From contig MHBE01000027.1 of the NCBI GenBank assembly GCA_001803205.1, positions 1 through 35,375 on the forward strand: a DNA stretch of 35,375 nt, read 5' to 3'. A program made the position numbers and the translations under genes. How positions within the stretch are numbered: the first letter of the stretch is position 1; the number at the start of each line of letters is the position of its first letter. Source of the DNA: Lentisphaerae bacterium GWF2_38_69 (GTDB lineage Bacteria; Verrucomicrobiota; Lentisphaeria; Victivallales; GWF2-38-69). The notes beneath the pieces were generated by a model. It was given only the letters and a program-made list of their open reading frames with translations. It was not told where the DNA came from and did no database searches. Below, one piece after another: positions 1 through 35,375 of the stretch.

Positions 1-160
1 CGAGCACCTTAGGAATTGCTAGTGCGCGAGACTGAATACTCGACGTTGCAGACATCAGATACGGGATTCACTTTGTTCCGTCATTGGCATGGTTTCGACG
101 TACTTACCACGGCGGAAGCGTGAAAAACAGGACCCATTTCCGATTTTCGGAGAGAGACTG

Positions 161-186
161 GTCAGCAAAGAGTAATCTTTGCAGAC
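161..186 (+). repeat. GTAA-loop hairpin, copy A
   Basis: Two 11-base arms (161-171 and 176-186) pair at 10 of 11 positions around a GTAA loop, which is of GNRA type if transcribed. A near-identical hairpin lies at 35051-35076 in the same orientation. The two copies differ at stem positions, yet both keep most of the pairing. In both, a short AT-rich linker leads into heptamer repeats. Confidence 0.6.
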
Positions 187-200
187 AGACTTGATTCAAT

Positions 201-333
201 TGAAAATGGAAAGTTGAAAGTTGAAAATGGAAAATGGAAAATGAGTGAGAGAAGGGAGAATAATTGAAAATGGAAAATGGGAAATTGATGGTTGATGGTT
301 TTTTAGAGAACTTTGAACTTTCAATTTTCAATT
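201..333. repeat. Heptamer-period repeat array (left)
   Basis: Six 7-base units of the form (T/G)GAAA(A/G)T run without interruption from 201 to 242. A second run follows the same 7-base period from 265 to 299, drifting to TGATGGT. Inverted units (AACTTTG, AACTTTC, AATTTTC) occupy 309-329, so the array can fold back on itself. It is probably non-coding; the frames crossing it are rich in Phe and Ser and lack any domain. Confidence 0.7.
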
Positions 334-461
334 ACCAGCGGAATTGCCTCCTTGCTCCCTGGCCGACTCCGGCAACGGGCAGGCTATCGCCGTACTTTAC
401 TGAACTCTTACAAAAATTCAAATACTAAATATTATTCAATTTTTAGTATTTTTACAAGAAT

Positions 462-705
462 TCAATCTTTACCAGGGTCACTTTCCTGCTGTTTTTTGAA
501 AGCAGTCTCTGTAAGTTTGCATGCAGCAGGTTTTATTCTGGCGAATAGTTCAGCAAAATTCTTCCTGGCTTGCTCTATCAAAGGAAACAAATTTCCTGTC
601 AAGAAGTATGACCCGGCCGTTTATAATAACTGAAGAATTATAGGAGTATGCTTCAAAAGCTGCGGGAATGATTAAGAAAATAAACAGGAAAATTATTGAT
701 TTCAT
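462..705 (-). pseudogene. Frameshifted small exported-protein gene (candidate)
   Basis: On the minus strand an ATG at 705 opens a 51-codon frame ending at 550. It begins with a basic residue and a hydrophobic stretch (MKSIIFLFIFLIIPAAFEA) that looks like a signal peptide. Around 600 the neighbouring frame takes over with protein-like, Lys/Glu/Gln-rich sequence and runs to a stop at 462-464. Joining the two frames would give a secreted protein of about 80 residues. The length of 244 bases is not a multiple of three, consistent with a frameshift. It lies just downstream of, and in the same direction as, the small membrane protein gene at 741-1052. No family is recognised, and the ribosome-binding site is weak. 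A sequencing error, a real pseudogene or chance are all possible. Confidence 0.35.
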
Positions 706-740
706 GAGGATGATGTAATTCAACAGGATGTTAATTAATG

Positions 741-1052
741 TTACTTTTCGAGCTTGTCATTATCGATATTTTTAAACTCGACATCAACAACAGCATCTGA
801 AGGTTTCTCCGAAGAAGGAGATTTTTTTTTAAAAATAGATCTGAATATGGGAAGTACTGTTTTTTCAAATTCCTGATAATGTGGATTATTATGATATTTC
901 TTTTTCTTAAAGTAATGATAGGTAAAGATTAATGTAGCGCAGAAAAGTACGATTGGCACTACTATAAAAAGAAAAATCATTACAAGAGGAATCATTATAG
1001 CCGCCGTAATGGGCTTTGGAAGCACTTTCGTGTATTTGTAATAATCTATCAT
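741..1052 (-). CDS. Small single-span membrane protein, unknown function
   Basis: This encodes a 103-residue protein with one long hydrophobic segment (about residues 16-44, rich in Ile, Leu, Val and Phe). A strongly basic patch (FKKKKY) and a soluble, charged C-terminal half follow. The layout suggests an inner-membrane anchor with a cytoplasmic tail by the positive-inside rule. I recognise no domain. It is divergent from lspA across a 137-base gap, and the candidate secreted-protein remnant follows 35 bases downstream. The composition is protein-like and the frame is the longest in the region, so I think it is real, but no role can be assigned. Confidence 0.55.
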   Translation of the reverse strand: MIDYYKYTKVLPKPITAAIMIPLVMIFLFIVVPIVLFCATLIFTYHYFKKKKYHNNPHYQEFEKTVLPIFRSIFKKKSPSSEKPSDAVVDVEFKNIDNDKLEK

Positions 1053-1103
1053 TAAGGAATCAGCTATAAATTTGAAATATATTGAACATTCTAAAAATGA
1101 AAC

Positions 1104-1133
1104 TTGATAATGTGAGCATAATTGTATTATAAT
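1104..1133 (+). promoter_or_regulatory. Sigma-70-like promoter for lspA-miaA-clc
   Basis: TTGATA (1104-1109) and a perfect TATAAT (1128-1133) are separated by 18 bases and lie 56 bases before the lspA start. No operator-like repeat overlaps them. Confidence 0.6.
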
Positions 1134-1189
1134 TTATACGATTTTTACAGGCAAAAAGAAATTATTTTATAAATTTATTTGGGTAGAGA

Positions 1190-1717
1190 ATGTATTCTGG
1201 AAGTTTTTCAAAAGGCAAATTACTTTGTATAGGCTTCATACTGATGTTTTTATTAGCCATATCAGACCAGCTTACCAAATATCTTATATTATTAAATAAA
1301 GAGAATCTCTATCGAGATCCGCTGCAAATAATTCCAGGAGTTTTTAATATAGTTTATGTCAGAAATACCGGCGCCGCCTGGGGCATTTTTCACGGAAACA
1401 ACTTTGCATTGCTTGCAATTGCTATTGTCGCCTTAATAGCTTTCAGTATATTTTTTAAGAGTATAACTGAATGGTATCCTGAAAGAGTTGCAGGTTTTTT
1501 TATGATCATAAGCGGGATTATCGGTAACTCGATAGACCGTGTCTTTAGAGGTTCAGTTGTTGATTTTCTTGATTTTTATTACGGGCAATACCACTGGCCT
1601 TCTTTCAATGTAGCCGACAGCTCAATTTGCGTTGGAGTTTTTCTGATTATAATCTCATCGCTTTTAAGAAAGACGGTTAAAAAAGAGCAATCTGAATTAA
1701 AATCCGATGAAGGATAA
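1190..1717 (+). CDS. lspA: Lipoprotein signal peptidase (signal peptidase II)
   Basis: LspA cleaves the signal peptide of diacylglyceryl-modified prolipoproteins in the cytoplasmic membrane. The 175-residue length is typical. Four hydrophobic segments are visible. The family motifs appear in order: DQLTK near residue 27, the NTGAAWG box, GNSIDR (usually GNLIDR) and FNVADS. The last two carry the aspartates of the catalytic dyad. The ATG at 1190 follows a modest GGGTAGAG ribosome-binding site. The last 11 bases overlap miaA, so the two are probably translationally coupled. A substrate in the same window is the lipobox protein encoded at 9351-9944. Confidence 0.95.
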   Translation: MYSGSFSKGKLLCIGFILMFLLAISDQLTKYLILLNKENLYRDPLQIIPGVFNIVYVRNTGAAWGIFHGNNFALLAIAIVALIAFSIFFKSITEWYPERVAGFFMIISGIIGNSIDRVFRGSVVDFLDFYYGQYHWPSFNVADSSICVGVFLIIISSLLRKTVKKEQSELKSDEG

Positions 1718-2633
1718 GCCTATTGTTGTCATAATGGGGCCAACCTCTTCAGGTAAAAGTGATCTTGCTTTGGATATTGCTAGGAAGATGCCGGCTGAAA
1801 TCATTTCTGCTGATTCAATGCAGCTCTATGTAGGGATGGATATCGGAACGGCTAAACCTTCCAGAGAAGAGCAACGACTTGTTCGTCATCACCTGCTTGA
1901 TTTTTTTGATATTTCTGAGAGGTTTGAAGTTTTTACTTATGTCAAACTTGCTTCTGAAGCTATTGCTGACATTCAATCAAGAAATAAGATTCCTCTCATT
2001 GTCGGCGGATCTGGTATGTATATTAAAGCTCTTTTGTATGGGCTTGATCCTCTTCCTTCTGATCAGGAACTTTCAAAGAACCTTTACGGGAAATATGAAA
2101 ATGATAATCTTAAGCTCATAAATGATCTGGCAGAAATTGATCCAAATTCAGCTGAATTATTCAGGGAAAAGACAAGAAAAATGATTCGCGCCATGGAAGT
2201 ATTTATCCTTACCGGAAAATCAATTCTTGAACAAAATACAAAATGGGATTCAAAAAAGATGAAATATTCTGCCATTTCTTATAAAATTAAGCGTGACAGA
2301 AAAGATTTATTCGAACGAATATCTTTGAGAACTGATAGGATGTTATCTGAAGGATGGATAGAAGAAACAGAGAAACTTATTCAAAAAGGATTAAATTCAA
2401 CTCCTACTGCAAGGCAGGCTATAGGGTATGGGTTAATCGGAAAATATCTTGATGGACAGATGTCATTTGAAGAATTGAGAATGAGGATAATAGCTGACAC
2501 TAAGAAATTTGCTAGAAGACAAGAAACATGGTTCAATAACCAGCATCCAGAAGCTAAAGAGTTTTTTTTGCCTGACGACAAAGAGAAATTACTTAAAAGC
2601 ATAATTGAAAGATATTCAAAGGAAAACAATTAA
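1707..2633 (+). CDS. miaA: tRNA dimethylallyltransferase
   Basis: MiaA transfers a dimethylallyl group from DMAPP to N6 of A37 in tRNAs reading UNN codons. The 308-residue length is normal for the family. The P-loop GPTSSGKSDLA lies at residues 11-21, followed by the ISADSMQLYVGMDIGTAKP block with the substrate-binding Asp, then GGSGMYIKALLYG, the RQAIGYG loop and RRQETWF near the C-terminus. The start overlaps the end of lspA by 11 bases. The stop shares one base with the next start (TAATG), which suggests one polycistronic message. The tRNA-Phe in this window (GAA anticodon) is a UNN-reading substrate type. Confidence 0.95.
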   Translation: MKDKPIVVIMGPTSSGKSDLALDIARKMPAEIISADSMQLYVGMDIGTAKPSREEQRLVRHHLLDFFDISERFEVFTYVKLASEAIADIQSRNKIPLIVGGSGMYIKALLYGLDPLPSDQELSKNLYGKYENDNLKLINDLAEIDPNSAELFREKTRKMIRAMEVFILTGKSILEQNTKWDSKKMKYSAISYKIKRDRKDLFERISLRTDRMLSEGWIEETEKLIQKGLNSTPTARQAIGYGLIGKYLDGQMSFEELRMRIIADTKKFARRQETWFNNQHPEAKEFFLPDDKEKLLKSIIERYSKENN

Positions 2634-4426
2634 TGGCTTTATTTAAAAAGAAAACTATCTCTCCCCAATCTGAAGGATTTGTTTATCGAAATAGCGATAT
2701 CTCATTGCTGAGAATGGGAATTTTGAGCGTAGCCCTTGGTGTTATTGTTGGGGTAGGCACAATAGTATTCCGTTATGTGATTGCACTTATATTCAATGTT
2801 TCATTTTACGGCAAATTATCTCTCCAATACAGCCCTGACATTAAGACAGACGCGAGTATCTGGGGTGTCTATATCATATTTGTTCCTGTTATAGGTGCAA
2901 TCATATTAGTTTGGCTGATAAAGACATTTGTAAAAAACTCAGAATCCCATGGTGTACCGGAGGTAATAAGCAGGCTCTATCATGCCAGAGAGAGAAAAAA
3001 CACTACTCGAGGAGTTGTTATGGGGTTTTCCGCTGCTCTTTCAATTGGTACTGGCGGCTCCACGGGTAATGAGTCTCCGTATATTCAGGTAGGAACCAGC
3101 TTTGCCGAAGGGATGAGCCAGCATATAAATCTTTCCAAGAAGCAAAGAAATATACTTATTTCCGCAGGAGCAGCCGCAGGGTTAGCTACTTGTCTGAATG
3201 CGCCTCTTACCGGGATAATATTTGCTATTGAGCTGGTGCTTGTGACAATAAATATTACCAGCCTTTTTCCAGTAGCTGTTTGTACTTTGACTGCTGTTTA
3301 CATATACAGATTCATTTTTGGTGCCGGTCCTGCCTTTCTCCTTTCTGGATTTGATGGTTATAAGTATGAGCTTATTCATATGCAGATGATTGTGATATTT
3401 TTAGCTTTTGGAATTGCAACAGGCGTTTTATCTGTCATTAGCATAAAGATATTTAAGTATATTGAAAGATTTTTCTCTAGAATTGAAAGCAAGTATACCA
3501 GACACTGCGCGGGTATGTTGATTGTAGGAATAATACTTTATTTAATGCTTACCTATACTGGCAGTTATTATGTCGATGGCATTGGAGAATATGCGGTTTT
3601 TGATGTGCTTATCAGAAATATATTAAATCCATGGTTTTTGCTTTTGCTTGTTTTTCTAAAGATAGTAGCTACCGCTATTACTGTGGGATCAGGCTCGTCG
3701 GGCGGAGTTTTTACTCCAATTATTTTTATTGGAGCCATTTTCGGTGGTTTCTGCTACCTGTTGCTGAATATATATTTTCCGGAATTAAAAGTAGATCCAC
3801 ATGTATTTGTTATGGCAGGCATAGCTGGTATGGTTGCATCCACCATAGGAGTTTTCTTAACAGGTATCATTGTAGTTTTTGAAATGTTTGGAAATATTCA
3901 TTATGTTTATCCCGTGATAATTACAGCATCAATTGCCTTTGCTGTAAGAAAGCTTATGAAGACAGATAGTGTATATGCGATGTCTTTAAAGGAAAAGGGG
4001 TTAATAGTGCCAGAAGGACTTCAGGCAGCGATAATTCCAGCTATCAATGCGCACAACATTATGTCAAATTCATTTTGCATAATGTCTCTTGAGAAAGCTT
4101 ATCAGCAAAGCAAAATTAAGGAAAGGATTATATCAAAAAACTTTGTTGTTATTACCGAGAAGGGAAGGATTCTCGGAATAATGAGAAATCCCATAGTAAG
4201 TGAAGAAACAATAGAACTTTTCCGTGAACATATTTGTAGCAAGGTAATGCTTTTTCATACCGGCACAAGTTTGCTTGAAATTACGAAAAACATGCAGGAT
4301 AATTCTTTGGATTACGCCATAATTTCAAGGCGTATCAGGATAGACAAGCCTTACTCCGTAAAGGGGTTAATAACCAGAAGCGAAATTGATGTTATTACTA
4401 TGAAGGAATATAACTGGCTGAATTAG
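2633..4426 (+). CDS. ClC-family chloride channel/transporter with C-terminal CBS-like region
   Basis: This 597-residue protein has about ten hydrophobic segments over residues 20-440, then a soluble C-terminal region of about 150 residues that could be a degenerate CBS pair. ClC signatures are present but diverged: SHGVPEV in place of GSGIP; GNESP in place of GREGP, with the gating glutamate kept at E147; and GSGSSGGVFTP for the third anion-binding loop. At the position of the internal proton glutamate of E. coli ClcA (the second Glu of FIIEEM) this protein has Leu (FAIEL, E200-L201). By family knowledge this fits a passive channel or an uncoupled transporter better than an H+/Cl- exchanger; that is inference. 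It is coupled to miaA by a one-base overlap and converges on a second ClC gene 19 bases away. Confidence 0.88.
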   Translation: MALFKKKTISPQSEGFVYRNSDISLLRMGILSVALGVIVGVGTIVFRYVIALIFNVSFYGKLSLQYSPDIKTDASIWGVYIIFVPVIGAIILVWLIKTFVKNSESHGVPEVISRLYHARERKNTTRGVVMGFSAALSIGTGGSTGNESPYIQVGTSFAEGMSQHINLSKKQRNILISAGAAAGLATCLNAPLTGIIFAIELVLVTINITSLFPVAVCTLTAVYIYRFIFGAGPAFLLSGFDGYKYELIHMQMIVIFLAFGIATGVLSVISIKIFKYIERFFSRIESKYTRHCAGMLIVGIILYLMLTYTGSYYVDGIGEYAVFDVLIRNILNPWFLLLLVFLKIVATAITVGSGSSGGVFTPIIFIGAIFGGFCYLLLNIYFPELKVDPHVFVMAGIAGMVASTIGVFLTGIIVVFEMFGNIHYVYPVIITASIAFAVRKLMKTDSVYAMSLKEKGLIVPEGLQAAIIPAINAHNIMSNSFCIMSLEKAYQQSKIKERIISKNFVVITEKGRILGIMRNPIVSEETIELFREHICSKVMLFHTGTSLLEITKNMQDNSLDYAIISRRIRIDKPYSVKGLITRSEIDVITMKEYNWLN

Positions 4427-4445
4427 GCTGCCGGAAGGCTTGTTG

Positions 4446-5843
4446 TCAAGCGCCAGGATGGTGCTTCCTTATTTTTCTTGGTGATTTTTCTTTCCTATTG
4501 GTAATGATATTTTCCCCTTTTTCTTTTGCAAGGCGCAAAGTTCTAAGCAGAAGAGTTTCGTAGACCGGTTTTCCTCCCAGAAGATAAGATACAATAGTTG
4601 CACTGAAACAAGTTAAGATAAGAGGTAGAAGAAGCTCGTAGTTTAAAGTCATTTCAGCTACAAGTATTATACCGGTAAGAGGCGCTCCCACTGTAGCAGC
4701 GAAAAGAGCGCTCATCCCTGCTACTGCAAAAATGGCAGGATGGGATACGGTACCTGGAAAATAAATCTGGGCAAAATGCCCGAAAAACATACCAAATAGT
4801 GTTCCTAACGCGAGCATAGGAGCAAAAATTCCTCCGGGAATGCCTGAACCGTAACTAATCCATGTTGTTCCAAGCCTCAAAAGGAATATAACGCCAAGCA
4901 GCATTACAGGAATTTGCATTTTTAAAGCCTCAGGTATCACCTCATAGCCTCCCCCGATTATTTCGGGGAAAAGGTTGCTGCATAGTCCCAGTCCTATTCC
5001 AACTATGGTTATATTCAGCCAGTAGGTTCTTGGTTTAAGTTTTGAAAAATAGTTAAGTGAAACAATAAGATACTTATTGAAGACAACGCCCATTATACCA
5101 AATATTGCCCCGAAAATAATAAAAAGCCATATCGATTCCAGTGAAGGGGTCTGCACAAAGACAGTCATTGGTATAGACTGCTCCTGGCCAATTATGCATC
5201 TCAATACAATTGTGCTGCTTAATGATGCGAGTATAACGCACTGCATTGACATGAAGCTGTATTTGAAATGAGGTCTCATTTCCTCGATTACAAAAAGTAT
5301 TCCGGCTAAAGGCGCGTTGAATGCTGCAGCAAGCCCTGCTGCCGCCCCGGCAGCAATAAATGTGTGGGTAAAACCTTCTTCTATCTTTATTTTGCGGCTT
5401 AACATTTCGCCGATTGCCCCACCCATATGTATTGTCGGGCCTTCTCTTCCTGTTACAGCTCCCGAAGCAAGAGTAAGCACTCCTCCTATGAATTTTATTG
5501 GCAGTACCCGTTTCCATCTGAGAATTCTTTTGTTGCTTAGAACTCCTTCAATTTCCTGTACACCGCTGCCTGAAGTTTCCGGAGCATATTTCTTGACTAT
5601 AAATAGAGATACTAGAATGCATATAAGAGAAAATAAAACAGGGAATCCCCACTGCCATAATATGCTGTTTTGCCACAATGTAAAAATATATGATTTGAGT
5701 TGCCCCATCATGGCTATCGAAAGCTGAAAATATGCGCCGATTAAACCGGTAAGACCTCCTACCAGGATGCCTGATATGGCCAGCATATATATCTGCTTTG
5801 CTTTAGTTTGAATAGTCTGAGGCGAATCACATTGTTTTGTCAT
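4446..5843 (-). CDS. clcA: ClC-family H+/Cl- exchange transporter (ClcA-like)
   Basis: This 465-residue membrane protein keeps the exchanger hallmarks. SGSGVQEIEG corresponds to the GSGIPE loop. GREGP carries the external gating glutamate (E134). FVIEEMRP carries the internal proton glutamate (E188). GSGIPGGIFAPM and a C-terminal GKPVYE supply the central tyrosine. There is no CBS domain; the short basic tail (KEKSPRKIRKHH) is unusual but uncharacterised. By homology to E. coli ClcA it should exchange chloride for protons, for example in acid stress. It is tail-to-tail with the preceding ClC gene, which differs at the proton-coupling position. It is divergent from ahbC across 102 bases. Confidence 0.92.
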   Translation of the reverse strand: MTKQCDSPQTIQTKAKQIYMLAISGILVGGLTGLIGAYFQLSIAMMGQLKSYIFTLWQNSILWQWGFPVLFSLICILVSLFIVKKYAPETSGSGVQEIEGVLSNKRILRWKRVLPIKFIGGVLTLASGAVTGREGPTIHMGGAIGEMLSRKIKIEEGFTHTFIAAGAAAGLAAAFNAPLAGILFVIEEMRPHFKYSFMSMQCVILASLSSTIVLRCIIGQEQSIPMTVFVQTPSLESIWLFIIFGAIFGIMGVVFNKYLIVSLNYFSKLKPRTYWLNITIVGIGLGLCSNLFPEIIGGGYEVIPEALKMQIPVMLLGVIFLLRLGTTWISYGSGIPGGIFAPMLALGTLFGMFFGHFAQIYFPGTVSHPAIFAVAGMSALFAATVGAPLTGIILVAEMTLNYELLLPLILTCFSATIVSYLLGGKPVYETLLLRTLRLAKEKGENIITNRKEKSPRKIRKHHPGA

Positions 5844-5945
5844 AAAAAAGTTTTAACAATTTGAATTAATAATTTTCAGATAAAGATTTTACTTTTAAAC
5901 AATACATTTTTACCGTTTGTTATTCATAAATTCAATAGACAAAAT

Positions 5946-7112
5946 ATGCTAAGTATCTCAAAACTTTATTTAGGCAATGAGGAATACGGAGATATTCTTC
6001 GTTATAAAGAGACTCGTTCGGTTTACAAGAAACCAATTGTAGTGTGGAATCTAACTTCCAGATGCAATTTGACCTGCGAGCATTGTTACGCTAACGCAGC
6101 TCATTTTGCAAAAAATACTGATGAATTATCTACTCAGGAAGGGAAAACTCTTATTGACGATCTTGCAGCTTTTAATGTTCCTGTTTTGCTTTTTTCAGGA
6201 GGGGAACCTCTTGCCAGGAAAGATATTTTGGAACTTCTTTCATATGCGTCTTCTAAAGGTCTGAGAACAGTTCTTTCATCAAACGGGACTCTTATCGATG
6301 AGGAAAAAGCCCGATATTTAAAGAGAATCGGTATTTCTTATATTGGGATAAGCGTAGATGGCAATGAACAAACTCACGACAGTTTCAGACATAAGAAAGG
6401 CGCTTTTCAGGAAACTATGAGAGGAATAAGGATTTCCTTGAACGCAGGCCTTAAGGTAGGCTTGCGCTTTACAATGAATAAAAAAAATGCCTCAGATATA
6501 GATTATATTTTCAATTTGGTAGAACAGGAAGGGATTCACAGGATATGTTTCTATCATTTAATTCCTTCAGGAAGGGGAGCCTCAATCAGAGAGCTCGAAT
6601 TGAATATCGAAGAAAAAAGAAAAGTGATGGATCAGATTATAAACAGAACTACTGAAATCTATTCTAAATCAAACAGGACAGAAATCCTTACTGTAGCCAA
6701 CCATTGTGATGGAATTTACCTCTACCTGAGAATGAAAAAAGAAAACCATCCTGACGCTGAAAAGATCTTGTCTTTTTTAAGAAGAAACTCTTCCGACAGC
6801 AGCGGGATAGGAATTTCCTCAATTAATTGGAATGGGGAAGTCTATCCTGACCAGTTTTGGAGAAACAGAATACTGGGAAACATCCGGCAAGAAAAATTCA
6901 GCGAAATATGGGATTCATCAAAAAACGAATTTATGAACAAACTCCTTAATAGACGAAAATTTATAAAAGGCAGATGCTCAAGATGTCATTATCTGGAAAT
7001 ATGCGGAGGCAATTTCAGGTCACGCTCTGAGTACATTACCGGTGATACATGGGCTTCTGATCCAGGGTGCTACCTTTATGATGCAGAGATTTCAGGAGCG
7101 TCTTCTAAATGA
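5946..7112 (+). CDS. ahbC: 12,18-didecarboxysiroheme deacetylase (radical SAM, AhbC)
   Basis: AhbC is the radical-SAM enzyme that removes the acetate side chains of 12,18-didecarboxysiroheme to give Fe-coproporphyrin III in the siroheme-dependent heme pathway. The 388-residue protein has the AhbC/NirJ-like N-terminus (ISKLYLG), the SAM [4Fe-4S] motif CNLTCEHC (C40, C44, C47) and the SAM-binding GGEP. A C-terminal cysteine cluster (from C344: CSRCHYLEIC, then DPGC) should bind a second [4Fe-4S]. Its stop overlaps the ahbD start by four bases (ATGA). The assignment over NirJ rests on the ahbD and ahbAB neighbours and the absence of other heme d1 genes. Confidence 0.85.
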   Translation: MLSISKLYLGNEEYGDILRYKETRSVYKKPIVVWNLTSRCNLTCEHCYANAAHFAKNTDELSTQEGKTLIDDLAAFNVPVLLFSGGEPLARKDILELLSYASSKGLRTVLSSNGTLIDEEKARYLKRIGISYIGISVDGNEQTHDSFRHKKGAFQETMRGIRISLNAGLKVGLRFTMNKKNASDIDYIFNLVEQEGIHRICFYHLIPSGRGASIRELELNIEEKRKVMDQIINRTTEIYSKSNRTEILTVANHCDGIYLYLRMKKENHPDAEKILSFLRRNSSDSSGIGISSINWNGEVYPDQFWRNRILGNIRQEKFSEIWDSSKNEFMNKLLNRRKFIKGRCSRCHYLEICGGNFRSRSEYITGDTWASDPGCYLYDAEISGASSK

Positions 7113-8140
7113 GAGTTGTTGCCTGGGAATTAACAAAAAGATGCATGCTTAAATGCAAGCATTGCCGGGCAGGCGCAGAAAATATTTCATACAGCAATGA
7201 ACTTTCTTCCACTGAAGCAAAATTAATTATAGATTCACTCTCAAAAGAGTTGCCTCTGCTATTGATTCTTACAGGAGGCGAACCGCTAATGAGGCAGGAT
7301 ATTTATGAAATATCTTCTTATGCGTCTTTGCATGGAATAAGTGTTGTTATGGCTACATGCGGTTCTTTTATTACGGTTGATACTCTAACAAAACTAAAGA
7401 CTGCTGGTGTTCAAAAATTGAGCTTCAGTATAGATGGTTATGATGAGGCCTCTCACGATGAATTCAGAGGGCAGAAAGGAGCTTTTTCAGATGTGATCAG
7501 AGCAGCGCATTTATCAAAGGAGCATGATATGCTCTTTCAAATAAATACAACTTTGACCAAATCAAATTGCAATCAAATAGAAAAGATAAACGACCTGGCT
7601 AATCAACTCGGAGCAGACATCCATGACATTTTTATATTGATTCCTACAGGCAGAGCAGACAGCATCAGAGATGAACTTCTTGACTGTGAAGAATATGAAA
7701 AAATTTTAAGATGGATAGCAAATGAAGTTTTATCGGGAAGAAGGAAAATAAGAGTTACCTGTGCCCCTCATTATTCGAGGATTTTTCAAGATATTTCAAA
7801 AGAACTGGAGATCGTTAATACTTTTAAAGCAAGACCTCCATCTGCGTGCATGGGAGGCAGAAATTTTTTCTTTATATCCAATACTGGGCAAGTCTATCCA
7901 TGCGGTTTTTTCCCTGTAGAAGGGGGAGATTTGAGAAAGAACAGTTATGACTTTCTCAAGACAATTAGAGAATCTAAACTTTTCAATGACCTTAAAAATA
8001 AAGAACTTTACTCAGGAAAATGTTCAGTTTGCAGTTTTTTCAATGCTTGCGGAGGTTGCAGAGCAAGAGCTTTGGCTGTGAACGGAAACTATCTTGGAGA
8101 AGAGCCATTTTGTTCATATATTCCGGGAGTAACAAAATGA
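7109..8140 (+). CDS. ahbD: Fe-coproporphyrin III decarboxylase / heme synthase (radical SAM, AhbD)
   Basis: AhbD oxidatively decarboxylates the two propionates of Fe-coproporphyrin III to the vinyl groups of heme b, the last step of the Ahb route. The 343-residue protein starts with VVAWELTKRC and has the SAM cluster motif CMLKCKHC (C12, C16, C19) and LTGGEPL. Near the C-terminus, CSVCSFFNACGGCRARA plus a final FCSY match the auxiliary [4Fe-4S] cluster of this family. It overlaps both neighbours by ATGA, so the three genes are translationally coupled. Confusion with AhbC is unlikely because both types are present side by side with their distinct N-termini. Confidence 0.87.
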   Translation: MRVVAWELTKRCMLKCKHCRAGAENISYSNELSSTEAKLIIDSLSKELPLLLILTGGEPLMRQDIYEISSYASLHGISVVMATCGSFITVDTLTKLKTAGVQKLSFSIDGYDEASHDEFRGQKGAFSDVIRAAHLSKEHDMLFQINTTLTKSNCNQIEKINDLANQLGADIHDIFILIPTGRADSIRDELLDCEEYEKILRWIANEVLSGRRKIRVTCAPHYSRIFQDISKELEIVNTFKARPPSACMGGRNFFFISNTGQVYPCGFFPVEGGDLRKNSYDFLKTIRESKLFNDLKNKELYSGKCSVCSFFNACGGCRARALAVNGNYLGEEPFCSYIPGVTK

Positions 8141-9084
8141 CAGAGCTTTTTAAGTCCGAGCTGGAGAAAAGAGTGTTTATTTCCTTGCAGAAAGGAATAG
8201 AACTATCTTCCAGGCCGCTGTGCAAAATATCTTCAGAGCTTCAAGTTAGTGAACCGGAAATTATATCTTTCTACAATTCTTTTCTTGAAAGAGGGATGGT
8301 TAGGAGATTCGGAGCGATTTTTGAACCTGCAAAAATTGGATATAGAAGCATTTTATGCGCTTCTAAAATTGAGGAAGAGCAATTCAGCAAACTAGCAGAA
8401 AAGCTATTGAATATTAAAGAAATAACACATTGCTATACCAGAGATTATGAATATAATGTCTGGTTTACTTTCACCTGTAGGCAAGAGCTTTTTAAAAAGA
8501 GCCTGGATGAGATAAGGAATATTATCGGATATCCTATTCTGGAATTTCCGTCTGTAAGAAAATTCAAAACTGAAGTTATTTTTAAACTTGGGATTTCTGC
8601 GCCGCCCGCCGAATCCTTCAAAAATCCGATTTCCGGACAGATTGTATTTGATGACAATGATATTTCTTTGGCCAAAAAACTTTACAATATTTCATTGCTC
8701 CCAAATATCCTGGAAACATTTTCAGAAGATGTTCTTGCCAGATTAAAATATTGGCGAGACAGAGCAGTATTGAAGCGTGTGGCATTAGTTCCTTATCATA
8801 GGAATATCGGATATAAGGCCAATGCTATGTGCGTGTGGAATGTGGAAAAACAGAGAACTGAGATAGTCGGGAGAGAACTGTCAAAAAAAGCCAGTATTAC
8901 ACATTGTTATGAAAGAGTTCCGATCTCCGGAAAATTCCCTTATAATCTATTTGCCATGATACATGCAGGTTCTCATTCAGAGCTGACAGATGAATTCAGA
9001 AAACTGCAAATTGAGTTTAACCTCGAAAACGGCAGAATGCTTGAGACTGTTTCTGAACTTAAAAAGACCAGCTTTTATCCTTAA
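8137..9084 (+). CDS. ahbAB: Siroheme decarboxylase, AhbA-AhbB fusion
   Basis: This 315-residue protein consists of two Lrp/AsnC-type units (about 1-150 and 165-315). It should carry out the first committed step, decarboxylating siroheme at C12 and C18. The first unit has VRRFGAIFEPAKIGYRS, ITHCYTRDYEYNVWFTF and resembles AhbA. The second has VPYHRNIGYKANAMCVW, ITHCYERVP and PYNLFAMIHA and resembles AhbB. AhbA and AhbB are often separate genes forming a heterodimer; here one chain would supply both. The start is the ATG inside the ATGA overlap with ahbD; an in-frame upstream extension lies wholly inside ahbD and is not protein-like. Its stop is immediately followed by a palindromic repeat. The sequence gives no sign that it is a DNA-binding regulator. 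Confidence 0.87.
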   Translation: MTELFKSELEKRVFISLQKGIELSSRPLCKISSELQVSEPEIISFYNSFLERGMVRRFGAIFEPAKIGYRSILCASKIEEEQFSKLAEKLLNIKEITHCYTRDYEYNVWFTFTCRQELFKKSLDEIRNIIGYPILEFPSVRKFKTEVIFKLGISAPPAESFKNPISGQIVFDDNDISLAKKLYNISLLPNILETFSEDVLARLKYWRDRAVLKRVALVPYHRNIGYKANAMCVWNVEKQRTEIVGRELSKKASITHCYERVPISGKFPYNLFAMIHAGSHSELTDEFRKLQIEFNLENGRMLETVSELKKTSFYP

Positions 9085-9352
9085 GGCTTTGTAGCAAAAT
9101 AACCTATCTGATTTGACGAGATATAGGTGTTTGAATTCAAGGCGCAAATCCTGAGCGTATTAAATATACATGAAGGATGCGGTAACGAAGAAGGCAAATA
9201 CATATATCTCGTCCCAAAGGGCTAGCGTTCTTTTGGCTGCTTATCGCGTTGCTCAATCGTTACATATTTTTGAATATGCTCCTCATTCGCATCACAATAA
9301 TCAACTCGAAATCTCCGCTAGCAAATCGATAGGTTATTTTATTGCAAAGCCT
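9084..9352. repeat. Cloverleaf-like palindromic repeat element (269 bp)
   Basis: The outer arms (9084-9115 and 9322-9352) are imperfect inverted repeats that share AGGCTTTG, an AAAATAACCTATC core and GATTTG. Between them lie two further stems. One is formed by 9115-9133 with 9195-9213 (17 of 19 matched or wobble). The second is closed by GCTAGCG (9221-9227) and CGCTAGC (9316-9322) and contains a long imperfect hairpin. The whole folds as a three-way junction. It starts at the last base of the ahbAB stop, and its other end includes part of the stop codon of the convergent lipoprotein gene. No transposase is present. The 72-codon frame inside it is not convincing. It is probably a MITE- or REP-like mobile repeat, possibly doubling as a bidirectional terminator. 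Confidence 0.75.
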
Positions 9353-9944
9353 AGGTTTCAAAGATGTATGACACTTTGTCATTTTTGAAAACAACATGAA
9401 CTGTTTTTAAGGTCGGATCTACATAATAGGACCAGGTAATATCAGACAGGGGATTCATGAATTTTGGGGGCGGGCCGAAAACGGTAAGGATCTCTTCTCT
9501 CGACATATTTACTTTAACAATTCCATTTTTCATATCAGCAAGAGTTTCCGGATCAATATCCTTTAAATTGTTTTCAGGATTATCGGGCGTGAATATTTGC
9601 TGGAAGAACGGCCTGTCCCTGAGCATTGTAAGAGGATAGTCGTTTTCGATTTTAAATTGTCTGATAGTCCCTTTGAGCTGGAAAGTAATATATCCATCAC
9701 CGGCTTTTACTATATCTATCGGAGTCCCGAAAGGAATAATAGTTCCCTTATGATAATTAAGGGGGCTTATATCCAGCGGATCCGTGTACCAGATGCAGTG
9801 TGCAAGGTAAAGCTGTTTTCCTTTAGGCAAATCCATTCCAAAGGTATCATAAGCATATTCATCAGGATCAGAATCGTTAGCTAACTGGCATCCTGAAATA
9901 GAAATAAGAAGAATGAATAGCAGAAGATTAAAACAGAGCCTCAT
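9351..9944 (-). CDS. Outer-membrane-type lipoprotein with BamE/SmpA-like C-terminus
   Basis: This 197-residue exported lipoprotein has an N-terminal hydrophobic stretch ending in a clear lipobox, ISGC, with lipidation at C19. The residues after Cys are Gln-Leu, not Asp, which in enterics would allow transport to the outer membrane. The C-terminal third (from about residue 140: VKVNMSREEILTVFGPP and a following Trp-Tyr-Tyr strand) resembles the BamE/SmpA fold, whose helix-strand pattern starts with G-x-T/S-x-x-E-V-x-x-x-L/F-G-x-P. The middle part is unrecognised. GAGGT precedes the ATG. The stop codon lies in the end of the palindromic repeat. A role in envelope assembly is possible but not shown. 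Confidence 0.7.
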   Translation of the reverse strand: MRLCFNLLLFILLISISGCQLANDSDPDEYAYDTFGMDLPKGKQLYLAHCIWYTDPLDISPLNYHKGTIIPFGTPIDIVKAGDGYITFQLKGTIRQFKIENDYPLTMLRDRPFFQQIFTPDNPENNLKDIDPETLADMKNGIVKVNMSREEILTVFGPPPKFMNPLSDITWSYYVDPTLKTVHVVFKNDKVSYIFET

Positions 9945-10192
9945 TTATACCTCATCTAAATATTAAGAACTCTTATAATTATCTTGAAAGTTAGAACTAA
10001 TGCAAGAAGCTTCCGGAATAATTCAGAAAATAGCCAAGACATGGTATCTCCCTTGAAACACATGATGGTATTAAGCGATAGGCCAATATGGTATGGTGCA
10101 TTACAACTGTTGCAGGATTGAAATCAGCGCTGCTTTATATAAAATCTTAAGTGTGTATTAGATTCAATAACTAACGGCAAAGGATAATTAAA

Positions 10193-10747
10193 ATGAAACA
10201 CTACAGCAGTGTGCCGCTCCCTGAAGACAATCAACTTTCTCATGAGATGGCGAAGGAGTTAAAAAGATTTCCTCCTCTTAATATCCATCGCTTATTAACT
10301 TTGCTCCCTGATGATTGCAGAAGAGGATGGATGGATTCTGTAAGCGCGATTTATAAAACAGATTTCAACCCCAAACTCAGGGAAATAGCAATTTGCAGAT
10401 ATGGATTTAAAACAAATTGTAAGTACGAACTGCATCAGCATATAGCACTGGCGAAAAATATGGGGATAACAGAAGATGAATTAAAAATCATATTATCCGA
10501 ACGAGAAGTAAAATCGCTTACAGAAGAAGAAAATCTTATTTGCAAAGCAGTGGATGAATTTGAAGATTTAGCAGGAGTATCGGAAGCGACATTAAACGAA
10601 CTTCTGAATAGATACAGCGTTCAGAAGACAATGGTTTTCTTTTATATTCTTTCCCATTATACATGTGTTACGCGCGTTTTAAACTCAACAAAAATTCCAT
10701 TGGAACCTATTAGCCCGTTAAGCTTGTGTAAATCACCTGTGGGATAA
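10193..10747 (+). CDS. Carboxymuconolactone decarboxylase / AhpD-like family protein
   Basis: This 184-residue all-helical protein has the family core: KLREIAICRYGFKTNCKYELHQHIALAKNMGITEDEL at about residues 62-98, followed by a helix ending near residue 155. The CxxC pair of AhpD is not seen; one cysteine sits just before the histidine-containing segment (CKYELHQH). Peroxidase-type activity is therefore doubtful, and the protein fits the wider CMD-like superfamily of enzymes and uncharacterised proteins. It stands alone, with its own terminator about 80 bases downstream. Upstream, 9945-10192 holds no recognised element. Substrate unknown. Confidence 0.75.
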   Translation: MKHYSSVPLPEDNQLSHEMAKELKRFPPLNIHRLLTLLPDDCRRGWMDSVSAIYKTDFNPKLREIAICRYGFKTNCKYELHQHIALAKNMGITEDELKIILSEREVKSLTEEENLICKAVDEFEDLAGVSEATLNELLNRYSVQKTMVFFYILSHYTCVTRVLNSTKIPLEPISPLSLCKSPVG

Positions 10748-10824
10748 GTAACATTCATCTATGATATTTGTGATTAACAAAGATTCTCAAAGCATCTTTA
10801 GCATAGTAAGCGTGATTGAAAAAT

Positions 10825-10859
10825 AAAAACCCAGGCAATTCACAATTGCCTGGGTTTTT
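10825..10859. terminator. Strong bidirectional intrinsic terminator
   Basis: A perfect 16-bp stem (10825-10840 with 10844-10859) surrounds a 3-base CAC loop. The GC-rich part is CCCAGGCAATT, and it is flanked by five A residues on the left and five T residues on the right. It can therefore act on both strands. It ends the transcript of the 10193 gene and insulates the hydrogenase operon. Confidence 0.9.
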
Positions 10860-10868
10860 ATAGATTTT

Positions 10869-10901
10869 AGAGGATTTTTATTTGTTGAATGTAAATCCTC
10901 T
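10869..10901. repeat. Second inverted repeat after the terminator
   Basis: AGAGGATTT (10869-10877) and AAATCCTCT (10893-10901) form a perfect 9-bp stem with a 15-base loop, extendable with one mismatch. It begins only 10 bases after the terminator. It could be a backup terminator or an operator; nothing else decides between these. Confidence 0.4.
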
Positions 10902-11124
10902 TAAATAATGTTTTCCGAAAATTGCGGATAAAGTCCAATAGCTTTCAGGGGCAAAACGGATTGATATACAGTAATGAGCAATGAACCCGTCAATTTCTAT
11001 TAAGAACTACACTCAAAATTGCCGGATTCAGGAACTATTGTGTTCTGATTTTATCCTCAACTGCAAAATCTTAGAATAAAGGGCATAGATTATAATTATT
11101 TATTGAATAAAGTTCGCTCAGTAA

Positions 11125-11153
11125 TTGCGGTTGACCCTATTTAGTAGTATAAA
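11125..11153 (+). promoter_or_regulatory. Candidate promoter of the hydrogenase operon
   Basis: TTGCGG (11125-11130) and TATAAA (11148-11153) are 17 bases apart and end 42 bases before the first hyd gene. The 448-base gap 10748-11195 otherwise holds the terminator (10825-10859), the second inverted repeat (10869-10901) and about 220 bases of AT-rich sequence in which I see no gene and no clear Rex- or FNR-type site. Confidence 0.45.
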
Positions 11154-11195
11154 GATAAACTTCTTGAAAATTCTTTAAAGGAAAGGATATGCTGT

Positions 11196-11675
11196 ATGAA
11201 TTCTAGTATAAGTGTCATTTTAAAGAAATATGAGTCCAAGAGTAGGGACTCTTTAATTCCTATCCTCCAGGAAGTTCAGGAGACTGAAGGATATTTATCT
11301 AAAGACGCTCTTGTTGAAATAGGTAAGGATTTAAACCTTCCTGTTAGCAAGATTTACGGTGTCGCCACCTTTTACAATCAGTTCAGATTTCAGCCTAAAG
11401 GAAAATATCACATACTTGTTTGCAGAGGAACTGCCTGCCATGTAAAAGGTTCTGAAAAGCTGCTTGAGACAATCTGCCGAAATCTGGATCTGAAACCAGG
11501 TATGACTACAAAAGACAGAATGTTTAGTATCGATACCGTTGCCTGTCTCGGAGCCTGTGGTTTGTCCCCCGTCATATGTATAAATGGGGAATTTGTCGCA
11601 AAAGTTACCCCCAAAAAGGCTCTGAAAATACTGGATGAATTAAAGGAAAAGGAGAGTGAAAATGCAAGAGTCTAA
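11196..11675 (+). CDS. hydC: NuoE-like [2Fe-2S] subunit of electron-bifurcating hydrogenase (HydC)
   Basis: This 159-residue protein of the thioredoxin-like [2Fe-2S] ferredoxin family (NuoE/HydC) has a helical N-terminus and then the cluster ligands C76-x4-C81 (CRGTAC) and C117-x3-C121 (CLGAC). In trimeric bifurcating hydrogenases this subunit passes electrons next to the flavin subunit. AAAGGAAAGGAT precedes the ATG. It is the first gene of a co-directional cluster of seven. Its end overlaps the start region of the next gene. NuoE proteins also occur in formate dehydrogenases and NADH dehydrogenases; the downstream hydrogenase settles the assignment. Confidence 0.88.
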   Translation: MNSSISVILKKYESKSRDSLIPILQEVQETEGYLSKDALVEIGKDLNLPVSKIYGVATFYNQFRFQPKGKYHILVCRGTACHVKGSEKLLETICRNLDLKPGMTTKDRMFSIDTVACLGACGLSPVICINGEFVAKVTPKKALKILDELKEKESENARV

Positions 11676-14600
11676 TAATACTGACAGGTATTCCTTATGG
11701 CTTAAACCTGTTTTGCCTGTCAAAGAGCTTATTGATTCAATAAATCCTGACAACCCGTTTTCAAAGAATTTTCTTAAAGGAAAAGAGGTTCTGGAAAAAA
11801 CTGTTAATCAATACAGGAAGCTGGATATCAGCAAACCTGTTATTTTTATTGGTTACGGTACATGTGGAATCGGTGCAGGTGCCGCTAAAACGCTCGATGC
11901 TGTAGAAGAGTATCTGAAAAAGAACAATATTGAAGCGGAGATTATTAAAGTTGGGTGCCTTGGAATATGCTCGATGGAACCACTATTAGATGTACAGTTA
12001 CCGGGCAAAAAGAGGATAAGTTTTCACAGTGCTACAGCTGATACAGTCGGCAGAATACTTGACGGTGTTTTTAACAGTTTATTGCCTGCAGAATATACTT
12101 TTGCTCAATATCACCAGGAAGGACTTGAAGAATGGAAAGGAATTCCGTACATCGATCAGACACCATTCTATTCAAGGCAGGTGCGCTGGGTACTGTCGAA
12201 TTGCGGAATAATTGATCCTATTGACCTTAATGCATATATAGCTTACGGAGGATTTTCAAATCTGGCTAAAGTCTTAAAGCATCATAAGCCGATTGATATA
12301 ATAGACATAATAGAGAAGAGCGGCCTTAGAGGACGCGGGGGCGGAGGATTCTCGACAGGGAAAAAATGGAGAATAGCCAACTCTTCAAAAATAAAAGAGA
12401 AATATCTTGTATGCAATGCCGATGAAGGCGATCCCGGAGCTTTCATGGATAGAGCTGTGATTGAGAGTGATACTTACAGACTGCTGGAAGGAGTTGCGAT
12501 TTCAGCCTATGCAATAGGAGCGAAGACCGCGTATATATATATCAGAGCTGAATATCCTCTGGCAATTAAGAGACTGGAGATTGCTATAAAAGAGGCAGAA
12601 AGAAATGGATTGCTTGGAGATAATATTCTTAACAGCAAATTCAGTTTGAAAGTCAAAATTAAGAAAGGGGCAGGGGCTTTCGTATGCGGAGAAGAAACTG
12701 CTTTGATACATAGTATTGAAGGCAAGCGCGGCATGCCCAGACCCCGTCCCCCGTATCCTGCAGAGAGTGGTCTTTTCGGTAAGCCAACTGTGATAAATAA
12801 TGTAGAAACTCTTGCTAATGTACCGGTGATTATGCAGTTGGGATGGGAGAAATTCGCTTCTGTCGGTTCAGGAGAAAGCAGGGGAACTAAAGTTTTTGCC
12901 CTTTCAGGAATGGTCAAGAAAACAGGTCTGGTGGAAGTTCCGATGGGGGTGACTATCAAAGAAATTGTTTATGATATTGCAGGGGGAATCCTGGGAAATA
13001 AAAAATGCAAGGCTGTTCAGATGGGAGGACCTTCTGGTGGCTGCATTCCTGATTCTCTCCTCGATGTGGCAATAGAATACGAATCGCTCAAAAAGCTGGG
13101 CGCTATAATGGGTTCGGGCGGTATGGTGGTAATGGATCAGAGTACCTGCATGGTTGACCTTGCTAAATTCTTTATGGAGTTTATACAAAGTGAAAGTTGC
13201 GGCAAATGCATACCCTGCCGTGAAGGGACTAAAAAGATGCTCGAAACAATCAAAGCTATCACGCGAGGAACTCACTCTGAACAAAAAATGGACACACTTG
13301 GCAGGTTTCAGCTGATTACTGAATTGGAGAGTCTTGCCTATAAAGTGAAGGAGTTAAGTTTGTGCGGACTGGGTCAGACTGCAGCGAATCCTGTTCTTAG
13401 TACTTTGCGCCATTTCAGAGAAGAGTACGAGGCTCATATTTTTGAAAGGAACTGCCCTGCTGGAGTATGTATTGAACTTTCAGGAGTTCCATGTCAGACG
13501 GGATGCCCTGTTGAAACCGAAGTATGGAGATATGTCGCAAATATATCACGGGGTGAATACGAAGAAGCTTACAAAGTAATAAGAAGCGCCAACCCAATGC
13601 CTTCAATTTGCGCAAGAGTATGCGACAGGCCATGCGAAAAAGCTTGCCGTTCAGGAACAACCGGAGGAGAGCCTATTGCTGTAAGGACTCTTAAAAGATT
13701 CGTTGTCGACAGGGTAAGTCCTCAGGTTTATCACTATGATTATAAGAAAGCCGATGAAAAATCCAATAAGATAGCCATTGTAGGCGGAGGTCCTTCAGGT
13801 ATAACAGCAGCTCATTATCTTTCACTGTCAGGGAACAAGATTACTATATTTGAGCAGGAAGGAGTCTTGGGAGGCATGCTTAATTGCGCAATACCTTCAT
13901 ACAGGCTTCCGCGGCAAACATTGACACAAGAGATAGATTCTCTGCTCAATGAAAATATTGAAGTTAAATATAATCAGATGCTTGGCAGAGACTTCGATGT
14001 GGAATCACTGCTTACTTTAGGATATAAAAGCATATACATATCTATTGGAGCGCACAAAGAACAGAGGCTCGGGGTGCCTGGAGAGAAAGTTGCCGGAGTT
14101 TACCCTTCAATACAGTATCTGAAGAATTTTAATCTTTACAATAAAAACTCAGCAGTTGGAAAAGTTGGCATAATCGGCGGAGGCAATAGCGCTATTGATT
14201 CTGCAAGAGTTGCCATCAGGCAGCAAAATGTAGAAAGCGTCTCAGTTTTCTATCGCAGAACAGAAGATGAAATGCCTGCTTACAGAGAGGAGATTGAAGC
14301 TGCTTTGGCTGAAGGAGTAAAAATTGTTACTCTGGTCTCTCCTGTAGCTGTTCTTTCAGAAAATGACAATATAACAGGTCTCACACTTGCAAAGAACAAA
14401 CTCGGAGAGCCTGACGGTAAAGGCAGAAGGAAACCAGGTGTGATAGAAAACTCAAATTTCGATGTAAGTCTAGACACTCTTATCATAGCAGTTGGAGAGA
14501 AACCTGATACAGAAGGCATAAAAGGTCTTAGGCGCTCTGAAGCGGGAAGTCTTGTAGTCAATACTGATACTTTTGAGACAAACATCAAGGGCGTTTTTGC

Positions 14601-14928
14601 CGGAGGAGATGTGATAACTCTTCCAAACGCTGTGATCCACGCCATTGCTCACGGGAAAAAGGTTTCAGGTATTATAAACCGTTATCTGGCTGGTAAATCA
14701 CTTTTACTGACTAAAGGTTTAAGAAGAAATCCATCAGTGTATATAGAGCCTTTCGAATCTGACGAAGTAAGCACGGAAGGTTCCGGAAGGATTCATCCTG
14801 CTGAACTTTGCATAGCCGAAAGACGCTGTAGTTTTAATGAAGTTGAACTTCCGGTAAGAGAAGATGATGCAAAGAAAGAAGCGCTTAGGTGTTCAAGATG
14901 CGATTTAACTTTTACAAAGACAATCTAG
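11662..14928 (+). CDS. hydB: NuoF/HydB-like flavoprotein fused to a GltD/NfnB-like NAD(P)H module
   Basis: This 1088-residue fusion has several parts. Residues 1-140 are a thioredoxin-like [2Fe-2S] domain (GTCGIGAG, VGCLGICS). Residues ~150-590 are a NuoF core with the FMN/NAD loop GLRGRGGGGFSTG (~221-233), NADEGDPGAFMDR (~252-264) and the [4Fe-4S] site ESCGKCIPC (from C513). From C598 a GltD-type two-cluster domain (CPAGVC, CQTGC, CARVCDRPCEKAC) follows. It leads into a tandem dinucleotide-binding flavoprotein with GGGPSG (from 708) and GGGNSAIDSAR (from 839) and ends with RCSRCDL. T. maritima-type HydB instead ends in a small ferredoxin domain; here a whole GltD module occupies that place. 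Together with HydA and HydC this predicts electron exchange among H2, ferredoxin, NAD(H) and probably NADP(H). The ATG at 11662 is preferred over a GTG at 11656 because AAAAGGAGAG is ideally spaced before it. Confidence 0.9.
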   Translation: MQESNNTDRYSLWLKPVLPVKELIDSINPDNPFSKNFLKGKEVLEKTVNQYRKLDISKPVIFIGYGTCGIGAGAAKTLDAVEEYLKKNNIEAEIIKVGCLGICSMEPLLDVQLPGKKRISFHSATADTVGRILDGVFNSLLPAEYTFAQYHQEGLEEWKGIPYIDQTPFYSRQVRWVLSNCGIIDPIDLNAYIAYGGFSNLAKVLKHHKPIDIIDIIEKSGLRGRGGGGFSTGKKWRIANSSKIKEKYLVCNADEGDPGAFMDRAVIESDTYRLLEGVAISAYAIGAKTAYIYIRAEYPLAIKRLEIAIKEAERNGLLGDNILNSKFSLKVKIKKGAGAFVCGEETALIHSIEGKRGMPRPRPPYPAESGLFGKPTVINNVETLANVPVIMQLGWEKFASVGSGESRGTKVFALSGMVKKTGLVEVPMGVTIKEIVYDIAGGILGNKKCKAVQMGGPSGGCIPDSLLDVAIEYESLKKLGAIMGSGGMVVMDQSTCMVDLAKFFMEFIQSESCGKCIPCREGTKKMLETIKAITRGTHSEQKMDTLGRFQLITELESLAYKVKELSLCGLGQTAANPVLSTLRHFREEYEAHIFERNCPAGVCIELSGVPCQTGCPVETEVWRYVANISRGEYEEAYKVIRSANPMPSICARVCDRPCEKACRSGTTGGEPIAVRTLKRFVVDRVSPQVYHYDYKKADEKSNKIAIVGGGPSGITAAHYLSLSGNKITIFEQEGVLGGMLNCAIPSYRLPRQTLTQEIDSLLNENIEVKYNQMLGRDFDVESLLTLGYKSIYISIGAHKEQRLGVPGEKVAGVYPSIQYLKNFNLYNKNSAVGKVGIIGGGNSAIDSARVAIRQQNVESVSVFYRRTEDEMPAYREEIEAALAEGVKIVTLVSPVAVLSENDNITGLTLAKNKLGEPDGKGRRKPGVIENSNFDVSLDTLIIAVGEKPDTEGIKGLRRSEAGSLVVNTDTFETNIKGVFAGGDVITLPNAVIHAIAHGKKVSGIINRYLAGKSLLLTKGLRRNPSVYIEPFESDEVSTEGSGRIHPAELCIAERRCSFNEVELPVREDDAKKEALRCSRCDLTFTKTI

Positions 14929-14952
14929 AGAGATTCGGAGGGAAGAAATATT

Positions 14953-16677
14953 ATGCCTGTAAATATTGAGATAAATAATATAAGCGTCAAAGTGCCTAAA
15001 TGTGATACGATTCTATCCGCAGCAAAGAAAGCGGGAATAAAGATCCCCACACTTTGCCATTTGGAAGGTTTGCTCCCGAGCGGTGCCTGCCGTATATGCG
15101 TGGTAGAACTTGAAGGTTCACTAAATTTAGTGCCTGCTTGTTCTACTGCAGTTCGAGATGGTATGAAGGTGAAAACGCATACAGCAAGGACTCTTGATGC
15201 AAGAAGAACAATTGTCGAACTTCTCCTTAACAATCATCCTGACGATTGCAATTATTGTTTGAAGAACAACTACTGCGAACTCCAAAAACTGGCATATGAA
15301 CTGAATGTAAGAACCAGAAGCGCTTCGCATTCGGTGAGACATATGAATTTGGATTGCTCAAGCCCCTCTTTGCTAAGAGATCCTAATAAATGCATTTTGT
15401 GCGGCCGATGCGTAAGAATATGCGAAGAAATTCAGGGAGTATCCGCGATCGATTTTATCAAGCGTGGAAGCAGTTCCCAGATATCTCCTGCTTTTGAAGA
15501 GGGAATGAACCTTTCAAGCTGTGTTTATTGTGGTCAATGCGTAAAGGCCTGCCCGACCGGCGCTCTTATCGAAAAAGACCATGTCCAGAGAGTTATCGAA
15601 GCTCTAAATAATCCAAAGGCTTATTTAGTTGTTCAGCACGCGCCTGCTGTTTCAGTAAGCCTGGCTGAAGATTTCGGTTTCAAGCCCGGAGTAGATGTTA
15701 ATGGTATTATGGTTGCAGCTCTTCGCAGAATTGGGTTCAAAAAAGTTTTTGACACTTCGTTTTCTGCAGACCTTACAATAATGGAGGAGGGCTCTGAACT
15801 AATTGACAGGATAAAGAATAATGGAGTATTGCCCATGATAACATCCTGTTCTCCTGGCTGGATTAAGTTCATAGAACAGTTTTATCCCGAATTACTGCCG
15901 CATGTCTCAAGCTGCAAGAGTCCACAGCAGATGCTGGGAGCTGTAATTAAAAGTTATTTTGCTGAAAAACAGGGATTAAAGCCGGAGCAGATTTTTTCTG
16001 TGTCGATAATGCCGTGCACTGCCAAGAAGTTTGAGTCAGACAGGACTGAAATGCAACGGGATTCTGTTCCTGACATCGATGCTGTTCTTACTACAAGAGA
16101 ACTAGGGCAGATAATAAAGATTTTTGGTATTGATATGAAATCGCTTAAGCCTGAGACAGCGGATACCCCGTTTGGCACGAGAAGCTCAGCAGGGAAGATT
16201 TTCGGAACTACAGGCGGAGTGATGGAAGCGGCTATCAGATCTGTTCATTTTCTTATAACAGGCAAAGAGATGGAAAATCCTGTCATCCCAGAGCTCAGGG
16301 GGCTTCAGCCAATCAAGAGAGCAAAAGTAAAAATAGGCGAGCTAGATGTAGGAGTTGGCGTGGCTCACGGTCTGGCAAATGCCCGTGTATTGCTTGACGA
16401 GTTAAAAGCTGGCAGCAGTGATATGCATTTTATTGAAATTATGACTTGTCCCGGAGGATGCATTAATGGCGGCGGCCAGCCTTATAGCCTTGATTTGGAA
16501 GCTGTTAAGGCAAGAATGAAGGCTCTCTATAAAATAGATGCTTCAGACAGTTTGAATAAATCGCATATGAATGAAGAAGTTGGAAGACTTTACAGAGAGT
16601 TTTTAGGTTCCCCTCTGGGAGAAAAGAGTCATGAACTTCTGCATACGCATTATCACAAGAGGGAAGTCCTCAAATAA
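14953..16677 (+). CDS. hydA: [FeFe]-hydrogenase catalytic subunit (HydA, M3-type)
   Basis: This 574-residue protein interconverts H2 with protons and electrons. Domains in order: a plant-type [2Fe-2S] ferredoxin (residues 1-75); the His-Cys [4Fe-4S] motif (HPDDC, CLKNNYC); two [4Fe-4S] sites (CILCGRCVRIC, CVYCGQCVKACP); the H-cluster domain; and a small-subunit-like tail. H-cluster ligands are C299 (TSCSPGW), C355 (MPCTAKKFE), C499 and C503 (CPGGCINGGGQP). The first motif is TSCSPGW, not TSCCPGW: Ser300 replaces the cysteine that relays protons in well-studied enzymes. GGAGGG precedes the ATG. It sits 24 bases after the flavoprotein gene. It is cytoplasmic; no signal peptide or Tat motif is seen. 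Confidence 0.93.
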   Translation: MPVNIEINNISVKVPKCDTILSAAKKAGIKIPTLCHLEGLLPSGACRICVVELEGSLNLVPACSTAVRDGMKVKTHTARTLDARRTIVELLLNNHPDDCNYCLKNNYCELQKLAYELNVRTRSASHSVRHMNLDCSSPSLLRDPNKCILCGRCVRICEEIQGVSAIDFIKRGSSSQISPAFEEGMNLSSCVYCGQCVKACPTGALIEKDHVQRVIEALNNPKAYLVVQHAPAVSVSLAEDFGFKPGVDVNGIMVAALRRIGFKKVFDTSFSADLTIMEEGSELIDRIKNNGVLPMITSCSPGWIKFIEQFYPELLPHVSSCKSPQQMLGAVIKSYFAEKQGLKPEQIFSVSIMPCTAKKFESDRTEMQRDSVPDIDAVLTTRELGQIIKIFGIDMKSLKPETADTPFGTRSSAGKIFGTTGGVMEAAIRSVHFLITGKEMENPVIPELRGLQPIKRAKVKIGELDVGVGVAHGLANARVLLDELKAGSSDMHFIEIMTCPGGCINGGGQPYSLDLEAVKARMKALYKIDASDSLNKSHMNEEVGRLYREFLGSPLGEKSHELLHTHYHKREVLK

Positions 16678-16692
16678 GATAACTTAAAAGAA

Positions 16693-18717
16693 ATGAAAGA
16701 CGGAAAAACCCTCATCAAGACTATTCCAGAGCGCTGTAAAATGTGCTATACATGCGTCAGGGATTGTCCTGCAAAGGCAATCAGGGTCAAGGCTGGACAG
16801 GCTGAGGTATTGCCTGAAAGATGTATCGGGTGCGGTAACTGCATAATCGTGTGTTCCCAAAAAGCCAAAGAGTATTACAGTTCAATAGATGAAACCCGTG
16901 AGATTTTAAAGACAAACTCCAAAAAGATAGCTATACTTGCTCCAAGCTTCCCCGCCAGTTTTAGTTATATTCATAGCGGCTATCTGATAGATTTGCTTAA
17001 GAAAATTGGATTTGATCATGTATGTGAGGTGGCTTTCGGAGCTGACCTTGTGGCATATGAATATAAGAAACTTGTTTCAGAAAACCCTGACAAATGTTTT
17101 ATTGCTACTACTTGCCCCGGGGTTGTTTCGTATGTGGAAAAATATTACCCCAGGCTTGTAAATGTCCTTGCTCCTATAGTTTCACCAATGATAGCTGCAG
17201 GAAGAGCGTTGAAAATACTTTACGGGATGGATTCAAAGATAGTTTTTATCGGACCGTGCTTTGCCAAGAAAGAAGAAGCTTTTCGCTGCAAAGGCAGAAC
17301 AAATGTCGATCCCATAGACGCTGTTCTTACTTTTATTGAATTGAAAGAGATGCTTGAAGATGTGAATTATGCCTTGAAGGATCTGGAAGATAGTGATTTC
17401 GATCCTCCGAAAGCAGGACTGGGAGCGCTTTTCCCTATAAGAGGAGGATTGCTTCAGGCCGCTGAACTTCAGGAAAATCTGATTGAATCCAAAATACAGA
17501 GCGCTGAAGGAAAAGATGATTTTATTCAGGCAATAAAAGAATTTGAAGTAGAATTTTACGGGGCTAATCTTCTTGAAATTCTTTGCTGCAAAGGCTGCAT
17601 TATGGGCGCCGGAATGGGAACTAAGGAACATTATTTTGCCAGAAAGACAGCTGTTAGCAACTATATCAAATCTCATACGAGAGTAGAAGAATCCAAGAAT
17701 AATTATGAATTGTACAAGACTCTTAAAAACAGAGGATTGGATTTGCATGTTAAATTCTCTTCAGCTAACTACAGATCGCCAGTTCCAGACAACGATATTT
17801 TGAGTTCAATTCTTGCCAGAATGGGAAAAAATAAGGAAGAGGACGAGCTAAACTGTGGAGCCTGCGGTTATAAGACATGCAGGGAGCATGCTGCGGCAAT
17901 TGCTTCGGGGCTGGCCGAAAATGAAATGTGCCTGCCAAATACGATTGAGCGTCTGAAGAAATCACTCAGCGAACTTCAGGATTCAAAAGGTGAGATTGCC
18001 AAAATACAGGAGGCGCTTTTCAACGCGGAAAAACTCGCGAGCATGGGGCAGCTTTCGGCCGGAATAGCTCATGAAATTAATAACCCGTTGGGAATCATAC
18101 TGCTTAATTCAAATGTACTGCTGGAGGAAATTGGAAACAGAGAAGAATACAAGCAGCTTAAAGAGGATCTCAAATTAATCGTTGAACAGGCTGAAAGATG
18201 CAAAAAAATCGTTTCAGGGCTGCTTAATTTCTCCAGAATAAATAAGATAGTCAGGATTCCTACTGACATTGAAGCTCTGATTAATGACTCTCTGCGTTCT
18301 GTAATGAAGCCTGAAAATATAAATATAAAAATCGATTGCTCCTTTATAAATCCAATGGCGGAAGTGGAAGGAGAGAAAATAATTCAGGTGCTTGTCAATC
18401 TGATTAAGAATTCTATAGATGCAATGCCTTCAGGAGGAGTAATAAATATTTCAGCATTTGACAAGGAAGAGGACTTCTTCATAATTGTGAAAGATAATGG
18501 CGTTGGTATAAGCGAGTCCAACATCAATCGCGTTTTTGAGCCTTTTTTTACTACAAAATCTATAGGAAAGGGAACAGGCCTTGGGCTTGCTGTCTCATAT
18601 GGTATAATCAAGATGCATAAAGGAAGTATTACTATAAAATCAAATGCAGATCCAGCCAAAGGCCCAACTGGTTCTGAAATCACAATTACTCTGGGCAGAA
18701 AAGTTGACACTTATTAA
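16693..18717 (+). CDS. H-cluster-like [FeFe]-hydrogenase domain fused to a histidine kinase (H2/redox sensor)
   Basis: This 674-residue chimera starts with two [4Fe-4S] motifs (CKMCYTCVRDCP; CIGCGNCIIVC), followed by a diverged [FeFe]-hydrogenase large-subunit domain (~75-320). The four H-cluster cysteines are kept: C141 in TTCPG, C189 in GPCFAKK, and C298 and C302 in CCKGC. The surrounding motifs differ strongly from the catalytic enzyme upstream. A Fes-type [4Fe-4S] domain (C388, C391, C396 and a later Cys) and a short coiled linker lead to a HisKA domain with phospho-acceptor H460 (GIAHEINNPLG). An HATPase domain follows (NSIDA, DNGVGIS, GKGTGLGL). Group C-type hydrogenases (HydS) are proposed H2 sensors, usually linked to PAS domains. 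This direct fusion suggests that H2 or redox state sets the kinase activity. It lies 15 bases after hydA. Confidence 0.88.
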   Translation: MKDGKTLIKTIPERCKMCYTCVRDCPAKAIRVKAGQAEVLPERCIGCGNCIIVCSQKAKEYYSSIDETREILKTNSKKIAILAPSFPASFSYIHSGYLIDLLKKIGFDHVCEVAFGADLVAYEYKKLVSENPDKCFIATTCPGVVSYVEKYYPRLVNVLAPIVSPMIAAGRALKILYGMDSKIVFIGPCFAKKEEAFRCKGRTNVDPIDAVLTFIELKEMLEDVNYALKDLEDSDFDPPKAGLGALFPIRGGLLQAAELQENLIESKIQSAEGKDDFIQAIKEFEVEFYGANLLEILCCKGCIMGAGMGTKEHYFARKTAVSNYIKSHTRVEESKNNYELYKTLKNRGLDLHVKFSSANYRSPVPDNDILSSILARMGKNKEEDELNCGACGYKTCREHAAAIASGLAENEMCLPNTIERLKKSLSELQDSKGEIAKIQEALFNAEKLASMGQLSAGIAHEINNPLGIILLNSNVLLEEIGNREEYKQLKEDLKLIVEQAERCKKIVSGLLNFSRINKIVRIPTDIEALINDSLRSVMKPENINIKIDCSFINPMAEVEGEKIIQVLVNLIKNSIDAMPSGGVINISAFDKEEDFFIIVKDNGVGISESNINRVFEPFFTTKSIGKGTGLGLAVSYGIIKMHKGSITIKSNADPAKGPTGSEITITLGRKVDTY

Positions 18718-18728
18718 GAGGAAAAATT

Positions 18729-19139
18729 ATGACCAGCGAAGTAAAATCATACACCGGAAAAACAGCCATAATCATAGATGACGATATAGATTATCTTGAG
18801 ATTCTAAGAATTTATCTAGAGAATTATGGCTTTAGTGTTGTTACTGCCGGCTCCTTTGAAGAGGGGATGAGGCTGCTTGATGAAGTTGTTTATGATTTGG
18901 CTGTTTTCGACCTTATGATGGAAAACGCCGACAGCGGTTTTGTCCTTAGTTATAACTCCAAGAAGAAATATCCTACTATCCCCGTTCTTATACTTACAAA
19001 TGTAGCGAATGAAACAGGTATTAGATTTGACAATCTGTCAGACGAAAAAAAAGCCTGGATAAAGGCAGATGGAGTTCTTAACAAAGGTATCAGAATGGAA
19101 CAGCTGAAAAAAGAGATAGATAGAGTTTTTGCTAAATAA
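18729..19139 (+). CDS. Stand-alone response-regulator receiver domain
   Basis: This 136-residue protein is a receiver domain and nothing else. It has the acidic triad start IIDDD, the phospho-acceptor D61 (FDLMM), a Thr in LILTN and a Lys-containing loop near residue 119 (LNKGI). There is no output domain, so it acts by protein contact or as a phosphorelay shuttle, as Spo0F and CheY do. GAGGAAAAATT precedes the ATG. The hydrogenase-domain kinase 11 bases upstream is the obvious phosphate donor, and the receiver-kinase hybrid downstream is a possible recipient. Partner assignment is inference from gene order. Confidence 0.88.
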   Translation: MTSEVKSYTGKTAIIIDDDIDYLEILRIYLENYGFSVVTAGSFEEGMRLLDEVVYDLAVFDLMMENADSGFVLSYNSKKKYPTIPVLILTNVANETGIRFDNLSDEKKAWIKADGVLNKGIRMEQLKKEIDRVFAK

Positions 19140-19143
19140 ATCT

Positions 19144-20265
19144 ATGCAGAAACTAAACTTGCTCATAATCGACGATGAACAGGGCTTGAGATATGGAATT
19201 GTCAGGACTCTCCGAGATTTTTCATTTAAGCCTGATGAATACGATGACGAGGTTTCATTTCAGATAAGCGAGGCTGGAACTGGTCAGGAAGCTCTAGCGA
19301 TTATGGATAAGCAGGAGTTGGATATTGCGCTTGTTGACTATAAGCTTCCTGATATTAACGGCGTCGAACTTCTTAATATTATCAGAGAAAAAAAATATAA
19401 TCTGCTGTCGGTATTTATCACAGCCTATGCTTCGCTGGATGTAGCAGTTTGCGCTACGAGAAATGGAGCTTATGATTTTCTTGCTAAGCCGTTTTCTCCA
19501 GATGAGCTTAAGAATGTTATCAGAAAAGCATCATCAAGAATTATCCTTCAGAAGAAAGCTAAAAAACTTGAAGAAGAGAAGAAATTAATCCGTTTTGAAT
19601 TTCTTTCTGTTCTGTCTCATGAATTAAAAGCTCCTCTCAATGCTATAGAAAGTTATCTGAGGATAATAGAATCGCGGATCTCCGGAGAGGATATAGCATC
19701 TTACGAAAAGATGATTAAGCGTTCTCTGGAAAGAGTTGAAGGAATGAAAAAGCTCATTTTTGATCTTCTCGACCTGACAAGAATTGAATCAGGACAGAAA
19801 AAGAGAATGATATCTCCTGTCAATCTTCAGGAGGCTGCATCTAAATCAATTGAAACTTACCAGTCGATGGCTTCAGATAAAGGCATCCATGTCGTCCTGA
19901 AATCTGAAAAGGAAATCCTAATCAATGCAGATGCCGGAGAAATGGAAATACTCTTCAATAATCTTATTTCCAATGCTATAAAATATAATAAAGACTATGG
20001 AGATGTCGTTATCTCTCTTTCAAAAGAAAACGATGCTGTAAAGATAACTGTTGAGGATACGGGCATTGGGTTCAAGGATGAGGAAAAATCAAAAATTTTC
20101 AAGGAGTTTGTCAGATGCAGAAATGAGTTGACCCAGGGAATAGAGGGCAGCGGTCTTGGGCTTTCTATTTTGAGTAAACTGGTTAAACTCTATGACGGTT
20201 CTATTAACCTTGAAAGCCAATTTGGAAAAGGTTCTAAATTTTTAATAACGCTCAGGAAGATTTAA
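19144..20265 (+). CDS. Receiver-histidine kinase hybrid protein
   Basis: This 373-residue soluble protein has an N-terminal receiver (IIDDE; phospho-acceptor Asp in LVDYKLPD; KPFSPDE). The receiver carries an unusual acidic insertion between helix 1 and strand 2 (KPDEYDDE). A coiled linker, a HisKA domain with H159 (SVLSHELKAPLNAI) and an HATPase follow (NAIKYN, EDTGIGF, GSGLGL). No membrane segment or DNA-binding domain is present. The ATG at 19144 is preferred over a TTG at 19129 that would overlap the preceding gene. Receiver-first kinases typically take phosphate from another kinase and pass a signal on, so it may be the second stage of the relay begun by the hydrogenase-domain kinase. 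Confidence 0.88.
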   Translation: MQKLNLLIIDDEQGLRYGIVRTLRDFSFKPDEYDDEVSFQISEAGTGQEALAIMDKQELDIALVDYKLPDINGVELLNIIREKKYNLLSVFITAYASLDVAVCATRNGAYDFLAKPFSPDELKNVIRKASSRIILQKKAKKLEEEKKLIRFEFLSVLSHELKAPLNAIESYLRIIESRISGEDIASYEKMIKRSLERVEGMKKLIFDLLDLTRIESGQKKRMISPVNLQEAASKSIETYQSMASDKGIHVVLKSEKEILINADAGEMEILFNNLISNAIKYNKDYGDVVISLSKENDAVKITVEDTGIGFKDEEKSKIFKEFVRCRNELTQGIEGSGLGLSILSKLVKLYDGSINLESQFGKGSKFLITLRKI

Positions 20266-20267
20266 TT

Positions 20268-21674
20268 ATGGAAAAGTATTCCAGAGGGCATTCTGACTTT
20301 ATAAACGATGCTGATCTTGATGCATTGATCTTAAAAACCAAGGAAGACAAATTAAGAATCAGAGATGTACTTTCCAAGAGTATGTCGAAAGTTGCTTTGT
20401 CGGCAGAAGAATGCGCCGCTCTGATAGCCGCTGAAGATGAAGATACTGTAGAAGAGATAAAAGAGGCAGCGAGAAAGCTCAAGAAGGAAGTTTATGGAAA
20501 TAGAATTGTTATTTTCGCCCCTCTCTATATAGGCAATCACTGTATAAATGACTGCGAGTACTGTGCTTTCAGGAAAAGTCTGAGAACTACTGTAAGAAAA
20601 ACTCTTACAGAAAATGAACTTGTTTCCGAAGTGAAGGCTCTTGAGAATGTAGGACATAAAAGACTGATACTTGTTTTTGGGGAACACCCTGATTATTCAC
20701 CTGGCTTTATTGCCGATACAGTAAGAAAAGTCTATTCGGTTAAATCAGGGCACGGGGAAATCCGCCGTGTTAACATCAATGCAGCTCCCATGGATGTTGA
20801 AGGATTCCGTATCGTTAAGGATTCAGGTATAGGAACCTATCAGATATTTCAGGAGACATATCACCACAAGACTTATGAAAAGATGCACCCGAAAAATACC
20901 TGCAAAGGAGATTATCTTTACAGACAGGATGGTTTAAGCAGAGCTTTTGAAGCCGGTTGCGATGATATGGGAATAGGGGCGCTCTTCGGGCTTTATGACT
21001 GGAGGTTTGAGGCTATTGCTCTGGTCAAACACTCTCTCTACCTTCAGGAAAGATATGGTGTTGGCCCTCACACAATTAGTTTTCCAAGAATCAGGCCGGC
21101 TCATGGAGTTGAACTGGATAGCAGATATTTCGTCAGCGATAAGGATTTTGTTAAACTCATTGCAATTCTGAGGCTGAGCGTTCCATATACAGGTATGATT
21201 TTGACTGCAAGAGAAAGCGCAAAGATAAGAAATGAAGCTTTGGGGTTTGGAGTTTCTCAGATTGACGCAGGTTCCTGTATCGAACTTGGGGGCTATGCCA
21301 AGGGGAAAGAAAAAAATGAAGGAAACAAAGAGCAGTTCTCTTTAAGCGATACGCGTTCGATGGAAGAAATTGTAAATGAATTAATACAAACAGGGTATCT
21401 GCCAAGTTTCTGCACTTCCTGTTACAGGTTGGGAAGAACAGGCAAAGTCTTCATGGAATATGCTATACCAGGCTTTATAGGAGATTTTTGCACTCCAAAT
21501 GCTCTGCTTACATTAAAAGAATATCTTCTGGATTATGCTTCAGAGGAAACTAAAGGCAAAGGTCTTGATCTGATAAACAACGAAATGCAGAAAATCAGCG
21601 ATCTTTCCAGAAGGAAAATTGTAAATGAAAAGCTCAAAGCCCTTGATGACGACCAAAGAGATATGCTCTTTTAG
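20268..21674 (+). CDS. hydG: [FeFe]-hydrogenase H-cluster maturase HydG (radical SAM tyrosine lyase)
   Basis: HydG cleaves tyrosine to deliver the CO and CN ligands of the H-cluster as an Fe(CO)2(CN)-cysteine unit. The 468-residue length is typical. The SAM [4Fe-4S] motif CINDCEYC (C92, C96, C99) follows IFAPLYIGNH. The C-terminal CTSCYRLGRTG (C382, C385) and GDFCTPNA provide the auxiliary cluster ligands that separate HydG from the related ThiH. It begins two bases after the hybrid kinase gene and ends the cluster. The other maturases, HydE and HydF, are not in this window and must be encoded elsewhere if the enzyme is active. Confidence 0.95.
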   Translation: MEKYSRGHSDFINDADLDALILKTKEDKLRIRDVLSKSMSKVALSAEECAALIAAEDEDTVEEIKEAARKLKKEVYGNRIVIFAPLYIGNHCINDCEYCAFRKSLRTTVRKTLTENELVSEVKALENVGHKRLILVFGEHPDYSPGFIADTVRKVYSVKSGHGEIRRVNINAAPMDVEGFRIVKDSGIGTYQIFQETYHHKTYEKMHPKNTCKGDYLYRQDGLSRAFEAGCDDMGIGALFGLYDWRFEAIALVKHSLYLQERYGVGPHTISFPRIRPAHGVELDSRYFVSDKDFVKLIAILRLSVPYTGMILTARESAKIRNEALGFGVSQIDAGSCIELGGYAKGKEKNEGNKEQFSLSDTRSMEEIVNELIQTGYLPSFCTSCYRLGRTGKVFMEYAIPGFIGDFCTPNALLTLKEYLLDYASEETKGKGLDLINNEMQKISDLSRRKIVNEKLKALDDDQRDMLF

Positions 21675-21706
21675 TCTGTCATGGGGTATATGAGGAAATA
21701 AAAAAA

Positions 21707-21782
<76 letters not shown>

Positions 21783-21943
21783 ACCCGGGATAGTAATTAA
21801 CGCTGTCAAGGCTATTAATAAATAACCCGTTCCTGATACTTCAAGGCAGTAAAAAGAAAATATTTGAATTTCTCTGGATACAAGAGATTTCTTCTATTAC
21901 GGAAGATAATATTTAATTCACCTAAAAAATCTGATACAATTTG

Positions 21944-21973
21944 CTTATGATAAAAGCAGATAACTATCATAAG
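21944..21973 (+). promoter_or_regulatory. Inverted repeat before the adenosyltransferase gene
   Basis: CTTATGATA (21944-21952) and TATCATAAG (21965-21973) form a perfect 9-bp inverted repeat with a 12-base spacer. They lie just after a possible -10 box TACAAT (21935-21940). The right arm runs into the AGAGG ribosome-binding site of the 21985 gene. It may be a repressor operator or a translation-controlling hairpin. It is not a cobalamin riboswitch, because it is far too short and lacks the conserved boxes. Confidence 0.45.
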
Positions 21974-21984
21974 AGGATTAGTAA

Positions 21985-22512
21985 ATGGATAATAAAGGTC
22001 TGATAATTATTCTAACAGGCGATGGCAAAGGAAAGTCGTCTTCCGCGTTCGGGATGATGAATAGAGCTCTGGGGTGGGAGAAAAAAGTTCTTCTGGTTCA
22101 ATTCCTTAAAGGTTTATGGGAGAGTGGGGAAGGCCGTTTTTTTGAAAGCTTGAAGAGCGATAAACTACATATCATCAGAGCAGAATGCCCATTTACCTGG
22201 AAAAGCAAAGACAAGGATAAAGACGCTCTGATATGCCGTAATATCTGGGAGCAATCTTTGAATATGATACGCGAGAATAATTACGATCTAGTCGTATTTG
22301 ATGAACTTATGATTACGCTGCAGCAGAATTTCCTCAACCTTAATGATGTTATTGAATTTCTGAAGGACAGGGCATTTTCACTTGATGTTATAATGACTGG
22401 AAGAAATGCTCCGGAAGAACTAATAGATATTGCCGATACTGTTTCTGAAGTACGGGTAATAAAACATGCCTTTGACAAAAGGGTATTAGCTAAAAAGGGG
22501 ATAGATTTTTAG
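21985..22512 (+). CDS. cobO: Corrinoid adenosyltransferase (BtuR/CobO family)
   Basis: This ATP:cob(I)alamin / cob(I)yrinate adenosyltransferase makes the adenosyl form of the cofactor. The 175-residue protein has the family P-loop variant TGDGKGKSS at residues 10-18, then ALGW and VQFLKG, the VFDEL Walker B-like segment and TGRNAP, all in the expected order. It is the first gene of a pair with murB (one-base gap). No other cobamide genes are nearby, so de novo synthesis and salvage cannot be told apart. Confidence 0.92.
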   Translation: MDNKGLIIILTGDGKGKSSSAFGMMNRALGWEKKVLLVQFLKGLWESGEGRFFESLKSDKLHIIRAECPFTWKSKDKDKDALICRNIWEQSLNMIRENNYDLVVFDELMITLQQNFLNLNDVIEFLKDRAFSLDVIMTGRNAPEELIDIADTVSEVRVIKHAFDKRVLAKKGIDF

Positions 22513-22513
22513 A

Positions 22514-23533
22514 ATGAGCCGCTTAGAACTCAAAGAATTCATATCTCTTAGAGAATACAATACATTCAGAATTGAGTCTAAAGGGCGTTATTATCTTGAG
22601 CTTAAAAATAAAAATGAGCTTAAGGAAGCATATAATTTTATTAAATATCATGATCTAAATTATTTTGTGCTAGGAGGAGGAAGCAATATCCTGCTGCCGG
22701 AGCTTTTCAATGGTCTGGTAATTCATAACCAGATAAAAGGAATAAATGTCACGGCCGAGACAAGCGAATATATTTATATTAGAGCAGGGGCAGGGTTAAA
22801 ATGGGATGATTTTATCAGCGAATGCCTTGAGTTGGGATATTATGGATTGGAAAATTTAAGCTATATACCAGGGACTGTCGGAGCTTCGCCTGTTCAGAAT
22901 ATAAGCGCTTATGGAGTAGAGGTAAAAGAATTCATTGACTCTGTGGAGCTCTTTGATATGTCTTTAGCTAGAGAGGTTTTTTTTAAAGAAAGGGAGTGCT
23001 ATTTTTCGTACAGGAATAGTGTTTTTAAAAGTAATCCAAACCTGATTGTTACTGCTGTTAATTTCAAGCTTAATAAGAGGCCTAAACTAAACCTTACTTA
23101 TCGTGATGTCGCTGAACACTTAAAAAAAAGTAAAACAGCGACTTTTACGCCTAAAGACCTTAGAGACCTCATTGTAAATATAAGGAAAAACAAGCTTCCT
23201 GATCCTGAACTAATCCCAAATGCCGGGAGTTTTTTCCATAATCCTATTGTTGACAAAAAAGTAGCGGACAGTTTATTAAAAGATTATGACATTCCGACAT
23301 TTAATTCAGATCACGGAAAAGTCAAATTATCAGCCGGATGGCTTATTGAAAACGCAGGGCTTAAAGGTTTCAGACTCAATAATGTAGGAGTTTATGATAA
23401 GCATGCGCTTGTTCTAGTTAACTATGCAGGAGCTACCCAAAAGGAAATACTTGATTTCAGCAGGCTGGTCAAGGACAAAGTTTATGAAAAGTACAAGGTA
23501 AGGCTCAGTATCGAGCCTATTATAATAACCTGA
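22514..23533 (+). CDS. murB: UDP-N-acetylenolpyruvoylglucosamine reductase
   Basis: MurB reduces the enolpyruvyl group to give UDP-N-acetylmuramic acid in peptidoglycan synthesis, using FAD and NADPH. The 339-residue protein belongs to the longer E. coli-like type I class. Visible features are NTF near the start, the FAD-binding LGGGSNIL (~residues 54-61), IPGTVGASPVQNISAYG, the type I signature YRNS, the catalytic Ser in NAGSFFHNP, and a final SIEP carrying the catalytic Glu. It starts immediately after the adenosyltransferase stop and is not in a division/cell-wall cluster. A structured repeat starts four bases after its stop. Confidence 0.95.
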   Translation: MSRLELKEFISLREYNTFRIESKGRYYLELKNKNELKEAYNFIKYHDLNYFVLGGGSNILLPELFNGLVIHNQIKGINVTAETSEYIYIRAGAGLKWDDFISECLELGYYGLENLSYIPGTVGASPVQNISAYGVEVKEFIDSVELFDMSLAREVFFKERECYFSYRNSVFKSNPNLIVTAVNFKLNKRPKLNLTYRDVAEHLKKSKTATFTPKDLRDLIVNIRKNKLPDPELIPNAGSFFHNPIVDKKVADSLLKDYDIPTFNSDHGKVKLSAGWLIENAGLKGFRLNNVGVYDKHALVLVNYAGATQKEILDFSRLVKDKVYEKYKVRLSIEPIIIT

Positions 23534-23536
23534 TAA

Positions 23537-23656
23537 TCAATGCGGTTGAATTAAGGTAGGGACGGCTCTCCGTAGCCGTCCGGTATAGAAGGGACAATGT
23601 CCCTTCGGCGGTCTCGGAGAGACACGCCCTACCTGCTCTTAATTCAATGACATTGA
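23537..23656. repeat. Four-way-junction palindromic repeat (120 bp)
   Basis: An interrupted outer stem pairs TCAATG, TTGAATTAA and GGTAGGG (23537-23561) with CCCTACC, TTAATTCAA and CATTGA (23627-23656). Inside it lie three separate perfect hairpins: GACGGCT/AGCCGTC (23561-23580), GAAGGGAC/GTCCCTTC (23588-23606) and GTCTC/GAGAC (23611-23623). The result is a tRNA-like cloverleaf with no tRNA sequence features. It is clearly more GC-rich than the surroundings and lies 3 bases beyond the murB stop. It is probably a dispersed non-autonomous repeat and may also end transcription. It is unrelated in sequence to the 9084-9352 element, but occupies the same kind of site. Confidence 0.75.
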
Positions 23657-23695
23657 CTTGATAATAGTATAAATAAAAAAATATCGGAGACGCAG

Positions 23696-23926
23696 ATGGC
23701 AGAAAAGGAAATGTCTTTTGAAAAAGCTTTAGAAAGACTTGAGGCTATTGTTAATACAATGGAAAATAAAAAACTCCCTCTTGACGATATGATTAAGAAT
23801 TATGAAGAAGGCAAAAAACTTACTGATTTTTGTTCGAAAAAACTTACTGATTTTGAGAAAAAAATCGAAATACTGGTCAAAGAAACTGATAAAGGGCCAG
23901 TCTGGAGCGAATTCAAGAATAACTGA
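23696..23926 (+). CDS. xseB: Exodeoxyribonuclease VII small subunit
   Basis: This 76-residue two-helix protein matches XseB. MSFEKALERLEAIVNTMEN opens the domain, followed by LPLDDMIKNYEEGKKL, a cysteine near residue 46 and a Lys/Glu-rich second helix. It binds the large subunit XseA in the nuclease that trims single-stranded DNA ends. xseA is not adjacent. GGAGA precedes the ATG. It converges on the Memo-family gene with only 9 bases between stops. Confidence 0.9.
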   Translation: MAEKEMSFEKALERLEAIVNTMENKKLPLDDMIKNYEEGKKLTDFCSKKLTDFEKKIEILVKETDKGPVWSEFKNN

Positions 23927-23935
23927 GTTGATTTT

Positions 23936-24802
23936 TCAGCTGTAGAAAACTATTGAAGCATAGCTTACGCAATGTGAAAAATCGCCTGTGAGTTCTCCTG
24001 ATGTCGTGTATGAGATAAGTTTGGATTTAATTTCATCGCCGACTTTTTTCCGGTTCGTTAAAACTGATAGAATTATTCTTATCGGGCAGGAACCGCAGAT
24101 TGTTGCCCCAGACTTTTCGATATAAGAAGAAAAACCTTTTTCGTCAAATGCTAGGATCCGTTCAATAGCTCCTCTATCGAGTTTTGCCAAATTGTTTTTT
24201 ATATCTGAAGCAAATGGCAGATATCCGAAAGATTTGCCGTAATGAGTGAAATCAGAACTTATTATCCAAAGTGTCTTATCATCCCATAATTTAAGCAGGG
24301 AACTTGCTATAGATTCAGTCATTGAACCGTCAATCTGACCGCAGACAAGCGGTAAAAGTTTAACCTGAGGGAAAAAGAATTTTATCAAAGGCAAATGAAC
24401 TTCCAGCGAGTGTTCGCGGACATGCGGTCTGGAGTTTTTAATAAAAAACTCAGAATCCAGTTTTCCTGCTGATTCAAGGTCAATTTCTATATTACCAAAA
24501 GGTGTTTCAGCCAGGCTGTAATCAGGAAGCGAAATTCCCGAAAAACCCACATAATGCGAAGGAGATATAAGTACGATTTTATCATAGCTGTTATTTTTTG
24601 CCTGAAAATAAGCTTCACATGCTGTTTTGCCGGAATAAAGATAGCCGGCATGAGGTGCAATAATAGACCTTACACCGCTGCTTTCAGGAATTATTTTTTT
24701 CGATTGGGAGCAGAAGCTTTCAATTAGTTTTTGCAGAGGATATTTATCGGCATCGTAAAATTGCCCGGCTACAGTCATTCTCCTGATATTTTGATTGTTC
24801 AT
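23936..24802 (-). CDS. Memo-family protein (AmmeMemoRadiSam system protein B)
   Basis: This 288-residue protein of the Memo family is related to class III extradiol dioxygenases. Conserved features are the opening RRMTVAGQFYDAD, IIAPHAGYLYSG with the first metal-type His, SPSHYVGFSG, SSDFTHYG and CGSCPI with the family cysteine. In bacteria Memo often accompanies an AMMECR1 protein and a radical-SAM protein; neither is next to it here. The reaction is not established for bacterial members. It faces xseB on one side and diverges from the Wadjet operon across 225 bases on the other. Confidence 0.9.
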   Translation of the reverse strand: MNNQNIRRMTVAGQFYDADKYPLQKLIESFCSQSKKIIPESSGVRSIIAPHAGYLYSGKTACEAYFQAKNNSYDKIVLISPSHYVGFSGISLPDYSLAETPFGNIEIDLESAGKLDSEFFIKNSRPHVREHSLEVHLPLIKFFFPQVKLLPLVCGQIDGSMTESIASSLLKLWDDKTLWIISSDFTHYGKSFGYLPFASDIKNNLAKLDRGAIERILAFDEKGFSSYIEKSGATICGSCPIRIILSVLTNRKKVGDEIKSKLISYTTSGELTGDFSHCVSYASIVFYS

Positions 24803-24953
24803 AATGACTATGTAAAATTAACAGGTTAAGATTATTGGTATCTTTAGGAATTATAACCCTTCCGGCAATCCCTGGAAGTATCTGATACTTCTTAATGTCT
24901 TTAATCTTAGCTTTTGTTAACAATTCTTGCAATCGTAAGCCCTTATTGATTTA

Positions 24954-24982
24954 TTGCAATACTATTATTACTTTAATAAAAT
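24954..24982 (+). promoter_or_regulatory. Candidate promoter of the jet operon
   Basis: TTGCAA (24954-24959) and TAAAAT (24977-24982) are separated by 17 bases and lie 45 bases before jetA. No operator-like symmetry is obvious. Confidence 0.45.
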
Positions 24983-25027
24983 TGTTCTTGGAGTCCGGAA
25001 ATAACGACTGACAGAAATTAAAGAATT

Positions 25028-26584
25028 ATGGATATAAAAAAATTATTCAGTGAAAATTATATCGAAGCTTTTGATGAAGGAGTTTCTTCCTTTCTTGTAA
25101 AAAACAGAAATAAGAACCTCGGGGCTATGTTTGCTTCGGACAGAGCTCTCTTTTATATCCAGATACTTTACGGTATGCTTTGCCTTAGAAGAGATCATGA
25201 GATCGAACCTCTAAATGATGACATCTATCTGACCGTCAAAAAGGCTCAGGAAAACAGTTCCGGATGCGAATATGACAATGAGCTGTTTAACCACGATATG
25301 AATCAGTTGCTGTTATGGGAACTTGTTCAGCGCAGGATTGAAAAAGAAAGACTGAGGGGCTACAGGGATTCGAGAAGACAGAAATTCAGATTTAGGCTCA
25401 CTGATGAAACAGTCTCATTCCTGACATGGCTGGAAGAACGACTCAGCAGTGATATTGCAGAACAAACTGAAGACACCGCGAATCTGCTTCTTGATATTGT
25501 TGGCAGAATAAAGGAGATAAGGAGAGAACTCGAAAGAGTAACAGTAGATTTTTCCGCTGAAAACGATATTCAGTTAAGAAGCGCCAGAACAGTCGTATAT
25601 AATCTTTCCTTCATCGGAAAGCTGACTATGAGCACTACCAGACAGCTGACCGACCTGAATGCCGAACTCCTGATGTTTGTCGTGAAAAACTACACGATGG
25701 AAGAAGCCAAAAAAGCGATCAGGATACTTGAGTTCTACAGCAATGCCTATCTTACGCAGATTTATAAACTCAGAAAAGAGATTCAGGAAGGGCTCGAACA
25801 GCTCATTTATTCAGATTCAGATATTTCCAGGATTAATATGTGCTTCAAAGCCCTAAATGAAGAATATGCCAAAATGCCCATGATGCTTAATAACTCCCGA
25901 TACGAAGTTCAGCCCTTCTCGACACTGAAAAACACCCGCGACTTTTATATAAATAACGGCAAACTCGATTCATTGTGCGACAGGATTAACTCCTCGGCCA
26001 TGAAGGTATGGGGGAAACTTAACGCTCACCTCAGGGAACTTGAAAGAAGAAATACCCGGATAGAAGATATTGGAAACAGACTGAAGGAATTTGCCCTGCT
26101 CGCTGAAGACGAAACATATCCTGAATTTTTTATGGCTCTCCTGCAGGGGGCTAATATCAAATATGATCCTAATTATTGGGATGATCATGAAAAAGCGGAT
26201 CCGCCCATACCGAAAAAAACTCATCGGAGATATTCAAAAATCCCCGATACTTTTACACCCAAGGAAGTCGATCCCTCCATCGACTCTTTTGTTTCTATAG
26301 AACAGGCAAAACTTTTAAATCTCGAAAAATGGATCAGAGAGACCTTTCCGGACGAAGAATTTATCTCTGTCGGTAAAACACTTTTTCAGAGAGAGTCAGA
26401 TTTTGAAAAGATAGTTGAACTTTTCAAAACAGGATATTTAGGCGAAGGAACGAAACTCAGAAAAATTAATTATCAAATCAGACATGAAAACTCGTTAAAA
26501 GAAGAGTGCGTCAATATCGAAGGAAGGAGCCTGGCTTTTAATGAATTTACATTGGAAAAAATAAAGGGAAATCTTAATGAGTGA
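25028..26584 (+). CDS. jetA: Wadjet defence protein JetA (kleisin-like subunit)
   Basis: JetA is the kleisin-like subunit that bridges JetC dimers and holds JetB in the SMC-type complex that recognises and extrudes small circular DNA. The 518-residue protein is mostly alpha-helical and highly charged, without catalytic motifs, as expected. The assignment rests on position: first of four overlapping genes that include an SMC-like ATPase and a toprim nuclease, in the canonical A-B-C-D order. It does not obviously resemble the type I JetA sequences I know, so a type II- or III-like system is more likely. It overlaps jetB by eight bases. Confidence 0.82.
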   Translation: MDIKKLFSENYIEAFDEGVSSFLVKNRNKNLGAMFASDRALFYIQILYGMLCLRRDHEIEPLNDDIYLTVKKAQENSSGCEYDNELFNHDMNQLLLWELVQRRIEKERLRGYRDSRRQKFRFRLTDETVSFLTWLEERLSSDIAEQTEDTANLLLDIVGRIKEIRRELERVTVDFSAENDIQLRSARTVVYNLSFIGKLTMSTTRQLTDLNAELLMFVVKNYTMEEAKKAIRILEFYSNAYLTQIYKLRKEIQEGLEQLIYSDSDISRINMCFKALNEEYAKMPMMLNNSRYEVQPFSTLKNTRDFYINNGKLDSLCDRINSSAMKVWGKLNAHLRELERRNTRIEDIGNRLKEFALLAEDETYPEFFMALLQGANIKYDPNYWDDHEKADPPIPKKTHRRYSKIPDTFTPKEVDPSIDSFVSIEQAKLLNLEKWIRETFPDEEFISVGKTLFQRESDFEKIVELFKTGYLGEGTKLRKINYQIRHENSLKEECVNIEGRSLAFNEFTLEKIKGNLNE

Positions 26585-27329
26585 TTCAGCGCTGAAGTTG
26601 TATGAACTAATAGAGTCAAAACCCGAAAAAGTCAGAGCTCTTCTTAATATCCTTATAGAAAGCCCATATTTTTATCTGGAAGACTCTGAAGAACTATTCA
26701 GGTTTCTAAACCATCACAGAAAAGAGTTCGAGGAATTCTTCAAAGTGTTTTACGGTTGGGATCTTATCATGGATTCCAAATGCGCTAGAGTTTACAAGGA
26801 CAAATGGTATAACGACAAAATAAGCTCCTCAGGACGGGAACAATTCCACTTTTCAAAGAGAGATGAATGCATAGGATTTATGTGTCTTCTCAATTTCTAC
26901 GAGGATCAGCTAGTTGAGAACAATATGTCTGCTGAGGACAAAATGAATTTAAAATTCAGGTTTGGGGACTTCCTTAAATATTGTCATAACAAGTTTAACG
27001 GGCTCTTTCCGGAAAATGAGGATATATATTCTGCAGAGTATATAAGAAAAAATGTCTTGAAACCGATAATGTCCGAACTTGAGAAGTACAGATTTATTAA
27101 ACTTTGGAAACCTGACAGCAGTCTGGGCAGCCTGAAGGCAGATGACTATATATATGAAGCGCTTCCAGCCTTGAGCCATTACAATGCCGCCCGCCTTTCA
27201 CAGGCCTTGCTCCAGGATTTAAAAGATGACTCTCAAGCCACTGATATCAATGAAGAAAGCCATGAAGAGCCGGAAGAAAACATTGAAAATTCGGCCGACT
27301 TGAATGAAGGGGAGGGAGACCGTGTATAA
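26577..27329 (+). CDS. jetB: Wadjet defence protein JetB (KITE-like subunit)
   Basis: This 250-residue acidic, helical protein is second in the jet operon. It matches the expected size and place of JetB, the tandem winged-helix (KITE-like) partner of JetA, analogous to MukE. Paired helix-strand segments with many aromatic residues cover residues 1-200. The last 35 residues are a Glu-rich tail that is probably disordered. I see no catalytic residues. Start and stop overlap its neighbours (eight bases each), which implies tightly coupled expression. Confidence 0.8.
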   Translation: MSDSALKLYELIESKPEKVRALLNILIESPYFYLEDSEELFRFLNHHRKEFEEFFKVFYGWDLIMDSKCARVYKDKWYNDKISSSGREQFHFSKRDECIGFMCLLNFYEDQLVENNMSAEDKMNLKFRFGDFLKYCHNKFNGLFPENEDIYSAEYIRKNVLKPIMSELEKYRFIKLWKPDSSLGSLKADDYIYEALPALSHYNAARLSQALLQDLKDDSQATDINEESHEEPEENIENSADLNEGEGDRV

Positions 27330-30300
27330 TTCAGCAGAACTCAATAGATTTTATATCAGAAAAATAAGGCTTATCAACTTTCATAACTTCACAGATGACC
27401 TCATTGAAGTCAGGGATGGCGGACATCTTTTCATCCTCGGCGACAACGGATCAGGAAAAACCACTCTTCTCGACGCTGTCCACTATGTGCTCACGGGCGG
27501 AGAATGCCTGGAACTGAACTCAGCTGCAAGAGTAACCGGCAACAAGACAGGAGGCAGGCGCATACAGGATATCATTACCAGATTCAATATTGATTCGGGG
27601 CATAAAAATCCTGAAGGAGCTGTGACTTACGCGGCACTGGAAATTATCGGGCATAACGGGAAACCTTTCGTCGCCGCAATCGGAATGTATGTAAATTCTC
27701 CTACTGACAACCTTAACCGCTGGGGCATACTCAAGAGTGGAAGCCTTGAGGAAATTCCTTTTATCAATGATGAGGTGGAACCCCCAAGGCCCAGAATCGG
27801 AATAGAGATGAAAAAAGCTATAGGCCCGTCATACTGTTTCCTGCAGATTCAAAGTTATCAGAAAACACTTGCCGACCGTTTTTTCGGAGGTTGGGAGCAA
27901 TTTCTTGAATTCAGCCGTTTCCTGAAGATAGGAAAAGCTTACAGGGAAATAGCCGCACAGACTACCGATTATCATCAGCTCTTCAAAAGTCTGCTTCCAT
28001 CGCCCGGGACAGAAAAATTTGAGCCTGTATCCGAGTCTCTCAAGTCACTTGATGCAAGTAAGGGGAAAGTTGACAATTTAAAAAACAAATTCAGATACAT
28101 TGAAAGCCTGGCCGATTTACTCAACAGCATTAAGTATTCAAAGAAAAGCATATCTGTCATAGACTGCCTGGTTTCAGAGTTTCTGATAAAAGAAGCAACA
28201 ACATCAACTGACCTTAAAAAAAGGGAAAGAGAGAAACTCGCAGGTTATATTGAATCTATAAATAAAACTCTGGCAGATTTGCAGGCGGAGAAAACAAACC
28301 TTGAAAACCTTCGGGATGACTATAAGCAAAAAGACAGTTCAGGGCTTCTCAGACAGGAACAGGAACTGGCCGTTTCTATAAAAAGCTTATCTGAGAATTT
28401 ATCCGCTCAGGAATCTGAAATGGCGCTTCTTCGTGAAACACATAATGAATTGCTCTCTCAAATTGAAAAAATATCCGCCCTTCTTGTATCTGAAGCTAAA
28501 AAAGGTTTTCGCGATTTTAATGAAATCAGCCAGGATATCCCATTTTCGATAGGAGATCTTATTTCGCTGCTGAATAATTTTCTTCACAGCGAGAATATAA
28601 GCGAAGCTCTCAACGAACTCAAAGCCATTGACTTTGAACCTATCCGTGACCTTTTCTCAAATGCCTGGAATCCAATGGCATCAGAAATAATCAACAATGA
28701 GAAAATAAAAAAAGCCGCGGAAGAGAAAGTAACAGAATGCGATAAGAAAATAGATAACCTTTTAAATTCAGAAGAAGCTGTTCCGAAAGTTGATTACTTT
28801 TCTGAAACACTCGAAGAATTCAGAAAAAGCATGATTGCCGCGAAACCTCTTTACCGAGGCCTTGAATGGAATCCCGGGACATCGCCGGAAGAAATGAATT
28901 TTATTGAAGAAATTATAGGCGAAGAGATTCTTGCCTCTCTTATTATTGCAGAAGCCGACCTGGATAAGGCTTTGGATATTATCATAAAAGAAGACTACTC
29001 TGGAATAAGAATTATTACTGATAAGAAATTAAACTCGAGCAATATCCCCGTGCCTCAGTGGATTAAAAAATACTTTAACCTCAGCAAAAGCGATCCTGCC
29101 TCTGTCAAAGCTCTGATAATAGAACTTCAATCTGAAAACGAACCGGAGTTTGACCTCTCCAATGACATTCTCTCTTTCAGATCCCATCGCAGGCGCCTGA
29201 TCTTGCGAGAAGCTTCTCTCATAGGTGAAAAAAACAGAAAACTTGAGCTGAAACGCCAGATTGCGGAGATGAAGTCTGAACGGCAGAATTGGATGGAAAG
29301 CTTATCTGAAACAGAGAAAACTCTAAGCAAACTATACCTCAGGAAAAGCAGTCTTGAAAAATTTGCGGCCCTGATGAGGAGTTTTGCTCCGGCTTTGAAA
29401 AACAAATTAAAGGAGTATGAGGATTTAAACAGAGAACTGCATTATCAAAATGAAAAAGTTGCCTCAAAAGAAGAGCTCATGAAACAAAACGCCGATAAAC
29501 TCAAGGCTGATCAATTGCGAATCACAGAAATAAAGAACATAATCTCCAAAGAGGGGATAAGTGATCTTCAGGAAAAGATAAACGAGGTGACAGGGAAAAT
29601 TACCCTTCTAGATAAAAGCATAACTGAAAATATCTCATTAAGAGGCAAAACTGAACAGAAGATTGAAGATGTGGATGAGTTTATTTCCGGAAATGGTGAA
29701 AAAATTGCAAAAATATCTGCCGAATTTGAGTCTAAAACTAATGAGTTGAAAAATAAATACTCCGAGATAGGAAATGTTTCCGAATACCTCAATGAGTTAA
29801 AATCTCTCCATAAAGCAAACTCTTCAGGAAAATGCCTTGCTCTTTGCGATAAATTCAAACAGGACTCTTTGGTTCAGCGCACTGAACTCGATTCAAAAAT
29901 ACGCGATATGACCTACTCGGCTGATTTCAGTTTTACTTATTATGATGAGGGCTGCATGCTGCTTGACAGAACAGGAAGGCAGATTTCAGAAATTATCAAG
30001 CAATACGAACTCGATATCAGGGAGACAGAAGAAATTATCAATGATGACACTAAAAAGCTCTTCACAAAGATAATTATGGACGACCTTGTAAAGTTTCTCA
30101 AAGAGAGAATAAGCCATATCGAACAGATGGAAAGGGAAATTAACCTAATTCTCGAGAAAAGAATGTTCGGCCCCAATTCATATACCATGAAGATAAAACC
30201 TGTCGAGAGTTATAAAGGCTTTATTAGAACCATTAAAAACTTTTCACCGTTTAATGAAGAAACTAAAAAAGAACTGCTCAATTTCATAGAAGACTTCAAA

Positions 30301-30804
30301 GCCGATATCATGGCCACGGAATTCGGAGAAATCCCTGAGATGCTGGATTATAGAAACTGGTTTGGTTTTGAAATGCTTGTAAAGACACGAGGCAGCGAAG
30401 GGCAGGTCTTAAATAAACACATCAAGAATATCGGTTCGGGCGGCGAACAGGCTGTTCCTAACTATCTTCTTATCCTTACAATTGCCCACTTTATTTATCA
30501 GGGGTCAAACATCAAACTGCCTGTTCTTCTTTTTGACGAAGCGTTTTATGGCATAGACTCAAGCCGCAGAAACCAGCTGATGGGTTTTGCCGGCGATATC
30601 GGGCTGCAGCTCTTTATTTCCACGCCTGACCAGGACGGAGTAAAAGAAGAAGTTATGTATTCAACTTCCCTGTTCATCAAAAAAGATAAAAATTATAATA
30701 TCCTGATACAGCCGTTGTACTGGTCGAATCCTGACAGGAACAAACAGGGAACCCTTGGTTTTGAGAGTGAACCCGAAAGTATTCAACTCGGAGAGGTTCG
30801 TTAA
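27322..30804 (+). CDS. jetC: Wadjet defence protein JetC (SMC-like ATPase)
   Basis: JetC is the SMC-family motor of Wadjet and extrudes DNA loops by ATP hydrolysis. The 1160-residue chain has an N-terminal Walker A at 40-48 (GDNGSGKTT) and two long coiled-coil arms (~300-400 and ~640-800) around a hinge-like middle. The C-terminal head has the ABC signature SGGEQ (from 1039), Walker B LLFDEAF (D1072, E1073) and a switch segment STPDQDG. GTG at 27322 is chosen as start. It lies inside the jetB stop region and follows GGGGAGGGAGACC. An in-frame ATG at 27304 would place this purine-rich site inside the coding region. All catalytic motifs are intact. Confidence 0.92.
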   Translation: MYNSAELNRFYIRKIRLINFHNFTDDLIEVRDGGHLFILGDNGSGKTTLLDAVHYVLTGGECLELNSAARVTGNKTGGRRIQDIITRFNIDSGHKNPEGAVTYAALEIIGHNGKPFVAAIGMYVNSPTDNLNRWGILKSGSLEEIPFINDEVEPPRPRIGIEMKKAIGPSYCFLQIQSYQKTLADRFFGGWEQFLEFSRFLKIGKAYREIAAQTTDYHQLFKSLLPSPGTEKFEPVSESLKSLDASKGKVDNLKNKFRYIESLADLLNSIKYSKKSISVIDCLVSEFLIKEATTSTDLKKREREKLAGYIESINKTLADLQAEKTNLENLRDDYKQKDSSGLLRQEQELAVSIKSLSENLSAQESEMALLRETHNELLSQIEKISALLVSEAKKGFRDFNEISQDIPFSIGDLISLLNNFLHSENISEALNELKAIDFEPIRDLFSNAWNPMASEIINNEKIKKAAEEKVTECDKKIDNLLNSEEAVPKVDYFSETLEEFRKSMIAAKPLYRGLEWNPGTSPEEMNFIEEIIGEEILASLIIAEADLDKALDIIIKEDYSGIRIITDKKLNSSNIPVPQWIKKYFNLSKSDPASVKALIIELQSENEPEFDLSNDILSFRSHRRRLILREASLIGEKNRKLELKRQIAEMKSERQNWMESLSETEKTLSKLYLRKSSLEKFAALMRSFAPALKNKLKEYEDLNRELHYQNEKVASKEELMKQNADKLKADQLRITEIKNIISKEGISDLQEKINEVTGKITLLDKSITENISLRGKTEQKIEDVDEFISGNGEKIAKISAEFESKTNELKNKYSEIGNVSEYLNELKSLHKANSSGKCLALCDKFKQDSLVQRTELDSKIRDMTYSADFSFTYYDEGCMLLDRTGRQISEIIKQYELDIRETEEIINDDTKKLFTKIIMDDLVKFLKERISHIEQMEREINLILEKRMFGPNSYTMKIKPVESYKGFIRTIKNFSPFNEETKKELLNFIEDFKADIMATEFGEIPEMLDYRNWFGFEMLVKTRGSEGQVLNKHIKNIGSGGEQAVPNYLLILTIAHFIYQGSNIKLPVLLFDEAFYGIDSSRRNQLMGFAGDIGLQLFISTPDQDGVKEEVMYSTSLFIKKDKNYNILIQPLYWSNPDRNKQGTLGFESEPESIQLGEVR

Positions 30805-32036
30805 TGCAGGAGAAAGAAGCAAAATTCATTTATCTCGAGAATCTTTACAGGAGTTCACCTGAATTTGCCTCCGCCATGGATAATCTCTGCCGTAATTATT
30901 TTAAAAACCACAAGAAGCTTCAGAAAAGCCTCTCGGTTAAAAATTTTTCTGATGCCGATATGAGAGAAATAAAATACAATTTCGGGGATAACAATGTAAA
31001 AAACAGATCTATTAATATAGAGAATTTTGTCAGTGAGAATCTTAAAGGGGATGAAACGCTTTTCGTTAGCCAGTTGCTGAAAATCACCGGTATTAATGAA
31101 GATTTGACCGCAAAAAAGCGAAATGAGATTTCAGCTGCGCTCCTTAAACTCAAACTTTTCCATGAGGGTTTGGACTTCATCCATAATTACCTTGAAGAGA
31201 AAGCCGGCAAAGGAACCAACTTCTTTAACAAATACTCTTTTGAAGAGTTAGACACTGCCTGCTCAATAGTCAAATACCTTGAGGCAAATACTCATATACA
31301 CAATCTCTCATATTTGGGCAGCAAGTTCTGTTCGGATAGCCATGCCCTAAGAAAAGGCTCAGAACTTTATTCACTGGTAGCAAATTTTCTCAAACTTGAA
31401 ACCCCTATGGATACTGAAGAAACGGTAGATAACCCACAACTTTTTGAAACATTGGGGATTACCGATAACCCAACTGCTGTTAAAGTCACTCTTTACGCCC
31501 CAATAGTTTTTAAAAACAGGTCTGGACAGCTGAGAGAGTTTATCAGAGAAAATTGGCTCAATGGAGAAAGCACAACATTGTCAATGGACAATATCGATAA
31601 TATTCAGGAGTGTTTTATGGATTATAAAGGCAGCCCAGAACTTGTTACTTGTGAGAATGAATCTCCATTCAACAAGATGATAAGAGAAGAAAAAATTCCC
31701 GTTATCTATACCGCCGGATTTCCAAATTCTGCGGTAAGAAAAATCATCAGCCTCCTTTCTTCCTCAGTCAAAAGAATTCATCACTGGGGCGACACAGATT
31801 TAGCAGGATTGCGCATCGCTGACATTATCAGCCGTATCATCCCTGCAGAATTATGGAGATGCACCCTCACTGAGTGTGAAAAGCATAAAAATAGTCTGAA
31901 ACCCATAGATATCCCAGCGCAAAATAAGGCAATTAATTTTCTAAAGAAAAATCCGGATTTCACCTATGCAAAAGAGTTGGAATTTTCCCTTAAAAATGGT
32001 TTCCTAGAACAGGAAGCCTGTGAGAACCATTCATAA
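30804..32036 (+). CDS. jetD: Wadjet defence protein JetD (toprim-like plasmid nuclease)
   Basis: JetD is the nuclease that cleaves circular DNA held by the JetABC complex. The 410-residue protein has a helical, winged-helix-like N-terminal part and a C-terminal DUF2220/topoisomerase VI A-like toprim domain. Metal-binding residues are visible: E284/E286 in TCENESPF and the D330-x-D332 pair in HWGDTDLAG. GGAGAGG precedes the ATG, which shares one base with the jetC stop. With all four genes complete and all key residues present, the system is predicted to be functional against plasmids. Confidence 0.9.
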   Translation: MQEKEAKFIYLENLYRSSPEFASAMDNLCRNYFKNHKKLQKSLSVKNFSDADMREIKYNFGDNNVKNRSINIENFVSENLKGDETLFVSQLLKITGINEDLTAKKRNEISAALLKLKLFHEGLDFIHNYLEEKAGKGTNFFNKYSFEELDTACSIVKYLEANTHIHNLSYLGSKFCSDSHALRKGSELYSLVANFLKLETPMDTEETVDNPQLFETLGITDNPTAVKVTLYAPIVFKNRSGQLREFIRENWLNGESTTLSMDNIDNIQECFMDYKGSPELVTCENESPFNKMIREEKIPVIYTAGFPNSAVRKIISLLSSSVKRIHHWGDTDLAGLRIADIISRIIPAELWRCTLTECEKHKNSLKPIDIPAQNKAINFLKKNPDFTYAKELEFSLKNGFLEQEACENHS

Positions 32037-32092
32037 TTAAGGCCTTTCTCTTTATTTTTACTGATTCTTCTATCGAAAATGTAAGTTTCTAA

Positions 32093-32122
32093 CTAAAATA
32101 AAACAATCTAAAATAAAACAAT
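32093..32122. repeat. 15-bp tandem duplication
   Basis: CTAAAATAAAACAAT occurs twice in a row without mismatch in the 213-base gap after jetD. It is probably a slippage product. A TATAAT at 32193-32198 further on may be the -10 box for the next gene; no good -35 box is seen. Confidence 0.7.
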
Positions 32123-32249
32123 AGAATTACGCTCATTTACACACTTAAATAATAAAAAATAGTAATTTATGATGATTCTCTCAGTAGAATGGTATAATTA
32201 GATAAAGTTCCGGGTAGATCACAACAGGAATTAAAATGGAGAATGTAAA

Positions 32250-32765
32250 ATGAAACAGCTGTTTACAACTATATTTTTACTGCTTTTTTTATTGGCTTCT
32301 GCGGGGGAAAATAAGGTTCAATCCGAATATTTAAAAGATCTTGCTGCTTTTAAGGATCATCAGTTTGATAAAAACCAGATTAAATCATTTGTTTACTACT
32401 GGTACTCGCTTCACGATGTCCATGCTGACATAAATAAATCTTACGAATTGCTGGACAAAGAGAACCTTTATATGAAATTTCCCGAAATAACAGTTAAAAA
32501 CCTCGATGACTATAAGAAATGGTATGAAGGAGTGGGAAATAATATAAAAAACAACCTCCATTTTGTGAAATATCTTGAGGTGATTTTTGACGGCTCTCAT
32601 AAATATAAAGTCAATGTCATAGTTAATTGGCAGGCTACCGACAAAGACGGTAAATTTATTAATATGGATGCTACCCAGGAGTGGGAGCTGGTTGATCCTT
32701 CTGCCTCTGGAATTGACCATCCTCTTATTCAGAAATATCTGGTTCTTGAATTTAAAGATAATTAA
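32250..32765 (+). CDS. Secreted SnoaL/NTF2-like protein
   Basis: This 171-residue protein has a Sec signal peptide (MKQLFTTIFLLLFLLASAG, cleavage probably after SAG). The remainder has the pattern of an NTF2/SnoaL-like cone. A helix comes first (QIKSFVYYWYSLHDVHAD), then LLDKENLYMKFPE, and then strands with FDGSHKYKVNVIVNWQATDKDG and the closing EWELVD. Proteins of this fold include small enzymes and ligand-binding proteins; no active site can be named. No Cys follows the signal peptide, so it is probably periplasmic, not lipidated. It is 26 bases before the Sel1-repeat gene and probably co-transcribed with it. Confidence 0.65.
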   Translation: MKQLFTTIFLLLFLLASAGENKVQSEYLKDLAAFKDHQFDKNQIKSFVYYWYSLHDVHADINKSYELLDKENLYMKFPEITVKNLDDYKKWYEGVGNNIKNNLHFVKYLEVIFDGSHKYKVNVIVNWQATDKDGKFINMDATQEWELVDPSASGIDHPLIQKYLVLEFKDN

Positions 32766-32791
32766 AAAATTATTGAAAAAAGGTTTTACAT

Positions 32792-33832
32792 ATGGGCGAT
32801 GAGGAAAATGCAATAAAATCTGTGAAGTGCCCAGTTTGCACAAAAGAGATTGTAGAAACAGAGAGTGCGTGTCCCTATTGCGGTCATGTTTCTCAGCAAT
32901 TTTATGATAGCGATTTCCATGTAAGCGCTTCAGAAGCTTTGAAGAAAGGTAAACTTTTTTATTATGGAGAAGACGGGCATACAAAAAACTCTGACAAGGC
33001 ACTGGAATATTTTATGATTGCTGCCGAACAGGGAAATTCTGATGCCCAGTTTCTGGTTGGTTTTTGTTATGATAATGCCCATGGAGTTAACCTGAACCAA
33101 TCAGAGGCATTCAAATGGTATTTGAAGGCCGCAGGGCAGGGGGATGCAGAATCTCAATTCAATGTCGGAACTAGTTATTTTAACGGCGAAGGAGTTGTTA
33201 AAAACGCGACAGAAGCTTTTTATTGGTTCTTCAATGCTGCAGAGAAGAGCTACTCAGAGGCTTTATACATGCTGGGGTACTGTTATTTTAACGGCGAAGG
33301 TATTACCAAAGATCTGAATAAAAGCATTGAGTGCTTCAGAAAAGCCGCGGAATTGGGCAATTCTTATGCGCAGTTTAATCTAGGAAGCGCGTATTTCTAT
33401 GGACATGGAACCGACCAGAGTTATGAAGAAGCAATAAAATGGTTTAAACTGGCCGCAGTACAGGACGATCCGGAAGCTGAATATATGCTAGGATATGCTT
33501 ATTATTTTGGAGAAGGGTTCAAGCAGGATTATCGCCAGGCTTTCAGACATTTTGCGAAATCTGCAAATTTTGAAAATCCGCATGCGCAATATTATTTAGC
33601 CTGCTGCTATTATCATGGCAGAGGCGTCGCCAAAGACCTCTCTGAATCTTTAAGATGGATAAACAGAGCTGCAGAACTTGGACATGCTGACGCTATCAAG
33701 AAGAAAGAAAAAATTATTGCCAGGCAGCTTGAAGAAGAAGCAATTGAAACCATAAAAAGCAATGAAATAAAATTCAGGCCGATTTTAAGGCGGATAGCAA
33801 AGATAAAAAAAATATTGAAACACTTTCTATAG
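32792..33832 (+). CDS. Zinc-ribbon protein with Sel1-type TPR repeats
   Basis: This 346-residue cytoplasmic protein starts with a zinc ribbon (CPVC at residues 14-17, CPYC ~17 residues later). Seven Sel1-like repeats follow, with a period of about 36 residues over roughly 65-310. Each has the A-x-x-(W/Y)-(F/Y)-x-x-A-A, A-Q-x-x-L-G-x-x-(Y/F) and G-x-G-V-x-K/Q-(D/N) pattern. The C-terminus is basic (RRIAKIKKILKHF). Sel1 repeats mediate protein-protein contacts and the zinc ribbon may bind nucleic acid or protein; no enzyme is implied. The last six bases overlap the end of the convergent ABC-transporter gene. Confidence 0.85.
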   Translation: MGDEENAIKSVKCPVCTKEIVETESACPYCGHVSQQFYDSDFHVSASEALKKGKLFYYGEDGHTKNSDKALEYFMIAAEQGNSDAQFLVGFCYDNAHGVNLNQSEAFKWYLKAAGQGDAESQFNVGTSYFNGEGVVKNATEAFYWFFNAAEKSYSEALYMLGYCYFNGEGITKDLNKSIECFRKAAELGNSYAQFNLGSAYFYGHGTDQSYEEAIKWFKLAAVQDDPEAEYMLGYAYYFGEGFKQDYRQAFRHFAKSANFENPHAQYYLACCYYHGRGVAKDLSESLRWINRAAELGHADAIKKKEKIIARQLEEEAIETIKSNEIKFRPILRRIAKIKKILKHFL

Positions 33833-34798
33833 GGAATCGGAAAACAGGCATGAGGAAAAGTGGTTTTCGCCTGTTTTTCTTAAAAACACATCAGTTACAA
33901 AACATTCATCCTTTGCCATATAACACCTTGGAGCAAACGGACAGCCTTTTATTTCAAATGAATTATCCGGGGGAATGCCGGGAATTGAATAAAGTGTTTC
34001 TTTTGTTTCAGTAATACTTGGCAGAGATTTTTTGAGGGAAATAGTGTAGGGGTGCTTAGAGTTATAGAATAGATCCATGACGCTTGCCTTTTCTACAATT
34101 GTACCTGCATACATCACGCAAACATTATCGCATAATTCGGCTACTATTCCTAAGTCATGAGTAATGAAAGCAATACTCATGTTGTGCTCTGATTTTAATT
34201 TCTTTATCAATTTGAGTATTTGAGACTGAACAGTTACATCAAGAGCTGTCGTCGGTTCATCAGCTATAAGGAGTTTTGGCTTTGTTATCAAAGCCATGGA
34301 AATCATTATTCTCTGTCTCATGCCTCCAGAGAATTCGTGAGGATATTGATAGAAGCGTTTTTCGGGCTCTCTGATCCCGACTTCATTAAGCATTTTCATA
34401 GCTTCCTGCATGGCTGTTTTTCTTGGAATTTTAGTATGAATGCACAGGGCTTCTATAATTTGATTTCCTACCTTAATATAGGGATTCAGCGAGGTCATCG
34501 GATCCTGAAATATAATCGAAATTGAACGGCCTCTTATTTTAAGCAGATCTTTTTCAGGAAGTGAAAGGAGGTCAGTTCCGTTAAAAACTGCTTCTCCGGA
34601 AATTGTTACATTTCTGCTTTTGGGTATAAGCCCAAGCATTGAGTAGAATGTGACGGATTTACCGGCTCCTGATTCTCCAACAATTCCAAGCGTCTCTCCT
34701 TCCGATATATCAAAACTTATCCCCCTTAAGGCATGATAGGTTTTCCTGTAGGATTTAAAGCTTAACGAGAGATTTTTAATAGATAGCAGATTACTCAT
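33827..34798 (-). CDS. Oligopeptide/dipeptide ABC transporter ATP-binding protein (DppD/OppD family)
   Basis: This 323-residue ATPase of a peptide (or nickel) importer has a complete set of motifs: Walker A GESGAGKS, Q-loop FQDPMTSLNP (typical of OppD/DppD), signature SGGMRQR, Walker B LLIADEPTTALD and the switch histidine in ITHDLG. A C-terminal oligo/HPY-type region follows, with GCPFAPRC and a further Cys that may bind a metal or cluster. It needs a second ATPase, two permeases and a binding protein, none of which is in the window. GAGAG precedes the ATG. Substrate cannot be told from the ATPase. Confidence 0.9.
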   Translation of the reverse strand: MSNLLSIKNLSLSFKSYRKTYHALRGISFDISEGETLGIVGESGAGKSVTFYSMLGLIPKSRNVTISGEAVFNGTDLLSLPEKDLLKIRGRSISIIFQDPMTSLNPYIKVGNQIIEALCIHTKIPRKTAMQEAMKMLNEVGIREPEKRFYQYPHEFSGGMRQRIMISMALITKPKLLIADEPTTALDVTVQSQILKLIKKLKSEHNMSIAFITHDLGIVAELCDNVCVMYAGTIVEKASVMDLFYNSKHPYTISLKKSLPSITETKETLYSIPGIPPDNSFEIKGCPFAPRCYMAKDECFVTDVFLRKTGENHFSSCLFSDSL

Positions 34799-34903
34799 AA
34801 TCTCTCAAGTATAACAAAAAGTATTGAATTATGAAACTATTTTGACGCATAAAAATAGCGGAAAGATTTAAGCTTCCTGTCAGATGAGGATTGGCATACA
34901 AAC

Positions 34904-35076
34904 GATTAGATTCCAGGATAGGAGTTTCGTGGTTCCCAGCTCCCTGGCCAGCACGGGCATAGGTAAGGAGTTGTCTTGCGCGCCGGGCGAATCTAATCAA
35001 GTCTGTAAGCGTCAAGCATAACCCATATTGGGGCTTAGAAGGTTATCACAGTCAGCAGAGAGTAATCTTGGCTGAC
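34904..35076 (+). ncRNA. Candidate structured RNA or repeat core
   Basis: Three stems lie in series. GATTAGATTC (34904-34913) pairs with GAATCTAATC (34989-34998) around a GC-rich interior. AAGC and CCCA pair with TGGG and GCTT about 15-35 bases further on. The GTAA-loop hairpin occupies 35051-35076 (11-base arms, one mismatch and one wobble). A related hairpin with a partly similar upstream stretch (AAGCGT, CCCAT) is at the left end of the window. No match to RNase P, tmRNA, SRP or 6S RNA is apparent. Strand, transcription and function are unknown; a mobile repeat is as likely as an RNA gene. Confidence 0.3.
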
Positions 35077-35131
35077 AGTTTGAACCCGAATTTGAATTCA
35101 ATGAACCATCAGCTAGGGGGGGGAGGTGTTA

Positions 35132-35279
35132 AGTTTTGAGTTTTGAGTTTTGAGTTTTGAGTTTTGGGTTATGAGTTTTGGGTTATGGGTTATGAGTTTT
35201 GGGTTATGGGTTATGAGTTTTGGGTTATGGGTTATGAGTTTTGGGTTATGGGTTTTGGGTTTTGGGTTTTGGGTTTTGA
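35132..35279 (+). repeat. G-rich heptamer array (right), G-quadruplex-capable
   Basis: About 21 contiguous 7-base units alternate among AGTTTTG, GGTTTTG, AGTTATG-like and GGTTATG-like forms, with a partial 21-base higher-order period. Five GGG runs separated by 4-base loops occur at 35243-35273, which meets the usual G-quadruplex pattern. A frame through it encodes SFGLWVM repeats, which is a by-product of the 21-base period. Confidence 0.85.
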
Positions 35280-35375
35280 GTTACGAGGCAGAAAACAAAG
35301 CTTATTTACGGACGGTTAGTTTTGAAGTAAAAAGCCAGGAAAGAAAAGCCTTTTGAAGTTTTACCTACAAAGCGC

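Follow-up and report, generated by a model that had tools for sequence, protein, structure and literature searches.

A hydrogenase-histidine kinase fusion and two receiver proteins encoded within a bifurcating [FeFe]-hydrogenase locus

Between the hydA and hydG genes of Lentisphaerae bacterium GWF2_38_69 lie three genes that raise the question of what a hydrogenase-like protein fused to a histidine kinase might sense, and how its signal leaves a block whose proteins carry no recognizable output domain. The question extends beyond this genome: for sensory [FeFe]-hydrogenases, no downstream partner of the signal is established in the literature on TmHydS and TamHydS, as far as it was searched, and the enzymes themselves have been studied in detail. 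The reading favoured here, given a probability of roughly 0.55, is that the block is a self-contained circuit of two kinases and two receivers that senses H2 or redox state and controls the co-encoded bifurcating hydrogenase, with the lone receiver as its protein-protein output. The trio, which includes no DNA-binding regulator, probably enables the cell to tune its hydrogenase to the prevailing hydrogen level or redox state.

Gene order and conservation of the cassette

The window, meaning the whole stretch of 35,375 nucleotides that was analysed (contig MHBE01000027.1), contains the following genes of interest:

11196..11675, + strand: hydC, NuoE-like subunit with a [2Fe-2S] thioredoxin fold (PF01257, 1.9e-51)
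11656..14928, + strand: hydB, NuoF-like subunit with a fused GltD-like NAD(P)-binding half, 1090 aa (PF01512, PF10589, PF14691, PF07992)
14953..16677, + strand: hydA, NADH-dependent [FeFe] hydrogenase of group A6 (NF040763, 837.7 bits; cut-off 765)
16693..18717, + strand: HydS-type hydrogenase-histidine kinase fusion, similar to BfuT of sub-type V, 674 aa
18729..19139, + strand: lone receiver, phosphoacceptor D61, K119 (PF00072; alignment, residue counts, model pLDDT 91)
19144..20265, + strand: receiver-first histidine kinase, REC-HisKA-HATPase_c (PF00072, PF00512, PF02518)
20268..21674, + strand: hydG, H-cluster radical SAM maturase (TIGR03955, 498 bits, over the cut-off)

The order is thus hydA, fusion kinase, lone receiver, receiver-first kinase and hydG. 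The fusion kinase starts at 16693, 15 bases downstream of the hydA stop at 16677, the lone receiver follows after 11 bases, and the ATG of the receiver-kinase (19144) after a further 4; an alternative TTG start at 19129 would overlap the lone receiver. Open reading frame coordinates and the NF040763 and TIGR03955 matches bear out the spacing, and the embedding between hydA and hydG, that a sequence-only reading had described. The nearest solved chains to HydA are the bifurcating HydA 8a6t and HydA1 7q4v. A serine at H-cluster ligand position 300 of HydA was considered as an anomaly and dropped, because 7q4v and 29 of 75 sequences share it. The window contains no Rfam elements besides one tRNA, and a second hydrogenase locus of the genome (contig C35), with HydABC and kinases nearby, holds no copy of the trio.

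That the block should recur beside [FeFe]-hydrogenases in other genomes was a check proposed by the same reading, and it was carried out on 82 distinct loci from many phyla, with denominators giving the loci informative for each count. HydA lies directly upstream of the fusion kinase in 73/78 loci, the lone receiver is adjacent to the fusion kinase in 73/80, the receiver-kinase is present in 67/70, and both partners are present in 62 of the 70 informative loci, again across many phyla; in a Calditrichaeota homologue (L044) the layout of the cassette is identical. The carriers include a cultivated species, Perlabentimonas gracilis (L110). Among 25 control loci of PAS-type HydS from the same order as the host, none has a REC or receiver-kinase gene in the 1.5 kb flanks, and set against this control the recurrence of the three-gene order is not a matter of chance. 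Some PAS-type relatives in that order have a SpoIIE-like phosphatase gene downstream. A few loci are short of one partner: in L042, L048 and L050 the lone receiver is missing, in L047 and L064 the receiver-kinase, and not every part can therefore be essential everywhere.

The three cassette genes also diverge in a correlated fashion, with distance matrices of the fusion kinase correlating at 0.91 with those of the receiver-kinase and at 0.71 with those of the lone receiver, against only 0.35 with those of HydA. Joint divergence of hydA and the sensor is therefore not supported, and the weak correlation does not favour tight co-adaptation of cassette and enzyme. Covariation between the kinase DHp helices and the two receivers, computed over 66 loci, yielded no significant interface signal in any of four pairings.

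Domains and residues of the fusion kinase

Pfam matches agree with the earlier description of a single polypeptide that joins ferredoxin motifs, a diverged hydrogenase domain with all four H-cluster cysteines, an FeS domain and a full histidine kinase:

16693..16872, + strand: two N-terminal [4Fe-4S] motifs, residues 1-60 (PF13237, 4.2e-8; eight Cys 98% conserved)
16924..17610, + strand: H-domain, residues 78-306, with C141, C189, C299 and C302 (PF02906, Fe_hyd_lg_C, 4.9e-47; Cys in 83/83)
17848..17937, + strand: FeS domain, C388-x2-C391-x4-C396-x16-C413 (PF04060, residues 386-415, 7e-9; Cys invariant in 83 sequences)
18043..18243, + strand: HisKA dimerisation/phosphoacceptor domain, residues 451-517, H460 in HEINNP (PF00512)
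18376..18693, + strand: HATPase_c catalytic domain, residues 562-667 (PF02518, 1.3e-20)

No PAS domain was matched by Pfam after the FeS domain, which is followed directly by HisKA. The 674-residue protein may be pictured as a sensory hydrogenase of group C type whose usual PAS output has been exchanged for a histidine kinase, in which the H-cluster would read H2, or a redox state set by H2, and the C-terminal FeS domain would relay the signal straight into the kinase coiled coil.

Residues for the H-cluster, the FeS domain and phosphotransfer are all invariant or nearly so. In the 83 homologues C141, C189, C299 and C302 (own numbering) are invariant, and the equivalents of P231, K358, S323, P324 and E361 (CpI numbering) are also invariant or nearly so, K358 in 83/83. 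Substitutions, again in CpI numbering, are C299 to D, T or S, E279 to Y, S319 to A, M353 to G (Gly in 83/83) and M497 to L; in the protein studied here, T140, Y124 and A160 stand at C299, E279 and S319, with loss of the group A proton relay. The changes in the proton relay match those of the sensory hydrogenases in groups C and D.

Conserved cysteines and K358 alone do not prove a diiron subcluster in the fusion kinase, and a distinctly unlikely alternative is that the H-domain holds [4Fe-4S] clusters only, so that the kinase would read cellular redox rather than H2. Loss of the proton relay and substitution of M353 and M497 would fit such a sensor, as would the divergently encoded relatives, mostly from Bacteroidales, many copies of which have lost the equivalents of C499 and K358; in eukaryotes, the Nar1/NARF proteins likewise retain such cysteines but have no diiron site. 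Unlike the degenerate relatives, however, the present family retains the four cluster ligands and K358 in 83/83 sequences. Moreover, TmHydS and TamHydS, with similar substitutions, both bind an H-cluster (PMC10055695; PMC8163306) and turn over H2. The genome encodes HydG, HydE and a HydF homologue, and hence the H-cluster can be made.

That TmHydS and TamHydS keep low hydrogenase activity also lends something to the view that the fusion protein is chiefly a slow hydrogenase with a vestigial kinase part. This is highly improbable, since H460, the N-box, D601 and the G-box are invariant or nearly so in the 83 sequences (H460, E461 and N464 in 83/83), and two intact receivers travel with the fusion kinase.

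Candidate outputs of the signal

The two partner proteins consist of REC and of REC-HisKA-HATPase_c, with nothing further matched by Pfam, and no member of the trio has an evident membrane part. In line with the sequence-only reading, Pfam finds no DNA-binding or enzymatic output domain in the block. The alpha4 region of the lone receiver is short and atypical, with G97, F100, W110 and D114 conserved; in the receiver-kinase, D70, K120 and H164 (numbered from the TTG) are invariant in 76 homologues. The block has no HPt domain, and the only one in the genome belongs to an unrelated hybrid kinase of 1085 residues (contig C32), making a classical HK-REC-HPt-REC relay unlikely; the term phosphorelay, used earlier for this block, is better replaced by two-kinase, two-receiver circuit. 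Within such a circuit, the fusion kinase and the receiver-kinase would jointly set phosphorylation of the lone receiver. The fusion kinase carries an ExxN phosphatase motif and the receiver-kinase homologues mostly lack ExxT/N, from which a direction of phosphoryl flow may be suggested. The lone receiver would then be the terminal output, through protein-protein contact with either the hydrogenase itself or a transcription factor encoded elsewhere.

For the unknown partner through which, on the earlier suggestion, the signal must leave, the candidates can be narrowed. In 27 of 44 fully flanked loci the cassette has a gene for the repressor Rex as its neighbour, and in 8 relatives a NarL-type regulator adjoins it, upstream of hydC. 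The frequent presence of Rex at the cassette might reflect no more than NADH control of transcription; the present genome gave no match to PF06971, so that, judged from an assembly that is 95% complete, Rex control is unavailable there. The search for orphan regulators, also proposed earlier, yielded one among the five DNA-binding regulators of this genome (contigs C5, C13, C19, C47 and C48), an NtrC-type protein on contig C48 that is the only one without a neighbouring kinase.

This regulator is central to a conventional explanation, whereby the kinase would phosphorylate a DNA-binding regulator encoded elsewhere, leaving the lone receiver as a phosphate sink or modulator. The kinase core resembles the NtrB-like AtoS and ZraS, whose known partners are NtrC-type regulators, and HoxJ-HoxA and HupT-HupR provide precedents; the NarL-type genes of the eight relatives also count in its favour. 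The C48 gene, however, sits among genes for rubrerythrin, ferritin and superoxide dismutase, matches to sigma-54 promoters in the window are fewer than expected by chance, and no NtrC-type response regulator was found in the locus. Across phyla, the only DNA-binding regulator conserved with the cassette is Rex, which has no receiver domain. Such a transcriptional system is rather unlikely.

To return to the self-contained circuit, a specific form of it is possible, if doubtful: the phosphorylated lone receiver, as final output, would bind and switch the bifurcating hydrogenase post-translationally, with transcription left to others such as Rex. If true, H2 feedback on the bifurcating enzyme would act through protein phosphorylation and be conserved across many phyla, and a receiver acting on the hydrogenase would give anaerobes a novel means of holding back electron bifurcation. 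Because receptor and kinase share one chain and two candidate receivers are encoded alongside, H2-dependent autophosphorylation and phosphotransfer are directly measurable with three proteins.

Comparison with known systems

The HoxBC-HoxJ-HoxA and HupUV-HupT-HupR systems share the principle of a hydrogenase-like H2 receptor that controls a histidine kinase regulating another hydrogenase, but their receptor is of the [NiFe] type, the kinase is a separate subunit, and the output is an NtrC-type DNA-binding regulator. Closer in structure is Thermotoga maritima HydS (group C), which likewise has two N-terminal clusters, loss of C299 (CpI), Gly at M353 and a C-terminal four-Cys FeS domain, and is encoded with a group A hydrogenase; it ends in a PAS domain, whereas the FeS domain of the fusion kinase leads into HisKA-HATPase_c. 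The C-x2-C-x4-C-x16-C motif reported for groups C and D is identical to that of the fusion kinase. Thermoanaerobacter mathranii TamHydS (group D) shares the lack of a PAS domain, the C-terminal four-Cys motif and Leu at M497, and its gene likewise lies close to those for a bifurcating hydrogenase and a kinase-like protein, the kinase being separate there and fused here; group D (M2e) has Ser or Thr at M353, where the fusion kinase has Gly.

The closest relative is the already described BfuT of BfuABC sub-type V, a group C3 [FeFe]-hydrogenase with a histidine kinase domain from Hydrogenedentota and Calditrichota (PMC11406978). Both are hydrogenase domains fused to a histidine kinase and encoded downstream of bfuA, beside genes for a bifurcating hydrogenase. 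The main text of PMC11406978 makes no mention of response regulators, and no description of the conserved receiver pair was found in openly searchable literature text. Beyond BfuT, the present analysis contributes the two conserved partners, lone receiver and receiver-first kinase, together with their occurrence across many phyla and the conservation of residues.

The three-gene cassette and its conservation

The coordinates and spacing that a sequence-only reading had given for three genes between hydA and hydG were borne out, as was the architecture of the first product: Pfam and NCBIfam identify Fer4 motifs, Fe_hyd_lg_C, FeS, HisKA and HATPase_c, and no PAS domain, in this fusion of an [FeFe]-hydrogenase and a histidine kinase. 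By the same databases, the second product is a receiver alone and the third a receiver with HisKA and HATPase_c.

16693-18717, plus strand: fusion kinase, 674 aa
18729-19139, plus strand: lone receiver
19144-20265, plus strand: receiver-kinase
21707-21782, minus strand (opposite to the hyd genes): tRNA-Phe, after hydG

Seven codirectional genes, with gaps that are small or overlapping, run from hydC (11196) to hydG (21674), and a simple scan found a single plus-strand terminator-like site in this operon, weak and within hydC, such sites being rarer overall than in shuffled sequence. Among the maturation proteins, HydG is encoded in the window, HydE on contig C13 scores above its cut-off, and a HydF homologue on C40 falls slightly under its own (301 against 325.55 bits). 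HydA (14953-16677) passes the NCBIfam cut-off for NADH-dependent hydrogenases of group A6; in its TSCSPGW motif a Ser occupies position 300, usually an H-cluster ligand, a feature shared by the solved HydA1 chain 7q4v and by 29 of 75 sequences. HydB (11656-14928) combines a NuoF-like subunit and a GltD-like half in one fusion of 1090 aa, as against ~655 aa in most cassette relatives. Elsewhere in the window, a fused siroheme decarboxylase AhbA-AhbB homologue (8020-9084) adjoins two radical-SAM-like genes (5946-8140), which suggests that heme or heme d1 may be made by an alternative pathway.

The cassette is real, widespread and well conserved. Full-length homologues of the fusion protein occur in four genomes of the same order (51-61% identity), each with hydA before it and the receiver and receiver-kinase after it, and searching 84,980 species genomes with their alignment yielded at least 80 loci. 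Because only the fusion protein served as bait, the neighbouring genes give a fair test of conservation beside [FeFe]-hydrogenases. Among loci with sufficient flanking DNA, HydA lies directly upstream in 73/78 and HydA plus HydB in 59/63. A lone receiver sits next to the fusion gene in 73 of 80 (68 downstream, 5 upstream only), the receiver-kinase is present in 67/70, and both partners are found in 62/70. At none of 25 control loci with a PAS-type HydS, taken from the same taxonomic order, was a receiver or receiver-kinase found within 1.5 kb; in at least two (L027, L039) the next gene is SpoIIE-like, judged by resemblance to the L069 SpoIIE protein.

The listed loci include Lentisphaerae, Kiritimatiellota, Calditrichaeota, Hydrogenedentota, Phycisphaerae, Neomarinimicrobiota, Fermentibacteraceae, Chitinispirillaceae, Bacteroidota, Ignavibacteria, Acidobacteria, Deltaproteobacteria, Melainabacteria, Thermoleophilia, WOR-3 and others, labels taken from record titles, many of metagenome assemblies, and reliable to that degree. 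Within the window's phylum the fusion protein is patchy (12/289 genomes). Seven loci (L109, L107, L114, L116, L094, L063, L070) carry a second hydCBA set after the receiver-kinase, preceded by its own lone receiver, and a SpoIIE-type phosphatase gene family occurs in 20 loci.

Residues, structure and descent

Across 83 fusion proteins all four H-cluster cysteines are invariant, as the sequence-only reading had noted for the window's copy, and so are the four FeS-domain cysteines and H460, E461, N464 and D601. Aligned with HydA (CpI numbering), the fusion proteins keep the equivalents of P231, K358, S323, P324 and E361 around the H-cluster. They lack the proton relay of group A: most have D, T or S in place of C299, with Y at E279 and A at S319, and M353 and M497 become G and L. 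The same kinds of substitution occur in TmHydS of Thermotoga maritima and TamHydS of Thermoanaerobacter mathranii, for which H-cluster binding has been demonstrated (PMC10055695; PMC8163306). In the predicted structure (mean pLDDT 83) the N-terminal part matches solved [FeFe]-hydrogenases and a helix from residue 414 on lies between the FeS domain and the kinase helices, model confidence being low at 432-460, the region where a dimer would be needed.

In an H-domain tree the fusion proteins form a clade adjoining PAS-type HydS. Nested inside it, on long branches with support weak in places, are 22 further relatives, mostly divergently transcribed and from Bacteroidales, with H-cluster residues partly lost. 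Some 6.5 kb upstream of their fusion kinase, Bacteroidales loci including L064, L069 and L099 encode a second HydS-like protein in the opposite direction; the copy tested, that of L069, has a PAS domain, and many copies are missing the equivalents of C499 and K358.

For the fusion kinase, pairwise distances correlate at 0.91 with those of the receiver-kinase, 0.71 with the lone receiver and 0.35 with HydA; mutual correlations of HydA, HydB and HydC are 0.52-0.80. With high values within the trio and a low one with HydA, the trio thus behaves as one inherited unit next to an enzyme diverging differently, although rate differences could explain part of the pattern.

Partners and signal output

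Every receiver copy has the phosphoacceptor Asp and Lys. The beta4-beta5 face is the common output face of receivers; in the lone receiver this region is reshaped, with G97, F100, W110 and D114 conserved and short helices only in the predicted structure (pLDDT 91), which would fit a dedicated protein partner. The ExxN motif of bifunctional kinase-phosphatases is present in 83/83 fusion kinases, whereas 72 of 76 receiver-kinases have Ala or Ser at the Asn position, a difference suggesting that the fusion kinase may act as a phosphatase too, and the receiver-kinase chiefly as a kinase.

The block has no output domain, as originally proposed, but the term phosphorelay is unwarranted, since the genome's sole HPt domain is part of a hybrid kinase of 1085 aa on contig C32. 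The suggested search for orphan regulators yielded one candidate: five of 27 receiver matches in the genome have a DNA-binding output (1 OmpR-like, 4 NtrC-like), and four have a kinase match nearby, leaving the one on C48, surrounded by oxidative-stress genes. Of 44 fully flanked loci in relatives, 27 have a Rex gene next to the cassette, immediately upstream of hydC or immediately downstream of the receiver-kinase, and eight loci have a NarL-type regulator; Rex was not found in the window's own genome. Over all 84 cassette loci, 42 have a Rex-family repressor gene in one of these two positions.

On contig C44, a [NiFe]-hydrogenase operon (L148:5169-8055) of small and large subunit genes and a maturation protease ends in a further lone receiver (DLMMEEVDSG motif, 35% identity with the window's), and in G002, a genome of the same family, this operon leads directly on to hydCBA and the kinase cassette (L159:12726-15605). 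Lone receivers thus recur next to hydrogenase genes here.

Relation to known sensory hydrogenases

We infer a sensory function for the cassette. In HydDB, group C is listed as putatively sensory, C1 being linked to kinases and C3 to phosphatases. According to a study of Hydrogenedentota, BfuT of sub-type V is a C3 hydrogenase that carries a histidine kinase domain, and its gene clusters are arranged like that of Caldithrix abyssi (PMC11406978). The fusion protein resembles this BfuT in architecture and position. The open literature, searched without subscription papers and supplements, yielded no account of the receiver and receiver-kinase, so priority is uncertain. The receptor-kinase is already known in outline, and the new part is a conserved two-receiver circuit whose output is likely to be other than DNA binding.
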